64,000 nt of DNA, taken from Litoreibacter albidus (GTDB lineage Bacteria > Pseudomonadota > Alphaproteobacteria > Rhodobacterales > Rhodobacteraceae). Positions 1 through 64,000 of this stretch are shown piece after piece. Every line of letters starts with the position of its first letter. Positions within the stretch are counted from its first letter, which is position 1. Where the stretch lies: contig NZ_FNOI01000001.1 of NCBI RefSeq assembly GCF_900107015.1, forward strand, positions 870,501 to 934,500, written 5' to 3'. The notes under the pieces are model-generated. The model had not been told where the DNA came from. It saw nothing but the letters and a program-made list of their open reading frames with translations, and ran no database searches. The position numbers and the translations under genes are program-made.

Positions 1-551
1 GCGTGGATATAATGCGCCGCCACGTCCTTGCCGGACCCCGCGCCGCCCGTCAACATAACCCGACCGTTGGAACCGGTGACCTTGTCGAGCTGCGCTTGCA
101 GGGCCTTAAAGGCGGAGCTTTCGCCAATTGTCTCGGACGCCACAGCGTCACCGCGCTTTAGCTTGATGTTCTCACGACGCAGGCGGGACGTCTCCATGGC
201 GCGGGTGATAACCACCATCAACTGATCAATGTTGAACGGCTTTTCGATAAAGTCGTAAGCGCCTTGCTTGATCGCGGCGACGGCGATCTCGATGTTGCCG
301 TGGCCCGAGATAATCACAACCGGCACATCCGGATTGTCGCGCTTGACCTGCTTGAGGATATCAATGCCGTCCATCGCGCTGTCTTTCAGCCAGATGTCGA
401 GGATCATCAGCGCCGGCGGCTCCGCGTTGATTTCTGCCATGCAGGCGTCGGATGTCCCCGCAAGCCGTGTGGTGAACCCCTCGTCCTTCAAGATATCCGA
501 GATCAATTCTCGAATGTCGCGTTCGTCGTCTACGATCAGAATATCGCCCAT
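1..551 (-). CDS. ntrX: Nitrogen assimilation response regulator NtrX (N-terminal part, runs off the window)
   Basis: Partial gene: the start codon is at 551 and the reading frame stays open to base 1, giving about 183 residues. The first 120 residues form a receiver domain with the acidic pair D8-D9, the phosphoacceptor in the motif LMILDIW (D52) and the conserved lysine in EKPF. A linker follows, and then the start of an AAA+ domain with a Walker A-like stretch, GGAGSGKD. It follows ntrY by 24 bases on the same strand, so it is the cognate response regulator of the membrane kinase NtrY. NtrYX pairs control nitrogen metabolism and, in some alphaproteobacteria, redox and envelope genes. The rest of the AAA+ domain and the DNA-binding domain lie outside the window, so sigma-54 dependence cannot be judged. 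Confidence 0.93.
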   Translation of the reverse strand, partial: MGDILIVDDERDIRELISDILKDEGFTTRLAGTSDACMAEINAEPPALMILDIWLKDSAMDGIDILKQVKRDNPDVPVVIISGHGNIEIAVAAIKQGAYDFIEKPFNIDQLMVVITRAMETSRLRRENIKLKRGDAVASETIGESSAFKALQAQLDKVTGSNGRVMLTGGAGSGKDVAAHYIH

Positions 552-575
552 ATTTCTGCTCCTTATAGCGGCTCT

Positions 576-2888
576 CTAAGCCACTTTCCTGCGTTTGGCA
601 GCCGACAGGCGTGGCAGTTTTATGACTGCCTTAGCGCCCTGATGGCCAGTGTTGTCGAAGGCATCGGCGTCGCGCAGCACGAGGCTGCCGCCATGTTCTT
701 CGATGATCTTTTTGACGATGGGGAGGCCAAGGCCAGTCCCCTTCGCGCGCGTCGTCACGTAAGGCTCAAACAGCCGCGTGCGGTCTTCCGGAAGGCCGAT
801 GCCGTTGTCCGAAATCGTGACTGTGACGTCTTTATCTGTGGTGCTGACCGCCAGTTTTATCTGCGGTTGGTGGCCGTGGTATGTGCCTTTTTCTTGCAGG
901 GATTCAATGGCTTCTCCTGCGTTTTTGATAAGGTTTGTCATCGCTTGCCCGATCATCGTCTGATCCAGATCCGCAAGGATCGCGTCTTCGTCGCTGGTCA
1001 GCGAAATCTCCACCTCAGGCTGGCCGGATTGTTGCAGAACGACCGCGTCGCGGATCAGTTTCATTAGATCAATCTCTCGCAACTCGGGTTCCGGCATACG
1101 TGCGAATTTAGAGAACTCATCGACGATGCGGCGCAGATCATTGGTCTGGCGAATGATGACATCCGTGTACTGCTCCAGACTTTCCAACTCATCCCCTGCG
1201 AGCGGGGAAAACTTGCGCTTTAAGCGTTCAGCGGACAGCTGGATCGGGGTGAGCGGGTTCTTGATCTCATGCGCAATCCGGCGGGCGACATCGCCCCATG
1301 CGGCCATTTTCTGCGCGCTCACCAGCTCAGACACGTCGTCAAACGCCAGCACGTAGCCTTCCAGATCGCCGTAGGCAGAAGTTCGCGTGGCGATGCGGAC
1401 CAATAGGCTTTCCAACTGGCCGCGACGGGTGATTTTCACCTCTTCTTGCGCGGTCTCGGCACCGGTTTCGGACAGCATCGCAGGCAGGGCACCGAACTCT
1501 GGGACCAACTCTGTTAAGGAATGCGAAATATCCGTGTCTTCGCTGATGTCCAACAAACGCAACGCGGAGCGGTTCATGAAGGTGATGGTGTTGTCCGCGT
1601 CCAAGCCAATGACGCCAGCGGTGACCGAGGACAGCACGGAATCGAACAGACGGCGACGACGTTCAATCTGCTCGGTGTTGCTCAGCAAGGTTTCGCGCTG
1701 GATTTTAAGCTCTCGCGTCATCTGGTTAAACAAGCGTCCCAAAAGCGCGATCTCGTCCTCGCTTTTGCCCTCGATGACCTGCACGTCCAAGTCCCCTGCC
1801 CCGACGCGTTGCGCGGCGCTGGCAAGCTGCCCCACGGGGCGCGCCAAACGCTCCGCAAACCACAGCCCCAGCCAAATGGCGGCAAGGATCAGGATCATCG
1901 CGAAGCCCAGATAAATCAGCCCGAATTCGAACAACAAACGCCCGCGATCGTTCTCGAGCTGTTGGTACAAACGCACGGTTTCTTGCGTTTGGTCTAGCAG
2001 GCTCAGGATTTCGCCATCAACCGTACGGCTGATGTAAAGGTAGCGGTCTGGATAGGCCGTGAGGCGCAACAGCGAGCGGAACTCGTTGTTCGGCCAGTCC
2101 TCGATCACGACGGGTTCGTTGTTCTGCGCCGCGCGGAACGCGATATCCGGCACCGGCTCGAAGTCAAAGCGGTAGGAGCGGTTGCCGCGCGCCTTCAAAT
2201 TGCCCGCACCATCCACAATGAAGGCTTCCTTAAGACCGCGCTGCACCTGCTCTTGCGCCTGAGTTAGAACCTGTCGCAGGTCGGAATCGGAAATGAAATT
2301 AGTGGCTTGCTTGGCGATGTTCATGTAGCCAGCCAGCCTAAGTGCGTCTTCGCCTAGATTGTCGTGCTGTTCTTTTTCATACGCCTGCGCGGCGGAGAGT
2401 GACGTGCCAACCACGTTGCGCACACGATCTGAAAACCAACCCTCCAGCCCGAAATTAAGCGTCACAACTGCGAACACGGCCACCAAAACCGTGGGGATCA
2501 GCGCGACCAGCGCAAAGACCCCTGTAAGGCGTAGGTGCAACTGCGATCCGGCAGAATTCGCGCGGCGTTGTGCGACGATCTTGAAGACTTTTTGCGCCAC
2601 CAGCGTGGCGACAACCAACACGTAGACCAAATCGGCCAGAAGGATCAGGCGAATACCATTCGATGTGGGGTCAAGCTCAAACGGGCCAAGGCCCAAGTAG
2701 GTTAGAACTGCCAACACCGGACCAAGCGCAACAACGGCGAAGGTGGCAACATTCTGCACCCTGCGTAGTTTCCGCAACCGATTCAGCCTGTCCCAAGCCG
2801 CAGTGCGACTCTGGGTCCCGCTTTGGGTTTTCATCTGCTTTCTTACCGCCTTGCCACGTCTTGTTGATGTGATCGTTGACCCGTCCAT
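576..2888 (-). CDS. ntrY: Membrane sensor histidine kinase NtrY
   Basis: About 770 residues. N-terminal membrane segments flank a periplasmic sensor region, followed by a HAMP-like linker (ARPVGQLASAAQRVGAGDL), a PAS region, the H-box RRIAHEIKNPLTPIQLS with the phosphorylated histidine, and a C-terminal HATPase domain with TISDNGIGLP and GTGLGLPIVKKI. This order is that of NtrY, the membrane partner of NtrX encoded immediately downstream. I chose the ATG at 2888; the frame is open to a TTG at 2897, and another ATG at 2834 also stands just before the first membrane segment, so the exact start is uncertain. The gene follows ntrC with a gap of about 30 bases, which suggests one ntrBC-ntrYX transcript. 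Confidence 0.93.
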   Translation of the reverse strand: MDGSTITSTRRGKAVRKQMKTQSGTQSRTAAWDRLNRLRKLRRVQNVATFAVVALGPVLAVLTYLGLGPFELDPTSNGIRLILLADLVYVLVVATLVAQKVFKIVAQRRANSAGSQLHLRLTGVFALVALIPTVLVAVFAVVTLNFGLEGWFSDRVRNVVGTSLSAAQAYEKEQHDNLGEDALRLAGYMNIAKQATNFISDSDLRQVLTQAQEQVQRGLKEAFIVDGAGNLKARGNRSYRFDFEPVPDIAFRAAQNNEPVVIEDWPNNEFRSLLRLTAYPDRYLYISRTVDGEILSLLDQTQETVRLYQQLENDRGRLLFEFGLIYLGFAMILILAAIWLGLWFAERLARPVGQLASAAQRVGAGDLDVQVIEGKSEDEIALLGRLFNQMTRELKIQRETLLSNTEQIERRRRLFDSVLSSVTAGVIGLDADNTITFMNRSALRLLDISEDTDISHSLTELVPEFGALPAMLSETGAETAQEEVKITRRGQLESLLVRIATRTSAYGDLEGYVLAFDDVSELVSAQKMAAWGDVARRIAHEIKNPLTPIQLSAERLKRKFSPLAGDELESLEQYTDVIIRQTNDLRRIVDEFSKFARMPEPELREIDLMKLIRDAVVLQQSGQPEVEISLTSDEDAILADLDQTMIGQAMTNLIKNAGEAIESLQEKGTYHGHQPQIKLAVSTTDKDVTVTISDNGIGLPEDRTRLFEPYVTTRAKGTGLGLPIVKKIIEEHGGSLVLRDADAFDNTGHQGAKAVIKLPRLSAAKRRKVA

Positions 2889-2920
2889 GCGGCCCAATCG
2901 TCACGGTGACTGTTGCGGTT

Positions 2921-4291
2921 TTACATCAACTTGCGGCGGCGTGTCACGCGAATATCGAGGTCCGTTACCTTTTTTCTCAAGGTATTGCGGTTTATACCAA
3001 GTAAATCAGCACATTTAGCCTGATTTCCGCCTGTCGCGTCTAAGGCGATTTCGATCAACGGTGTCTCAACTTCGCGCAAAATTCGCTGATATAGGCCCGG
3101 CGGCGGCAGTACGCCGCCGTGCAAATCGAAATATCGGCGTAAATGCAACGCAACGGAGGCAGACAGTTTATCCGCGTCACCACCCCCCATCAGGGGTTCA
3201 ATCTCGGGCTGATTGCCCAGCACCATTTCTACCTCTGCGCGTCCGATATCGTCCTGCGCGGCGGTCACGATCAGACGGCGCACGGAATTTTCCAACTGCC
3301 GCACATTGCCGGGCCAACTGTAAGCGCGGATCATCTCCAGCGCTTCCTTGGAGAACTGGCGCGTCGGCGCGCCGTCGCGCTCTGACTTGCGCAAGAAATG
3401 TTCCGTCAGAAGTGGGATGTCCTCCACCCGTTCGCGCAAGGACGGCACGTTTACCGTCACGCCGCACAGCCGGTAATACAGGTCTTGGCGGAAATTACCG
3501 GCCTCCATCTTGGCCATGAGATCCTGCTGCGACGTCGCCAATATACGCGGGGCGTCGTCGGTCAAGCTGTCGAGCATGCGCACGATACGCGCTTGGGCGT
3601 CATCGTCCAGATCGGAGACCTCGTCGAACAAGATGGAGCCCCCCCGTGCGCGGCTCAGGATCGTCGCGGGGCCTTCCATGGCGGACAGATCACTTGGGGT
3701 TGCGGTGACGAACGGCAGGTTCCGGCGGTCGGAAAAGTCGTGAATCGCGCGCGCAATCAGGCTTTTTCCGGTGCCACTCTCGCCGGTAATCATCACGGAC
3801 AGGTCGGTGTTCATCACCCGTGCCACAAGGCGGTAAAGCTCCTGCATCGCAGGGGTGCGCCCGACGAGCGGCAGGTCGCCGCCCTCCCCGCTTGGCGTGT
3901 CGGGGGGGCTGGGTTTGGCGGTGACGCGCTTGCGCTCCAACGCGCGGGCAGCGCGTTTCATCAGGTCCGGTAGGTCAAACGGCTTTGGCAGGTAGTCGTA
4001 GGCGTCGGCCTCTGTGGCCTGAATAGCCGTCATGATTGTGTTCTGGGCAGAAATGATAATTACCGGAAGCGCAGGGCGCTGTTCACGGATGGCTGGCAAC
4101 ATCTCAAGGCCGTTGCCGTCCGGCATAATCACGTCAGAGATCACCAGATCGCCTTTGCCTTCGCCAACCCAACGCATCAGCGTTGTCAGCGAAGACGTGG
4201 CGTGAACCCGACAACCGGCCCGTGTCAGGGCTTGGGTCAGAACGGTGCGGATAGTGCGGTCGTCATCTGCGACAAGTACGGTGCCGTCCAT
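2921..4291 (-). CDS. ntrC: Nitrogen regulator NtrC, variant without GAFTGA loop
   Basis: 456 residues: receiver domain (phosphoacceptor in [13 protein letters not shown]), an AAA+ domain with Walker A GESGTGKS and Walker [10 protein letters not shown], and a C-terminal Fis-type helix-turn-helix ([19 protein letters not shown]). Between Walker A and Walker B the usual segment ELFGHEKGAFTGA, which contacts sigma-54, is missing; the protein reads [20 protein letters not shown] there. Rhodobacter capsulatus NtrC is known to lack this loop and to activate the housekeeping sigma-70 polymerase, so the same mode is likely here. Its kinase NtrB is encoded 26 bases upstream. Role: activation of nitrogen-scavenging genes when phosphorylated. 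Confidence 0.94.
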
Positions 4292-4317
4292 TGTTTACGC
4301 TCTCTTTCTCGGTAGGG

Positions 4318-5394
4318 TCATTGGTCTGCGTCCTTTGGTGCGACGGGCAGCGATATGCGGAACACCGTGCGCCCGGGGGCTGAGGTGACCGACACCCAGC
4401 CGTCATGTTCGGATATGATTTTGGAAACGAGCGCCAGCCCCAGCCCCGTGCCGTTCTCGCGGCCGGATACGAATGGCTCGAACACTTCCCCCACAAGGTC
4501 ACTTGGCAAGCCGGGGCCGTCGTCAATGATCTCGACCTGTAGCGGCACGGCGGCGCGGCTGCCGTCGGGACGTTCAACCCGCAAGGACATCTCGTAGAAC
4601 GTGCGCAGCTCGATCGTGCCGCCGGATTTATCCGCCGCCTCAGCCGCGTTCTTGAGCAGGTTCTGGAACACCTGAAGCAGTTGGTCGGCGTCGGCGTAAG
4701 TTGCGGGCAGCGAGGGGTCGAAGTTCTCCTTGATCTTCATGTGGGCGGCAAAGCCCACGGCGGCGCTTTTCTGCGCGCGGTCCAATATGTCGTGGATGTT
4801 AACCGCTTTGCGCAGTGGCGGGCGCAGGTTGCCGAACTGCTCCACCTGATCCAGCAGCTTCACCACGCGGCGCGATTCCGCAACGATCAGGTCGGTGAGC
4901 TCTATGTCGTCGCCGGACAGTCCCATGCTGAGCAGTTGTGCGGCGCCCGTGATCCCTGCAAGCGGGTTCTTGATCTCATGGGCCAGCATTTCCGCCATCC
5001 CAATCGCGGATTTGGCGGCCGTCTTTGACTGCATGTCACGGCCCATTTTATGGGCGATCTCGCGCGGCTCCAGCAGGATGAGGATGTAGCCTGGGCGGTC
5101 CACGATGGTGGTCAGCTGCACATTGCACTGGACCGGAGGCTTTTCGCCGGAGCCCACATCCACCGTGTTCACGAACAGCGCGGAGCTGTCGCGGCGCACG
5201 CGGGTCACGGCCTCGTCCAGCGGCGCATTTACGTGAAGCTTGTCCCACACCGGCGCACCGCGCAGCGACTTGGCGGAGGCATTCATAAAGCTTTCCCCGG
5301 CGGGGTTAATCTCTGCGATCTTGCTTTGCCCGTCGATCACGAAGCACGGCACCGGCAGGGATGTCCAAAGGGTATCAAAGAAGCTGGCGGTCAT
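4318..5394 (-). CDS. ntrB: Nitrogen sensor histidine kinase/phosphatase NtrB
   Basis: 358 residues, soluble, with no membrane segment. An N-terminal PAS domain (about 1-120) is followed by the H-box MLAHEIKNPLAGITGAAQLL and an HATPase domain with N-box NLLKNAAEAA, EIIDDGPGLP and GTGLGLALVSKI. This is the architecture of NtrB, which phosphorylates or dephosphorylates NtrC under P-II protein control. It overlaps the end of dusB by four bases (ATGA type), indicating translational coupling, the classical nifR3-ntrB-ntrC order of alphaproteobacteria. No P-II gene is present in the window. Confidence 0.95.
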   Translation of the reverse strand: MTASFFDTLWTSLPVPCFVIDGQSKIAEINPAGESFMNASAKSLRGAPVWDKLHVNAPLDEAVTRVRRDSSALFVNTVDVGSGEKPPVQCNVQLTTIVDRPGYILILLEPREIAHKMGRDMQSKTAAKSAIGMAEMLAHEIKNPLAGITGAAQLLSMGLSGDDIELTDLIVAESRRVVKLLDQVEQFGNLRPPLRKAVNIHDILDRAQKSAAVGFAAHMKIKENFDPSLPATYADADQLLQVFQNLLKNAAEAADKSGGTIELRTFYEMSLRVERPDGSRAAVPLQVEIIDDGPGLPSDLVGEVFEPFVSGRENGTGLGLALVSKIISEHDGWVSVTSAPGRTVFRISLPVAPKDADQ

Positions 5395-6368
5395 GCGGCG
5401 GCGCTTTCTTGTAGGGCGGCGGGAAGTAGGGACAGGACGGTATTTGGATCTTTGGCGGTCAGCACATCACGCCGCAGGCTGGTGGGCGTCCCTGCCCCAT
5501 CCATGTACCAGCCCAGATGTTTGCGAGAGACGCGCGCGCCAAGCTCGCTGCCGTAGAACGACAGCATGTCCTCGTAGTGGGCTATCACCATATCAACGAG
5601 CGCCGCGCCCTGTGGAATGGCTGGGGCCGCTGTGCCGTGTAGGGCATGGGCGACTTCGGCCAGTATCCACGGTTTGCCCTGCGCACCGCGCCCGATCATG
5701 ACGCCATCCGCGCCGGAGGCTTGGCGTGCGGTCTGCGCGCTTTGCGCATCAACGATGTCACCGTTCGCAACGACGGGAATGTTAACTGCATCCTTAACGG
5801 CCCGAATGGCGGCCCAATCCGCGCGGCCTTTGTAGAATTGGCAGCGGGTGCGCCCGTGGATGGTGATCATCTGGATGCCCGCGTCCTGCGCGCGCATGGC
5901 CAATGTCGGCGCGTTCAACAGCGCGTCATCCCACCCAAGGCGGGTTTTCAGCGTCACGGGCACATCCACAGCGCCCACCACCGCCTCGATCAGGGTCAGC
6001 GCGTGGTCCAAATCCTTGAGCAACGCCGAGCCGGAATAGCCGTTGGTTACTTTCTTGGCGGGGCAGCCCATGTTGATGTCGATTACCCGCGCACCATTTG
6101 CCGCCACCACCCGCGCGGATTCGGCCATCCAGTGTGCCTCCCGCCCTGCGAGCTGGACGGAGGTGTTGGCGAACTGCATGCCAAGCTCTGCCTTTTCGCG
6201 GACACCGGGTTTGGCCTGCACCATCTCCTGACTGGCCACCATCTCAGACACCACCAGCCCCGCGCCGAAGCTTGAAACCAGCTTGCGAAACGGGAGGTCG
6301 GTTATTCCCGCCAGTGGCGCGAGCAGGACGGGTGGGTCAATGATGTGATCCGCCAGAAGAATGGTCAA
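5391..6368 (-). CDS. dusB: tRNA-dihydrouridine synthase DusB (NifR3 family)
   Basis: 325 residues of an FMN-dependent TIM barrel that reduces uridines in tRNA D-loops to dihydrouridine. Visible family motifs are the N-terminal LAPLAGITDLPFRKL, the catalytic-cysteine region NMGCPAKKV, TIHGRTR with the substrate-binding region, and VMIGRGAQGKPW near the FMN phosphate site. It is the first gene of the minus-strand nitrogen-regulation operon and overlaps ntrB by four bases. Its promoter should lie in the 170-base divergent gap shared with ispDF. Confidence 0.95.
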   Translation of the reverse strand: MTILLADHIIDPPVLLAPLAGITDLPFRKLVSSFGAGLVVSEMVASQEMVQAKPGVREKAELGMQFANTSVQLAGREAHWMAESARVVAANGARVIDINMGCPAKKVTNGYSGSALLKDLDHALTLIEAVVGAVDVPVTLKTRLGWDDALLNAPTLAMRAQDAGIQMITIHGRTRCQFYKGRADWAAIRAVKDAVNIPVVANGDIVDAQSAQTARQASGADGVMIGRGAQGKPWILAEVAHALHGTAAPAIPQGAALVDMVIAHYEDMLSFYGSELGARVSRKHLGWYMDGAGTPTSLRRDVLTAKDPNTVLSLLPAALQESAAA

Positions 6369-6539
6369 ACGATTAATCCTTGTGCATTTGCCTATTTTAC
6401 TACGCCGCTATCCATTGAGTCGCAATGAAACGGGACAGCAAAACTGCCGGATCGCGCTGCATTCATGGCGGGTGCCTAAAAATTAGGCGCATGACATGGG
6501 GGCATTGTTCTCTGCGCGCGCACATCTTAGACAAATCCC

Positions 6540-7679
6540 ATGATTGCAAACCGTTCCTCAGTCGCCGTGGTTATCGTTGCTGCGGGCCGTGGCGTCCGCG
6601 CTGGCGGCGACATCGCCAAGCAATGGCAGCCCTTGTGTGGCCGCCGCGTCATCGATTGGACCTGTGCCGCCTTCGCGTCGCACCCGACTGTCGGGCAAAT
6701 CGTGTTGGTGGTGCCGGAAGGCACGCCGCAAGATATGCTGCCCGAAGGTGTTCACTGCGTATCTGGCGGCGACAGCCGCGATGCGTCCGTCTTGAGCGGA
6801 CTGCAGGCCGTGGATGCTGCGTTTGATCTGGTGCTGATCCATGACGGCGCACGCCCATTGGTGGAGCATTCCTTGATTGATGCGGTCGTTGCGGCACTTG
6901 AAACCGCCGACGGCGCCGCCCCCGCACTGGCCGTGACAGACGCGCTGTGGCGCGGTGCGCAGGGTGCGGTGTCGGGCACGCAAGACCGCGACGGGCTCTA
7001 CCGTGCGCAGACCCCGCAAGGGTTTCACCGTACGCAGATACTGGCCGCGCACCGTGCGCACCAAGGCGGTGCTGCCGACGACGTTGAGATTGCCCGCGCC
7101 GCTGGCCTGACCGTCGCCATAGTAGACGGCGCGGAGCGGAACCTGAAAATAACCACGCCCGAAGATTTCGCACGGGCTGAGACCTATTTGGAGACCACAA
7201 TGGATATACGCGTTGGAAACGGCTTCGATGTGCACCGCTTTGGCGCGGGGGATCACGTGGTGCTTTGCGGTATTGAGGTGCCTCATAACCGCGGCTTGCA
7301 AGGCCATTCCGACGCGGACGTCGGCTTGCATACCATCACGGACGCCATCTACGGCGCGTTGGCGCAAGGCGACATCGGGCAACACTTCCCGCCCAGTGAT
7401 CCACAGTGGAAGGGTATGGCCAGCCATGTCTTTCTAGAACACGCGCGGGATTTAGCGCGCGACATGGGATTCAGCATCTCCAACGTGGACTGCACGCTGA
7501 TCTGTGAGGAGCCGAAGATCGGACCGCACGCCTTAACGATGCGCCGTAAGGTATCGGAGTTGCTGCAGATTTCTCTCGACCGCGTTAGCGTTAAAGCCAC
7601 CACATCGGAGCAATTAGGATTCACCGGACGGCGTGAAGGCATTGCCTGCATGGCCACAGCCACGCTTATCAAAGGGTAG
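6540..7679 (+). CDS. ispDF: Bifunctional IspD/IspF isoprenoid enzyme
   Basis: 379 residues carrying two steps of the MEP isoprenoid pathway. Residues 1 to about 215 are IspD (2-C-methyl-D-erythritol 4-phosphate cytidylyltransferase), with the nucleotide-binding start [20 protein letters not shown] and the motif [10 protein letters not shown]. From residue 221 ([14 protein letters not shown]) the chain is IspF (2-C-methyl-D-erythritol 2,4-cyclodiphosphate synthase), with zinc ligands in DVHRF and [10 protein letters not shown]. Fused ispDF genes are common in alphaproteobacteria. pgpA starts four bases after the stop, so the genes are probably cotranscribed. The start is clear because the IspD fold begins almost at once. 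Confidence 0.97.
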
Positions 7680-7683
7680 CCAC

Positions 7684-8172
7684 ATGTTCTCTGTCTCGAA
7701 ATTCTGGGCCACCTTTTTCTATGTCGGGCTGTTGCGCCCGGCCCCCGGCACATGGGGCTCCGCTGCGGCGGTTCTTGCCGCGTGGGGCATCATAGAGTGG
7801 CGCGGCGCACTGGCGCTGGCGGTCCTGACGGGCATCATGTTCGTCTTGGGTTGGTACGTCACCGCGCTGGAAACTAAAGGCAAGGCGGATCACGACCCGT
7901 CTGAGATCGTGATCGACGAGGTTGTTGGCCAGTGGATAGCGCTCCTGCCCGTCGCCGTGGGCCTTAGCCACACTGGCGCGTCCTTCTGGACCCTGTGGCC
8001 CGGTGTATTGACGGCATTCATCACGTTCCGGCTGTTTGACATCACCAAGCCCGGCCCTGTGGGCTGGGCCGACCGCAAGGAAGGATCGCTGGGCGTGATG
8101 CTCGACGATGTGATTGCGGGTGTTTTGGCGGCGCTTGTTGTGATCCTTGGCGCGTGGGTGTCCCATGGATGA
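7684..8172 (+). CDS. pgpA: Phosphatidylglycerophosphatase A
   Basis: 162 residues from the ATG at 7684. A longer open frame starts upstream inside ispDF, but the family begins near this methionine. Features are the N-terminal GLLRPAPGTWGS motif, the acidic active-site region DHDPSEIVIDEVVGQW, four hydrophobic segments, and the conserved C-terminal LFDITKPGPVGWADRKEGSLGVMLDD. The enzyme dephosphorylates phosphatidylglycerol phosphate in the inner membrane to give phosphatidylglycerol. It overlaps the next gene by eight bases. Confidence 0.95.
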   Translation: MFSVSKFWATFFYVGLLRPAPGTWGSAAAVLAAWGIIEWRGALALAVLTGIMFVLGWYVTALETKGKADHDPSEIVIDEVVGQWIALLPVAVGLSHTGASFWTLWPGVLTAFITFRLFDITKPGPVGWADRKEGSLGVMLDDVIAGVLAALVVILGAWVSHG

Positions 8173-8635
8173 GGCGGCGCAGGTCTTACGGGCCGCGCGC
8201 GCGCGGGGCTGGCGCATTGCCACCGCCGAAAGCTGTACGGGTGGTTTGATCGCAGGCGCGCTGACGGACGTAGCAGGCTCATCCGATGTCGTTGACCGTG
8301 GGTACGTGACATACTCCAACCAAGCCAAGCAGGATATGGTGGGCGTCACATCTGCGTCCCTTGAGGCCTATGGCGCGGTGTCCGAACAGGTCGCGCGGGA
8401 AATGGTGATGGGTGCGCTCGCCGCCGCAGGTGTTGATGTGGCCGTGTCTGTCACAGGGATCGCGGGGCCAGGTGGCTCCGCCGTGAAGCCGGAGGGCATG
8501 GTCTGCTTCGGACTGGCGACCGCGCAAGGCGTTTTGACCGAGACCATGCAGTTCGGTGCGCTTGGTCGTCAAGGCGTGCGTCAGGCAACGGTCAATCATG
8601 CCTTGGATTTGCTGTTAAAGGCCTGCCTTCCCTAA
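8165..8635 (+). CDS. pncC: CinA C-terminal domain protein / nicotinamide-nucleotide amidohydrolase
   Basis: 156 residues from the ATG at 8165. It consists only of the CinA C-terminal domain: TAESCTGGLIAGALTDVAGSS, VSEQVAREM, and VSVTGIAGPGGSAVKPEG. PncC enzymes of this family deamidate nicotinamide mononucleotide in the pyridine nucleotide salvage cycle. The N-terminal CinA (COG1058) domain found in longer homologues is absent, as is normal for stand-alone PncC. It overlaps pgpA by eight bases and ends the ispDF-pgpA run. Confidence 0.92.
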   Translation: MDEAAQVLRAARARGWRIATAESCTGGLIAGALTDVAGSSDVVDRGYVTYSNQAKQDMVGVTSASLEAYGAVSEQVAREMVMGALAAAGVDVAVSVTGIAGPGGSAVKPEGMVCFGLATAQGVLTETMQFGALGRQGVRQATVNHALDLLLKACLP

Positions 8636-8695
8636 GTGACGCCTTTTCGGGCAAATTCAGAGATTATCGCCTAAAAACCAGTCACTCACAAAATA

Positions 8696-8717
8696 GCCCG
8701 CCAATTAGGCGGCGGGC
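8696..8717. other. GC-rich inverted repeat between pncC and amt
   Basis: GCCCGCC and GGCGGGC form a seven-pair stem with an eight-base spacer. No T-run follows on either strand, so it is at best a weak terminator of the pncC transcript. The 158-base gap to amt shows nothing else convincing apart from the GAGAGGA ribosome-binding site at the start of amt. Confidence 0.3.
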
Positions 8718-8793
8718 AATCCACTTGCCTCTTTATATCGCGCTCGCATCTCGGTTTCTGCCTTCTCAGGGATAAACACGAGAGGATGAACCC

Positions 8794-9975
8794 ATGAACG
8801 GAGCGGATACCGCTTGGATACTTGTCGCAACGGCCTTGGTGCTATTCATGACCTTGCCGGGCTTGGCGCTGTTCTACGGCGGGCTGGTACGGGCACGCAA
8901 CGTGCTCAGCGTCTTCATGCAATGCTTCGCGATAGCATGTGTCATGAGCATTCTTTGGTTGGTTGCGGGCTACTCCATCGCCTTTGGCGACGGCAACGCC
9001 TATTGGGGCGGGCTGGATAAGGCGTTCCTGAACGGTGTCACAGCCGATAGCGTGTCAGGCACTATTCCTGAAATCCTGTTCTTCGCGTTTCAGATGACCT
9101 TCGCGATTATCACACCCGCCTTGATCGTCGGGGCCTACGTGGAACGCATCGGTTTTGCTTTCGTCATGGTGTTCTCCTCTCTGTGGATGCTGATTTGCTA
9201 TGCGCCGGTTGCTCACTGGATTTGGGGCGGCGGTTTGCTGGCGGGCGAGGACTGGTCCCTGTTTAGCGACGGCGTGAATGATTTTGCCGGCGGTATCGTC
9301 GTCCACCAAACGGCAGGTATCGCCGCCCTGATCTTGGCCGTCTTCTTGGGGCCGCGCCGCAAGGCCACCACCCCGCCCCACAATCCAGGCATGGTGATGA
9401 TCGGGGCCGCGATGCTTTGGGTTGGCTGGTTCGGCTTTAACGGCGGCTCCCAACTGGCCGCTGATGGCGGCGCGGCTATGGCGATCACCGTTACGCATAT
9501 TTCCGCGGCCATGGCGTCTATCACTTGGGCCGCGTGGGAGCGCATCCGCTACGGTAAGGCGTCACTTGTGGGCATGGTCACGGGTACCATCGCGGGGCTT
9601 GCGTCTATCACCCCCGCGTCCGGTTCCGTAGGTCCGATTGAGGCAATGTTTATTGGCGCGGTAGCAGGTGTCATGTGCCAAGAGCTGTGCGGTGTCGTCA
9701 AAAACTTCGTCAAAATAGACGATACGCTGGACGTGTTCGCCGTTCACGGTGTTGGCGGTATCTTCGGGATCATCATGCTGGCCGTGTTTGGGCATGCAAG
9801 CTGGACGGCGCAACTGGGCGGCTTGGCGGTTGTGGGTATCTGGACAACGGTTGTGACCATCGGGCTGGTTGTTTTGGTCAAAGCGATCGTGCCAATCCGC
9901 GTGACAGAAGAGGAAGAGATCACCGGTCTGGACCTGTCTTCGCACGGTGAGCGCGCGTACGAGCTGACCTCCTAG
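8794..9975 (+). CDS. amt: Ammonium transporter (Amt/MEP/Rh family)
   Basis: 393 residues with about eleven membrane helices. Family marks are LPGLALFYGGLVRARNVLS at the N terminus, the pore histidines in APVAHWIWGGG and FAVHGVGGIFG, and GWFGFNGGS. It moves ammonium across the inner membrane. A GAGAGGA ribosome-binding site lies just upstream. Unlike many bacterial amtB genes it has no glnK (P-II) partner next to it, although the ntrBC-ntrYX block lies 2.4 kb away. The tail after the last helix is short and charged (TEEEEITGLDLSSHGERAYEL). A strong terminator follows, so the gene is probably a single transcription unit. Confidence 0.95.
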   Translation: MNGADTAWILVATALVLFMTLPGLALFYGGLVRARNVLSVFMQCFAIACVMSILWLVAGYSIAFGDGNAYWGGLDKAFLNGVTADSVSGTIPEILFFAFQMTFAIITPALIVGAYVERIGFAFVMVFSSLWMLICYAPVAHWIWGGGLLAGEDWSLFSDGVNDFAGGIVVHQTAGIAALILAVFLGPRRKATTPPHNPGMVMIGAAMLWVGWFGFNGGSQLAADGGAAMAITVTHISAAMASITWAAWERIRYGKASLVGMVTGTIAGLASITPASGSVGPIEAMFIGAVAGVMCQELCGVVKNFVKIDDTLDVFAVHGVGGIFGIIMLAVFGHASWTAQLGGLAVVGIWTTVVTIGLVVLVKAIVPIRVTEEEEITGLDLSSHGERAYELTS

Positions 9976-10000
9976 GCTAGAAAAAACCAATAAATTCAGT

Positions 10001-10029
10001 AAAGGGCGCGGGAAACCGCGCCCTTTTTT
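10001..10029 (+). terminator. Rho-independent terminator of amt
   Basis: Eleven-pair stem AAAGGGCGCGG / CCGCGCCCTTT with a GAAA tetraloop, followed directly by a run of T. It ends the ammonium transporter transcript. Confidence 0.9.
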
Positions 10030-10077
10030 ACGTTTTTCACCTCATTTCACTTGAATAGCAGCGGAGCGTTCCCAAAT

Positions 10078-10102
10078 ATGTAAATGTAAATAACATTCAC
10101 AT
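10078..10102. promoter_or_regulatory. Imperfect 10+10 inverted repeat before the DUF2852 gene
   Basis: ATGTAAATGT and ACATTCACAT form arms with one mismatch and an AT-rich five-base spacer. The repeat ends a few bases before the AAGGAG ribosome-binding site of the next gene. It could be an operator or an mRNA hairpin affecting translation. The binding protein is unknown. Confidence 0.4.
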
Positions 10103-10115
10103 AAAGGAGCGACAG

Positions 10116-10529
10116 ATGACCCCCACCCCTACAGCCACCCACACAATGCCTCGTATGGGCTGGTTTTCCCGAGCAGAAGCTTGGTTGGACGAGCGCGGTA
10201 AGGGCGCTTGGATTGCCGCAATGGTGCTCGGGTCTATCTTCGTGTGGCCCGTCGGATTGGCCCTTCTTGCATATATGATCTGGAGCAAACGCATGTTTAA
10301 TTCTTCCTGCCGCAACCGCGCCATGACCCGCCACGCATCGCACGGGTTCAAAACATCCGGCAACTCGGCTTTCGACGCCTATAAGGCCGACATGCTGAAG
10401 CGGCTGGAAGATGAGCAGCACGCCTTTGAAAGCTTCTTGGAACGCCTGCGCGAAGCCAAGGACAAATCCGAGTTCGACAGCTTCATGGATGAGCGCGCCG
10501 AGGCCGCCAAGTCCGACGACAACGCTTAA
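10116..10529 (+). CDS. DUF2852 family membrane protein
   Basis: 137 residues. One clear membrane segment lies near residues 28-50 (AWIAAMVLGSIFVWPVGLALLAYMIW), followed by a basic, then strongly charged, probably helical tail (KADMLKRLEDEQHAFESFLERLREAKDK) that looks like a coiled coil. The size and the WP..LA.L.Y..W pattern match DUF2852 proteins, which are small, conserved in Rhodobacterales and without a known function. An AAGGAG site precedes the ATG. The gene has its own inverted repeat upstream and a GC-rich hairpin downstream, so it is probably monocistronic. Confidence 0.85.
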   Translation: MTPTPTATHTMPRMGWFSRAEAWLDERGKGAWIAAMVLGSIFVWPVGLALLAYMIWSKRMFNSSCRNRAMTRHASHGFKTSGNSAFDAYKADMLKRLEDEQHAFESFLERLREAKDKSEFDSFMDERAEAAKSDDNA

Positions 10530-10543
10530 GCAAAACGACACAC

Positions 10544-10570
10544 CCGCGCCAAGCAATCGGTTTGGCGCGG
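10544..10570 (+). terminator. Probable terminator after the DUF2852 gene
   Basis: Nine-pair stem CCGCGCCAA / TTGGCGCGG. The T-tract after it is imperfect (a run of C, then TTTT), so termination is likely but not certain. Confidence 0.6.
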
Positions 10571-10602
10571 TCCCCCCCTTTTAATTGCGGAGACCGCCCC
10601 CC

Positions 10603-11064
10603 ATGTCTTTCACTATGAATGACACTTATGACGCCCTGCCCGACCCGACCACCCAACCTGCCTTCTACGAGGGCGTTGGCGTAAAACGCCTACTGGCGTG
10701 GGTTGTCGATACAATTCTGATCGGCGTTGTCGCCGCAATTGTGGCCAGCATCCCGTTGTTTTTGCTTTGGTTTGTGTTTCCGTTGGTGTTCTTGGTTGTG
10801 TCCCTGATCTACCGCATCGGCACAATCAACGCCTTCTCCGCCACGCCGGGTATGCGCTTGTTCAACATAGAGTTGCGCACGCATCAGGGGCAGCGCCTTG
10901 ATGGCTCCACTGCGGCCTTGCACACCATTGGCTTCATGATCGCCAGCGCGTTCTTTATCCCGCAAGTGGCCTCCGTCTTCCTGATGCTGATGTCGGAGCG
11001 CGGCCAAGGGTTACACGACATGTTCACGGGCGTCGTCGCGATTAACTCTCCGGGGCGGCACTAG
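10603..11064 (+). CDS. RDD family membrane protein
   Basis: 153 residues from the ATG at 10603, preceded by a GGAG site; the open frame extends to a TTG at 10585. The RDD signature is visible: VGVKRLLAWVVDTILIG at about residue 28 (arginine and two aspartate-type positions), a second membrane pair, TPGMRLFNIEL, and a last helix around residues 112-132. RDD proteins are small inner-membrane proteins; some have been linked to ion or compatible-solute transport, but most have no assigned role. No neighbour suggests a substrate. Confidence 0.85.
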   Translation: MSFTMNDTYDALPDPTTQPAFYEGVGVKRLLAWVVDTILIGVVAAIVASIPLFLLWFVFPLVFLVVSLIYRIGTINAFSATPGMRLFNIELRTHQGQRLDGSTAALHTIGFMIASAFFIPQVASVFLMLMSERGQGLHDMFTGVVAINSPGRH

Positions 11065-11183
11065 GCTTAACCGTATCTAAATAGCGCGGGTTCTACAAAA
11101 GCCTGCGCGCTTACGGAAAAAGCATTTGTGACTCGCTTGGGGCGTTGTTAGGTTCACGACCAGTTGCGCTGCATAGAGGTTCC

Positions 11184-12011
11184 ATGCGTCATACCCTACC
11201 TATCGCCCCCCAGTTCTACGTCACGGCCCCACAGGCCTGCCCGTATCTGGATAACCGCCGCGAACGCAAGCTGTTCACGGCGCTACAAGGCGAGCATGCC
11301 AACACCCTGAATGATACCCTGAGTAAACAGGGCTTTCGCCGCTCGCAGAACGTGCTCTACCGCCCGTCCTGCGCCGATTGTTCCGCTTGTATGTCCGCGC
11401 GCATCCGCGTTGCGGATTTCGAGCCGACCCGCAGCCAACGCAAGTGCCTGCGCCGCAATGCTGTGCTGGAGCGTGAAGCCACCTCCCCTTGGGCGACGGA
11501 GGAGCAATACGAGTTGTTCCGCCGTTATCTGGATTCGCGTCATGCGGATGGTGGCATGGCCGACATGGACATTTTCGAATTCGCGGCGATGATCGAAGAA
11601 ACACCGGTGAAAAGCCGCGTGATTGAGTATTGGGACCGCTCCGGCGATCGCCCGCAGTTGATCGCCACCTGCTTGACCGATGTGCTCGATGACGGGTTGT
11701 CGATGGTCTACTCGTTCTATGATCCCGATTGGGCGCGCAACTCGCTCGGCAGCTATATCATTCTGGACCACGTGCGCATCGCGCAGGAATCCGGCCTCCC
11801 CTATGTCTATCTGGGCTATTGGGTGCCTGGCTCCCCCAAGATGGGATACAAAGCGGGCTTTAGTGGGCTGGAGATTTTTCGCGGCGGCAACTGGCAAAAC
11901 TTGAGCCCGACCGAGGATTACGACGCCGACACCCATCCGTTGTCCGTTGATCCCATTGCGGAGCAAGTCGCACGTATCTCCTTGCCTGACACGCGGGCGC
12001 CAAAGGAATGA
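11184..12011 (+). CDS. bpt: Aspartate/glutamate leucyltransferase (Bpt)
   Basis: 275 residues from the ATG at 11184 (an upstream in-frame start at 11145 would add 13 unconserved residues). Family marks are [15 protein letters not shown], the cysteine-rich [35 protein letters not shown] and [15 protein letters not shown]. Bpt transfers leucine from Leu-tRNA to N-terminal Asp or Glu of proteins, marking them for ClpS/ClpAP degradation in the N-degron pathway. The four-base ATGA overlap with the VOC gene indicates cotranslation. Confidence 0.95.
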
Positions 12012-12400
12012 GCCGACGGATCTCCGCGTTCTCCATTCTGGTGCCCACCTATGACGAAGGCTTGGACTTCTACGTCTCTCGCCTTGGCTTTCACCTGATT
12101 GAAGACACCGATATGGGCGCTGGCAAGCGTTGGGTTTTGATCGCCCCGTCCCCAGATTGCGAAACGCGTATCCTGCTGGCGCAAGCATCCGGCGACGCGC
12201 AGGTCGCTGCCATTGGCGCGCAGACAGGTGGGCGGGTCGGGTTCTTCTTGAACACGGATGATTTTGACGCGGACCACGCACAGATGCTGGCCGCTGGTGT
12301 CACATTTGAGGAAGCACCACGCGTGGAGCCCTACGGTAAAGTCGCGGTTTGGCGCGACCCTTGGGGCAACAGGTGGGATCTGCTCCAGCTATATTCCTAA
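12008..12400 (+). CDS. VOC (glyoxalase/bleomycin-resistance fold) protein
   Basis: 130 residues with the two beta-alpha-beta-beta-beta repeats of the vicinal oxygen chelate superfamily: an N-terminal [25 protein letters not shown], and a C-terminal [22 protein letters not shown] that contains the usual glutamate/DPWGN metal-site region. The substrate cannot be told. Its start overlaps the stop of bpt (ATGA), and its last 12 bases overlap the end of the convergent Crp/Fnr gene. Confidence 0.88.
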
Positions 12401-13093
12401 GTTTACCGCCACGCGGTCAGGCGTCCCGAGCTCCGCCACCCTGAGGGATAGTTCGCGGTAGTTCAGGATTTTGATCTTGTTCTTGCTGGTCTCTATGATG
12501 CCCTGATCACGTAGGCGCCCTAGCTCCTTGTTTACCGTTTGACGAGAGCACCCCACGACATCGGCGAGATAGCTTTGACTATTCACAAATACGATGGAGT
12601 TACCGTCCGACAGTTTTTCCAGATAGACGCAGATTTTCTGCTCGGCTGAAAAGAACTGGTCGATGGATTTGAACCGGTTGTCATGCGTCAGAACGTCGTG
12701 CAAGTCCGCCGCGAAATTGCGAAGCATGGTTGGCGACGCCATCCTCGCCAGCAAGTCTTTGCGCTTACACATCAATACGGATGTCTCCATCAGTGCGGTG
12801 CATGTGCCTGCGCATGGGCGTTCCGACAAGGTTTCAACCGCGCCAAGCACGTTTCCGCTGAAGGCGTGGTAGATGATCGTGCGGTGCCCGATCTCGCTGA
12901 CATAGCTGACCTCCACCCGACCATCGACGATCACTGCCATAGCGTCGGTATTCTCGCCCTGATGCAACACGACGGACCCTGCCTTGAAGGTGCGCAAACT
13001 GCATGCATCAAGGAACGCTTCTTTGTCCTCTAGCGGAATGTCCCTCAGGAACTTCGCGTCGAGCGCTTCTGAAAACCGGGCTGAGTTTCTCAA
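12389..13093 (-). CDS. Crp/Fnr family transcriptional regulator, TTG start
   Basis: I place the start at the TTG at 13093, because an AGGAGGT ribosome-binding site lies eight bases before it. The frame is open to 13183, but that extension looks unlike the family. The 234-residue product has a cyclic-nucleotide-type beta-roll (about 20-130: FKAGSVVLHQGENTDAMAVIVDGRVEVSY) and a winged helix with SYLADVVGCSRQTVNKELGRL as recognition helix. There is no FNR-type N-terminal cysteine cluster, so oxygen sensing through an iron-sulfur cluster is unlikely. It lies downstream of the TRAP operon beyond a strong hairpin and probably has its own promoter. The target is unknown. Confidence 0.88.
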   Translation of the reverse strand: MRNSARFSEALDAKFLRDIPLEDKEAFLDACSLRTFKAGSVVLHQGENTDAMAVIVDGRVEVSYVSEIGHRTIIYHAFSGNVLGAVETLSERPCAGTCTALMETSVLMCKRKDLLARMASPTMLRNFAADLHDVLTHDNRFKSIDQFFSAEQKICVYLEKLSDGNSIVFVNSQSYLADVVGCSRQTVNKELGRLRDQGIIETSKNKIKILNYRELSLRVAELGTPDRVAVNLGI

Positions 13094-13218
13094 TAGATTT
13101 GACCTCCTGCTAAGGGGTGTTGAAGACCAACATATGTCCAAGTCACTCACCACGAAGTAGGAAAAAGTAGTACTCGTTACCAAACTAGGAGCGATTATAG
13201 GCTGCTTGAAATTCTCCG

Positions 13219-13236
13219 GTGTCGGATAGCTGACAC
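13219..13236. promoter_or_regulatory. Inverted repeat GTGTC-N8-GACAC upstream of the Crp/Fnr gene
   Basis: A five-base inverted repeat with an eight-base spacer, 126 bases before the proposed TTG start. Its placement between the regulator gene and the TRAP terminator suits an operator, possibly autoregulatory. It does not match the CRP (TGTGA-N6-TCACA) or FNR (TTGAT-N4-ATCAA) consensus. Confidence 0.3.
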
Positions 13237-13280
13237 AAGGGGGGTAATTATTTGAGATACATAAGGAAAAAGAGCTGCAT

Positions 13281-13309
13281 CGCCCGCCGCAAGTGATGTG
13301 CGGCGGGCG
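13281..13309 (-). terminator. Strong hairpin ending the TRAP operon
   Basis: Perfect eleven-pair stem CGCCCGCCGCA / TGCGGCGGGCG with a seven-base loop, just after the dctM stop. On the minus strand a short T-tract follows some ten bases later. Likely terminator or 3'-end stabiliser of dctPQM. Confidence 0.7.
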
Positions 13310-13315
13310 GTTGTT

Positions 13316-15670
13316 TTAGTTACCGATCAGATTTGGCAAAATCGTGACCACCGACGGGAACAGCGCCAGTAGGCCGAGCGCACCAACCTGGATCAGAACG
13401 AACGGAATGATGCCGCGGTAGATGTGGCCCGTTGTGACCTCCTTCGGGGCAACGCCGCGCAGATAGAACAGCGCGAAGCCGAAGGGCGGTGTCAGGAACG
13501 ACGTTTGCAGGTTCACCGCAATCATGATCGTCACCCACTTCGGATCCATCGTGCCGCCGTAGATCACTGGCCCCACGATCGGGATGACGATGTAGATGAT
13601 CTCTAGGAAGTCCAACACGAAGCCCAAGACGAACAACACCAACATCACGATGATGAAGACCTGCAGCTCGCTATCGAACGATTTCAGGAACTGCTGGATG
13701 TAGTGCTCCCCGCCGAAGGAAATCACCACGAGGTTCAGCAGTTGCGACCCGATCAGGATGGTGAACACCATTGAGGTCACCTTGGCCGTCTCGCGCACAA
13801 CGGGGCTTAGAACGCCGTAGTTCCACAGCACATAGCAACCGAACAGCAATCCAAACATCGCAAACAGATAGGCCGCCTGCGCCACGATGAAGGCGAGCGT
13901 GTTCTCGAAGCTCACCTGCTCGATGTTGACGCGCAGGTCAAAGTTCACGCCGACAAGGATCATAATGATGATCGCAAAGGTAGTCAGGATCACAATCCGG
14001 CCGGACCGGCCTTCGTCCTGCAACTTGCGGTACGCCGCGAGCATGATCGCCCCGCCCGCCCCGAGTGCCGCAGCGGGCGTCGGGTTGGTGATGCCGCCGA
14101 GGATGGAGCCAAGCACGGCCACGATCAGGACCAACGGTGGGAAGACCACGCGGATCAGATCATTTTGGCCCAAGATGCCCGCCGCATATTTCGCGCCGTA
14201 GAGCATCAGACCAAGCGGCACCAACATCAGCAAGAACGTCGTTCCGGGCGATGTAACAGGCGATACCAGAACCGTATCGATCAGCATGGCCAGCAAAACG
14301 CCACCGATCCCCACGATCAACGGCACCGGATTGGCCGAGAGTGCCACGCCACGTGCGATAACGATCATCAGGGTGATCATAAGCAAGCCGACGGCTGTGC
14401 CCGTCCCGATTGGCGCCGCATTGGCGATCTTTGCGTCCACAGCCGCCGCGCGCTCTTCTTCGCTCAACTTGACAGAGCGTTCGACCCCGCCCGCGTCGTC
14501 AATCACGGCTTGCTCTGCCAGCGCGGTGTCCCACGCCTCTTGGCCGTGCAAGTCGATCATCGCGATGGAGCACTGCTCCGACACGTTCGTGCGCAGCGAT
14601 GCGGTCTCCCCTGCGTCAGAGAAGCTGTCGACGTGGTAACCTTGCGGGCCGACAATGTTCACCTGCATCATTAAGATCAATGCGGTGATCAGGCCAACCG
14701 GCGCGAACAAGAACCATGTCAGTGCTTCGGACCGGCGGATAGGTTCGCCAGTTGGCTCCCCCAGTTGGACCGCTGGGGCCTTCGTTGGGTTAAAGATCGC
14801 ATAGCCGAACGCGTATAGCGCGTAGAGCAGCGCCAGCATGATGCCCGGCAGCAAAGCCGCTTGGAACAACGTACCCACGGACACAACCGCAGGCTCCCCC
14901 AGATAGGTGAGCGCGTCCGAACAGCCGACTTCCTGCGCCCGTGCCTCTTGCGCGGCGGAGTACAAGTCACCCGCTAAGGTGCCCAAAAGCACGATCACAA
15001 TAGATGGCGGGATGATCTGCCCCAAGGTGCCCGACGCGGCGATGACGCCGGTGGCCAGCTCGGGCGAATAGCCATTGCGCAACATGGTCGGCAGGGACAG
15101 CAGCCCCATCGTCACCACCGTCGCGCCAACAATGCCCGTCGACGCCGCAAGAAACGCGCCCACGATCACCACCGACACTGCCAGACCGCCCGGCAACGGA
15201 CCAAATACCCGTGCCATGGTTGTCAGCAGATCGTTGGCAATTTTGGAGCGCTCTAGCGTGATGCCCATCAACACGAACATCAGTACGGCCAAGAGAGTCT
15301 CAATGGAGGCCCCAGCCAAAACCCGCTCGTTGATACGGTTCACGATGAAGGACACGTTGCGGTTCAGCGCAACTTCCCAGCCTTGCGCAAACACAGGTTC
15401 GGCCAGTCGCGGCAGGTCAGGATATCTGAACGACGATATGGTTTCCGCCTTGAAGCCCTCGGCAATCAGCGCCGCGTATTCAGCGGACCCCGTATCGATG
15501 GCTTGGTGGATCAACAAACCGCCCGTGTCGAGCGCGGCGATGATCGCGAAAGAGATAACCCCAGCCCCGCCGATGGCGAACGCCACAGGGAAGCCAGACA
15601 GAATTCCGCCAAACAGGCAGAGAAAAACGATGATCAGGCCGATTTCGACGCCATCTAATCCGAAAAGCAT
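13316..15670 (-). CDS. dctM: TRAP transporter large permease (DctM family), unusually long
   Basis: 784 residues against the usual 425-450 for DctM. The N-terminal part has the family marks GGILSGFPVAFAIGG and ITLERSKIANDLL, with GASTGIVGATVVTMG-like helices, ASGTLGQIIPPSIVIVLLG and a further cluster of helices. The C terminus has the conserved NLQTSFLTPPFGFALFYLRG. The extra length lies in the N-terminal half (about residues 50-100) and in the middle (about 300-560), where a soluble stretch of roughly 90 residues with cysteine (EQCSIAMIDLHGQEAW) is followed by several added helices. It imports the ligand of DctP, driven by a sodium gradient. It follows dctQ by 12 bases. Confidence 0.92.
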   Translation of the reverse strand: MLFGLDGVEIGLIIVFLCLFGGILSGFPVAFAIGGAGVISFAIIAALDTGGLLIHQAIDTGSAEYAALIAEGFKAETISSFRYPDLPRLAEPVFAQGWEVALNRNVSFIVNRINERVLAGASIETLLAVLMFVLMGITLERSKIANDLLTTMARVFGPLPGGLAVSVVIVGAFLAASTGIVGATVVTMGLLSLPTMLRNGYSPELATGVIAASGTLGQIIPPSIVIVLLGTLAGDLYSAAQEARAQEVGCSDALTYLGEPAVVSVGTLFQAALLPGIMLALLYALYAFGYAIFNPTKAPAVQLGEPTGEPIRRSEALTWFLFAPVGLITALILMMQVNIVGPQGYHVDSFSDAGETASLRTNVSEQCSIAMIDLHGQEAWDTALAEQAVIDDAGGVERSVKLSEEERAAAVDAKIANAAPIGTGTAVGLLMITLMIVIARGVALSANPVPLIVGIGGVLLAMLIDTVLVSPVTSPGTTFLLMLVPLGLMLYGAKYAAGILGQNDLIRVVFPPLVLIVAVLGSILGGITNPTPAAALGAGGAIMLAAYRKLQDEGRSGRIVILTTFAIIIMILVGVNFDLRVNIEQVSFENTLAFIVAQAAYLFAMFGLLFGCYVLWNYGVLSPVVRETAKVTSMVFTILIGSQLLNLVVISFGGEHYIQQFLKSFDSELQVFIIVMLVLFVLGFVLDFLEIIYIVIPIVGPVIYGGTMDPKWVTIMIAVNLQTSFLTPPFGFALFYLRGVAPKEVTTGHIYRGIIPFVLIQVGALGLLALFPSVVTILPNLIGN

Positions 15671-15682
15671 TGGTTCTGCCCC

Positions 15683-16609
15683 TTAGTGTATGTTTGCAAC
15701 CAGCTCGGCGTCTTCGTCGCCCAGTTGGTCTTTATCAAGGTATTTGCCTTCGCTCTCTGGCCCCTCTTTGCGTTCCAGATAGGAGCGCATGAAGAAGGAG
15801 ATCGCGTGCAGGAACACCATGGCGGTGAATGTGCACAGCAGGATTTTGAACAGGAAGTAGGCATTGAACCCGTTGGGCGAAAAGCCGATCGTCTCGATGT
15901 TCCAGCGCAGCGCGCGGGACTTCAGCATCAGCTTGTCCAGCGCGTCCGATGCGGACGGGTTCGGCACCACGAGATGGCGCCACATGAAGAACCAGCCGTA
16001 AAGCCATGTCAGGACCGCGACCGGCATCATGAAGATGATGCTGCCCACCATGTCGATGGTCTTCTTGGTGCGGTAGCTGACGGCGGAGTACACGAGGTCA
16101 ACGCGCACATGGCCGCCTTGAACGAAGGTGTAGGTCACGCAAAGCGCCACGACGAGCGCGTTGTAGAGCTTCAGCTCCTCCGCCCACCAGCTCACGTCCT
16201 TAGTGAAGCTCATCCCGAACCCCACGGAAATTTCCGCCCGCGCGAAAATACGCTGCATGAAGATGATAACGATTTGCTGCAGGACCATGATCAGACCCGC
16301 CCATGCGGCGACACGGCCAACCAGATTGGCGAAGCCCTCAAACGCGCGCACGCAGGCCCACATGAAACTGTTGCGCCAGAACCCTATGGCCAAGAGGACA
16401 AGGAAACTGGTGAACACCACAAAGAAGAACTCAGCCGACGCGCCGTAGTAGATAAAGCGCATCAGGGCTTGCTTGTGCTCTGTCGTGGGCAGGGATTGAT
16501 TGATGTAGGGCACCCAAGACAACCACTGGCCCGGATGCGTGATCGCATAGGCAAGGTTGTAGAATGACATAGCGATATTGGTGAAGAACCAGACGATTGC
16601 GTCTAGCAT
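15683..16609 (-). CDS. dctQ: TRAP transporter small permease (DctQ family), long form
   Basis: 308 residues, nearly twice the usual DctQ length of about 170. It begins with a membrane segment (VWFFTNIAMSFYNLAYAI), followed by further helices including VGRVAAWAGLIMVLQQIVIIFMQRIF and a long loop; the DctQ core is in the C-terminal part (LYNALVVALCVTYTFVQGGHVRVDLVYSAV, then the last helices). The HVRVD motif is typical of DctQ. It pairs with the DctM encoded next. The last residues are charged and cytoplasmic. Long DctQ and DctM proteins occur together in transporters of the TakP (2-oxoacid) type. Confidence 0.9.
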   Translation of the reverse strand: MLDAIVWFFTNIAMSFYNLAYAITHPGQWLSWVPYINQSLPTTEHKQALMRFIYYGASAEFFFVVFTSFLVLLAIGFWRNSFMWACVRAFEGFANLVGRVAAWAGLIMVLQQIVIIFMQRIFARAEISVGFGMSFTKDVSWWAEELKLYNALVVALCVTYTFVQGGHVRVDLVYSAVSYRTKKTIDMVGSIIFMMPVAVLTWLYGWFFMWRHLVVPNPSASDALDKLMLKSRALRWNIETIGFSPNGFNAYFLFKILLCTFTAMVFLHAISFFMRSYLERKEGPESEGKYLDKDQLGDEDAELVANIH

Positions 16610-16670
16610 ATTGTGCCCCCCGATGTCTCGAACTCCGCCACACTCCCCATGGCGGTTTAGATGGATGCTC

Positions 16671-16737
16671 CGGCCCCTCCCTAATTGGGAAAGGCCGAAA
16701 ACTGTCTTAAATCAGCGCCCTAGCGGGCCTAGCTGAT
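16671..16737 (-). other. Two hairpins between dctP and dctQ
   Basis: CGGCC..TCCC / GGGA..GGCCG (16671-16697) and ATCAGC-GCCC / GGGC-GCTGAT (16711-16737) sit just after the dctP stop in a 129-base gap of the operon. Neither has a T-run. Such hairpins often protect the 3' end of the abundant binding-protein message and lower permease expression. This role is inferred from position. Confidence 0.5.
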
Positions 16738-16738
16738 C

Positions 16739-17824
16739 TTAGCCGTTCACGCGGTCGCGCTGACCACGGTACGCGCTTTCGGATTTCTGGATCCATGCGG
16801 AAGATGCCTTCATCGACGCTTGGTAGTCGTCGTGGATCTTCTTGTAGAGATCGTCGCCCATGTTTTCAGAGTGGACTTCGTCGGAAGCCTTGCCGAATGC
16901 GTCCCAAACGCTGTCCGGGAATTCCAGCGTTTTCACGCCAGCGGACTGCAGGCGCAGCAATGCAGCACCGTTGTTGTTGAGGAACTGTGCGAGGTTCCAC
17001 TGGTGGGACTCTGCGGAAGCGATCTCGATGATCTTCTGGTGTGCTGGCGACAGCGACTCGAAGACTTCGCGGTTTGTAGCGATCGACAGACCAGCACCTG
17101 GCTCGTGGAAACCGGCTGTGTAGTATGTCTTGGTGATCTCTTGGAAACCGGCTTTCTCGTCAGCCCATGGGCCGATCCATTCTGTGCCGTCAATCGCGCC
17201 GGAGGCCAGCGCTTGGTACACTTCGGAACCTGGCAGGTTTTGCACGGATGCGCCCAGTTTACCCAAGGCTTTACCGCCCAGACCTGGCATACGGAATTTC
17301 AGGCCGTTGAAGTCTTCTGGACCGTTGATTTCCTTACGGAACCAGCCACCGGACTGCGCGCCCGTGTTACCACCGAGGAAGGATTTCAGGCCGAAGATTT
17401 CGCCCAGCTCATCGTGCAGCGCTGCGCCGTTGCCGTGGTAGTACCAGTTGGACAGCTCTTGCGCGGTCATGCCGAACGGCACGGATGTGAAGAAGGCGTA
17501 ACCTGGGTGCTGACCTACGAAGTAGTAGTCTGCGCCGTGGTACATGTCAGCTTGGCCGGATGTTACAGCGTCGAAGACTTCGAACGCGCCAACCAGTTCC
17601 CCTGCGGCTTTAACGTCAACTGTCAGGTTGCCGTCAGACATCGCTGTGATGCTGTCGGCGGCGTGTTGTGCTGCGTCAAAAACGCCAGCAAGGCCACGGC
17701 CCCACGTAGTAACCATAGTCAGGGTACGTTTGCCCTGCGCATAGGCTGGTGCTGCAAGCGCCGTTGTGGCTGCTGCTGCGGTACCGCCAAGTGCGGATGT
17801 TTTCAAAAAAGAACGACGATCCAT
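16739..17824 (-). CDS. dctP: TRAP transporter periplasmic solute-binding protein (TakP-like)
   Basis: 361 residues. The N terminus carries a Tat-like signal, MDRRSFLKTSALGG, with the likely cleavage after APAYAQG. The mature part has the TRAP binding-protein motifs AGELVGAFEVFDAVTSGQADMYHGADYYF, SGGWFRKEINGPEDFNGLKFRMPG and ASGAIDGTEWIGPW. The last region matches the ligand-contacting segment of the TakP family, which binds pyruvate and other 2-oxoacids, so a small 2-oxo or hydroxy acid is the best guess. It is the first gene of the minus-strand operon dctP-dctQ-dctM and is divergent from a sensor kinase that probably controls it. Confidence 0.92.
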   Translation of the reverse strand: MDRRSFLKTSALGGTAAAATTALAAPAYAQGKRTLTMVTTWGRGLAGVFDAAQHAADSITAMSDGNLTVDVKAAGELVGAFEVFDAVTSGQADMYHGADYYFVGQHPGYAFFTSVPFGMTAQELSNWYYHGNGAALHDELGEIFGLKSFLGGNTGAQSGGWFRKEINGPEDFNGLKFRMPGLGGKALGKLGASVQNLPGSEVYQALASGAIDGTEWIGPWADEKAGFQEITKTYYTAGFHEPGAGLSIATNREVFESLSPAHQKIIEIASAESHQWNLAQFLNNNGAALLRLQSAGVKTLEFPDSVWDAFGKASDEVHSENMGDDLYKKIHDDYQASMKASSAWIQKSESAYRGQRDRVNG

Positions 17825-17926
17825 AGGTGTCTCCTCCCAAAGGTTTCTTCAAGTCGCAGGTCTACCTGTGACTCGACAGATCGTTTCAAGTGTCGCGACC
17901 TTACGCATGGTTATCGGGAAGCTAAA

Positions 17927-17942
17927 TACCCGTTGCTGGGTA
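17927..17942. promoter_or_regulatory. NarL-like 7-2-7 inverted repeat in the dctP/kinase gap
   Basis: TACCCGT-TG-CTGGGTA: two heptamers in tail-to-tail order separated by two bases. NarL-family regulators are known to bind TACYYMT heptamers in a 7-2-7 arrangement; each half here departs from that consensus at one position. A NarL/FixJ-type response regulator is encoded 1.6 kb away, downstream of the divergent kinase, so this is a likely operator for it. Confidence 0.5.
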
Positions 17943-17946
17943 GACG

Positions 17947-17962
17947 GTGAAAAATTTTTCAC
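17947..17962. promoter_or_regulatory. Perfect 16-bp palindrome GTGAAAAATTTTTCAC
   Basis: An exact palindrome four bases from the 7-2-7 repeat, in the divergent gap between dctP and the sensor kinase. Probable operator for a dimeric regulator. The AT-rich centre may also contribute to a promoter. Confidence 0.5.
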
Positions 17963-18054
17963 AAATGTCATTGCCACAGGTAAGCCAGCGCATTGACGCC
18001 CCATAAGACGTGACGCATCCTAACCGCGCCGCCCGAAGGAGGAGCGGCTTGCTC

Positions 18055-19500
18055 ATGCGCAATCGCTGGAACAGTTTTCGGTCCCGTCTTCGGCTGACCT
18101 ACCGCCAGAAGGTGTTCTTGCTGACCGCGCTACCCCTTGTGCTGGCCGTCGCTGCGATTGCGGTTGTCGTCACCGCGCAGTCACGCCAGCTGGCTGAACG
18201 TGAAATCCGCGAGTTGGAGTCCCAGTTGATCGAGGCCAAGCGCGCTGAGCTGAAGAACTACCTTTCGCTAGCACGCACTGCCATCGGCTCCACCTACGGC
18301 AACGCGGCGCCCGATGATGACGCGTCCAAGCTACTGGTCACCCAAACCCTGAGTGCGATGATCTACGGGCAGGACGGTTTTTTCTTTGTCTACGATTACG
18401 ACGGCAATAACCTCGTCTCCCCCCGCCAGACCTTCCTGATCGGCAAGAACTGGAGCGGGCTAAGCGACGTGAACGGCGTCTCGGTAGTGGATACCATTAT
18501 TGAGACGGCGCGTTCCGGCGGCGGCTACCACGCCTACGACTGGGCCAAACCCTCCACCGATGAAACCGCGCGCATGGTGGTCTACGTTATTGGTTTACAG
18601 GACTGGAAGTGGGCGCTTGGCACGGGGATTTTTATCGACGACGTGCTAAGCACCGTCGCCGCCGCAGAGGCCGAAACCCAAGCCCGCATCCAGAAGACCT
18701 TCATCTATATCGTCCTCATCACTATTCTGGCACTGTTCGCTGTGTTTGTGGCGGGGCTGCTGCTGAACCTTCACGAGCGCCGCTTGGCCGATGCCAAACT
18801 TCGCGCCCTTACGGAGCGCATTATCGACACCCAAGAGGAGGAGCGCGGCCGCGTCGCCCGTGAATTGCACGACAGCATCAGCCAAATCCTCATCGGTGTG
18901 CGCTACACGCTGGAATTGGCGCGCAAGCGCGTCATGGGCGGTGAGCCACGCGCGTCAGAAAGCCTCGACAAGGGCATCGACGGGCTGACCGAGGCCATCC
19001 ACGAAGTCCGGCGCATATCCTCCGACCTGCGTCCGGGCGTGCTGGATGACTTGGGCCTTGGACCTGCGCTAAAGTCGCTGATCGACGAGTTCTCCCGCAG
19101 AACTGGCATTGAGACGGAATTCAAAACCGTGGTCTTTCGGAACTTGCTGGATAAGGACGCGAAGATTGCGCTCTACCGTATCGCGCAAGAGGCGCTTACC
19201 AATGTGGAGCGTCACGCCAAGGCCAGCCATGTCTCCATTGAGATTTTCGGCCACCGCAACGGGGCCACGATGCGCGTCGAGGACAACGGCACTGGCATTA
19301 TTGGCGAGGCCCCCCGCAAGGGCGTTGGCGGGCTGGGCCTGCGCAACATGCAAGAACGCATCGCCCAACTCAAAGGCACGCTGCGAGTCATCTCCGGCGA
19401 GACAGGCACACTCATTGAGGCCTCAGTGCCGTTGACGCACTTGCTCTCCCCCGTCACGACTGGCAAATCTGCGCCCATCAACCCAAGGAAATCCGCATGA
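18055..19500 (+). CDS. Cache-domain sensor histidine kinase (HisKA_3/NarX-type)
   Basis: 481 residues from the ATG at 18055; an AAGGAGGAG site ends ten bases before it, and the frame is open further upstream. An N-terminal helix (about 18-40) and a second one near 220-240 flank a periplasmic single Cache domain (DGFFFVYDYDGNNLVSPRQTF, QDWKWALGTGIFIDDV), a fold that often binds small carboxylates. The cytoplasmic part has the HisKA_3 motif ARELHDSISQILIGVRYTLE, and an HATPase domain with VEDNGTGI and GLGLRNMQERI. Its response regulator overlaps by four bases. Because it is divergent from a TRAP carboxylate transporter, it probably senses that substrate. Confidence 0.92.
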   Translation: MRNRWNSFRSRLRLTYRQKVFLLTALPLVLAVAAIAVVVTAQSRQLAEREIRELESQLIEAKRAELKNYLSLARTAIGSTYGNAAPDDDASKLLVTQTLSAMIYGQDGFFFVYDYDGNNLVSPRQTFLIGKNWSGLSDVNGVSVVDTIIETARSGGGYHAYDWAKPSTDETARMVVYVIGLQDWKWALGTGIFIDDVLSTVAAAEAETQARIQKTFIYIVLITILALFAVFVAGLLLNLHERRLADAKLRALTERIIDTQEEERGRVARELHDSISQILIGVRYTLELARKRVMGGEPRASESLDKGIDGLTEAIHEVRRISSDLRPGVLDDLGLGPALKSLIDEFSRRTGIETEFKTVVFRNLLDKDAKIALYRIAQEALTNVERHAKASHVSIEIFGHRNGATMRVEDNGTGIIGEAPRKGVGGLGLRNMQERIAQLKGTLRVISGETGTLIEASVPLTHLLSPVTTGKSAPINPRKSA

Positions 19501-20141
19501 CCACCGCCATCAAAGTTGTAATCGTCGACGATCACCCAATGGTTGCGGATGGGATAAGTGCCATTCTGGAAAGCTACGACGACATCGACGTGGTGGCGAC
19601 GCTGAGCAACGGTCAGGAGATTGTGGATCGCGTGAAAGAGCTTAGCCCTGACGTGATCCTGATGGACCTTAACATGCCCCAGCTGGGGGGACTGTCAGCG
19701 ACAGAAATCCTGTTGGAGCAAAACCCCGACACACGCATCCTTATCCTGTCGATGCACGACGCGCAGGAATACGTCTCCACCGCGATGGCCCACGGTGCGC
19801 GCGGCTATCTGCTGAAAGACGTGCCGACCGAAACCATCCACGACGCCATCCAGACCGTGATGCGCGGCGATACCTTCTTGTGCCGCGGGGCCACCGCATC
19901 GCTGGCGCCCACAACTGGTGATGGCCGCGAGTCGCTGACGGCCCGTGAGCAAACGATCTTGCTGCAACTGGCGCAGGGCAAATCCAACAAGGAAGTCGCG
20001 GCGGAACTCGACATCTCCGTCCACACCGTCGAGACCCACCGCAAGAACGTGAAACGCAAGCTCGGCATCAGCTCCACCGCTGGCCTCACGCGCTACGCGA
20101 TGGAGCACGGGGTGCTGCAAGGGACCGGCGTGGAATTTTAG
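19497..20141 (+). CDS. NarL/FixJ family response regulator
   Basis: 214 residues: a receiver domain with phosphoacceptor in VILMDLNMPQLGG (about residue 55) and KDVP at the conserved lysine, then a LuxR-type helix-turn-helix (LTAREQTILLQLAQGKSNKEVAAELDIS, followed by VHTVETHRKNVKRKLG). The ATG overlaps the kinase stop (ATGA), so the two form one translationally coupled pair. The NarL-like 7-2-7 site at 17927-17942 is the best candidate target, which would make it the regulator of the TRAP operon and of its own operon. Confidence 0.94.
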   Translation: MTTAIKVVIVDDHPMVADGISAILESYDDIDVVATLSNGQEIVDRVKELSPDVILMDLNMPQLGGLSATEILLEQNPDTRILILSMHDAQEYVSTAMAHGARGYLLKDVPTETIHDAIQTVMRGDTFLCRGATASLAPTTGDGRESLTAREQTILLQLAQGKSNKEVAAELDISVHTVETHRKNVKRKLGISSTAGLTRYAMEHGVLQGTGVEF

Positions 20142-20188
20142 AACAGCGGTTCTAGCGCACGCGAAATATTTGACCTAAGGGTATCGCC

Positions 20189-20554
20189 ATGCGATTCCAA
20201 CTGGCCCTTTTCGGTAGATTACTCACCACATTTGCCCTTCTTGTGGCGTTTGCGGCTGTTGGGTTTGCGCATACGTCTATCCCCACGACGCTGTCGCCGG
20301 AATTGCAGACCTACGTGGACAACGGTGGCAGCTTGACGGACCTGTGTAGCGGTGCGGACAGCTCCGGCACGATCAACCTTGCCAAATGCGAGACCTGCCA
20401 CCTGATCGGCTCGGTCATCTTGCCCTCAATGGATCACGGCGCGCCGAAAGCCGTCACAACACGAACCACAACGTTAGAATTCGTCGCGAAGCGGTTGCAC
20501 AACGCCCGCCCGCTTGATCCGTCCAGCCTAAGCCGCGCTCCACCCGCCGTTTGA
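20189..20554 (+). CDS. Small exported protein with CETCH motif, DUF2946-like
   Basis: 121 residues. An N-terminal signal peptide (LLTTFALLVAFAAVGFAH) precedes a short domain with LTDLCSG, a stretch of about 14 residues, CETCHLIGSVILPS, and a C terminus ending SRAPPAV. The spacing of the cysteines and the R-x-PPA ending resemble DUF2946 proteins, which often stand beside copper or siderophore genes. CETCH also fits the heme c motif CxxCH, but a cytochrome c fold is not recognisable and the chain is short. It precedes a PepSY-helix protein by 72 bases, and the two are probably cotranscribed. Function unknown; metal handling is a guess. Confidence 0.6.
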   Translation: MRFQLALFGRLLTTFALLVAFAAVGFAHTSIPTTLSPELQTYVDNGGSLTDLCSGADSSGTINLAKCETCHLIGSVILPSMDHGAPKAVTTRTTTLEFVAKRLHNARPLDPSSLSRAPPAV

Positions 20555-20626
20555 TCTTTTCCTCACACGTATAGATCAACGCCCTGCGCAACATTTGTGG
20601 CAGGCATAATGGCTTGGAGCCAACTC

Positions 20627-22015
20627 ATGACAGACCTTACCACCGATGCGCAGCCCGAGGGCGGCGCTAATAAACTCTACTTCGCCGCATGGCGCTGGCA
20701 CTTCTATGCGGGCCTATTCGTCATTCCGTTTCTGACAATCCTCGCGGTCACCGGCATGTCCATGCTGTGGATCGCTTGGGTAGATGGCCGCGACGGAGAA
20801 CGCACAGCCGTGATGGCGCAAGATACCGTCACTGCCGTCTCTGCGCAGGCCGCCGCAGCCGTCGCTGCCATCCCGAACGGGGCGTTGAAGCAATACGTGG
20901 CCCCACGCACCGATGACGTTGCCGCGCTGTTCAGGGTAGACCACGATGGGGAGGCCACGATGGTCGCGGTCGATCCCTACACCGCCACCGTAGTCGAGGT
21001 ATTCCCGCGCCGCACTGGCTGGTATGACTTCTTCGACGGTATCCACAGTGATCTAATGTTGGGGGTCACCGGCGACCGCATTTTGGAGGCCGCCGCGTCC
21101 CTGACACTCGTGCTGATTGCAACAGGGCTTTACATGTGGTGGCCCCGGACCACCGGCTGGCGCAGCGCGCTGATCCCCAGATTTGGCAACGGGCGGTCCA
21201 TGTGGAAGTCCTTGCACGGCGTTGTTGGTATTTGGGTGTCTATGTTCCTCGTGCTCTTCTTGATCAGCGGCTTGTCTTGGGCAGGTATTTGGGGCGGCAA
21301 GTTCGTGCAAGCGTGGAGCCAGTTCCCCGCCGAGAAGTGGGATAGCGTTCCTTTGTCAGATGACATCCACGCCAGCATGAACCACGCGCGCCGTGAAGTG
21401 CCTTGGGCCTTGGAGCAAACCCCAATGCCCGCGTCCGGTAGTGACGCAGGGACCGATGGCGTGATGGGTGAGATGGTGACGATTGACAGTATCGACGCCC
21501 TCGCCCGCCAGATCGGTTTCGATGCGCGTTATCAGTTGAACGTTCCGAATGGCGACACGGGCGTCTGGACTTTGAGCCGTGACTCTATGAACACCGACAG
21601 CACCGACCCGATGTCGGACCGCACGGTCCACGTCGATCAGCACAGCGGTAAAATTCTGGCCGATGTGAAATACGAAGACTACACGTGGGGCGGCAAAGCC
21701 ATGGCCGTCGGCGTTGCGCTACATACGGGCACGCTGGGCCTGTGGAGCGTTCTGGCCAACACGCTGGTCTGCCTGTCGGTGATTTTCCTCTGCGTCAGTG
21801 CTGTCGTGATGTGGTGGAAACGCCGTCCCACCAAGGCAGGTCGGATTTCCGCGCCGCCCATGCCTAAAGAGCTGCCTTTGTGGCAAGGGGCCGTGCTAGT
21901 CGGGCTGTTCGTCTCCATGGCGTTCCCGATGGCAGGTTTGGTGCTGTTGGCGGTGCTCACGCTTGACGTGGTGATCCTGCAACGCCTGCCAAGGCTGCGC
22001 CGTGCGCTGACCTAG
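20627..22015 (+). CDS. PepSY-associated membrane protein (PiuB-like)
   Basis: 462 residues from the ATG at 20627, preceded by GGAG; an in-frame ATG at 20597 is less likely. It has the layout of PepSY-TM proteins: a first helix in WRWHFYAGLFVIPFLTILAVTGMSM, a periplasmic PepSY-like region (DPYTATVVEVFPR), the conserved IHSDLMLG and a helix, WKSLHGVVGIWVSMFLVLFLISGLSW, a second periplasmic part (VDQHSGKIL), and C-terminal helices. Paired histidines in the helices resemble heme-coordinating positions. Members of this family act in siderophore-iron reduction or in metal uptake. The small DUF2946-like gene upstream supports a metal role. Confidence 0.85.
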   Translation: MTDLTTDAQPEGGANKLYFAAWRWHFYAGLFVIPFLTILAVTGMSMLWIAWVDGRDGERTAVMAQDTVTAVSAQAAAAVAAIPNGALKQYVAPRTDDVAALFRVDHDGEATMVAVDPYTATVVEVFPRRTGWYDFFDGIHSDLMLGVTGDRILEAAASLTLVLIATGLYMWWPRTTGWRSALIPRFGNGRSMWKSLHGVVGIWVSMFLVLFLISGLSWAGIWGGKFVQAWSQFPAEKWDSVPLSDDIHASMNHARREVPWALEQTPMPASGSDAGTDGVMGEMVTIDSIDALARQIGFDARYQLNVPNGDTGVWTLSRDSMNTDSTDPMSDRTVHVDQHSGKILADVKYEDYTWGGKAMAVGVALHTGTLGLWSVLANTLVCLSVIFLCVSAVVMWWKRRPTKAGRISAPPMPKELPLWQGAVLVGLFVSMAFPMAGLVLLAVLTLDVVILQRLPRLRRALT

Positions 22016-22022
22016 AAATAAT

Positions 22023-22048
22023 CGCACCGCCCGAGGTTGGGCGGTGCG
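22023..22048. other. Ten-pair hairpin after the PepSY gene
   Basis: CGCACCGCCC and GGGCGGTGCG form a perfect stem with a six-base loop, eight bases after the stop of the PepSY gene. No T-run follows. It probably protects the 3' end or assists termination. Confidence 0.5.
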
Positions 22049-22071
22049 CGAGATAGTATGTTAACGAGTGT

Positions 22072-22107
22072 GACCGTCCCCTAAACCGTACCGCGGGGGG
22101 GACGGTC
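22072..22107 (+). terminator. Possible terminator between convergent genes
   Basis: GACCGTCCC and GGGACGGTC form a nine-pair stem with an 18-base loop, followed on the plus strand by ATTTTCTTT. The 3' arm lies inside the end of the convergent thioredoxin-fold gene. Moderate terminator candidate for the PepSY transcript. Confidence 0.4.
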
Positions 22108-22599
22108 ATTTTCTTTGGTGAAGATCATACCGTCCAGAAGCTCCGACAACTCGGGCCGTGCGGACGGACCGTTGGAGATCGCAATAAGCAACATGGACCC
22201 GTCCGGCCGGATCACAAATGTACCCGGTTCCGCAAAGCGGCGGTCTGTTTCGGCACCCGACAGCGGCTCAGTGACATAGAGGCCAAGCGTCTCCATCTGC
22301 GTCTCTGTCAGCCCGTAGCCCAGATCAAAACCCCATCTGAATTCGCCCATATCGGCGGCGGCCTTTTCTGCGGTGTCAGCGGAAACCACTGCGATATCGA
22401 AGCCAGCGTCGGCCCATTGACCCCGCATCCCGTTCAGGATGTTCAGGTACTTCTTACAGCGCGGACAATGCTTGCCACGGTAGACGATGAACAACGTCCA
22501 ATTTTCCTTGGGGCCGCCCACGGTGATCTCGCCACCGCCGTGCTTTGGGAATGACATGGGCGCAAGGATCTGTCCCGCGACGGGTTTGGGGGTGGGCAT
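22081..22599 (-). CDS. Peroxiredoxin-like (AhpC/TSA) thioredoxin-fold protein
   Basis: 172 residues with a thioredoxin fold. After FIVYRGKHCPRCKKYLNIL, a CxxC active site at about residue 43, come the beta-alpha units GFDIAVVSADTAEKA and GTFVIRPDGSMLLIA. The CPRC motif replaces the PxxxTxxC of typical peroxiredoxins, so it may be a thiol reductase rather than a peroxidase. The gene follows the Lin0512 pair by 57 bases on the same strand. No signal peptide, so cytoplasmic. Confidence 0.82.
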   Translation of the reverse strand: MPTPKPVAGQILAPMSFPKHGGGEITVGGPKENWTLFIVYRGKHCPRCKKYLNILNGMRGQWADAGFDIAVVSADTAEKAAADMGEFRWGFDLGYGLTETQMETLGLYVTEPLSGAETDRRFAEPGTFVIRPDGSMLLIAISNGPSARPELSELLDGMIFTKENDRPPRGTV

Positions 22600-22656
22600 A
22601 ATATAACTCTCCGTTGGCGATGTATAACGAAACCCTAACTGGCATACCAGTGAGGC

Positions 22657-23028
22657 TCAAGTGCGGTCCGACAGTTTCCACTTGGCGGCGTCGATCGGCA
22701 CGAAGGCTTCGATCGCGGCAGTGGCAATGACATGGGTCTGATCATTGTCTGCGTCATGCACATCCAAGCCGCCAACAACCCCAGTCACTTCGGCCTTGCC
22801 GCGTGGCAGTTCGGCGGTGAGCGCCGAGATGTCCAGAAGCTCCGGCTTCTGCACGCCAATGGTAACCTGCACCCGCATGTCGGTGTGCGCGATCCCCAGC
22901 GATTTGAACATCACGATAGATGAATGATGCAGCGCGTCCTGAATGGCCCGTTTTGCGGCTTTGGTGTAATCCAGCCCGTACAAGTCGTTGCCCGTCCCCA
23001 TCTCTAGAATAATGCGGTGCTCCATCAC
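22657..23028 (-). CDS. Lin0512 family protein, second copy
   Basis: 123 residues. It shares with the gene before it the start RIILEMGTGNDLYGLDYTKAAKRAIQDALHHSSI, a central VTIGVQKPELLD, and a C-terminal part that begins VVGGLDVHD. Lin0512 proteins are small and widespread with no known function. Its ATG overlaps the stop of the first copy by four bases, so the pair is translationally coupled and may form a hetero-oligomer. Confidence 0.78.
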   Translation of the reverse strand: MMEHRIILEMGTGNDLYGLDYTKAAKRAIQDALHHSSIVMFKSLGIAHTDMRVQVTIGVQKPELLDISALTAELPRGKAEVTGVVGGLDVHDADNDQTHVIATAAIEAFVPIDAAKWKLSDRT

Positions 23029-23372
23029 GCGGCCTCCATGTCAAAGCTGACCATCACAGCCGCGTTCACCACGACCGTCACACCTGTGCCGTCGGGCTTT
23101 GGGATGTCCAAGCCGCCCTTCTTCACCGTGATTGAGGGCTGACCGTATGGAAAAATCCCCATCAAGCCGGCAGTATCCACCGCGTCAGGGTCCTGCGCAC
23201 CGATCTCCACATCTATAATCATATCAGATTTCTCGAAGCCGAACGCTTCTGCGATGCTGACGGAGTTGTGCCAAAGCGCGTCGCGGATGGCGCGGGCTGC
23301 AGCCTCCGTATAGTCGCGACGGCGCAGGGATGTTCCCATGCCGAACTCGTGGATCATGCGTGTTTTGGCCAT
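23025..23372 (-). CDS. Lin0512 family protein, first copy
   Basis: 115 residues from the ATG at 23372, which has a GAGGG site before it (the frame is open to 23417). It aligns with the next gene through RMIHEFGMGTSLRRRDYTEAAARAIRDALWHNSVSI, DVEIGAQDPDAVD and the C-terminal GGLDIPKPDG. The two proteins are clearly paralogous but have diverged, so the duplication is old. The gene lies at the head of a three-gene minus-strand run ending in the thioredoxin-fold gene. Confidence 0.78.
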   Translation of the reverse strand: MAKTRMIHEFGMGTSLRRRDYTEAAARAIRDALWHNSVSIAEAFGFEKSDMIIDVEIGAQDPDAVDTAGLMGIFPYGQPSITVKKGGLDIPKPDGTGVTVVVNAAVMVSFDMEAA

Positions 23373-23591
23373 GTCGCCCTCTTTCACTGTTCTGTTGGAA
23401 CTTGTGGGCCACGGCAAAGAGAAAAACGCAAGCCCCTCATAGCCGCGTCAGACCTGTACCCAAGGCCGTAGAAGCATAAAACCAGCCATTTCAGGGCCTC
23501 TATTTTCGCTTCCTGTCGCCAAATCGGCATTATGCGCAACAAAAATACAAGAAAAATGCATATCAGGACACAAAATACAAACGATTGACTG

Positions 23592-23619
23592 TTGACCCCC
23601 CTGAATCGACTGGTAATGT
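23592..23619 (+). promoter_or_regulatory. Putative ilvB operon promoter
   Basis: TTGACC (23592-23597) as the -35 element and TAATGT (23614-23619) as a weak -10, sixteen bases apart. The start of transcription would be near 23626, giving a leader of about 160 bases before ilvB. The gap from 23373 to here shows no gene. Confidence 0.4.
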
Positions 23620-23647
23620 CCCCAGACACTCACGAAGGAGCACCGGC

Positions 23648-23695
23648 ATGGCCGATGTAGTCGTCATTCTAGTCAAACGGTGCATGGGTCGGTAA
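23648..23695 (+). CDS. ilvL: IlvB operon leader peptide (branched-chain amino acid attenuator)
   Basis: A 15-codon open frame reading MADVVVILVKRCMGR and a TAA stop. Six codons in a row (GTA GTC GTC ATT CTA GTC) encode Val-Val-Val-Ile-Leu-Val, the products of the operon that follows. An AAGGAG ribosome-binding site lies seven bases before the ATG. A rho-independent terminator starts 25 bases after the stop. This is the layout of a ribosome-mediated attenuator. The gene is too short to be found by ordinary ORF calling. Confidence 0.88.
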   Translation: MADVVVILVKRCMGR

Positions 23696-23720
23696 CGACA
23701 CTCCATATTTGGAACCATGC

Positions 23721-23748
23721 GCCCCCGTCAAAAAACGGGGGCTTTTTT
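23721..23748 (+). terminator. Attenuator terminator of the ilvB operon with competing antiterminator
   Basis: Eight-pair stem GCCCCCGT / ACGGGGGC with loop CAAAAA and a run of six T, 40 bases before the ilvB start. A competing pairing is visible: GGTGCATGG (23679-23687, inside the last leader codons) can pair over nine positions, one G-U, with CCATGCGCC (23715-23723). That pairing takes three bases of the terminator's 5' arm. A ribosome stalled on the Val/Ile/Leu codons would leave 23679-23687 free and favour read-through; one that reaches the stop would cover it and let the terminator form. Confidence 0.88.
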
Positions 23749-23787
23749 GTGAGCAGATGAAAAGACGAAAGTAGTAAGGACAGCACG

Positions 23788-25548
23788 ATGGCGAACAAGA
23801 AAATGACCGGCGCGGAGATGGTGGTTCAGGCTTTGATTGATCAAGGCGTGGACACAGTATTCGGATACCCCGGTGGCGCCGTGCTACCGATCTATGACGA
23901 AATTTTCCAGCAATCCAAGATCAAGCACATTCTGGTGCGCCACGAGCAAGGCGCGACCCACGCGGCAGAGGGGTATGCTCGCTCCACCGGCAAGCCCGGC
24001 GTTGTGCTGGTGACCTCCGGCCCTGGTGCAACCAATGCCGTGACCGGCATGACCGACGCCTTGATGGACAGCATCCCGATGATTGTTCTGACCGGACAGG
24101 TGCCGACCTTCATGATCGGTAACGATGCGTTTCAAGAGGCTGATACCGTTGGCATCACCCGACCCTGCTCCAAGCACAACTGGCTGGTGAAAGACACGGA
24201 CGAGCTGTCTGACGTCATCCACCAAGCCTTCCACGTCGCCACCAGCGGACGTCCGGGTCCGGTGCTGATCGACATCCCGAAGGACGTGCAATTCGCGAAA
24301 GGCACCTACACGCCCAAGAAAGAAGCGCGTACCCAGCATTACGCGCCCAAGGTGAAGGGCGACATCACGCGGATCACCGAACTGGTGGAGATGATGGAAA
24401 CCGCGCAACGCCCGATCCTTTATACGGGCGGCGGTGTCATCAACTCCGGCGACAGTGCAACAGCGCTGCTGCGCGAGTTGGCGAAAGACACCGGCTTTCC
24501 GGTGACATCTACGCTTATGGGGCTTGGCGCCTACCCCGCGTCCAGCCCGCAGTGGTTGGGCATGCTGGGCATGCACGGCCTTTATGAGGCCAACATGGCG
24601 ATGCACGGCTGTGATTTGATGATCAACATTGGCGCGCGGTTTGATGACCGGATCACGGGCCGTGTGGATGCGTTCTCTCCCGGCTCGAAGAAGGCGCACA
24701 TCGACATCGACGCGTCCTCCATCAACAAGATCATCCACGTCGACGTGCCGATCATCGGCGACGTGGCTCATGTGCTGGAAGACCTGCTGCGGGTCTGGAA
24801 GTCGCGCGGCCGCAAGACCAACAAGGAAGGTCTGGCCAAGTGGACAAAACAGATTGAAGAGTGGCGCACAAAGCGTTGCTTGGAATACAAAAACTCTGAC
24901 ACGATCATCAAACCGCAATACGCCTTGCAACGTCTTGAGGCGTTGACCAAACATCGCAAGGACCGCTTCATCACGACCGAAGTGGGCCAGCACCAGATGT
25001 GGGCGGCGCAGTATCTCGGCTTTGAGGATCCGAACCACTGGATGACCTCCGGCGGCTTGGGCACGATGGGTTACGGCCTGCCCGCCTCCGTTGGGGTTCA
25101 GGTGGCGCATCCCGATGCGTTGGTCATCAACGTGGCGGGCGAGGCGTCATGGCTGATGAACATGCAGGAAATGGGCACCGCGCGGCAGTATAACCTGCCG
25201 ATCAAGCAGTTCATCCTGAACAACGAGCGCTTGGGCATGGTTCGCCAGTGGCAGCAATTGCTGCACGGTAACCGCTACAGCCATTCTTGGTCCGAGGCCC
25301 TGCCCGACTTCGTGGTTCTGGCACAAGCTTTTGGAGCTAAAGGCATCAAATGCACCGACCCAAGTGATCTGGACGACGCGATCATGGAAATGATCGAGTT
25401 TGACGGTCCCGTGGTCTTCGATTGCGGCGTTGAGAAGCACGAGAACTGCTATCCGATGATCCCATCTGGTGCCGCACATAACCAGATGCTGATGGGCGAC
25501 GACACCGGTGAGGACGCCATCGGTGCGACAGGCGCGGTGCTGGTGTAA
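23788..25548 (+). CDS. ilvB: Acetolactate synthase large subunit
   Basis: 586 residues, the thiamine-diphosphate enzyme for the first common step of valine, leucine and isoleucine synthesis. Visible are the N-terminal TPP-pyrimidine domain with FGYPGGAVLPIYD and the activating glutamate in VRHEQGATHAAEGYAR, the central FAD-binding domain, and the C-terminal TPP domain ending at about residue 570. The metal-binding motif, normally GDGSF..N, reads AGEASWLMN here, so glutamate replaces the usual aspartate; I believe this is common in alphaproteobacterial relatives. Expression is probably controlled by the leader-peptide attenuator upstream. Confidence 0.96.
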   Translation: MANKKMTGAEMVVQALIDQGVDTVFGYPGGAVLPIYDEIFQQSKIKHILVRHEQGATHAAEGYARSTGKPGVVLVTSGPGATNAVTGMTDALMDSIPMIVLTGQVPTFMIGNDAFQEADTVGITRPCSKHNWLVKDTDELSDVIHQAFHVATSGRPGPVLIDIPKDVQFAKGTYTPKKEARTQHYAPKVKGDITRITELVEMMETAQRPILYTGGGVINSGDSATALLRELAKDTGFPVTSTLMGLGAYPASSPQWLGMLGMHGLYEANMAMHGCDLMINIGARFDDRITGRVDAFSPGSKKAHIDIDASSINKIIHVDVPIIGDVAHVLEDLLRVWKSRGRKTNKEGLAKWTKQIEEWRTKRCLEYKNSDTIIKPQYALQRLEALTKHRKDRFITTEVGQHQMWAAQYLGFEDPNHWMTSGGLGTMGYGLPASVGVQVAHPDALVINVAGEASWLMNMQEMGTARQYNLPIKQFILNNERLGMVRQWQQLLHGNRYSHSWSEALPDFVVLAQAFGAKGIKCTDPSDLDDAIMEMIEFDGPVVFDCGVEKHENCYPMIPSGAAHNQMLMGDDTGEDAIGATGAVLV

Positions 25549-25552
25549 GCCA

Positions 25553-25945
25553 ATGGCATCCGGCCCCGATAAAACTGCCCGTGATCCGCGCCTCAAAAAG
25601 GCGCGAGACAATGCCAACGGGCGCAAACGCGACGCAATGAACAATGATAAATCCGCGCGCAAAGCGGTTCCTGCGCTAAAGGCGCTGCAATCGCGCAGAA
25701 TACGTCGAAAACTCAAAGTTAGCGTGGATGATCTTGAAACAACGGAGGAAGACGCACGGGTTCTGGAACGCACTAAGTCAAAAGTCGGGTTTAGCCACAA
25801 CGCCGCCGAGCGTCGCGAGATAAGCGAAAAGCGTCTGTCCCATTTCCAAGAGGTCGGCGGACGCCGCGAGGCCCAGCGACAGTTTTGGGACAACATGAAA
25901 GATCGCATCGCGCGCCGACTTGCCAAAACGGAACGTGACGACTGA
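25553..25945 (+). CDS. Unknown basic protein within the ilv operon (1)
   Basis: 130 residues from the ATG at 25553, four bases after the ilvB stop. I do not recognise the family. It has a very charged, lysine- and arginine-rich N terminus (DPRLKKARDNANGRKRD), a middle with KVSVDDLETTEEDARVLERTKSK, and an amphipathic end (RRISEKRL-like and FWDNMKDRIARRLAKTERDD). It has no signal peptide or membrane helix and looks helical, possibly coiled-coil. Its tight position between ilvB and the next gene, which starts on its stop codon, shows it belongs to the acetolactate synthase operon. Function unknown. Confidence 0.7.
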   Translation: MASGPDKTARDPRLKKARDNANGRKRDAMNNDKSARKAVPALKALQSRRIRRKLKVSVDDLETTEEDARVLERTKSKVGFSHNAAERREISEKRLSHFQEVGGRREAQRQFWDNMKDRIARRLAKTERDD

Positions 25946-26292
25946 TGCTCGAGTGGCTCACCTCCCTCTTCGCAGCCGCCCTGCCCCCGGCGATCGTGCC
26001 GGACTTCGACTTGAATAAGGACGTCTACCAGCAGGAGTTGCGCTTCACCCAAGCCGCCGAAGTGTGTGTGGAACCTTTGGGCGAAAGCTACACCGTGACG
26101 GCCACAAATTCAGATGGCGACGCGCAGGTTTTGCATTTCGCGGGCCAGACCCAAATCGAAGGTGCGCCGGTGGTGATAAAGCCCGTAAGCATCTGCCTAG
26201 ACAAACAAGCGCAAGACCCCTTGCGACTGACATTGCTCACATCCGCAGGGTATCCGGCCAAGTCCGGCACCCCTGTGATCGACATACGATAG
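25945..26292 (+). CDS. Unknown small protein within the ilv operon (2), possibly exported
   Basis: 115 residues. The ATG shares its first base with the previous stop (TGATG). The N terminus MLEWLTSLFAAALPPAIVPDF is hydrophobic and could be a signal or an anchor. The rest is predicted beta-rich with two cysteines (EVCVEPLGESY and SICLDKQ) that may form a disulfide, which suits an exported protein. Twenty bases after the stop ilvN begins. I cannot assign a function; the operon position suggests a link with branched-chain synthesis, but it may be incidental. Confidence 0.65.
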   Translation: MLEWLTSLFAAALPPAIVPDFDLNKDVYQQELRFTQAAEVCVEPLGESYTVTATNSDGDAQVLHFAGQTQIEGAPVVIKPVSICLDKQAQDPLRLTLLTSAGYPAKSGTPVIDIR

Positions 26293-26312
26293 AAGAAGAA
26301 AGAGAGACCGCC

Positions 26313-26876
26313 ATGCCCCCGCTGAAACTCAAAAAAGGCTCATCCAAGCACTCGGCCTATGACCTCAAAGACCCCAATGCGGATTATATCGAGCGTCACA
26401 CGCTGGCCTGCGTCGTCTCCAATGAAGCCGGTGTGCTGGCCCGTGTCATCGGGCTGTTCTCGGGGCGCGGCTACAACATCGAAAGCCTGACCGTGGCGGA
26501 GGTGGACCACGAAGGTCACCGCTCCCGCATCACGGTTGTGACCACGGGCACGCCCGCCGTGATCACGCAAATCAAGGCGCAGCTGGAGCGCATGGTCCCT
26601 GTCTACGACGTGCATGATTTGACAGAGGAAGGCGCCAGCGTGGAGCGCGAATTGGCGTTGTTCAAGGTCAAAGGCACAGGCAACGACCGGATCGAGGCCT
26701 TGCGGTTGGCTGAAATCTTCCGTGCCAATGTGGTGGATAGCACTCTTGAAAGCTTCATCTTTGAGATGACGGGGCATTCGGAAAAGATTGATGCCTTCGC
26801 GGAACTCATGCGCCCGCTCGGCTTGGTTGAGCAAGCCCGCACCGGTATCGCCGCCCTATCGCGCGGCAACGAATAA
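26313..26876 (+). CDS. ilvN: Acetolactate synthase small (regulatory) subunit
   Basis: 187 residues from the ATG at 26313 (the frame is open 250 bases further upstream, but that part is the preceding gene in another frame). An ACT domain runs from about residue 28 to 105 (TLACVVSNEAGVLARVIGLFSGRGYNIESLTV), followed by the C-terminal domain of the small subunit (REL.LFKVKG, SFIFEMTGHSEKIDAFAELMRPLG). It binds valine to inhibit the large subunit and increases its activity. Together with ilvB it completes the enzyme. Confidence 0.95.
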   Translation: MPPLKLKKGSSKHSAYDLKDPNADYIERHTLACVVSNEAGVLARVIGLFSGRGYNIESLTVAEVDHEGHRSRITVVTTGTPAVITQIKAQLERMVPVYDVHDLTEEGASVERELALFKVKGTGNDRIEALRLAEIFRANVVDSTLESFIFEMTGHSEKIDAFAELMRPLGLVEQARTGIAALSRGNE

Positions 26877-26883
26877 AACCCCA

Positions 26884-26924
26884 CGCCCCCGCCACCCGAG
26901 GCAGATCGGATCAAGGCGGGGGCG
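26884..26924. other. GC-rich inverted repeat after ilvN
   Basis: CGCCCCCGCC and GGCGGGGGCG form a ten-pair stem with a 21-base loop, directly after ilvN. A further CCCCACCA/TGGTGGGG pair follows. No T-run is present. Probably ends or protects the ilv transcript in the gap before the convergent EF-hand gene. Confidence 0.4.
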
Positions 26925-26971
26925 CAGGTCCGCCCCACCACGCACAGGCAGCGCATGGTGGGGGAATTATA

Positions 26972-27211
26972 TTAGGCCTCTGGGATCAGGCCGCCTTCTG
27001 TTGCTGCGGTCAGCTCTTCCTCGTCGACCACGCCGTCACCATTGGTGTCGACTGCGCCAAAGCCTTCTTCAGACAGGGTTGGGTACACTGCCAGCATCTC
27101 TGTGAAGGACACAACGCCGTCGCCGTCTGTGTCCAAGTCTGCGACAGCGGCGGATGCCATTGCTGTGCCCATTACAGTTGCTGTTGTCAGTGCAATAAGA
27201 GCGGTTTTCAT
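26972..27211 (-). CDS. Small exported EF-hand protein
   Basis: 79 residues from the ATG at 27211, which has a GGAGAG site. An N-terminal signal peptide (ALIALTTATVMGTAMASAAVA) is followed by two EF-hand loops, DTDGDGVVSFTE and DTNGDGVVDEEE, each with the calcium ligands in place. It is probably a periplasmic calcium-binding protein; the size leaves room for nothing but one EF-hand pair. It faces ilvN. No neighbour suggests a partner. Confidence 0.88.
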   Translation of the reverse strand: MKTALIALTTATVMGTAMASAAVADLDTDGDGVVSFTEMLAVYPTLSEEGFGAVDTNGDGVVDEEELTAATEGGLIPEA

Positions 27212-27500
27212 AGAACTCTCTCCATTTAGTCGTTTCAAGGTTTGGCCCGTATCAGGACCGAGCCACCGCGTTGGTGATCTCGAGAAGAGTGATGCACCGG
27301 ACGATGTCGGGATGGCAGCCACTTCGATTAATTCCCCTAAATCAGGCAGCTACCTGCCGCTCGCGTTCATTTTCGCAGGCGTCAGATCGCCGAAAAAGGA
27401 ACCGCGCGCTGCTTCGGCGGGAACCTTCCTAGCGCGATGCGCGGTTTCGGCAGGAAGTTGAACATTTGGGGTGAAATGCGGCTTGAGGCGTCCGACAAAG
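27212..27500. other. Gap upstream of the EF-hand gene
   Basis: Part of a 446-base stretch without a gene between the EF-hand protein and nrdJ. It should hold the promoter of the EF-hand gene on the minus strand. I see no RNA gene, no repeat and no clear operator in it; only a small GGCAG/CTGCC hairpin near 27341 is visible. Confidence 0.4.
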
Positions 27501-27527
27501 AAAAAGGCCCCTTCCAAAGAAGGGGCC
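27501..27527 (-). terminator. Terminator of nrdJ
   Basis: Read on the minus strand, GGCCCCTT / AAGGGGCC with loop CTTTGG forms an eight-pair stem that is followed by a run of five T. It lies 130 bases after the nrdJ stop; a GC-rich hairpin also lies directly after the stop codon. Confidence 0.85.
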
Positions 27528-27657
27528 GAGGTTCACTGATCAGGCTCGTAATTATACCGCTCTAGTTTTTTTGCCTGCGGCCTGATCTGCGTCAGGGGCG
27601 AGCGCACCCGCCCCGGAACCCGAGCGCCGCCCCGCAGGGGCAGCGCCGGTATCTTGT

Positions 27658-30600
27658 TTAGCTACAGCCCGATGTGCCGCCGCAGGTGTTGCACTTCATG
27701 CAGGTGCCGTTGCGCACCAACGTGTAGTTGCCGCACTCGCCGCAGGCCTCGCCCTCGTAGCCTTGCATTTTGGCCTTGCTGCGCGCGTCCAGCGACAGCG
27801 AGCCGCTTGCCATTGCTGTGGTCGACGCGGAGGTCTCTGGCACCAGCGTCTGCAACGCGGTGACCGGATCACTGACCGCGCCCAATGTGGTGCCGCCCAT
27901 CGCCGCCATGCCACCTTGCAGAACCTTCAGCTCTTGCGGCACGCGCTTGCGCAGGTAACCGGTGGAGCTGATCTGCTTGAGCACTTCCAAAGATTTCGAC
28001 GCTGCTGTCTCCGACAGGTTGTCGATGTTTTGCAGGCCCTCTTCCTCGCCGCGACCAAGGTCGTCGAATGTGGCGCCCGTTGGCTTCACGTGGGCCAGAT
28101 CGGTGCGGTCCAGATAGGACACGGCCAATTCGCGGAAGATGTAGTCAAGGATCGACGTGGCGTTCTTGATGCTGTCGTTGCCCTGAACCATGCCTGCTGG
28201 CTCGAACTTGGTGAAGGTGAAGGCGTCCACGAACTCCTCCAGCGGCACGCCGTATTGCAGACCAACGGACACCGCGATGGCGAAGTTGTTCATCATGGCG
28301 CGGAAGCCTGCACCTTCTTTGTGCATGTCGATGAAGATTTCGCCCAGCTGCCCGTCTTGGTACTCGCCCGTGCGCAGGTACACCTTGTGCCCGCCAACGA
28401 CGGCCTTTTGGGTGTAGCCCTTGCGGCGCTCCGGCATCTTGGTGCGCGCGGTGGCTTTCTCGACCTCGCGGATGATGATCTTTTCGATCACCTTCTCGGC
28501 CAAGACTGCTGCCTTCTCCTCGTTGGAGCCGCTTTCCAAAATCTCGGCGGCTTCGTCGTCATCCTCGACCAGTGCAGCGGCCAGAGGTTGCGACAGCTTG
28601 GAGCCGTCACGGTAGAGCGCGTTCGCCTTGATGCCCAAGGACCAAGACAGCTCATACGCTTTCTGGCAGTCCTCGATGTTGGCGTCGTTCGGCATGTTGA
28701 TCGTCTTGGAGATCGCGCCGGAGATGAACGATTGCGCCGCTGCCATCATGTAGATGTGGCTGTCGACGGACAAGAAACGCTTGCCTTTCTTACCGCACGG
28801 GTTGGCGCAGTCGAACACTTTGTAGTGCTCTTCTTTCAGGTGCGGCGCGTTTTCCAGCGTCATCGTCCCGCATACGTGGTCGTTGGCGGCCTCGATCTGC
28901 TCTTTGCTGAAGCCAAGGTGGCGCAGCATGTCGAAGCTTGGGTTGTTCAGCTCGGCAGCTGGGATGCCCAACGTGCCTGTGCAAAATTCTTCGCCCAAGG
29001 TCCACTGGTTGAACACAAAGCGGATGTCGAACGCGGATGGCAGCGCGGCTTCGATCTTGGCCAACTCGGCCTCGCCGAACCCGTGACCAACAAGCGAGGT
29101 GTGGTTGATGCCAGGGGCGTTGCCGATGGTGCCGTGACCCACTGCGTAAGACACGATCTCTTCGATCTGATTGCTGGCGTAGCCGAGGTTTTCCAGCGCC
29201 CCTGTCACACCACGGTTGATGATCTTGAAGTAACCGCCACCGGCCAGCTTCTTGAACTTCACCAGCGCGAAGTCAGGCTCGATCCCTGTGGTGTCGCAGT
29301 CCATGACCAGACCAATGGTGCCGGTCGGCGCAATCACGGTGGATTGCGCGTTGCGGTAGCCGTGCTTCTCGCCCAGCTCCAGTGCTTCGTCCCATGCGGC
29401 CATCGCAAGGCCGATCAGGTCTTGGTCAGGACAGTTGGCGTGGTCCAGCGCCAGCGGCTTGATGTCCAGCTTCTCGTAGCCTTCCTCGTTGCCGTGCGCC
29501 GCACTGCGGTGATTACGGATAACCTTGAGCATATGCTTGGAGTTTTTAGCGTAGCCCGGGAACGGGCCCAACTCTTTGGCGATCTCGGCGGAGGTTGCGT
29601 AAGCCACGCCCGTCATCAGCGCCGTCAGGGCGCCACACATCGCGCGGCCCTCTTTACTGTCGTAGCCGTACCCCATGTTCATCAGCAAGCCGCCGATGTT
29701 CGCATAGCCCAGACCCAACGTGCGGAAGTCATAAGAACGTTGCGCGATTTCCTTGGACGGGAACTGCGCCATGGTGACGGAGATTTCCAGTGTCAGTGTC
29801 CAAAGACGGCTGGCGTGCATGTAAAGCTCCGCATCGAACTTGCGGCCTTTTTGGTAGGTCAGCAGGTTCATCGACGCGAGGTTACAGGCGGTGTCATCCA
29901 AGAACATGTATTCGGAGCACGGGTTGGAGCCGCGGATTTCGCCGTCTTCGGGGCATGTGTGCCACGCGTTAACGGTGTCGTGGTACTGGATGCCCGGATC
30001 CGCGCAGGCCCAGGCCGCATGGCCCACTTGCTCCCACAGGTCGCGGGCTTTGATGGTTTTGCTGACTTTGTTGTCTTTGCGGTTGATCAGATCCCAATCC
30101 GCATCGGCCTCAACGGCCTTCAGGAAGGCGTCCGTGACGCGGATGGAGTTATTGGAGTTCTGGCCGGAGACAGAGTTGTAGGCTTCCGAGTCCCAATCCG
30201 TGTCGTAGACGGGGAACTCGATGGATGTGTAGCCTTGGCGCGCGTAATCCAGCACGCGTTTGACGTAGGTTTCTGGGATCGCAACTTTCTTGGCGTCGCG
30301 GATCGCCTCTTTCAACTGATCGTTGGTTTTTGGATCAACGGCGTCTTCGATCTTGCCGTCCCAGCCCTTGATCGCTTGGAAGATCACGTTCAGTTTCTGC
30401 TCGTGCATCTTGGAGCCTGCAACGATGGACGCCACTTTTTGCTCTTCAAGAACCTTCCAGTTGATGAATTCCTCGATATCAGGGTGATCCGCATCAACGA
30501 TGACCATCTTCGCCGCGCGGCGTGTTGTGCCGCCCGATTTGATCGCACCAGCAGCGCGGTCACCGATCTTCAGGAACCCCATAAGCCCAGAGGACTTGCC

Positions 30601-31344
30601 GCCGCCTGACAGGCTCTCTCCGGCTGCACGCAACGAGGAGAAGTTGGTGCCCGTGCCGGAGCCGTATTTGAACAGACGGGCTTCGCGGACCCACAGGTCC
30701 ATGATGCCGCCGTCGTTCACCAGATCATCGGAAACCGACTGGATAAAGCAGGCGTGTGGCTGCGGGTGCTCGTAGGACGAGGTGGATTTCGTCAGAACGC
30801 CGGTTTTGTAGTCAACGTAGTGGTGGCCTTGGGCCGGACCGTCGATCCCGTAGGCCCAGTGCAGGCCGGTGTTGAACCACTGCGGGGAGTTCGGCGCGGC
30901 CATCTGTTTGGCCAACATCACGCGCATTTCGTCGAAATATGCAGACGCGTCGGCCTCGGTGGTGAAGTAGCCACCTTTCCAGCCCCAGTAACACCACGCA
31001 CCGGCCAAGCGGTCGAACACCTGCTTGGACGAGGTCTCACCGCTAAAGCGCTGATCTTCGGGCAATTTGTTCAAAGCGGCTTCATCGGGCACGGAGCGCC
31101 ACAGGAACTCTGGCACGCCTTTCTCTTTCACGCGTTTGGTCGCCGCAGGAACGCCTGCTTTGCGGAAGTATTTCTGCGCGATCACGTCGGAGGCGACCTG
31201 GCTCCACGTGGCAGGTACTTCCACGTTGTCGAGCTTGAAGACGATCGTCCCGTCAGGGTTGCGAATCTCGGACATAGTCGTGGTGAATTCCAGCGCCGCG
31301 TAGGCGTCTTGTCCGGCTTTCGTAAGCTTGCGGTCGATCTTCAT
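27658..31344 (-). CDS. nrdJ: Vitamin B12-dependent ribonucleotide reductase (class II)
   Basis: 1228 residues, the alphaproteobacterial long form of class II ribonucleotide reductase. It reduces ribonucleotides with adenosylcobalamin and needs no oxygen. Visible are [14 protein letters not shown] near the N terminus, [21 protein letters not shown] with the active-site cysteine, the loop around [20 protein letters not shown], and a C-terminal zinc-ribbon-like tail with CGECGNY and [14 protein letters not shown] that recharges the active site. No class I nrdAB genes are in the window. If NrdJ is the only reductase, growth depends on B12. The upstream gap holds a possible NrdR box and two DnaA boxes. 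Confidence 0.97.
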
Positions 31345-31520
31345 TCGTCTTTTCCCCGAATCCCAGGCGCAATGAGTGCGCGTGCTAATATCTGTGTGAC
31401 CTGCCTCATGCGGGTCGTGATGTTCGTTTTCGACAAAGCTTCATCCGTCCCCTGCCGTGGCAAGGGTGCGCGCGATTAACGCTGCTGTGTGAGTAGTCCC
31501 CATCGTGCCGTATCTGCGCG

Positions 31521-31536
31521 CCACTATATGTGGTGG
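31521..31536. promoter_or_regulatory. NrdR-like box upstream of nrdJ
   Basis: CCACTATATGTGGTGG agrees with the NrdR-box consensus (ACACWATATATWGTGT) at 12 of 16 positions and lies 177 bases before the nrdJ start. NrdR represses reductase genes when ATP or dATP binds it. NrdR boxes usually occur in pairs about three helical turns apart; a second good copy was not found. Confidence 0.4.
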
Positions 31537-31750
31537 CTTATGCGTCGGCTTGTACTAACTGACGTATCTGGACGGGTTTGGTCAACGGATTTTTTAGCGA
31601 AATTCCGTACAAAATTTGGTTGACCGGATGTCGCTCAGATGCGCCCCGATTCCCGACTTCTTGGTGTACGGATTTAGTGCACAGGTGGTCCAAACGGAAA
31701 AACCAAGGCAATCGGGCGGGTTACATCATCAAGCTGTAGGGTTAAGTGAA

Positions 31751-31771
31751 CTATCCACAGGCTTATCCACA
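31751..31771. promoter_or_regulatory. Two adjacent DnaA boxes
   Basis: CTATCCACA (31751-31759) and TTATCCACA (31763-31771) lie in direct order 12 bases apart. The second is the perfect DnaA-box consensus and the first differs at one base. They lie about 400 bases upstream of nrdJ. DnaA is known to regulate ribonucleotide reductase in Escherichia coli; here a regulatory or titration role is inferred. Confidence 0.5.
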
Positions 31772-31985
31772 GCGCACCACTCGCCGACAACTACATCTTG
31801 CGTAAAATCTAGGCGATTCAGGCTACATGTAGGAAAAGTGCCGCCTATGGCCAATATGCCACCCTTCACACAACCGGACCAACGCCACAGATTCGTCGCG
31901 TAAGAGCGTGAAGCGCTTGTTTCTCGGACTTGTCTATCATTTGGTATGGGAGGGTTTGGTGCCACCGCGTTGCGGTGGTTAAAGA

Positions 31986-32062
<77 letters not shown>

Positions 32063-32108
32063 ACTATCTTGTGCGCTTCCTAACGCCAGTAATCGGGATT
32101 GAAAAGCC

Positions 32109-32594
32109 CTAACCGCAGGGCCAATGCGCTTCATTTTGATTAAACGTCGAATGTCTAAGAATATCGCCCTCTGAGATGCCAAATTCTTTGGCCAGACCGC
32201 CATTAATTTCCAAAACATGGGTCAATTCGGGGCCGCCATAGAGCGGAGATTCGTCCAATGGAATCGCATCGGCGTGAATTTTGGCAATCTTGCCCGCCTG
32301 ATCGACGAAGATGATGTCGAGGGGAATCAGCGTGTTTCGCATCCAGAACGACAATGGCTGTGGTTTGTCGTAGACGAACAACATGCCGGACAGTTTTGCC
32401 AAGCTCTCGCGGTTCATCAAGCCCAACGCGCGCTCTCGCGCATCGTCGGCGATCTCTACCCGAAAGGTTATAGATCCAAAGTTACCTTTGACGCTGACGC
32501 GGTCTGGCGTGCAGGTGTCGGCATGGCCGGCGCTCGCGCTTAGAAAACCAGCGCAGAGCCCGATCGCACAGCGCTTAGCTGTGGTTGACGGCAT
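32109..32594 (-). CDS. DUF192 family exported protein
   Basis: 161 residues from the ATG at 32594; longer starts exist in the frame but would run through the neighbour. A signal peptide (AKRCAIGLCAGFLSASAGHA) is followed by the DUF192 core: FRVEIADDARERALGLMNRESL, GMLFVYDKPQPLSFWMRNTLIPLDIIFVD and HVLEINGGLAKEFGI. The function of this widespread family is not established. The start lies inside the end of the cold-shock gene (20-base overlap), so the two are probably cotranscribed. Confidence 0.9.
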   Translation of the reverse strand: MPSTTAKRCAIGLCAGFLSASAGHADTCTPDRVSVKGNFGSITFRVEIADDARERALGLMNRESLAKLSGMLFVYDKPQPLSFWMRNTLIPLDIIFVDQAGKIAKIHADAIPLDESPLYGGPELTHVLEINGGLAKEFGISEGDILRHSTFNQNEAHWPCG

Positions 32595-33147
32595 AATCCC
32601 ATGCCTGAACTTCTGCAGCCATCTTGCCGCGCTCACCTTCGACGACGCGCAGGCAAACAGCCTCCCCCGCCAGAAGGTCGGCAAGGCCGCACCGGTGAAG
32701 AACTTCGATGTGCAAAAAGATGTCTTCGCTTGATCCATAGGAATTGGCAAAGCCGAAGCCCTTGCCCTTGTCAAACCATTTCACCCGCGCAGGGATCAAG
32801 GCGACCTCTTGTAGGTTCGCAGTGATCTTGACCGCGCCCTCCTCGTCGCCATCCAAAACTGGTGGGGAAATTGTCAGCACTTCGATCGCTTGCAGCCCGC
32901 GTTCGGTTTCCTGTACCCGCAGCTCTACTTTGCTCGCGTCCGCAACAGAGCCTTGGCCAAAGTTCCGCAGAACATTGGCATGGAGCAAGATGTCGGGGCC
33001 GCCGTCGTCCGCGACAACAAAACCGAAGCCCTTAACCGCGTCGAACCATTTTACTTGACCAGTCACGAACAGTGTCGTGTCGGCTACTTCATTGTTTTGC
33101 GTCATCCATATTGCGTCAAATTTATCAACGCCTCCAAGACTACCCAT
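32575..33147 (-). CDS. Cold-shock protein with two CSD domains
   Basis: 190 residues with two cold-shock domains, about residues 26-92 and 118-184. Each has the RNA-binding motifs: GQVKWFDAVKGFGFV with DILLH in the first, and ARVKWFDKGKGFGFA with DIFLH in the second. An acidic linker joins them. Two-domain CSD proteins are typical of alphaproteobacteria and bind single-stranded nucleic acid. I chose the ATG at 33147, which has an AGGGG site before it; an in-frame ATG at 33105 also exists. Its stop overlaps the DUF192 gene. A CTCACA-T-TGTGAG inverted repeat lies upstream at 33181-33193. Confidence 0.93.
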   Translation of the reverse strand: MGSLGGVDKFDAIWMTQNNEVADTTLFVTGQVKWFDAVKGFGFVVADDGGPDILLHANVLRNFGQGSVADASKVELRVQETERGLQAIEVLTISPPVLDGDEEGAVKITANLQEVALIPARVKWFDKGKGFGFANSYGSSEDIFLHIEVLHRCGLADLLAGEAVCLRVVEGERGKMAAEVQAWDYAVNHS

Positions 33148-33265
33148 GGAGTACCCCTAACTACTATTGGTCTCCACGATCTCACATTGTGAGGTTTCAA
33201 GATAGGTAAGGGTTTCCTGCCCTCAAAGCTTACGTGTACGTAAATTATCGTTACGTTTGGCTAAG

Positions 33266-33877
33266 TTACGGGCTTAGCCTTGTGAGAACCCAAGTCTCAT
33301 TTTCGGCCGCGCGTGTCCACCGAAAACGGTCATGAAGGCGCGCAGCACCGTCTGCCCAGAACTCGATCTCTACGGGCGTAATTCTGAAACCACCCCAAAA
33401 TGGCGGCCGATCAGGCTGTAAGCCTTTCAATGCAGTTACTTTTGCGACTTCCGCCATCAACGCGCCGCGTGACGACAAAGGCTGCGATTGTTTAGATGCC
33501 CATGCGCCCAAGCGGCTTTTGAGCGAGCGGGATTGATAATACTCGTCCGCCTTTGGGCCGTTTTCGCGTGTGACTGTGCCGCGCACGCGAATCTGGCGAC
33601 GCAATGACTTCCAGTGCATGACGAAGGCCGCCGTCTGGCTGCTGTCGATTTCGCGGGCCTTGGCACTCTCGTAGTTAGTATAGAAGACGAAAGCGTCGTC
33701 CTCGATATCTTTCAAGAGAACCATCCGCGCATTCGGCATGCCATCGCTGTCGACCGTCGCCAAGGCGATGGCGTTCGGATCATTCGGTTCCGTTTTCTCG
33801 GCCTCTGCCAACCATTGTCTGGAAATCTCAAACGGGTCTTCGCCCGCGAATATTCCTGCTCTGTCTGTCATCTGCAC
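33266..33877 (-). CDS. pdxH: Pyridoxamine 5'-phosphate oxidase
   Basis: 203 residues. Family marks are [40 protein letters not shown] near the N terminus, the FMN and substrate contacts in [11 protein letters not shown] and the C-terminal [29 protein letters not shown]. PdxH oxidises pyridoxine or pyridoxamine phosphate to pyridoxal phosphate with FMN and oxygen. It is divergent from fabI, with a 24-bp near-palindrome between them, and is followed on its strand by the cold-shock gene. Confidence 0.95.
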
Positions 33878-33943
33878 TGTCCCACTCGTTTTGCGTCCCC
33901 CTTATTGCCCAGTTTTTCTTGGCTCAACAGTTACGTCACGTGC

Positions 33944-33967
33944 TTTTTTTACCAATTGGCAAAAAAA
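33944..33967. promoter_or_regulatory. 24-bp near-perfect palindrome between pdxH and fabI
   Basis: TTTTTTT-A-CCAATTGG-C-AAAAAAA: symmetric over 24 bases except for one mismatched pair (33951/33960). It lies in the divergent promoter region, 67 bases from pdxH and 127 from fabI. Operator for an unknown regulator is the likeliest role. The AT-rich arms make an RNA terminator less likely. Confidence 0.5.
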
Positions 33968-34094
33968 TTACAGGTCTCGGCAATCATGGGCAGGCGTAAT
34001 GTGATCTCATACGTTGGTGCAGCGTGACTTGTGGCAGCGATTGCTTTGGCATAAACCGAGCTAATTAAAACAAGAAGTGGCCTTGGGGGACAAG

Positions 34095-34898
34095 ATGTCA
34101 AATGGATTAATGGCAGGCAAACGCGGTCTGATTATGGGGGTGGCAAACGACAAGTCCATCGCTTGGGGAATTGCGAAAGCCTGTGCGGACCAAGGTGCGG
34201 AGATTGCGTTCTCCTATCAGGGCGACGCATTGCTGAAACGGGTTCGACCCTTGGCTGACAGCATCGGGGCCAAGCATGTGCTGCCTTGCGACGTTGGTGA
34301 CGGCGCGTCGATCGACGCACTTTTCGAAACCTTGAAGGAAGACTGGGGCACGCTGGACTTCGTGGTCCACGCCATCGGGTTCTCCGACAAGAACGAATTG
34401 CGCGGCCGCTATGTAGACACCAGCCCCGACAACTTCCGTATGTCGATGGATATATCTGTCTATTCCTTCACAGCCGTAGCGCAGCGCGCAGAGAAGATGA
34501 TGACCAACGGCGGCTCGCTCCTGACGCTCACCTACTACGGTGCAGAGAAAGTCATGCCGCACTACAACGTCATGGGCGTTGCCAAGGCCGCACTGGAAGC
34601 CTCGGTCAAGTATATGGCCGAAGATCTGGGCAAGCAGGACATCCGCGTGAACGCGATTTCGGCGGGCACCATCAAAACGCTGGCCGCATCCGGCATCGGC
34701 GACTTCCGCTACATTATGAAGTGGAACGAGTACAACTCGCCGCTGCGCCGCACCGTGACACAAGAAGAAGTGGGCAAATCCGCGCTCTACCTTCTGTCGG
34801 ACCTTAGCTCCGCAGTGACGGGTGAAGTCCACCACGTGGACGCGGGCTACCATGTCGTTGGCATGAAGGCCGTGGATGCGCCTGACATCGAGAAGTGA
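34095..34898 (+). CDS. fabI: Enoyl-[acyl-carrier-protein] reductase (NADH), FabI
   Basis: 267 residues from the ATG at 34095 (a GGGGGAC site precedes it; six more residues are possible upstream). Short-chain dehydrogenase fold with GLIMGVANDKSIAWGIAKA, the nucleotide-binding start, CDVGDGASIDALF, and the active-site region LTYYGAEKVMPHYNVMGVAKAALEAS with the catalytic Tyr and Lys. It catalyses the last step of each fatty-acid elongation round. The enzyme is the target of triclosan in other species. A LysE-type exporter gene follows after seven bases. Confidence 0.95.
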   Translation: MSNGLMAGKRGLIMGVANDKSIAWGIAKACADQGAEIAFSYQGDALLKRVRPLADSIGAKHVLPCDVGDGASIDALFETLKEDWGTLDFVVHAIGFSDKNELRGRYVDTSPDNFRMSMDISVYSFTAVAQRAEKMMTNGGSLLTLTYYGAEKVMPHYNVMGVAKAALEASVKYMAEDLGKQDIRVNAISAGTIKTLAASGIGDFRYIMKWNEYNSPLRRTVTQEEVGKSALYLLSDLSSAVTGEVHHVDAGYHVVGMKAVDAPDIEK

Positions 34899-34905
34899 TG
34901 CCTAG

Positions 34906-35520
34906 ATGACCCTGTCCGCATTTCTTGCAATCTGGCTGCTGCACCTGTTCGCCGCCATCAGCCCCGGCCCTTCGGTGTTGATGTCAGCGCGGGTCGGCGT
35001 CTTGCAGGGCATGCGCGCGGGGGTATTTGTGGCGTTGGGTCTTGGCGTCAGCGCCGTGATCTGGGCCGCTGCCGCGTTGTTCGGGCTGGCTTTGGTGTTC
35101 GAGGCCGCGCCCGCCCTGCTTTGGGCGCTCAAGATTTTGGGCGGGCTTTATCTGGTGCGCATGGGCTGGCTGATGTGGCGTAGCGCGGACACGCCGCTCG
35201 ACGCCGCCGAGGCCGTCACCCTGCCCCGCAGCGATCTGTCGGCCTTCCGCCTCGGCATGATCACCCAACTCGCCAATCCAAAGCCCGCCATCTTGTTCAG
35301 TGCGATCTTCCTAGGCACCGTGCCACAAACCGCGCCTGCGTGGATTTACGGCGCGATCCTCGCCGTGGTCTTCGCGAATGAGGTCATATGGAATACCATC
35401 GTTGCACGGCTGTTTTCCTTTGATCGCAGCCGCAAAGCCTATCTTGGCCTTAAATCCCGCTTGGACCGCTGTTTCGGCGGCCTTCTTGCCCTTCTTGGCG
35501 TAAAAATCGCCGCCACTTAA
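34906..35520 (+). CDS. LysE/RhtB family amino-acid exporter
   Basis: 204 residues with five to six membrane helices. The family start [33 protein letters not shown] and the [18 protein letters not shown] region identify a LysE/RhtB exporter; the substrate cannot be told. It follows fabI closely and its stop overlaps a possible ATG at 35520, so it is part of the fabI-lysE-gpt run. Confidence 0.9.
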
Positions 35521-35531
35521 TGGAGCCTAAA

Positions 35532-36032
35532 ATGACCGACCGCCTGCCACACGAAAAAGGCTTTCACATCAGCTGGGATCAAATCCACCGCGACAGCAGG
35601 GCCTTGGCATGGCGGCTTGACGGGCACGGGCCTGACGACGGTGCGTGGCGTGCGGTCGTTGCCATCACCCGTGGCGGCATGGCCCCCGCGATGATCGCGG
35701 CCCGCGAGTTGGATATCCGCACGGTCGATACGATCTCGGTCAAGTCCTACGACAACCAGACCCAGTCCGAAGCGGCGGTTCTGAAACGTCCCGACGATAC
35801 GCTCATGGGCGACGGCACCGGCATCCTGATCATCGACGATCTGGTCGACAGCGGCAAAACCCTTGAGATCGTGCGCAGCCTTTATCCCAAGGCGCATTTC
35901 GCAACGGTCTATGCCAAGCCTAAGGGGCGCTCGCAGGTCGATACCTTCATCACAGAGGTCTCCCAAGATACGTGGATTTTCTTCCCGTGGGATATGGCCA
36001 TGCAATACGTGAAGCCCTACCGCGGCGAGTAA
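35532..36032 (+). CDS. gpt: Xanthine phosphoribosyltransferase
   Basis: 166 residues from the ATG at 35532, which has GGAG seven bases before it; an ATG at 35520 overlaps the previous stop. The PRPP-binding loop [17 protein letters not shown] at about residue 100 and the start [18 protein letters not shown] are those of Gpt. It converts xanthine and guanine to nucleotides for purine salvage. The C terminus ([19 protein letters not shown]) is conserved in the family. Confidence 0.93.
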
Positions 36033-36072
36033 CTCGCGGCAGACACCACCTTTGCTCAGGGCAGGATAAACT

Positions 36073-37245
36073 ATGCGTCTCAATCCGAATATGGCTGCGA
36101 CTTCCGAACCGCCTGTTATGGAGGCACGGCGCTGGATCGAGGGCGTGGAGTTTGCGCCGGACCGCCCGTTAATCAACGTCTCGCAGGCCGCACCTGTCGA
36201 CCCGCCGCCTGCCCCCTTGCGCGCCGCAATGGCGCAATTTGTGCTGGAGGACGACGCGAGCCACCTTTACGGGCCGGTGCTGGGCCTTCCAGACCTGCGT
36301 GCGGAGGTCGCCACGCAGTGGTGCGCCGCTTACGGCGGCGAAATCGCTGCGGATCAGGTCGCTATCACTTCGGGCTGTAATCAGGCCTTCGCGGCGATCA
36401 TGTCCACGCTTTGCGCACCTGGCGACGAGGTGATTTTACCAACACCTTGGTATTTCAACCACAAGATGTGGCTGGATATGAGCGGTATCGCTGCGGTGCC
36501 CCTAAAAACAGGTACCGACTTGCTCCCGTCGGTTGAAGCCGCAGCAGCGCTTATCACATCAAAGACCCGCGCTATCACGCTGGTATCGCCCAACAATCCG
36601 GGCGGCGTGGAATACCCGTCCGAGTTGATCGGCGCCTTCTATGACCTGTGCAAATCGCGCGACATCGCGCTGGTGCTGGACGAGACCTACCGCGACTTCG
36701 ACAGCCGGTGCGGCGCGCCGCATGACTTGTTTACCCGCGATGGATGGGACGACACCCTTGTCCAGCTCTACTCCTTCTCCAAGGCGTATCGGCTGACGGG
36801 CCACCGCGTGGGCGCGATGGTGACATCCGTCGCGCGCATGGCCGAGGCGGAGAAGTTTCTCGACACCGTCACCATTTGCCCCAACCAGTTGGGCCAACGG
36901 GCGGCCCTCTGGGGGCTGCAAAACCTTGGCGACTGGCTGGCGGAGCAACGCGCGGAGATACTGGCGCGCCGTGCGGCAATCACCCAGAATTTCCCCAAGC
37001 TCGCCGCCAAGGGCTGGGTGTTGCAAGGCAACGGCGCATATTTCGCCTATATGACCCACCCGTTCGACGAGCCGTCGGATGCTTTGGCCCAACGCATGGT
37101 GCATGACATCGGTGTTTTATGCTTGCCCGGCACGATGTTCGTGCCCGAGGGCGACGCGTCCGGCGCGCGGTCTATACGGATCGCATTTGCGAATATTGAT
37201 GCGGCTGGCATCGCACAGCTTTTTGATCGTATGGAAACCCTCTGA
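36073..37245 (+). CDS. PLP-dependent aminotransferase, class I/II
   Basis: 390 residues with the class I aminotransferase pattern: VSQAAPVDPPP near the N terminus, YGPVLGLPDLRAEVA, ITSGCNQAFAAIM, SPNNPGGVEYP, and the PLP lysine in YSFSKAYRLTGHRVGA at about residue 236. A C-terminal arginine lies near residue 375. The substrate cannot be told from the sequence. It follows gpt by 40 bases. A GGA site stands before the ATG at 36073; a second ATG at 36091 is possible. Confidence 0.9.
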   Translation: MRLNPNMAATSEPPVMEARRWIEGVEFAPDRPLINVSQAAPVDPPPAPLRAAMAQFVLEDDASHLYGPVLGLPDLRAEVATQWCAAYGGEIAADQVAITSGCNQAFAAIMSTLCAPGDEVILPTPWYFNHKMWLDMSGIAAVPLKTGTDLLPSVEAAAALITSKTRAITLVSPNNPGGVEYPSELIGAFYDLCKSRDIALVLDETYRDFDSRCGAPHDLFTRDGWDDTLVQLYSFSKAYRLTGHRVGAMVTSVARMAEAEKFLDTVTICPNQLGQRAALWGLQNLGDWLAEQRAEILARRAAITQNFPKLAAKGWVLQGNGAYFAYMTHPFDEPSDALAQRMVHDIGVLCLPGTMFVPEGDASGARSIRIAFANIDAAGIAQLFDRMETL

Positions 37246-37250
37246 TCCGC

Positions 37251-37268
37251 TTGCCCCTTTGGGGGCAA
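37251..37268. other. Short hairpin between the aminotransferase and ppiD
   Basis: TTGCCCC and GGGGCAA pair around a four-base loop directly after the aminotransferase stop. No T-run follows. Possible weak terminator or 3'-end stabiliser. Confidence 0.35.
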
Positions 37269-37312
37269 CGGTTTAACAGGTTCCAACTGGTTTTCTTCTA
37301 GGAAGGTGAGAC

Positions 37313-39169
37313 ATGGCCAAGTCAGGCAAATCTAGCGTATCGCGCTATGCGGTGTGGGGCATTTTGCTTCTGTTGGTTGCGGGGTTGGCGGGCTTCGGCT
37401 CCGGCGGTCTGGGCGGCAATATCACCACCATCGGCAGCGTTGGCGAAACGCCAATCACCGTGCAGGAATACCAAAACGGCTTGCAGCAGGAACTCAACTT
37501 CGAGTCGCGCCGCCGCCAGCAACCTGTCTCCATGCAAACCGCCTTGCAAGAAGGTCTGGACGTACGGGTCCGCGAACGCATCGCCGCCGCCTCCGCACTG
37601 ACCGAAGAGGCCCGCGTGATGGGTCTTTCCGTTGGCAACGAAGAAGTCCGCCGCCAGCTCCAACAAGTGCCCGCATTCCAAGGCCCGTCCGGTGCATTTG
37701 ACCGCGACGCCTATGAATTCGCGCTGGAAGGCAGCAACCTGCGCCCCGCCGCGTTCGAGGCCGACCTGCGCCGCACCGCTGCGCGCCAACTGCTGGAACA
37801 ATCGGTCACTGGCGGCCTGACGCTAAACCCGTCCTACGCTGAAACACTTTACGGCTATCTTGGCCAACGTCGGTCGTTCCGCTGGGCGAATTTGGGCGCT
37901 GATCAATTAACCACGCCGAACGCGACACCGACCGAAGAACAGCTGGTGGCGTTTCACAAGGAAAACGCAGGCCAGTTTGAAACACCAGAAATCCGCAAGA
38001 TCAGCTACGCATGGCTGACACCTGACATGCTGGTTGGCGACATCACCCCAAACGAGGACGAGCTGCGCGCGCTCTACAGCGAACGCTCCGAAGAGTTCAA
38101 CCAGCCGGAGCGCCGCTTGATTGAACGTTTGGGGTTCGTCGACGCGGAAGCCGCGAATGCCGCTAAAGCCGCAATCGACGCCGATGAGACAACATTCGAC
38201 GATCTGGTGACAGAGCGTGGCCTGACGTTGGAAGACGTGGACCAAGGCGAAGTCGCTCGCGATGATCTGGACAGCGCAATTGCGGACGCCGTTTTCGCCC
38301 TGACAGAGCCAGGCATTACCGCGCCGGTTGAGACCTCGCTTGGCCCTGCACTTTACCGCGTCAACGCGGTGCTTGAAGCCCGTCAGATTGCCTTTGAAGA
38401 CGTTCGCGACGAGTTGGTGGAGCAAGCCTCCGCAGACCAAGCCCGCCGCGCGGTGCAAGACCGTCTGGACGAAATCGACGATATGCTGGCAGGCGGTGCG
38501 ACGCTGGAAGAGTTGGGCAACGACACAGAGCTGGAGTTCGCGCAGATCGATTTCTTCGACGGCGCTGAAGACGGCATCGCAGGCTACGACAACTTCCGTG
38601 AGGAAGCGTTGCTTTTGAACGAAGGCGACTTCCCCGAAGCGCGTGAGTTGTCGGACGGTGGTATCTTTGCGGCACGTCTGGACGAAATCATAGCCCCAAC
38701 CCTGCCCCCATTGGATGACATCCGCGCCGAGGTTGTCGCCGCATGGGACGCCGCCGAGACAAAGCGCCGCCTGACAGAGCTGGGTGAAGAGTTTCAAACC
38801 AAACTGGCCGAAGGCGCGACCATGGAAGATCTGGGCCTCGACGCCCGCACGGAGGCAGACCGTGGCCGCACCGAATTCGTAGAGAACATGCCCGTCGCTT
38901 TGCTGGTCACCGTATTCGATATGGAGGCCGCCAACGAGACAGCCATCGTCCCCGCCGACGAAGGCGCGATCTTGGTGAAGCTGATCGACATCTCCGCCGC
39001 TGATCTGGAGGCCGAGGAGGCGCAAAACTTCCTCTCCCAACTGTCAGAGCAAGGCAGCGCCGCAATGGCCGCCGACGTCTTTGAACTCTATGGCCAAGCG
39101 GTGCAAGCACGTCACGGGTTGAGCCTTGATCAGGTGGCCGTGAACGCCGTCAACGCGAGCATGCGGTAA
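37313..39169 (+). CDS. ppiD: Periplasmic folding factor PpiD (SurA_N/parvulin family)
   Basis: 618 residues. One N-terminal membrane anchor (YAVWGILLLLVAGLAGFGSGGLG, about 12-35) precedes a SurA_N-type helical region (residues 50-180, VQEYQNGLQQELNFESRRR) and a parvulin-like domain in the middle (about 260-360). The parvulin core appears degenerate, as is usual in PpiD. The rest is a long helical chaperone region. It helps outer-membrane proteins leave the Sec translocon. trpE starts four bases after its stop. Confidence 0.88.
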   Translation: MAKSGKSSVSRYAVWGILLLLVAGLAGFGSGGLGGNITTIGSVGETPITVQEYQNGLQQELNFESRRRQQPVSMQTALQEGLDVRVRERIAAASALTEEARVMGLSVGNEEVRRQLQQVPAFQGPSGAFDRDAYEFALEGSNLRPAAFEADLRRTAARQLLEQSVTGGLTLNPSYAETLYGYLGQRRSFRWANLGADQLTTPNATPTEEQLVAFHKENAGQFETPEIRKISYAWLTPDMLVGDITPNEDELRALYSERSEEFNQPERRLIERLGFVDAEAANAAKAAIDADETTFDDLVTERGLTLEDVDQGEVARDDLDSAIADAVFALTEPGITAPVETSLGPALYRVNAVLEARQIAFEDVRDELVEQASADQARRAVQDRLDEIDDMLAGGATLEELGNDTELEFAQIDFFDGAEDGIAGYDNFREEALLLNEGDFPEARELSDGGIFAARLDEIIAPTLPPLDDIRAEVVAAWDAAETKRRLTELGEEFQTKLAEGATMEDLGLDARTEADRGRTEFVENMPVALLVTVFDMEAANETAIVPADEGAILVKLIDISAADLEAEEAQNFLSQLSEQGSAAMAADVFELYGQAVQARHGLSLDQVAVNAVNASMR

Positions 39170-39173
39170 CCAA

Positions 39174-40685
39174 ATGGCGCTGTTTCCCGAATACGACGAC
39201 TTCGCCAAGCGCTTCGATGCTGGCGAAAATCAGGTGGTCTACACGCGGCTCGCCGCTGATCTGGACACGCCCGTTTCCTTGATGCTGAAGCTCACCGCGG
39301 CGCAGCCAGACAGCTTTGTGCTGGAATCGGTGACGGGCGGCGAAGTTCGCGGGCGCTACTCGATCATCGGCATGAAGCCGGATTTGATCTGGCGGTGCCA
39401 CGGCGACACGAGTGAGCTTAACCGCTCCGCCCGTTTTGACCCCGACGCGTTCGAGCCGTGTGAAAGTGACCCGCTGACCGCGCTGCGCGAGGTGCTGGCC
39501 GAGAGCCGGATTGATCTACCCGAAGGCCTGCCCGCCGCCTCTGCCGGCCTGTTCGGCTATTTGGGCTACGACATGATCCGGCTGGTGGAGCATCTGCCGA
39601 ATGTGAACCCCGACCCTTTGGGATTGCCTGACGCGGTGATGCAGCGCCCGTCCGTCGTGGTAGTCGTTGACGGCGTCAAAGGCGAAGTCATCGTGGTCAG
39701 CCCCGCGTGGGCCACCGCTGGCCTGACAGCGCGCGCAGCCTACGCCCAAGCGGCGGAGCGCGTGATGGACGCCGTGCGCGATCTGGACCGCGCCGTGCCC
39801 ACCGATGCGCGTGACCTTGGTGAAGAGGTGCCGGACACGGCGCCCGTCTCAAACTTCACCCACGAAGGCTATCTGGACGCCGTGGAAAAGGCCAAGGACT
39901 ACATCCGCGCGGGCGATATCTTCCAAGTGGTGCCGTCGCAGCGTTGGACGCAGGATTTCCCGCTGCCACCGTTCTCGCTCTACCGTGCGTTGCGCCGCAC
40001 AAACCCGTCCCCCTTCATGTTCTACTTCAACATGGGGGACTTCCAGATCGTCGGTGCCAGCCCTGAAATTCTGGTCCGCGTCTTCGGGCGCGAGGTCACG
40101 ATCAGACCGATCGCAGGCACCCGTAAGCGTGGCGCGACCCCTGAAGAGGACCGCGCGCTTGAAGAGGACTTGTTAAGCGATAAGAAAGAATTGGCCGAAC
40201 ACCTGATGCTGCTTGATCTGGGCCGTAATGACACCGGCAAGGTCTCGAAAATCGGCACCGTGAAGCCGACCGAAAAGTTTATCATCGAGCGCTACAGCCA
40301 CGTCATGCACATCGTCTCCAACGTCACGGGGGAGCTGGCCGACGACCAAGACGCGCTATCTGCGTTGCTGTCGGGCCTCCCTGCGGGCACTGTCTCCGGC
40401 GCACCCAAGGTGCGGGCGATGGAAATCATCGACGAGTTGGAACCGGAAAAGCGCGGCGTCTACGGCGGCGGCTGCGGCTACTTTTCGGCCAATGGCGACA
40501 TGGATATCTGCATCGCCCTGCGTACGGGTGTGGTGAAAGACAGCAAGCTCTATGTCCAAGCCGGTGGCGGCGTTGTCTTTGACAGCGATCCCGAAGCCGA
40601 GTTTGAGGAAACCGTGAATAAATCGAAGGCGCTGCGCATGGCCGCCAAAGAGGCCGGATTGTTCCTGCGCGGCTCTAACAGCTAA
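39174..40685 (+). CDS. trpE: Anthranilate synthase component I
   Basis: 503 residues of the chorismate-binding family. Visible are the N-terminal tryptophan-feedback region (LESVTGGEVRGRYSIIG), GDIFQVVPSQRW, the central SPEILVRV and IRPIAGTRKRG, and the C-terminal catalytic stretch SGAPKVRAMEIIDELEPEKRG. With TrpG it makes anthranilate from chorismate and glutamine. It starts four bases after ppiD and is separated from trpGDC by a gene on the other strand, so trpE and trpGDC are two units. No trp leader peptide is visible. Confidence 0.96.
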   Translation: MALFPEYDDFAKRFDAGENQVVYTRLAADLDTPVSLMLKLTAAQPDSFVLESVTGGEVRGRYSIIGMKPDLIWRCHGDTSELNRSARFDPDAFEPCESDPLTALREVLAESRIDLPEGLPAASAGLFGYLGYDMIRLVEHLPNVNPDPLGLPDAVMQRPSVVVVVDGVKGEVIVVSPAWATAGLTARAAYAQAAERVMDAVRDLDRAVPTDARDLGEEVPDTAPVSNFTHEGYLDAVEKAKDYIRAGDIFQVVPSQRWTQDFPLPPFSLYRALRRTNPSPFMFYFNMGDFQIVGASPEILVRVFGREVTIRPIAGTRKRGATPEEDRALEEDLLSDKKELAEHLMLLDLGRNDTGKVSKIGTVKPTEKFIIERYSHVMHIVSNVTGELADDQDALSALLSGLPAGTVSGAPKVRAMEIIDELEPEKRGVYGGGCGYFSANGDMDICIALRTGVVKDSKLYVQAGGGVVFDSDPEAEFEETVNKSKALRMAAKEAGLFLRGSNS

Positions 40686-40697
40686 GAAATCTTAAGT

Positions 40698-40721
40698 GAT
40701 GAGGCCTTAAGAGGCCTCATC
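40698..40721. other. Hairpin between trpE and the convergent deacetylase gene
   Basis: GATGAGGCC and GGCCTCATC form a nine-pair stem around TTAAGA that includes the stop region of the convergent gene. No T-run follows on either strand. Probably serves as a shared 3' end. Confidence 0.45.
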
Positions 40722-42191
40722 CGCCAGCATCACAGCGGACACTGGCACCATGGCGATGCCGGATTCTTTCTTCTCCAGAACCCACTCCACAATGGCCTTC
40801 ACCGTCTCAGGGTAGCTGCGCCCGACGACAACCACAGATCCGTCGCGATTGGCGTTGAACGCCGCGCGGTCAAGGTAGCGTTTAATCTTCGGGGCTTCTT
40901 CCAGATCGGCGTCCAGCACGCGGAACACCGTGGCGGCGGGAATATCCTCGCGCCGCGCCGCCTGCTGGGCTGTGTTCAGCCCGCGGTCATAAGTGATCAA
41001 CCCATGCCCGCTGCTGCGGATGGCACCCAGAACAGGCTGGAGCAACGTGCGGTTTGACTGAATACGCCCGTCCAGCGGGTCCATAATACCCACCGCCTGC
41101 GGCAACAGGTCGAAGTAAGCCTCCACCGCTACGGCCACATCGCTGGGCGACGACGCCGTGGGAAGTTCATTTGCGATAGCCACGACTTCCATGCCAGCGT
41201 CGCGGTAGTCTTGCATAATCTGGGTGGCGTTTGGCGCCGTAGGGTCAATCGCGATGGTGACGGGAACTGACAACTTCATCAGGTCTGCGCGCGCGATGCC
41301 CGCCGCCCCGCTGTCAATCAGCACAACACCAAAGAGCGACTTGCCCTCGGCCCCCTCGACCCTTTGACCATAAGCACGCAATGCGCCCATTTCATCTGGG
41401 TCAACGTTGCTGCCGGTTACGCCCGGCGCCGGTGCCGCAACCGCATTGTCATCCCCCAAGCTTGGCAAGCGGTTGGTGATCACACCGGACCCCGCCCCAA
41501 GAACGACGCTTGGCAGCGTAATCGGCGTATCTGCGGCGGCGATATCGACGCTCCCGCTGCCCTGATCAGGCGCGGTGATTGTCGGCAATGACGGGGCGTC
41601 GGGGACAGTGGTGTCAACTTCGACCTGCTCCGTCCCGATGACGGTCGGCGATTCCAGCTGCGACGCCGTCACTTTCGGGGACGCATTATCTGCGCTGGCG
41701 GGGACGCTTGGCGCGGCATCTGCGGTGGGTGCAGGCGCGGGGCGATCTGCTTGTGTCAGTGGGGGCGGCGCGGGATCGGCGCTCGCCACGACGATGTCAT
41801 CATCTTTGGGATGCACAATCGCGGGGTCCGGTACGAAACCATCCGCCCGCGCGGCGGAGCTTGCAATCTCCGCTGTCGGGCTATCCGCGTTGAACGTCGC
41901 GTCAGCGCTCGGCTCTGGCGCGCTTGGTTGCACTGTTGCGCTCGGTTCTGATGCCCGTGCGGGCGCAGCGTCATCAGTCGCCGTGATCTTCGCGTCGTTG
42001 GACGCCTGCGGCGCCTCAGTGCTGTCAGTGTCAGTCGGTGCTACGGCTTGCGGCGTCGCAGTTTGCACCGCCAGCTTAGGCGCGGCGTCGATCCGATCCT
42101 GTGGAAGTGGCGCATAAAGCGACAACATGGTCAAAACAACAGCCCCAACAAAACCGCCGGATGCTATCCCTGCCCCAATACCTTTACCCAT
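40707..42191 (-). CDS. Divergent polysaccharide deacetylase family protein
   Basis: 494 residues from the ATG at 42191 (CGAGGA site before it; the frame is open to 42245). A membrane anchor near residues 7-25 (IASGGFVGAVVLTMLSLYA) is followed by about 220 residues rich in Ala, Pro, Ser, Thr and Asp, a flexible periplasmic linker. The C-terminal 230 residues form the DUF610-type divergent polysaccharide deacetylase domain (GVVLIDSG, VTIAIDPTAPNATQIMQDYRDAGMEVV, GIMDPLDGR, LITYDRGLN). Catalytic activity is unproven in this family. It sits between trpE and trpG on the opposite strand. Confidence 0.87.
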   Translation of the reverse strand: MGKGIGAGIASGGFVGAVVLTMLSLYAPLPQDRIDAAPKLAVQTATPQAVAPTDTDSTEAPQASNDAKITATDDAAPARASEPSATVQPSAPEPSADATFNADSPTAEIASSAARADGFVPDPAIVHPKDDDIVVASADPAPPPLTQADRPAPAPTADAAPSVPASADNASPKVTASQLESPTVIGTEQVEVDTTVPDAPSLPTITAPDQGSGSVDIAAADTPITLPSVVLGAGSGVITNRLPSLGDDNAVAAPAPGVTGSNVDPDEMGALRAYGQRVEGAEGKSLFGVVLIDSGAAGIARADLMKLSVPVTIAIDPTAPNATQIMQDYRDAGMEVVAIANELPTASSPSDVAVAVEAYFDLLPQAVGIMDPLDGRIQSNRTLLQPVLGAIRSSGHGLITYDRGLNTAQQAARREDIPAATVFRVLDADLEEAPKIKRYLDRAAFNANRDGSVVVVGRSYPETVKAIVEWVLEKKESGIAMVPVSAVMLADEAS

Positions 42192-42375
42192 TCTCGTGAT
42201 CCTCGCCCGAACATTAGTCATGCCACCCAAGAGCATACGTGACATTTCAGGCGTTTACGCCCTGTTTGTTGCGGGGCGCCTAGATAAGCGGCCTTGACCC
42301 CGGCACGCAGCTCTGGGCATTTATACCGCGACACGGATGGCGGTGGAAAGCCCTTTCCGAGCAAAGGGTAAGATG

Positions 42376-42966
42376 ATGCTGCTATTGATCGATAACTACG
42401 ACAGTTTCACCTATAATCTGGTGCACTACTTTGGCGAGTTGGGTGCCGATGTGAAAGTTGTCCGCAACGACGCCATCGACGTTCAGGCGGCCATGGCGCT
42501 GAACCCGCGCGGGATTGTCCTCAGCCCCGGCCCGAAAACGCCAAAAGACGCCGGTATCTGCTTGGCCCTGACGGCGGCGGCCGCAGAAACCAAGACGCCG
42601 CTCTTCGGGGTGTGCCTTGGGCACCAAACCATCGGCGAAGCCTTCGGCGGCGACGTGATCCGCCACAGCGCTATCGTGCACGGCAAGATGGGGCGCTATA
42701 TCCACAAGGGCCAAAGCGTGTTCAAAGGCCTGCCCTCCCCGTTCGAGGCAACGCGCTACCATTCTTTGGTTGTGGACCGTGCGACCCTGCCCGACGAACT
42801 GGAAGTCACGGCAGAGCTGGAAGACGGCACGATCATGGGGCTGAAGCACCGTGAGTTGCCGATCCACGGCGTCCAGTTCCACCCCGAAAGCATCGCGTCG
42901 CAACACGGCCATGAGATGTTGAAAAACTTTCTGGACGTGTTGCCCGCCAAAACCGGAGACCGCTGA
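42376..42966 (+). CDS. trpG: Anthranilate synthase component II (glutamine amidotransferase)
   Basis: 196 residues from the ATG at 42376 (an ATG directly before it is also possible; AAGGG stands upstream). Class I glutamine amidotransferase with the catalytic cysteine in [18 protein letters not shown] and the His/Glu pair in GVQFHPESI. It supplies ammonia to TrpE. Its stop overlaps the ATG of trpD by one base. Confidence 0.96.
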
Positions 42967-43985
42967 TGAGTGATGATCTAAAACCGCTGATCGGCATCGC
43001 GGCAGACCGCGCCCTAAGCCGCGAAGAGGCTGAAGTGGCCTTCCAAGCGCTTTTTGAGGGGCGCGCAACGCCCAGCCAGATTGGCGGCTTCCTGATGGCA
43101 CTGCGCACGCGCGGCGAAACCGTGGAAGAATACGCCGCCGCCGCCGCTGTCATGCGCTCCAAATGCCATCCGGTCAAAGCACCGGCGGGTGCGATGGACA
43201 TCGTCGGCACCGGCGGTGATGGCAAGAAAACATTAAACATCTCGACCGCTACCGCCTTTGTTGTGGCGGGGGCTGGCGTTGTGGTCGCCAAGCATGGCAA
43301 CCGTAACCTGTCCTCCAAATCCGGCGCGGCCGACGCGCTTGGGGAAATGGGCATCAACGTGATGGTCGCCGCCGATGTGGTGGAGCGTGCCATCGCAGAC
43401 ATCGGCATCGGCTTCATGATGGCCCCGATGCACCACCCAGCTATTGCCCACGTCATGCCGACGCGTGCGGAGCTTGGTACGCGCACAATCTTCAACATTC
43501 TCGGCCCGCTGACAAACCCCGCTGGCGTCACGCGCCAACTGACGGGGGCGTTCTCGCCAGATTTGATCCGCCCGATGGCGGAGACTTTGCTGGCCCTTGG
43601 CTCAGAGAAAGCGTGGCTGGTCCACGGTGGCGACGGCACTGACGAGCTGGCAATTTCCGCGCCCTCCAAGGTTGCTGTGCTGGAAAACGGCGCTGTCCAT
43701 GAAATGGAGGTCGCACCTGAAGATGCGGGCCTGACCCCGCATCCTTTCGAGGACATCATCGGTGGCACCCCCGCCGAGAACGCCGTGGAGTTCCGCGCCT
43801 TGCTGGAGGGCGAGAAATCCGCGTTCCGCGACGCCGTCTTGCTAAACGCCGCCGCTGCGTTAGTTGTCGCAGACAAAGCCGCTAACCTGCGCGAAGGTGT
43901 GGACATGGCCCGCACCAGCATCGACAGTGGCACCGCCAAAGCCAAGGTGACAGCCTTGGCCAACCTGACCTCGGAGGCCAAATGA
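42966..43985 (+). CDS. trpD: Anthranilate phosphoribosyltransferase
   Basis: 339 residues. Family marks are [19 protein letters not shown] near residue 78, [22 protein letters not shown], and [34 protein letters not shown]. It transfers phosphoribose to anthranilate. The gene starts at the trpG stop (TGATG) and overlaps trpC by four bases, so it is translationally coupled on both sides. Confidence 0.96.
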
Positions 43986-44797
43986 GCACCCCAACCGTTC
44001 TAGAGAAGATCAAGGCCTACAAGCTTGAGGAAATCGCTGCCCGCAAGGAAGCGCGCAGCTTGGAAGACGTACAATCAGACGCCGCCAACGCGCCAGAGCC
44101 GCGGGGCTTCGCAGCGGCGCTGTCCGAGGCGGCGATCAGCGGCTACGGCCTGATCGCGGAGATCAAGAAGGCCAGCCCGTCTAAAGGCGTGATCCGTGAG
44201 GATTTCGACGTCCCCGCCCTTTCCACGGCCTATGCCGAAGGCGGCGCAACTTGCCTGAGCGTGCTGACCGACGGGCCGTCCTTCCAAGGATCGGACGACT
44301 TCCTTGTCGCCGCACGCGAGGCGTGTGACCTACCTGTGCTGCGCAAAGACTTCCTCTACGACACCTACCAAGTCTATGAGGCCCGCGCCCTTGGGGCCGA
44401 TTGCATCCTGATTATCATGGCCTCGGTCGACGACGCCTTGGCGCAAGAACTGGAAAGCACCGCGATGCAGCTTGGCATGGACGTGTTGGTCGAAGTGCAT
44501 AACGCCGAGGAAATGGAGCGGGCGTTGCGCCTGCAAAGCCAGCTCTTGGGGATCAACAACCGCAACCTGCACACCTTTGATGTCACGCTCGACACCACCC
44601 GCGAGTTGGCCCGCCTTGTGCCGGAGGGCAAACTGATCGTTGCGGAAAGCGGCATATTCGAGCCGTCCGACCTGTCCGATCTGGCCCGCTACGGCGCGCG
44701 TTGCTTCCTGATCGGCGAGAGCTTGATGCGCCAAGACGATGTGGCTTCAGCGACCCGCCACATCCTGAGCGACAAACCACAAACTGGCGGCATGTAG
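43982..44797 (+). CDS. trpC: Indole-3-glycerol-phosphate synthase
   Basis: 271 residues of a TIM barrel with the family marks [52 protein letters not shown] and [10 protein letters not shown]. It closes the indole ring of tryptophan synthesis. It is a single-function TrpC, without the TrpF domain of enterobacteria. It overlaps trpD by four bases and moaC starts on the base after its stop. Confidence 0.96.
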
Positions 44798-45280
44798 ATG
44801 GCGGAGCTGACGCATTTCGACGGCGAAGGCCATGCGCATATGGTGGATGTGTCGGACAAGGCCGTCACCTCGCGGGTTGCGGTGGCCGAAGGTTGCGTAA
44901 AGATGCTGCCAGAAACCTTCGCGTTGATCACCGAGGGCCGCGCCAAGAAAGGCGACGTGCTGGGCGTCGCCCGTTTGGCTGGCATCATGGGCGCGAAGAA
45001 ATGCGCCGACCTGATCCCGCTTTGTCACCCGCTGCCGATCACCAAGGTCGCTGTGGAGATGACGCCCGACAGCACGCTGCCCGGCATTCGGATTGAGGCC
45101 ACGGTAAAAACCACAGGCCAAACCGGCGTTGAGATGGAGGCGCTCACCGCCGTCTCCACCGCCGCGTTGACGATCTATGACATGGTGAAGGCCGCCGAAA
45201 AGACCATGGAAATTTGCGATATCCGTCTGGTCCGCAAAGAAGGCGGAAAATCCGGCACCTTCGAGGCCCCGCGCCCATGA
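44798..45280 (+). CDS. moaC: Cyclic pyranopterin monophosphate synthase MoaC
   Basis: 160 residues with the MoaC motifs [49 protein letters not shown] and [23 protein letters not shown]. It works with MoaA in the first step of molybdenum cofactor synthesis. The ATG stands directly after the trpC stop, so the gene is read from the trp transcript. Its stop overlaps the start of moeA by four bases. Confidence 0.96.
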
Positions 45281-46449
45281 TCACCGTCGCCGAGGCGCTC
45301 GCGGCGGTCTTGGAGCTTGGCGCGCCGTTGGAGCAGGAGTTCGTGCCCCTCGGGGAAGCAGACGGTCGCGTTCTGGCCAGTGATGTGGCCGCCACGCGCA
45401 ATCAGCCGCCGTTCTCGGCCTCCGCGATGGACGGCTATGCGGTGGCAAGCACTGACGTTTCTGAAGGCGACAGGTTCAAAGTGATCGGCGAGGCCGCAGC
45501 CGGTCACCGCTTCACCGGTGCTGTTAGCGTGGGCGAGGCCGTGCGCATCTTTACCGGCGCGCCCCTGCCCGAAGGTGCCACGCGGGTCATCATTCAAGAA
45601 GACGTCCTGCGCCAAGGAAGCACCATCACCCTGCGTGGCAATTTGGACGAAGGGCTCCACATCCGGCCAGCGGGCGGTGACTTTGCCGTGGGCGATATCA
45701 TAGCCGCGCCGCGCAGGCTCGGGCCATCGGATGTGGCACTGCTCGCGTCGATGAATATCGCGCAGGTACCGGTTCGCCGCCAGCCCGTGGTCGCGATCGT
45801 CGCTACGGGGGACGAGTTGGTTCAGGCCGGCGAAGTGCCGCGCGATGACCAGATCATCGCCTCCAACTCGCTGGGGCTCGCGGCTATGTTTCGCCGTGCA
45901 GGCGCTATCTCGCGGGTGCTGCCCATCGCCAAGGACACGCCCACATCCTTGAAAATGGCGCTTTCACTGGCGGAGGGCGCAGACCTGTTGGTCACCATCG
46001 GCGGCGCATCCGTGGGTGACCATGATATAGTGGCGGACGTTGCCGAAACGCTGGGGCTGGAACGGCAGTTCTACAAGGTCGCGATGCGTCCGGGTAAGCC
46101 GCTTATGGCAGGTCGGATCGGCAAGATGGCGATGATCGGATTGCCCGGCAATCCGGTGTCGTCCATGGTGTGCGGCGAAATCTTCGTGCGCCCCCTTCTC
46201 GACCGTTTCCTTGGCCTGCCCGCGTCTGCGCGCAGGCGCACGTCCATGCCCCTGAGCAAACCGCTCCCTGCGAACGCAGGTCGCGAACACTACATGCGTG
46301 CGGTGGGTGCGAACGGTGCAGTTGCCGCCTTTGACCGGCAGGACAGCGCGCTGCTTACTGTTCTGTCCCAAGCGAACGCATTGATCGTACGCCCGCCAAA
46401 CGACCCCGCGCGCAACGTCGGAGACATGGTCGAGGTCATCACGCTGTAA
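45277..46449 (+). CDS. moeA: Molybdopterin molybdenumtransferase MoeA
   Basis: 390 residues from the ATG at 45277, which overlaps the moaC stop (ATGA). It has the MoeA order: an N-terminal domain with [31 protein letters not shown], the MPT-binding core [12 protein letters not shown] and [12 protein letters not shown], and a C-terminal domain with [11 protein letters not shown]. It inserts molybdenum into adenylylated molybdopterin. With moaC it forms the cofactor pair at the end of trpGDC. Confidence 0.95.
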
Positions 46450-46452
46450 ACG

Positions 46453-46481
46453 TTGACACAAACGAAGAACAGCAGTAGAAC
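46453..46481 (+). promoter_or_regulatory. lexA promoter with SOS box
   Basis: TTGACA (46453-46458) and TAGAAC (46476-46481) are -35 and -10 elements 17 bases apart. An alphaproteobacterial SOS box GAAC-N7-GAAC (46467-46481) overlaps the -10. A third GAAC follows at 46488. LexA bound here would block its own promoter. Confidence 0.85.
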
Positions 46482-46532
46482 ATCTGAGAACGTAACGCGA
46501 ATAACGCGGGACCATCAGGGAGATCTGCGCCG

Positions 46533-47219
46533 ATGCTGACAAAGAAACAGCTGGACCTTTTGAAATTCATTCATGGCCGTATTCAACGTGATGGCGTGCC
46601 ACCATCGTTCGACGAAATGAAGGACGCGCTAGATTTGCGGTCCAAGTCAGGCATCCACCGATTGATCACGGCTTTGGAAGAACGCGGCTTCATCCAGCGC
46701 TTGGCCCACAAGGCGCGCGCGCTTGAAATCGTGAAGCTGCCCGACGCCATGGAAAGCGGTGGCTTCAAGCCGCGCGTGATCGAAGGCGACCGTCCTGCGG
46801 CCAACCCGAAAGCCATGCCGCTGGAAGGTGTGCATGCGCTGGAACTCCCCGTGATGGGGCGTATCGCGGCGGGTACCCCGATTGAAGCTATCAGCGAAGT
46901 GTCACACCACGTCGCGGTGCCGGGATCCATGTTGGCGGGCAGCGGGCACCACTACGCGCTAGAGGTAAAAGGCGACTCGATGATCGAGGCTGGCATCAAC
47001 GACGGCGACGTTGTGGTGATCCGCGAACAGATCACAGCCAACAACGGCGATATCGTGGTGGCCTTGGTCGAGGACCAAGAGGCAACCTTGAAACGCTTTC
47101 GCCGCCACGGCTCCTCCATCGCGCTGGAGCCTGCAAACTCCGCCTATGAAACACGCGTTTTGCCGGACGATAAAGTCAAAGTGCAGGGCCGCTTGGTCGG
47201 GTTGATCCGCTCCTACTGA
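46533..47219 (+). CDS. lexA: LexA repressor
   Basis: 228 residues. A winged helix-turn-helix ([41 protein letters not shown]) is followed by the cleavage site Ala-Gly in [12 protein letters not shown] and the S24-type protease domain with the catalytic serine in [11 protein letters not shown] and lysine in [18 protein letters not shown]. It represses SOS genes until RecA-stimulated self-cleavage. The SOS box upstream shows autoregulation. Its end overlaps the convergent comEC by seven bases. Confidence 0.97.
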
Positions 47220-49327
47220 CGCCTGCTTTTAGACGCCTTAACCCACAGCCGGTTGCCTTGTCGCGACCGGCTGTTTTCATATCTAAGTCCGGCGTCGGTT
47301 CGGTAGATTGCCACCGCCCCGCCCTCACGGAAGTCAGGCACCGCCCAACCTTGGCACCCCTCAGGCAACGTGTCGTCAAACCGTGGTAACACCACAATGT
47401 CGGCTGCGGGGCAGATCTCTGACACGTCGTAGGTTTCGGGGTTGGTCGCGTTGAACAGCAGGCGCTTTGTACCCAAAGACACCGTAACAGAGTTGGGTGA
47501 AAATCCTGACCGTGCAGCGGCGTCGGCCTGATCCGATATATCCCCGTCGTTCTCCAGCCATACTCTTGCGGAAAACCCGTCGCCTTTGGGCTTGTTCAAC
47601 CCACGCACGTCATCTTGCATGACGCCGATCAATCGCCCCGTTTCCGATATCAGCACCACCGGACGCACTGCGCCGTGCCACATCAGCAGCGCTACAAGCA
47701 GTGGCAGCGTTCCTAGAAGTCGCCCCCACCCTTGCCACAAACACAAGATTAACCCGCCAAACGTGACCAGTGGCAAAACCCACGGTCCGGGGGCGACAAT
47801 GGCGCGGGTGCTGCCGTCTAACCCCGCCACAAACGACGCGACCCACAAAATCCACGCGAGACCTTGCTCCATTACCCACAGGCCCGCGCCCTCCAGCCCC
47901 AGCGGTGTCAGGCACGCCGCAAGCAATGCGCCCGGCATCACCACAAGCCCCATAACCGGCACTGACATCAAGTTCGCCAGCAACCCGTATTGTGCGACTT
48001 GGTTGAAATGCGCCGCCCCATAAGGCGCCGTCGCCGCCCCCGCGATAAACGACGACAACAGCAACGCCGCAGGGCCCGACAGCCACTTGGGCAACTTCAA
48101 GAACATCGCGCGGTCGCGCACGATGGCAAACACAGCGACAAGCGCCGTGGTTGCGGCAAAGGACATCTGAAAGCCCGGTCCGACCAAGGCCTCCGGCGAT
48201 AGGATCAAGACCAATAGCGCCGCAATCGCCACCGCCCGTAGCGAGAGGGCCGGACGCTCAACACAAATCGCCAAGAGCATCACGGACACCATGATGAACG
48301 CCCGCTGTGTCGCAACGTTCGCACCTGACACGCCGAGGTAGATCACGGCGGCAGTCAAGGCCGCAAGGGCCGCGATTTTTCGGATCGGATAGCGCAAAGA
48401 CACCCGCCCACTGATGCTGAGCAACAAGCGGACCACCCCGAACACCGCCCCCGTTAGCAATCCCATGTGCAGGCCAGAGATAGCCAACAAATGTGCGAGG
48501 TTCGACGCCCGCAAAGTTTCCAGCAGTGTCGGGTCCAGACCAGCCCGATCTCCCGTGATGATCGCAGCGGCGAACGGGCCTTCGGCGGCAGACATCCGCG
48601 CCTTGACGGCGTACGAGAGCGCCAAACGAAACGTGTAGAGGCGCAAGCGCCATCCCGAACTTTCTGCGGGGGCCGCCCGCAGCACGGGGGTGCGCGTGTA
48701 GCCCAAAGCGCCCAACTGTTGAAACCACAAATGGCGCTGAAAGTCGAAACCGCCAGGCTCCACCGGTCCGGCGGGTGGGCCAAGGTGGCCTGTCGTCATC
48801 ACCACGTCCCCCGGCGCAAAGGTGATCCCCAAATCCGGCCCGTGCAAAGACACACGCACCTTGCGCGGCGTCGCTGCTGGCGGGACGCGGGCCAACGCCA
48901 CGCGGTCCAGCGTCAGGCGCGGCTTTTCGGACGCGGATTTGTCGATGGCGATGATCCGCCCCTCCACAGGGCCATAGTAACGGTAGGACAGGACGGGGGC
49001 TGCAACGCTATGTGTGCGGTAGCTGGCGACGGAGGCGCCCGCGATTATCAATGTCATGGCCCAAAGCGCCACAAGCACCCCCCGCCAGCGCCACCAACCG
49101 AAAACCCCGCTGACCATCCATAAGAAAAGCAGCCCGAGTGCAGGGGCCGCGAAATGCCCAGGTTCAGGCTCAAACAATACGGAAAAATAGAGCCCCAGGC
49201 CCGTTGCGAAACACACGGGCGTCCACGGGAACCAATGCCCGCTCTGCGCGCTGAGCCCCCCTGCGATAGCCGCGAAAAACGTCGCGTGAAAGGATGGCTT
49301 ACGTGCGTGAGCTGCCCTTGTCTCCAT
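47213..49327 (-). CDS. comEC: ComEC/Rec2-type DNA uptake channel, without metallo-beta-lactamase domain
   Basis: 704 residues. An N-terminal DUF4131 region with helices is followed by the Competence domain ([57 protein letters not shown]) and then more helices. The C-terminal 150 residues do not show the HxHxDH metallo-beta-lactamase motif found in the long ComEC proteins, so nuclease activity is not expected from this chain. It forms the inner-membrane channel for transforming DNA. It is divergent from gltX and meets lexA tail to tail. Confidence 0.9.
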
Positions 49328-49430
49328 CGGTGCGATTGCCTAAACCTGAGCGCGAACGGGTCAGCCTGAACGGCTTGACCTCATGGGGCAGATCCTGCCC
49401 GAACATGTTTTCCAAAAGGTTAATCGCGCT

Positions 49431-50837
49431 ATGACCAGCTCCCCCGTCGTCACCCGCTTCGCCCCTTCCCCAACCGGTTACCTGCATATTGGCGGCGCGC
49501 GCACCGCGCTTTTCAACTGGCTTTATGCCAGAAGCCAAGGCGGCAAGTTCCTGCTGCGCATTGAAGACACGGACCGCGCGCGCTCCACCCCCGAAGCTAC
49601 GCAAGCGATTTTGGACGGGCTGACGTGGCTGGGCTTGGACTGGGACGGCGACGCGGTTAGCCAGTTTGAGAGCGCGGACCGACACGCGGCAGTCGCCCAT
49701 GAGATGCTGGCCAGCGGCGCGGCCTACAAATGCTTCGCGACACAAGACGAGATCGAGGCCTTCCGCGAGGCCGCACGGGCCGAAGGCCGCTCCACCCTCT
49801 TCCGCTCCCCTTGGCGCGATGTGCCCGAGGCAGAGCACCCCGACCTGCCATTTGTCGTCCGCATCAAAGCCCCGCAAAACGGTGCTGTGACGATCAAGGA
49901 CAAAGTCCAAGGGGACGTCACATGGCAGGCCGATACGCTGGACGATATGGTGTTGCTGCGCTCCGACGGGAGCCCCGTTTATATGCTGGCGGTGGTGGTC
50001 GACGATCACGATATGGGTGTCACCCATGTTATTCGCGGCGATGACCACTTGGGCAACACCGCGCGCCAATCCATGATTTACAACGCCATGGGCTGGGACC
50101 TCCCGACCTTTGCGCATATCCCGCTGATCCACGGGCCGGACGGCAAGAAGCTCTCCAAACGTCACGGCGCGCTTGGCGTCATGGAATACGCGGCGATGGG
50201 CTACACCCCCGCAGGCATGCGCAACTATCTGGCGCGTCTCGGCTGGAGCCACGGCGATGATGAGGTGTTCACCACCGAGCAAGCATTGGAATGGTTCGGC
50301 TTCGACGGCATGGGAAAAGCGCCCGCCCGCCTCGACTTTAAGAAAATGGAAAACATTAACCGTCATCAGATCGGCATGAGTGATGCCGATACCATGCTGC
50401 ACGATGTGCAAAGCTACCTTGCTGCAACTGGTGAGCCTGCGTTGAGTGACGACAAGGCGAAGGCCTTCGTCGATGCGTTCGCAGCACTTGATGTGGCCGA
50501 TAAAACGGTTGGCGCTTTAATCGAAAAGTTCGCGTTTGTGCTAGACGAGCCGCCGTTTACACACGACGAAAAAGCGGAAAAGTTACTCGATCCGGTATCC
50601 CGTGGTATACTGAAGCAATTGACGCCGCAGCTGCAAACTGTTAGCTGGGAACGCGAGGCGCTGGAGCACTCCATTATGGGGTTCGCCGAGGCGCATGATC
50701 TCAAATTCGGGAAACTTGCAGGCCCCCTTCGGGTCGCGCTTTCGGGCCGCGCAACATCCCCGAGCGTCTTTGACATGATGATGGTCATTGGGCGTGATGA
50801 GACGCTTGAAAGGCTGGCAGCTGTCGCTGCTGAATGA
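49431..50837 (+). CDS. gltX: Glutamyl-tRNA synthetase
   Basis: 468 residues from the ATG at 49431; the frame is open to 49383. Class I synthetase with the HIGH-type motif [18 protein letters not shown] near residue 10, the KMSKS-type motif [10 protein letters not shown] near residue 242, and the anticodon-binding C-terminal half. It charges tRNA-Glu (and in many alphaproteobacteria tRNA-Gln). Monocistronic as far as can be seen; gltA follows after 113 bases. Confidence 0.96.
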
Positions 50838-50950
50838 CCCCACGCCGCTGGCCGGACGGGATACTAAAAAATAAACCAGCGTGGCGGTAAACGCCATGTA
50901 TAACAGGGGGTTGCGACCGCGTTACCTCCGGACACACGAAAGGTGATTGC

Positions 50951-52240
50951 ATGTCTGATAAATTCGCACGACTGATAATTGGCGACAAGGAAATCGAGCT
51001 CCCAATTCACACCCCGACCGCGGGGCCCGATGTGCTCGACATCACCAAACTCTACGCCCAAGGGGATGTGTTCACCTACGACCCCGGCTTCACCTCCACG
51101 GCGGCGTGCGACAGCACCATTACGTTTATCGATGGCGAAAAAGGCGAATTGCTGCACCGCGGCTACCCGATCGACCAATTGGCTGAAAAGTCCCATTTTC
51201 TAGAGGTTTGCTACCTGCTGCTCTACGGTGAACTGCCGTCCGCAACAGAGCTGGAAGACTTCGAAGCGCGCGTGACCAACCACACCATGGTTCACGAGCA
51301 GATGCACAACTTCTTCCGTGGCTTCCGCCGTGACGCACACCCGATGGCGACCCTAGTGGGCGTTGTGGGCGCCATGTCCGCGTTCTACCACGACAGCACC
51401 GACATTAACGACGAATGGCAGCGCGAAGTGGCCGCCATCCGCCTGATCGCCAAACTGCCAACCATTGCAGCCATGGCGTTCAAATACTCCATCGGCCAGC
51501 CGTTCGTTTACCCGCGCAACGACTTGGATTACGCGGCGAACTTCTTGCACATGTGCTTCTCGGTCCCCGCCGAGAAATACGAAGTGGACCCGATCCTTGC
51601 ACGCGCAATGGACCGTATCTTCACCTTGCATGCGGACCACGAGCAAAACGCGTCGACTTCGACCGTGCGCCTCGCGTCTTCCTCCGGTGCGAACCCGTTC
51701 GCGTGTATCGCCGCTGGCATCGCTTGCCTGTGGGGTCCTGCGCACGGCGGTGCGAACCAAGCGTGCTTGGAGATGCTCAAGGAAATCGGCACTGTTGACC
51801 GCATTCCGGAGTTCATCGCGCGGGCGAAAGACAAGAACGACAGCTACCGCCTGATGGGCTTCGGCCACCGCGTCTACAAAAACTTCGACCCGCGTGCGAC
51901 TGTGATGAAGCAGTCCGCCGACGAAGTTCTGGAGCTGCTGGGCGTCGAAGATAACCCGCTGCTGCAAGTCGCGATGGAGCTGGAAAAGCAGGCCTTGGCC
52001 GATCCATATTTCGCAGAGAAAAAGCTGTTCCCGAACGTCGATTTCTACTCGGGCATCATCTTGGAAGCGATGGGCTTCCCGACATCTATGTTCACACCGA
52101 TCTTCGCGCTCGCGCGGACCGTCGGCTGGATTTCGCAGTGGAAAGAGCAGATCTCCGATCCGAACCTAAAAATCGGACGTCCGCGTCAGCTCTACAAGGG
52201 CGAGACATCCCGCGATTACGTGGACATCGAGAAGCGCTAA
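50951..52240 (+). CDS. gltA: Citrate synthase
   Basis: 429 residues of the type II (hexameric, NADH-sensitive) citrate synthase family. Visible are the N-terminal small beta region ([15 protein letters not shown]), [67 protein letters not shown] with the catalytic histidine, and [15 protein letters not shown]. It condenses oxaloacetate with acetyl-CoA. A GAAAGGTG site precedes the ATG, and a bidirectional terminator follows. Confidence 0.97.
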
Positions 52241-52242
52241 TA

Positions 52243-52272
52243 AAAAAGGCCACCTTCGCGGGTGGCCTTTTT
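52243..52272. terminator. Bidirectional terminator between gltA and the enoyl-CoA hydratase
   Basis: AAAAAGGCCACC / GGTGGCCTTTTT with a six-base loop. A-run before and T-run after the stem allow it to work for both convergent genes. Confidence 0.9.
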
Positions 52273-52295
52273 CTTTTGTGCGAAGGAATGCGCGT

Positions 52296-53072
52296 CTAGC
52301 GCCCCTCAAAATTCGCAGCCCGCTTGTCGAGGAACGCAAGCACCCCCTCGCGGAAATCATGGGTCTTGCCGCATTCACCTTGTAGCTTGGCTTCCAGCAG
52401 AAGTTGCTTTTCCAGATCATTGTCGAAGCTGGAGCGGATAATCTTTTTGACCCGCGCGTAGGCCTCTGTCGGGCCGTTCGCCAAATGGGCGGCGCGGTCG
52501 CGCCAATGCTGTGCAAAATCCTCATCCGCCACGGCTTCCCAGATCATGCCGGATGCGCTGGCTTCCTCTGCCGTCAACGGCTCCGCGAACAAGGCTGCGC
52601 CCATGGCCTTCGCCATCCCGATCTGGCGCGGCAGAAAGTAGCTGCCGCCCGCATCGGGGATAAGGCCGATCCGCGTGAACGCCTGCAAGAACACGGCGGA
52701 TCTCGTGGCGATCACCACGTCTGCTGCCAAGGCCAAGTTGGCCCCTGCCCCCGCTGCCGGACCGTTCACCGCCGATATCGTGGGGATGGCACAGTTATAA
52801 ATCGCCATCAACATGGGCACGTATTCGTCCCGCAACGTGCGCTCCAAGTCAGTCGCCGCAACGGTCGCCCTGTCGCCCAAGTCCTGACCGGAGCAAAACG
52901 CACGCCCCTTGCCTGTGAGCACCAGCACCCGCGCGGAATGCTCCGCCGCTTTCACCGCGTGCAAAATCTCCGCGCGCATTTGGGTGTTTAAAGCGTTCAT
53001 CACGGCATCGCGGGTAAACTCGATGACCGCCACATTATCAGCAACGGTCAGTCGCAGGGTTTCATATTGCAT
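52296..53072 (-). CDS. Enoyl-CoA hydratase/isomerase, PaaG-like
   Basis: 258 residues from the ATG at 53072, with a GGAGAG site eight bases upstream. Crotonase fold: GRAFCSGQDLGDR, forming the oxyanion hole, AVNGPAAGAGANLALAADVVIA, FTRIGLIPDAGGSYFLPR with the catalytic aspartate region, and a C-terminal tail that forms the trimer. The GQDL and PDAGG signatures fit PaaG, the epoxyphenylacetyl-CoA isomerase of phenylacetate breakdown, but no other paa genes are nearby, so the substrate is unproven. Confidence 0.85.
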   Translation of the reverse strand: MQYETLRLTVADNVAVIEFTRDAVMNALNTQMRAEILHAVKAAEHSARVLVLTGKGRAFCSGQDLGDRATVAATDLERTLRDEYVPMLMAIYNCAIPTISAVNGPAAGAGANLALAADVVIATRSAVFLQAFTRIGLIPDAGGSYFLPRQIGMAKAMGAALFAEPLTAEEASASGMIWEAVADEDFAQHWRDRAAHLANGPTEAYARVKKIIRSSFDNDLEKQLLLEAKLQGECGKTHDFREGVLAFLDKRAANFEGR

Positions 53073-53153
53073 TTGGCTCTCCAGATCAGATGTTGAGCGC
53101 ACGATAGCGAACTGATCCGTTTAGAAAAGCGAAACGCGTCGTCATGCGCCGAT

Positions 53154-53618
53154 TTATCCGCCGCGCTGCGCCCGCCATGCCTCCAGCGCAGGATTGCTTG
53201 ATGGTTTTGGCCGCCTTAGCGCACGGGATGGCGCACGTTTGTAATGCAACTCCCGCGCGCCGAAATAGAAGCTGACGATGGCGCCAAGCAACCACCACAG
53301 CGGTTCGGGCACATAGGCCAACCCGCGCATACGATCCGAAAAGCCGTAGGGATCAACCATCGCGTAGATGAACAGCCCTAAAGTCCCAAGCGCCAGCATC
53401 GGGCGCGGCAAGCGGTTCAACCCGTTCATCAGGCGATCGAACCGTCCAACACCGCCATATTGGAACTCTGCGCCGTGTTGCGTTAGAGCGGCCGAAAACG
53501 CTTCATGACCCAGCTCCATCTGGCGCGTGGCGTTCGGGCGAAAGACTTCTGCGACATCAACCGCCGCATCCGCCGCGTCTTTCACGCCCGCCCCGAGAAC
53601 CCTTGATATCAACCCCAT
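53154..53618 (-). CDS. Holin-like membrane protein of a gene-transfer-agent-type lysis cassette
   Basis: 154 residues. Two membrane helices lie near residues 72-90 (PRPMLALGTLGLFIYAMV) and 103-122 (EPLWWLLGAIVSFYFGARE), with a charged C terminus. The length and pattern fit the 3TM holin family. Its ATG overlaps the last bases of the muramidase gene (10-base overlap). In Rhodobacter capsulatus a two-gene cassette outside the main GTA cluster (rcc00555 endolysin, rcc00556 holin) releases the particles, and this pair has the same make-up and order. Confidence 0.8.
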   Translation of the reverse strand: MGLISRVLGAGVKDAADAAVDVAEVFRPNATRQMELGHEAFSAALTQHGAEFQYGGVGRFDRLMNGLNRLPRPMLALGTLGLFIYAMVDPYGFSDRMRGLAYVPEPLWWLLGAIVSFYFGARELHYKRAPSRALRRPKPSSNPALEAWRAQRGG

Positions 53619-54220
53619 GCGGACACCCGCTTGCGGTGATCCGCCGCTGACAGGTGGTAGTGGCGCGACATGAAGTCTTCGGCTCGTTTGATCCAGCCGC
53701 CCTTACCCCCGTCGCGGCGCCGCGCGTATTTGCGGGAGGCGGGCCGACGGTCAGCCAGTGCGTAATAATAGTCGCGCCGCGCAATGGCATATGCATCTGC
53801 CATATGGTCGGGCGCGTCGCGACATGCGGCGTAGCTGAATTTGATCGTGTGCGGTCCGATACGCCCATCAACCGCGACGTCATAGCCCATGGAATTCAGC
53901 AGCCGTTGCAGAATTTTGATGGCATTGCGCCCTGCGTTGACATGCATGTCGAACACGCTGGCTTGCAAAAGTTCCGGCAGTTGGTCGATGCGCGGCGCAC
54001 GCAGGTAGTGGGTGATGAAAATGTCGACGGCTTGGGCCTCGGACAAGGCTTTGACGTCGGCGATCGACACCTCGCCGTCCCCCGTCACGTCCAGCCCCAA
54101 CCGGCGCAAGGTGTGCAGTGTGACGCCGTAATTCGTGGGCCCCCCGGGGTCGTCGGGATCATTCACATAACCGCCTTCGCGGCGCACTATGTCTTGGGCG
54201 ATTTCTTGAACAGTTTGCAT
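53609..54220 (-). CDS. GH108 N-acetylmuramidase (endolysin)
   Basis: 203 residues. The N terminus carries the GH108 motif REGGYVNDPDDPGGPTNYGVT with the catalytic glutamate at about residue 15, followed by HYLRAPRIDQLPELLQASVFDMHVNAG and a peptidoglycan-binding-like C-terminal part (VDGRIGPHTI, ADAYAIARRDYYYALADRRP). It cleaves the glycan strand and has no signal peptide, so it needs the overlapping holin to reach the wall. GGAGG stands seven bases before the ATG. Likely lysis enzyme of a gene transfer agent; alternatively a remnant prophage cassette. Confidence 0.85.
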   Translation of the reverse strand: MQTVQEIAQDIVRREGGYVNDPDDPGGPTNYGVTLHTLRRLGLDVTGDGEVSIADVKALSEAQAVDIFITHYLRAPRIDQLPELLQASVFDMHVNAGRNAIKILQRLLNSMGYDVAVDGRIGPHTIKFSYAACRDAPDHMADAYAIARRDYYYALADRRPASRKYARRRDGGKGGWIKRAEDFMSRHYHLSAADHRKRVSAWG

Positions 54221-54278
54221 CTTGGGCCTCCGCTAAAACGCGAGGCCGAAGATGATCCAAAGGGGGTTAACGCAGCCT

Positions 54279-54725
54279 TTAGCTACCGTCCGCCTCTTGG
54301 TAAACGCCTTGCTCTTTCAACGCGTCGATGACCTCTTTCGGCATGTAGGTTTCGTCGTGTTTCGCAAGAATTTCAGAGGCTTGAAAGACACCTTGAATGT
54401 AGCGACCGGTGCCGACCATGCCTTGGCCTTCCTCGAACAAGTCCGGCAAGATGCCCTTGTATGCGACCGAGACAACCGCGTTGCCATCGGTCACATTAAA
54501 GGTGATCTCTTCGGCCTCATTGACCTTTAGGCTACCTTCCTCGACCAGCCCACCGATACGGAACGTCTCCGTCTCGCTTGGTGGTGCTTCGGCCACTTGC
54601 GTCGGGGAGCGGAAAAAGTTGATCCCGTCCCGCAAGGCATACCCAATCAAGGCCGTCGACACGATCAACGCAACCACCGCGACGGCGATAACCTGAATAC
54701 GGCGTTGCTTCTTGAGACCCTTCAT
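54279..54725 (-). CDS. ccmE: Cytochrome c maturation heme chaperone CcmE
   Basis: 148 residues. One N-terminal membrane anchor (IQVIAVAVVALIVSTALIGYAL) precedes the OB-fold domain, with FRIGGLVEEGSLKV, VAYKGILPDLFEEGQGMVGTG and the heme-binding motif AKHDETYMP, in which the histidine bonds heme covalently. It carries heme from CcmCD to CcmF in the periplasm. Other ccm genes are not in the window. It follows argC by 12 bases on the same strand. Confidence 0.95.
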   Translation of the reverse strand: MKGLKKQRRIQVIAVAVVALIVSTALIGYALRDGINFFRSPTQVAEAPPSETETFRIGGLVEEGSLKVNEAEEITFNVTDGNAVVSVAYKGILPDLFEEGQGMVGTGRYIQGVFQASEILAKHDETYMPKEVIDALKEQGVYQEADGS

Positions 54726-54737
54726 GGCGAAGTTCCT

Positions 54738-55766
54738 TTACGGAAAGAGCGGGGCCATCATCAGACCCTCGGTTTCATCTAGACCTAGCATCAGATTGGC
54801 GTTCTGCAATGCCTGCCCTGATGAGCCTTTCGTGAGGTTATCCAGCGACGCAATAACGATGGCACGCCCCTCAATGCGGTCATCGGTGACGCCGATATGC
54901 ACGAAGTTGGAGCCGCGCGTGTCATGGGTCGAGCCTGCCTGCCCGAACGGCAACACCTCGATGAACGGCTCGCCGCTGTAGGCCTCCGCCAAAGTGGCGT
55001 GGATTTCCGCAGCGTTGCCCTTCACGTAGCAAGTCGCCAGAATACCGCGGTTCATGGGAACCAGATGCGGGGTAAACTGAACCTTAACAGGGCGTCCGGC
55101 GATGGCCGAAAACTCCTGATCGAACTCCCCCAAATGCCGGTGCGTACCACCGATCGCGTAGGCGTTCGCACCCTCCGACAGTTCCGCGTGCAAGAGGTTT
55201 TCCTTCAAGGACCGCCCTGCACCGGACACGCCAACTTTCAGGTCAAGGATGATGTCGTCCAGATCAATGACGCCTGCCTCGATCAACGGGCGCAGCGCAA
55301 ATTGCCCCGTTGCCGCATTGCACCCCGTTCCCGCGACCAAGCGCGCGTTGGCGATATCTTCGCGGTAGAACTCGGTCAGGCCGTAAACTGCCTCTTTCTG
55401 GATTTCGAGCTCAGAGTGATCGTTGCCATACCACTTTTTATAAGCGTCGGCGTCGCGCAGACGGAAGTCGGCGGACAGGTCCACGATCTTCATCGTCATG
55501 GGCAATTTCGCAATCACCTCTTGCGAGGTTTTATGCGGCAAAGCGCAGAAACACAGGTCGATCTCCGTGAAATCAATTTCGTCGATCGTGACCAGCGTTG
55601 GCAGGTCCAAGTGGCGCAGATGCGGGAAAACTTCGGCCATTTCCATGCCCGCTTTGCGGTCCGCAGAAAGCGCAGCAATGGTGATTGACGGGTGGGTCGA
55701 TATCAACCGGACAAGTTCCGCGCCGGTGTACCCGGACGCACCTAGAATGGCGATTTTGTGGGTCAT
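54738..55766 (-). CDS. argC: N-acetyl-gamma-glutamyl-phosphate reductase
   Basis: 342 residues from the ATG at 55766, with GGAG six bases before it. Family marks are the nucleotide-binding [19 protein letters not shown], the catalytic cysteine in [16 protein letters not shown], the region GVSGAGRSL, and the histidine in [18 protein letters not shown]. It performs the third step of arginine synthesis. ccmE lies 12 bases downstream and murI ends upstream, all on the minus strand. Confidence 0.96.
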
Positions 55767-55820
55767 GAGAGACTCCATATGATTTAATAGGTGTTTAGTA
55801 GAAAGATGGTCGCGCGGCAA

Positions 55821-56633
55821 TCACGCCGCTTCAAACTGGATCTTTCGTCGCAGGAACTGCGTCGCGCGATCGGTCACTTGGGTCGGTGTGCCAGTGGTCA
55901 GGAACCGTGTTTCTGTGCCATTGCCCAGCATGTTGGGGTGCCGCTTCAAGTAATCTTGCAAGCTTGCAGAGACCAAATCAGCTTGCGAAAACACCTTAAC
56001 ATCGGCACCCAATGCATCTTGAAAAGTCTTTTGCATCAAGGGGTAATGGGTGCATCCTAATATGGCGGCTTGCGGGGTCGGCATCCGCCGCTTCAACGCA
56101 TCCACGTGGGAGCGCACCAAGGCTTCCGCCAGCATCTCATCGCCCGCTTCCAGCGCGTCGACCAAGCCCCCGCACGGCTGCGCCTCCACATCCACGCCAA
56201 TGGCGCGGAACGCAAGCTCGCGTTGAAACGCCCGCGACGCAACGGTCGCAGGGGTGGCGAACAGCGCAACATCGCGCACATCAACTTGGCGCGGCGGGGA
56301 GTTGTCGCCCCAATTGCGCTCCGTCAACGCCTCGATCATCGGGACGAAAACGCCGAGCACGCGCTTGTCAGTCGGAACCCATGTTTCCTGCATACGGCGC
56401 AGCGCAGCAGCGGACGCCGTGTTGCAGGCCAAGATCACCAAGTCACAGCCCGCATCAAACAAGGATTGCGTCGCGGCGCAGGTCAGGTTGTAGATATCGT
56501 CGGCGGTGCGCACACCGTAGGGCGTATTCGCGCTGTCGGCGAAGTAGCACACCGGCAAATCGGGCATATCCGCTGCTATTTGCTTATAGACGGTCAAGCC
56601 GCCCAACCCGCTGTCAAAGATACCTACGGCCAT
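55821..56633 (-). CDS. murI: Glutamate racemase
   Basis: 270 residues. The marks are [42 protein letters not shown] with the first catalytic cysteine, and [11 protein letters not shown] with the second. It supplies D-glutamate for peptidoglycan. It is followed by argC after 54 bases. The cysteine pair is intact, so the enzyme should be active. Confidence 0.95.
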
Positions 56634-56751
56634 ACCGGCACTTCCTTACCTGCCGCTGCGTCCCGCCTGTCGGGGCAGCTGGTCAACATTCACCGTTCCA
56701 TAGCGCGTTGCGCCATCCGACGCAAAGCGATCTTGTGCGACCAATCGCGTT

Positions 56752-57693
56752 TTAACGGTAGGGTACCCCAGGCAGGATCGACAGCATCTCGAACATGATG
56801 TTCGCCCCCGTCAGCGCCGTATTGCCGGACGTGTCATAGGGCGGCGAAACCTCCACAAGGTCACAACCCACAATCGGCAAGCCGCGAAGCCCGCGGATCA
56901 GCTCCAAAGCTTGCGGGGTGGTTAAGCCGCCGATCTCCGGCGTGCCGGTGCCGGGTGCTATGGACGGGTCAAGGCTGTCGATATCATAGCTGATGTAGAC
57001 CGGCCCCGCCCCCATGCTGGATTTGATTTGCGCCGCCAGCGGGGCGGTGGATGTGTGCCACAGCTCTTGCGCCAAAGTCAGGTTGAAACCCCATTCGCGC
57101 GGCTCGTCAAAATCCTCTGCGGTGTAGCCAGTGCCGCGAAGCCCGACTTGATAGACGTCATTCGGGCGCAACAAGCCTTCCTCATAGGCCCGGCGGAACA
57201 CGGTACCGTGGCATTCGCGCTCCCCGAACATCTCGTCATTCACGTCCGCGTGCGCGTCGACATGTACCAAGCCCACCGGCCCGTGTTTCTTGGCGATGGC
57301 CCGCAGGATCGGCAACGTGATCGTATGGTCGCCGCCAATGCTCATCGGGATCACGTCGTGGGTGAGCAGGTCGTCGTAATACTCTGTAATTATGCGAATA
57401 CTTTCCGCCAGGTTGAACGTGTTGATCGCCACGTCACCCACATCCGCGCATTGCAACGCATCAAAAGGCGCAGCGCCCGTTTGCACTGCGTAGGGCCGGA
57501 TCATCGAACTTTCGTTGCGCACTTGGGCGGGACCAAACCGTGTGCCGGAGCGCCAACTGGTCCCGTGATCCATGGGAATACCAACAAACGCCACATCCAG
57601 ATCTTTGGCTGTGGTCACCTGCGGCAGGCGCATAAAAGCACCCTGACCCGCAAAGCGCGCAAGATCGTTTCCGGAAACTGGTTGGTTAGGCAT
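56752..57693 (-). CDS. speB: Agmatinase-family ureohydrolase
   Basis: 313 residues from the ATG at 57693 (the frame is open to 57792). Binuclear manganese motifs are present in order: SIGGDHTITLP, VHVDAHADVND and YISYDIDSLDPSIAPGTGTPE. GGLTTPQALEL is also conserved. Agmatinase makes putrescine and urea from agmatine; related guanidinobutyrases share the motifs, so the exact substrate is a family-level call. The next gene upstream is divergent. Confidence 0.88.
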   Translation of the reverse strand: MPNQPVSGNDLARFAGQGAFMRLPQVTTAKDLDVAFVGIPMDHGTSWRSGTRFGPAQVRNESSMIRPYAVQTGAAPFDALQCADVGDVAINTFNLAESIRIITEYYDDLLTHDVIPMSIGGDHTITLPILRAIAKKHGPVGLVHVDAHADVNDEMFGERECHGTVFRRAYEEGLLRPNDVYQVGLRGTGYTAEDFDEPREWGFNLTLAQELWHTSTAPLAAQIKSSMGAGPVYISYDIDSLDPSIAPGTGTPEIGGLTTPQALELIRGLRGLPIVGCDLVEVSPPYDTSGNTALTGANIMFEMLSILPGVPYR

Positions 57694-57855
57694 TGCGCGT
57701 GCTCCTGCTTGGGGTTGGTTGAGAGGCCCTGCAATTCTGGGGCCATGGGCCGGTATAAAACGCAACCTGCCCGTGGCACCGTGACAATGCAAGACTTGCG
57801 CCTATGTTGTTGCACAGGCAAACAGCCGTTTGCACCGCGACACAAGAAGGCCGCC

Positions 57856-58359
57856 ATGACCACACCACACCGAACCCAGCTTCGCGAAGAATTTCTGGAC
57901 GCGATGAGCCAGCTTGTCTCCTCTGTCACGATCGTCACGACGGACGGTGTCGACGGCCCCGCAGGTGCGACCGTGTCCGCGATGACGTCGGTATCGGCAG
58001 ACGGTGATGCACCGACAATGCTGGTTTGCTTGCACCATGCCACCAGCGCCGCGCCGGCCATTTTGAACAACCGTTGCTTTTGTATCAACGTGCTTGGGCA
58101 CAACCAGACGGAGCTTGCCAATGTGTTCGCCAGCCGCAGCGCCGCACCGGGCGGTGACAAGTTTGCCGCCGGCACGTTTGAGACCATGCGCAGCGGCGCA
58201 CCAGGCCTGACCACGGCCTTGGCCCGTTTTGATTGCAAGCTGCTGTCGGACGAGCGGATCGGAACCCACCACGTGATGATCGGCTCCGTCGTGCAAGTGG
58301 CGCGCCTAGAGGGCGCACCACTGCTTTACGGCAACCGATCCTATCAATCGCTCGCCTAA
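57856..58359 (+). CDS. Flavin reductase family protein
   Basis: 167 residues from the ATG at 57856. The split-barrel flavin reductase pattern is seen: QLVSSVTIVTTDGVDGPAGATVSAMTSVSADGDAPTMLVCLH, CINVLGHNQTELANVFA, and the C-terminal IGSVVQVARLEGAPLLYGNRSYQSLA. It probably provides reduced flavin to a separate oxygenase, which is not in this window. The stop overlaps the convergent amidohydrolase by four bases. Confidence 0.85.
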   Translation: MTTPHRTQLREEFLDAMSQLVSSVTIVTTDGVDGPAGATVSAMTSVSADGDAPTMLVCLHHATSAAPAILNNRCFCINVLGHNQTELANVFASRSAAPGGDKFAAGTFETMRSGAPGLTTALARFDCKLLSDERIGTHHVMIGSVVQVARLEGAPLLYGNRSYQSLA

Positions 58360-59516
58360 AGCGGCTGGGCGGTTTCGACCAGTCTCGCGAAGAAGGACGC
58401 GCCAATCGGCGCGACATCATCGTTGAAGTTGTAATTGGGGTTATGCAGCCCCGCGCCGTCGCCCTGCCCTAGGAACAGATAAGCACCGGGGCGCTTTTCC
58501 AGCATGTAGGAGAAATCCTCCGCCCCCATCTCGCGCCCGCCTTCGCTGTTTACAGCGGCATCCCCCGCGACATCACGGGCGACATCGGCGGCAAACTGCG
58601 TTTTCGCGTCGTTGTTCACCGTGGCAGGGTAGCCGCGCTCATACACAAGGCGCGCTGTGACGTCATAACTGGCCGCTTGCCCTGCCACGATCTCTGTCAA
58701 ACGCTTCTCCACCATGTCTTGCACGTCGGGATCAAAGGTCCGCACGGTGCCGTTGATGTAGGCGTCATCGGGGATCACGTTGTCGGCTGACCCGGTGTGG
58801 ATTTGTGTCACCGATACGACCAGATCATCCATCGTTGCGTGGTTGCGTGACACGATGGTCTGGATGGCATTGCAGATGCCCAAAGTGGCCATAATCGGGT
58901 CTTTGGTGTCCTGCGGATAGGCCCCGTGGCCACCAACGCCGTCAATATAGACGTGAAACGTATCAACGGCCGCCATGATCGGGCCAGCCGTCGTCACGAA
59001 CGCACCGAACGGCACGCCTGGATTGTTGTGCAGCGCATAAACGTCAGCGATGTCAAACCGCTCCATAATGCCCTCCTCCACCATCACGCCAGCACCGCCG
59101 CCGCCTTCTTCAGCAGGCTGGAAGATCAGCGCAACGCGGCCCTTGAAGTTGCGCGTTTCCGCAAGGTATTTCGCCGCCCCCAGAAGCATTGTGGTGTGCC
59201 CGTCATGACCGCAGGCATGCATTTTGCCGTCGACCTTTGAGGCATACTCCAAGCCAGTGGTCTCTTGCATGGGCAAGGCATCCATATCCGCGCGCAGCCC
59301 GATGGTTGGCCCTGCGCCCTGCCCCTCAATGATCGCAACGACCCCGCTTTGCGCGATGCCCTCGTGGATTTCGGTGATGCCGAACTCTTTCAAGCGCTCC
59401 ACCACGAAGCCCGCTGTCTCGTGGCAGTCAAATTGCAATTCGGGGTGTTGGTGCATCCAACGGCGCCAAGCTTTCATATCCTCGGCGTAGTCTGCGATGC
59501 GGTTCACGGGTGGCAT
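58356..59516 (-). CDS. M20 family amidohydrolase (hippurate hydrolase-like)
   Basis: 386 residues from the ATG at 59516 (AAGGAA site). The zinc-site motifs of M20D peptidases are in place: RADMDALPMQE, MHACGHDGHTTMLLGAAKYL, FQPAEEGGGGA and GAEDFSYML. Members hydrolyse N-acyl amino acids such as hippurate or indole-acetyl conjugates, or N-acetyl-diaminopimelate. The substrate is not defined. It is divergent from mazG. Confidence 0.88.
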   Translation of the reverse strand: MPPVNRIADYAEDMKAWRRWMHQHPELQFDCHETAGFVVERLKEFGITEIHEGIAQSGVVAIIEGQGAGPTIGLRADMDALPMQETTGLEYASKVDGKMHACGHDGHTTMLLGAAKYLAETRNFKGRVALIFQPAEEGGGGAGVMVEEGIMERFDIADVYALHNNPGVPFGAFVTTAGPIMAAVDTFHVYIDGVGGHGAYPQDTKDPIMATLGICNAIQTIVSRNHATMDDLVVSVTQIHTGSADNVIPDDAYINGTVRTFDPDVQDMVEKRLTEIVAGQAASYDVTARLVYERGYPATVNNDAKTQFAADVARDVAGDAAVNSEGGREMGAEDFSYMLEKRPGAYLFLGQGDGAGLHNPNYNFNDDVAPIGASFFARLVETAQPL

Positions 59517-59574
59517 GGGGGCGTTCCTTCTGGTTATCTGTGCGCAACGATCCCCCAAACGCGAAGACACTGCA

Positions 59575-60387
59575 ATGCCCGATCTTGTCTATGATGCCAG
59601 CCAACCCATGCCCCGCCTGATCGAGATCATGCGCCGTCTGCGTGACCCCGATACGGGGTGCCCTTGGGATATAGAGCAGGACTTCGCCTCCATCGCGCCC
59701 TACACAATCGAGGAGGCCTACGAGGTCGCCGACGCGATCGAGCGCGGCGACATGGAGGAGCTGCAAGGCGAGTTGGGCGATTTGCTCCTGCAAACGGTTT
59801 ACCACACGCAAATGGGCTCCGAGGCTGGCTTGTTCGACTTCGCGTCGGTTGCGAACGCAATTTCCGACAAGATGATTTCGCGCCACCCGCATGTTTTCGG
59901 CGATGAGAGCCGTGATAAATCGGCAGAGCAGCAAGTCGCAGACTGGGAACAGATCAAAGCAGCGGAGCGTGCGGGCAAAGCTCAGGGCGGCACTTTGGAC
60001 GGTGTGGCCGTCGGCCTGCCTGCCTTGCTGCGCGCGCTAAAACTGCAAAAACGGGCCGCCCGCGTGGGCTTCGACTGGCCCACCACGGATGAGGTGCTGG
60101 ACAAAATCGTCGAGGAGTCCCGCGAGTTGGTAGAGGCCCGCGACACGCTGACCCAAGCGGAGGTAGAGGAGGAATACGGCGATCTGCTCTTCGTGATGGC
60201 CAATCTAGGCCGCCACCTTGGTTTGGACCCAGAAGCCGCACTTAGGGCCGCAAACGCCAAGTTCACCCGCCGGTTCGAAGGTGTGGAGGCAAAACTGGCC
60301 GCGCGTGGAAAAACCCCGTCCCAGTCCAATCTGCAAGAAATGGACGCGCTGTGGGACGAGGTCAAAGACGAAAGCCGCCGTGGTTAA
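59575..60387 (+). CDS. mazG: Nucleoside triphosphate pyrophosphohydrolase MazG
   Basis: 270 residues from the ATG at 59575. The two MazG repeats are seen, each with the acidic metal motif: [27 protein letters not shown] with [12 protein letters not shown], and [12 protein letters not shown] with [21 protein letters not shown]. The enzyme hydrolyses NTPs and dNTPs, and in other species it lowers ppGpp-related stress. Its stop overlaps the convergent HerA-like gene by four bases. Confidence 0.94.
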
Positions 60388-61940
60388 CGGGCCTTAAACA
60401 AGCTGCCCATAATGCCGCGCACAATCGCGGTACCTGCCTTCGTCCCAATGGAGCGCATCATGGATTTGGCGAACGCCTCCCCCGCGCTATCGCCGCGCCG
60501 TTTGCGCGTGGTGGTTTTGGAGGTGGAGCGTTTGACGCGGCTGCCGGAATACCGCCGTCCGGTCTGATACTCGCGTTCACGGGCTTCCATTTCCTCCTCT
60601 TTGGCCTCGGCCTCCTCGGCGGCCTTGGCGGCGGCCTCCGCGCGTTGCGCCAGCATCTCGAAGGCGGATTCGCGGTCCATCGCGGTCTCGTATTTGCCCG
60701 CAACGGGGGACGCGGCGATAATCGCGCGGCGCTCTTTGCTGGTGATCGGACCCAGTTGCGAAGACGGCGGGCGGATCAAGGTGCGCTCCACCATGCCAGG
60801 GATGCCCTTTTTCATCAGGAACGACGTCACAGCCTCCCCCACGCCGACTTCCTTGATCGCGTCCTCCACGTCGAAGCGCGGGTTCTCGCGGTAGGTATCC
60901 GCGGCGGACCGCAAATCCTTTTGGTCCTTGCGGGTGAACGCGCGCAATGCGTGCTGCACGCGGTTGCCAAGCTGGCCTAAAATGTCTTCCGGCACGTCGG
61001 CAGGCTTTTGCGTGATGAAATAGACCCCGACCCCTTTGGACCGGATCAGACGGGCCACTTGCTCCACCTTATCAACCAGCGCCTTGGGCGCGCCGTCGAA
61101 CAGCAAATGCGCCTCGTCAAAGAAGAACACGAAGATCGGTTTTTCGGGGTCGCCGACCTCTGGCAAGGTTTCGAACAGTTCCGACAGCATCCACAGCAGG
61201 AAGGTGGCGTAAAGTTTCGGGGCCGACATCAGTTTATCAGCGGCTAGAATGTTGATCTGCCCGCGCCCGTCCGCATCTACGTGGAACATATCTTCCAGAT
61301 CCAAGGCCGGTTCCCCGAAGAAATCGGAGGCACCTTGGTTTTCCAGCACCAACAAGCGGCGCTGGATCGCGCCCACCGACTGCGACGACACGAAACCGTA
61401 GCGCAAGGCCAGCGACTTGGCGTTTTGCCCAATCCAGACAAGCAAGGATTGCAGGTCTTTCAGGTCTAGGAGCGGCAAGCCTTCCTCGTCCGCCACACGG
61501 AAGGCGATGTTCAGGATACCCTCTTGCGCCTCGGAAAGCTCCAACAAGCGCGACAGCAGCAACGGCCCCATCTCACTGACCGTAGTGCGCACCGGATGCC
61601 CACTTTCGCCGTACATGTCCCAAAAGGTAACGGGGAACGAATCGTAGCTAAAATCAGTGAAGCCGATCTTGCCCGCCCGTTCCATGAACGCGCTGTGCAG
61701 TTTATGGGTCTCGCTGCCTGCGACGGCCAAGCCGGACAAGTCGCCTTTGACGTCCGACATGAAGACCGGAACGCCCGCGTTCGACAAGCTTTCCGCCAGA
61801 ATCTGCAAAGTGACGGTTTTACCCGTTCCTGTCGCCCCAGCAATTAGCCCGTGACGGTTCGCGTATTTGAGCAATAGCTCCTGAGGGTCGCTATACCCTT
61901 CGCCGCCACCGCCTACAAAAATGCTATCCGTGTTTGCCAT
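60384..61940 (-). CDS. HerA-like ATPase (DUF853/YjgR family)
   Basis: 518 residues. Walker A is [19 protein letters not shown] near residue 36; Walker B is [17 protein letters not shown]. The family-typical [32 protein letters not shown] and the C-terminal [14 protein letters not shown] are present. A charged coiled-coil insert rich in Glu and Ala (about 420-460) is followed by an Arg-rich stretch. HerA-like ATPases are related to DNA translocases; YjgR proteins have no established role. The gene is convergent with mazG and divergent from the orphan terminators upstream. Confidence 0.9.
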
Positions 61941-62019
61941 GATGTACCCTTACGTCGCTCGTTCGCGTTTTTTGTCCCGCCACAATAGCTTGTTAACATC
62001 TATGTGCCAGTATCATCGT

Positions 62020-62105
62020 CATGTTGGTGCGCATGTGTTCATTGCGCAGTGATGACTTCCTCCCTGTTGACTGGGCCGTGTCATGATTTGGCACGGCCAT
62101 TTTTT
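62020..62105 (+). ncRNA. Candidate small RNA A ending in an orphan terminator
   Basis: A terminator at 62074-62105 (ten-pair stem GGCCGTGTCA / TGGCACGGCC, one G-U, then a six-base T-run) lies in the gap between two divergent genes, so no annotated gene can use it. The sequence before it contains CTTCCTCCCTG, a pyrimidine-rich anti-Shine-Dalgarno stretch of the sort used by many alphaproteobacterial sRNAs. The 5' end is a guess. Alternatively the terminator could belong to an attenuated leader of the downstream ialB gene. Confidence 0.45.
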
Positions 62106-62122
62106 CACCCATCAATCGGTGT

Positions 62123-62138
62123 TGTGACATTCATCACA
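62123..62138. promoter_or_regulatory. Perfect CRP-type site TGTGA-N6-TCACA
   Basis: TGTGACATTCATCACA matches the CRP core consensus exactly. Its end lies eight bases before a TTGACC -35 element. It is probably a site for a Crp/Fnr-family regulator controlling candidate RNA B. Confidence 0.5.
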
Positions 62139-62146
62139 GGTTTTTG

Positions 62147-62175
62147 TTGACCCATTCAAAAACTCCTCCTAGTCT
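62147..62175 (+). promoter_or_regulatory. Putative promoter of candidate RNA B
   Basis: TTGACC (62147-62152) and TAGTCT (62170-62175) with a 17-base spacer, placing the start near 62182. The -35 is good; the -10 is weak. Confidence 0.45.
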
Positions 62176-62179
62176 TCGC

Positions 62180-62247
62180 TTAATAAGTCGGCCTAGTTCG
62201 ACGGGGAGAAGAATTTGGGAAAAGGGTCTGCATGCAGACCCTTTTTT
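62180..62247 (+). ncRNA. Candidate small RNA B with a perfect-palindrome terminator
   Basis: About 65 bases from the predicted start to a strong terminator at 62221-62247: ten-pair stem AAAGGGTCTG / CAGACCCTTT, loop CATG, and T-run. The RNA would contain GTCG/CGAC as a small 5' hairpin and the purine-rich stretch GGGGAGAAGAATTTGGGA. The next gene starts 120 bases later. It could instead be the attenuated leader of ialB. There is no coding potential to speak of. Confidence 0.5.
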
Positions 62248-62366
62248 CGTTTTTGCCTTATCGGCAATAATCGCCCCGCCCCTGACCGATCTGCGTTTTC
62301 CGGACTGACACTGCCATTTGGCCATGCTAAACCGCATGCAATATCTTAATTGAGTAGCAGGATCCC

Positions 62367-63053
62367 ATGTCTGAGTATTTCAAAACCCTGATGATCGGCG
62401 CAGCACTCGGTGCGTTCGTAGCAACCGGTGCAATCGCGCAAACCGCCACCGAAACACCGGCAGAGCCAGCACCTGCGGCCGAAGCTCCGGCTGCAGACGC
62501 GCCAGCCGCCGAGGCTCCTGCCGCCGATGCCGCAGCTGAGACCGACGCCAACCGCACTGACGGCCTGAGCACAGGCTCCGACGTTGTCGAAGTGGGCAGC
62601 ACTTACAAAGTGTCTGACCACGGCGACTGGGAACTGCGCTGCATCAAGGCGCCAGAAGGCACCAAAGACCCATGCCAGCTGTACCAGCTTTTGGAAGATC
62701 AGCAGGGCAACTCTGTTGCGGAAATCAACATGTTCAACCTGCCTTCCGATGACAAGCTGGCCGCTGGCGCGACCATCGTGACGCCTCTGGAGACTTTGTT
62801 GACCCAAAACGTGCTGCTGTCCGTTGATGGTGGCAAAGCCAAAGTTTACCCGTTCACCTTCTGCACCGCCATAGGCTGCTTCTCTCGGGTTGGTTTCACC
62901 GCTGGCGACGTCGCGTCGTTCAAAGCCGGCAATGAAGCCAAGATCGTCGTTGTTCCCGCCCAAGCGCCGGACCAGAAGGTAGAGCTTACAATGTCCTTGA
63001 GCGGGTTCACAGCCGGTTTCGCGGCTGTTGCTGCAGCGACTGCTGCTGAATAA
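62367..63053 (+). CDS. Invasion-associated locus B (IalB) family protein
   Basis: 228 residues. A signal peptide (MIGAALGAFVATGAIAQ) is followed by a low-complexity stretch of Ala, Pro, Glu and Asp (about residues 30-62, with repeats of AAEAPAADAP) and the IalB domain (VSDHGDWELRCIKAPEGTKDPCQLYQLLED, ATIVTPLETLLTQNVLLSVDGGKAKVYPFTFCTAIGCFSRVGF). Four cysteines probably form two disulfides. The domain is common in alphaproteobacteria, where it is periplasmic and without a clear role outside Bartonella. GGAT precedes the ATG and a terminator follows. Confidence 0.9.
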   Translation: MSEYFKTLMIGAALGAFVATGAIAQTATETPAEPAPAAEAPAADAPAAEAPAADAAAETDANRTDGLSTGSDVVEVGSTYKVSDHGDWELRCIKAPEGTKDPCQLYQLLEDQQGNSVAEINMFNLPSDDKLAAGATIVTPLETLLTQNVLLSVDGGKAKVYPFTFCTAIGCFSRVGFTAGDVASFKAGNEAKIVVVPAQAPDQKVELTMSLSGFTAGFAAVAAATAAE

Positions 63054-63081
63054 ATCCATCAGAGCACACGCTCCGAGGGTG

Positions 63082-63114
63082 CGCCGTCGCTTTTAATGAA
63101 GCGGCGGCGTTTTT
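63082..63114 (+). terminator. Terminator of the IalB gene
   Basis: CGCCGTCGCTT / AAGCGGCGGCG with one G-U pair and a TTAATG loop, followed by TTTTTCG. Clear rho-independent terminator. Confidence 0.88.
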
Positions 63115-63118
63115 CGTT

Positions 63119-63397
63119 TTACTGACCTTTGCCTTCGAGGCGCGCTTTGCGGCCCCCGCGGCGTTTCGCCGTTTGCGCATCGTCCAAACCAGCCCGCAAT
63201 ACGGCGGTCATCGGATGATCATGCGGCGTGTCGCCATAGATGGTTAACAACTGCTCAATCGCTGCACGGTTTTCTACGCCGTCGGGCAGGTTCAACGCCC
63301 AATCCAGAAAAATTGAGCGGCATTCACCGACGGTAATTCCGTCGATCTTGTAGGCCTCGCGGATTAGACCTTTGCGGTCAATCAGGGTCACGTCCAT
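63119..63397 (-). CDS. Small conserved-looking protein of unknown function
   Basis: 92 residues from the ATG at 63397, with AAGGAG six bases before it. I do not recognise the family. The sequence has a helical core (GITVGECRSIFLDWALNLPDG, AAIEQLLTIYG) and a basic C-terminal end (TAKRRGGRKARLEGKGQ). It follows glnE by about 55 bases on the same strand, so it may be cotranscribed with glnE. It has no signal peptide or membrane helix. Confidence 0.75.
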   Translation of the reverse strand: MDVTLIDRKGLIREAYKIDGITVGECRSIFLDWALNLPDGVENRAAIEQLLTIYGDTPHDHPMTAVLRAGLDDAQTAKRRGGRKARLEGKGQ

Positions 63398-63451
63398 GTC
63401 CAACTCCTTGGCAGATGGGATCAGTTAACGCCCCTTATCAGCTATCACCTG

Positions 63452-64000
63452 CTATGCCAGCAGCTGTTCCACGACCTCGGCCGCAAGTTTGCGACATTCC
63501 GCGATCCTATCGGCCAATTCTTCTACCGTTTCGCAGTCACAATCGCGCAGCAGCATGTCGACAGCACCCGCCCCCATCGCGTCAGGCGTCAGCGGTTTGT
63601 CCGACAAAAGCCGCCCCGCCATTTGCACATGGGTGAACAGACGGTGCGCATTCAGCAGCTTCGCGAGCTGCGTGGTGCCCAGCAATCCAGCCGCTTTGGC
63701 ATCGTGCAATTGCGCCGATATCTGGCGCGCCGTGCCTTGGCTGATCAAGCACAGCGCTTGGCTCAACAACTCGATGTCCTGTCGCCCGCCTGCGCCCGAT
63801 TTCACGTTCCACGTGCCCACCGGACCCGCCGCACTTGCCAAGCGCGCGCGCATCTCTTGGGTTTCCCGTTTGATGCGCTCCGCGTCGAAGCTTCCTTCCA
63901 ATACGGCGCAACGCACGGCCTCCACGTCGGCTTGCAAAGACGCCTCCCCCGCGATGGCCATCGAGCGCGTCAGGGCCAGATGCTCCCACACCCACGCGTC
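63452..64000 (-). CDS. glnE: Glutamine synthetase adenylyltransferase GlnE (C-terminal part)
   Basis: Partial: 182 residues of the C terminus; the frame is open to the end of the window. The second adenylyltransferase half is recognised by DAWVWEHLALTR, WNVKSGAGGRQDIELLSQAL (the K-x-G-x-GG-x-x-D-I-E motif) and a helical C-terminal domain (ALRDCDCETVEELADRIAECR-like). GlnE adds and removes AMP on glutamine synthetase according to P-II state, in line with the NtrBC genes at the other end of the window. Confidence 0.92.
   Translation of the reverse strand, partial: DAWVWEHLALTRSMAIAGEASLQADVEAVRCAVLEGSFDAERIKRETQEMRARLASAAGPVGTWNVKSGAGGRQDIELLSQALCLISQGTARQISAQLHDAKAAGLLGTTQLAKLLNAHRLFTHVQMAGRLLSDKPLTPDAMGAGAVDMLLRDCDCETVEELADRIAECRKLAAEVVEQLLA

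Follow-up and report, generated by a model that had tools for sequence, protein, structure and literature searches.

The 64-kb window (the whole stretch of DNA that was analysed) carries on its forward strand ilvB (23788-25548), encoding the large subunit of acetolactate synthase with TPP enzyme N, M and C domains, and ilvN (26313-26876; start picked from the frame), encoding the small subunit with ALS_ss_C and ACT domains. The first-pass annotation had called these an ilvB-ilvN operon. However, ilvN does not directly follow ilvB: two small frames (25637-25945 and 25945-26292) separate them, and a Pfam search of both gave no match at E 0.001. The closest named relative of this ilvB was found in Litoreibacter ascidiaceicola (95% identity). 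All the features described below are located upstream of ilvB on the same strand. From the sequence, a candidate promoter was placed at 23592-23619, with TTGACC (23592-23597), a 16-nt spacer and TAATGT (23614-23619). Of 90 relatives, 86 had the motif TTGAC 66 to 40 nt ahead of the start of the leader, vs 1 of 90 shuffled controls.

A leader peptide gene of 15 codons (MADVVVILVKRCMGR*) extends from the ATG at 23648 to the TAA stop at 23693-23695 and is preceded by the Shine-Dalgarno sequence AAGGAG (23635-23640). Its codons -12 to -7, counted from the stop (23657-23674), are GTA GTC GTC ATT CTA GTC (V V V I L V). The frame, its ribosome-binding sequence and the six codons in a row had been given in the first-pass annotation and were confirmed at these coordinates. 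Short frames (8-40 aa, ATG, GTG or TTG start) were then scanned on both strands of the window. The two rows returned with six consecutive Ile/Leu/Val codons were one frame with two starts, namely MADVVVILVKRCMGR*. As the 64 kb contain no other such short frame, the codon run is more than chance. The Shine-Dalgarno sequence and the clustering of codons for amino acids that the operon would make are as expected of an attenuator, and the frame is probably translated.

Downstream of the control codons, an outer (antiterminator-like) helix pairs 23679-23687 with 23715-23723 (nine pairs, one of them G-U). Its 5' arm lies within the codons of the conserved R/C-M-G-R end of the peptide. In the predicted fold it encloses two hairpins: GUCG-GUAA-CGAC (23688-23699), which holds the stop codon inside a GNRA-type loop, and the small UCCA-UAUU-UGGA (23702-23713). 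The last 3 nt of the 3' arm are the foot of an intrinsic terminator (23721-23748), which stands between the leader and the first gene, as in attenuators. The strong terminator noted earlier was recovered as a stem (23721-23728/23735-23742) followed by a U-tract (T6, 23743-23748). The RNA 23676-23748 folded with a z score of -5.15 against 200 dinucleotide shuffles, none of which was equally stable. Searching the whole window with Rfam release 15 at the gathering score returned a single match, a tRNA at 31989-32062.

For comparison, 110 ilvB loci with upstream DNA were assembled (80 + 30, the window's own locus, L081, being among the 30). Loci were selected with a pattern made of parts of the two arms and of the terminator: 91 were kept, four were duplicates and 15 were missed. 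L049 was removed because it keeps only the 3' part, which left 90 rows in alignment A1. The control codons were not named in the selection pattern. Ile, Leu or Val codons were found at -8, -9, -10, -11 and -12 in 92, 94, 99, 99 and 98% of the 90 aligned Rhodobacteraceae leaders. Outside this block the share was 0-9% at -1 to -7 (7% at -7, where the window leader carries its sixth such codon) and 8-13% at -13 to -16. Since some rows are close relatives, the counts were repeated after thinning to 81 rows of less than 90% identity, which gave 76, 76, 80, 80 and 79 of 81 at -8 to -12. As the 45 bases before the arm had been cut at a fixed length, the absence of gaps there carries no weight alone; the evidence lies in how sharply the block is bounded. 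Residues were exchanged among I, L and V from one relative to another and the NTN codon pattern stayed. The start codon was located 15 codons ahead of the stop in 81 of the 90 relatives (72 ATG, 9 other). The leaders ended with TAA (70) or TGA (20) and never with TAG, whereas the accompanying ilvB genes ended with TGA (44), TAA (38) or TAG (8); a TAG leader stop was found in three loci missed by the pattern (L020, L061 and L102).

Codon choice in the 90 leaders was unlike that in the ilvB genes which they precede. CTA made up 48 of the 112 leucine codons at -7 to -12 (43%) vs 1.6% in ilvB, and CTG 4.5% vs 62.8%. Likewise, GTA accounted for 120 of 241 leader valine codons (50%) vs 4.8%, and ATT for 57% of leader isoleucine codons vs 13.5%. 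In the enterobacterial leu attenuator, CUA has been described as the sensitive control codon, and its replacement by CUG lowered the sensitivity (Carter et al., as cited in the excerpt of PMC1183508).

The outer helix was paired in 94.9% of alignment cells. This conservation is partly by construction, as the selection pattern named those columns. The terminator stem was paired in 96.0% of cells, with changes on both sides at five of its eight pairs, and the stop-codon hairpin in 81.1%; in 72 of 90 relatives, a 4-nt loop of GNRA type on a stem of three pairs contained the stop. For the second inner hairpin, located where the MAFFT alignment is poor, the figure was 17.8-34.2%. The distance from stop codon to terminator was 23-29 nt (24-26 in 82/90). 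Thus, the alignment of relatives proposed in the first-pass annotation found the frame, the control codons and both helices conserved across 90 Rhodobacteraceae leaders. The compensatory changes it had suggested looking for were seen in part. They were found in the terminator and in stems of three loci missed by the pattern (GCGCGUG/CACGCGC in L016, GCGCGGG/CCCGCGC in L086 and GCGCAUU/AAUGCGC in L057), but the outer pairs hardly vary in the 90 rows, so that covariation there is thin.

Among the 15 loci missed by the pattern, 11 had a recognisable element (in L016 with two Val codons only), L041 and L064 had no leader, L020 was cut by a contig end and L005 was unclear. A covariance model built from A1 (R1) matched 222 of 244 genomes of the order Rhodobacterales at E <=0.01, representing 95 of 100 genera. 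Of these matches, 41 were opened as loci (L150-L190) and all 41 were before ilvB. Among the 22 unmatched genomes, ten ilvB upstream regions were examined. Six (L245, L246, L248, L249, L250 and L252) contained an altered Ile/Leu/Val-rich frame and a terminator, and in four (L247, and L251, L253 and L254 of genus g24) no leader was seen before ilvB. Genus g24 accounts for at least 12 of the 22 unmatched genomes and may therefore have lost the element. Relatives without a leader, named in the first-pass annotation as a case against attenuation, do therefore exist (L041, L064 and the four regions above), but they form a minority in an order where 222 of 244 genomes match, and they look like losses. 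Weak R1 matches of 15-19 bits within the window's own genome (L112-L114) and the match at L201 look like ordinary terminators and were discarded.

The nine-pair helix had been said to exclude the terminator. The helix exists and is conserved, but exclusion is not simple: 23721-23723 (3 nt) are the only bases shared by the two structures in the window, and the minimum-energy fold of the window RNA contains the full terminator together with a shortened helix. The overlap was 2-3 nt in 85 of 90 relatives. The lower energy belonged to the full terminator with a shortened helix in 75 of 90 relatives and to the full helix in 13, with two ties. In 16 divergent loci that were folded, the overlap was zero in five (L022, L057, L080, L245 and L249) and 2-5 nt in the other 11.

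Stalled ribosomes were modelled for the 90 leaders with a leading edge assumed to lie 13 nt past the first A-site base. In RNA ending before the 3' arm of the terminator, the outer helix formed and occupied nucleotides of the 5' terminator arm in 90, 90, 89 and 89 of 90 with stalls at -12, -11, -10 and -9, respectively. The number occupied was 2-3 in 36, 63, 78 and 88 of 90, and nearly all the others had more (up to 8 at -12). With a stall at -8, terminator-arm nucleotides were occupied in none of the 90, since the ribosome then covers the outer pairs. When the whole RNA was folded with stalls at -12, -10 and -9, the median probability of the terminator-foot pair was 0.82-0.83, and it fell below 0.5 in 26, 15 and 14 of 90. 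With the ribosome at the stop codon, the assumed footprint extends over the entire 5' arm, and the lack of the helix in this state is built into the model. In this state and before the 3' arm was present, 47 of 90 RNAs paired 1-6 nt of the terminator arm with other upstream bases; with the 3' arm present, the median foot-pair probability was 1.0. Under the assumed 13-nt leading edge, the control codons are thus placed where a stall frees the helix and a ribosome at the stop blocks it. These folds agree in direction with the classical attenuation that the first-pass annotation had recognized in the geometry. Its statement that the first arm is covered only by a ribosome that has fully translated the leader stands for the early control codons, but a stall at -8 already covers the outer pairs. 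The slight fall in conservation from -10 to -8 is in agreement with the stall folds. A GGA codon is frequent at -7 and offers a possible extra pairing with the terminator arm in single folds (stall at -12).

The frame, its codons, the helices and their spacing, all observed and conserved, point to a ribosome-mediated transcription attenuator tying expression of ilvB(-N) to charged branched-chain tRNAs, a reading to which we give a probability of about 0.9. We infer that the leader is translated, that ribosomes stall on it, that control runs in the direction given here and that a block at the terminator's foot suffices kinetically. With ample Val, Leu and Ile, the ribosome would run to the stop codon, located inside the outer helix, and melt this helix; the free terminator would then form about 25 nt further on. 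When Val, Leu or Ile is scarce, the ribosome would stall between codons -12 and -9, and the outer helix would form as a three-way junction before the terminator's 3' arm has been transcribed. It would hold the last 2-3 nt of the terminator foot, and RNA polymerase would read through. As the exclusion is weak at equilibrium, control would have to come from timing, presumably as a kinetic block at the foot. According to PMC4824070, an E. coli terminator 28 nt past a stop codon, a distance within the range of the leaders studied here, was about 90% efficient and one at 5 nt less than 10%, and closure of the final 2-3 bp of the terminator was reported to be essential for termination.

How the foot would be blocked admits another answer: a bulky upstream stem abutting the terminator foot may inhibit the terminator mainly by its bulk, and not through competition for bases. 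The overlap of only 2-3 nt in 85/90 relatives, the five divergent loci with no overlap and the coexistence of both hairpins in the window's minimum-energy fold and in divergent relatives are consistent with such a mechanism, and the 0-5 nt range in the 16 divergent loci makes some contribution of mere adjacency possible. However, an overlap of 2-3 nt is kept in the large majority and one of 2-5 nt in the other 11 divergent loci, and no clear precedent appeared among the literature matches listed. We consider adjacency as the main cause unlikely, though the most serious of the rival explanations. Much less probable is a leader that responds to stalled ribosomes whatever the cause, and not to branched-chain amino acids in particular. 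By fold, any stall on -12 to -9 would act alike, and sister elements (see below) stand before transporters whose family name refers to drug efflux; such a sensor would nevertheless not need a block of five Ile/Leu/Val codons or the choice of CTA and GTA before ilvB.

The conserved end of the peptide might act in trans, or the terminated leader RNA might be a small RNA with targets of its own. R, M, G and R were found at -4 to -1 in 82, 90, 84 and 87 of 90 leaders (M being fixed by the selection pattern). The same codons build the outer helix and the stop-codon hairpin, however, and the last residue varies (Leu in L066, Trp in L101 and Pro in L106) while the outer helix stays intact. The stop-codon hairpin is retained in L106 with different bases and replaced in L101 by another hairpin around the stop, and L066 has none in its best fold. 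A role of the peptide was set aside, although one of the three exceptions (L066) lacks the stop-codon hairpin; we regard a function in trans as improbable, to the same degree as the general sensor. Least probable of all, the frame could have arisen by chance before a constitutive terminator, or the element could be a riboswitch that works without translation. The terminator stem is strong alone, but the frame, its start codon and a codon block at fixed distance from the stop are kept in 90 relatives, and no credible Rfam match was obtained in 23400-23900 even at a relaxed E threshold.

The attenuator proposed here has relatives in the literature. An alphaproteobacterial ilvB leader peptide is referred to as previously described in the excerpt of PMC1273637 and a Sinorhizobium ilvIH cis-regulator is recorded in that of PMC2573895, both citing Vitreschak et al. 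(2004). These systems, known to us through the citing papers, share with the present one the class of bacteria, the leader peptide and attenuation ahead of acetolactate synthase genes. The Caulobacter crescentus ilvBN leader is likewise similar as described in an excerpt of PMC4117421: it has tandem Ile and Val codons ahead of ilvBN, and stalling blocks a Rho-independent terminator (Tarleton et al., 1994). The E. coli leaders ivbL, ilvL, leuL, trpL, thrL, hisL and pheL share the leader, the U-tract terminator and upstream bases able to pair with the 5' arm of the terminator. By a permissive measure, the overlap is up to 3 nt in leu, 6 in ilvL, 7 in trp, 8 in ivbL and 9 in thr, his and phe; by the same measure it is 2-9 nt in the ilvB leaders (4-7 in 81/90; the conserved helix takes only 2-3), which are thus lower without being outside the range, on a yardstick that depends on the chosen 5' edge. 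The Corynebacterium ilvB-II uORF motif, reporter-tested according to excerpts of PMC10272879 and PMC11109978, also has a short Ile/Leu/Val-rich frame, a terminator and an antiterminator before ilvB. It belongs to another phylum and is built of stems P1 and P2, the antiterminator taking the lower P2. The attenuation candidate uORFC-8-2, placed before cysS in the same order (excerpt of PMC8632094), has two stems and a U run but differs in its gene and in its cysteine codons, which lie inside the first stem. No report of a Rhodobacteraceae ilvB leader was found among the matches listed from open-licence PMC papers. Alphaproteobacterial ilvB/ilvIH leader attenuators are therefore already published, and the Litoreibacter element adds a well-supported case: an ordinary, very clean attenuator of unusually strict geometry. 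This geometry makes the aligned relatives well suited to studying the importance of individual control codons, the reasons for the use of rare codons and the smallest overlap with which an antiterminator can work.

R1 was also searched against 289 genomes of the class and matched 34, five of them from the window's family. The eight strongest matches outside the family (L119-L126, 38-74 bits) precede a Bcr/CflA-family MFS transporter and not ilvB. TIGR00710 scored above its cut-off in six of the seven proteins scanned (L126 was just below; L125 was outside the scan). In the other 21 non-family genomes the scores were at most 31 bits, and the two alignments examined match chiefly the terminator. 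A transporter of this family also follows each of ten second copies found in Rhodobacteraceae genomes (L191-L200). Among 20 transporters found at E <=1e-100 in 150 genomes of the window's family, three (L208, L209 and L211) had an R1 match and 17 had none. In the genome from which the window comes, the best homologue of the transporter (L202, 39% identity) had neither such a leader in the stretch examined nor an R1 match. A second model (R2), built on 21 transporter-type elements, had matches in 18 of 386 genomes of the class at E 1e-4. Four of these were new and outside the family, and all four stand before the transporter (47-54% identity). In all, the element stood before the transporter in 13 Rhodobacteraceae loci and in 12 genomes of ten other alphaproteobacterial families.

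In the transporter-type leaders, the codon block is centred on valine, and its distance from the stop is about that seen before ilvB. Ile, Leu or Val was found at -8, -9 and -10 in 71, 81 and 81% of the 21 leaders, and Val alone in 67-76%. The four new leaders read IIVV (-12 to -9) and VTIV, VFVV and VVLV (-11 to -8). The block is less strictly kept than in the ilvB leaders, and few Ile/Leu/Val codons are present in L125, L126, L196, L200 and L211. In the transporter-type alignment, pairing reached 85.7% vs at most 54.2% when it was slid, and no excess of compensatory changes was detected (76-296 of 500 shuffles were as high). On a tree of 40 transporters, presence of the leader required four changes vs 13.6 after shuffling (none of 500 as low); its bearers do not form one clade.

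The reciprocal scores of the two models and the shared core suggest homology rather than convergence. We tentatively propose, as a possibility somewhat short of an even chance, one family of RNA switches common to ilvB in Rhodobacterales and, with a valine-centred leader, to the Bcr/CflA transporter in other alphaproteobacterial families and in second copies of some Rhodobacteraceae, in which the stop-codon stem would block the terminator foot only. If this holds, the 'drug efflux' transporter is predicted to handle valine or a related metabolite. For these transporters, commonly named after drug efflux, the sister element offers a testable hint of the natural role; it also suggests that unrelated genes share an attenuator or that one has moved between them. 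Among the matches listed from open-licence PMC papers, none reported a leader ahead of Bcr/CflA transporters. This sister element and the minimal, foot-only overlap, both computational findings, may be new. Before ilvB itself, no compact Ile/Leu/Val frame with a terminator was seen in the 12 non-family genomes. T-run stems, which may be terminators, were observed in the ilvB upstream regions of L134, L136 and L241.

A homologous attenuator, with a leader that is mostly valine-centred, directly precedes a gene for a Bcr/CflA-family MFS transporter in 12 genomes from ten families outside Rhodobacteraceae (loci L119-L126 and L237-L240) and at 13 Rhodobacteraceae loci (L191-L200, L208, L209 and L211). 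Three ilvB loci from genomes in which the element sits at the transporter (L134, L136 and L241) carry GC-rich stems followed by T7 upstream of ilvB, and no Ile/Leu/Val leader was recognisable beside these stems. The alphaproteobacterial transporters also match the EmrD model, with scores under its cut-off. In E. coli K-12 (3852000-3854500), emrD lies about 0.9 kb away from ivbL, the leader of ilvBN; this proximity is possibly a coincidence.

Within the family of Litoreibacter albidus, one genus (g24) gave no match to the covariance model built from 90 aligned ilvB leaders in at least 12 sampled genomes, and both leader and terminator were absent from the three upstream regions examined (L251, L253 and L254).

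Between ilvB and ilvN, two small frames (25637-25945 and 25945-26292) had no Pfam match. Neither ATGCG nor GTGCG is present just past the U-tract (23743-23748) in the window. One or the other was repeatedly read by eye immediately 3' of the U-tract in several relatives (e.g. L006, L011 and L018), where it could pair with the 5' arm of the outer helix (23679-23687 in the window).
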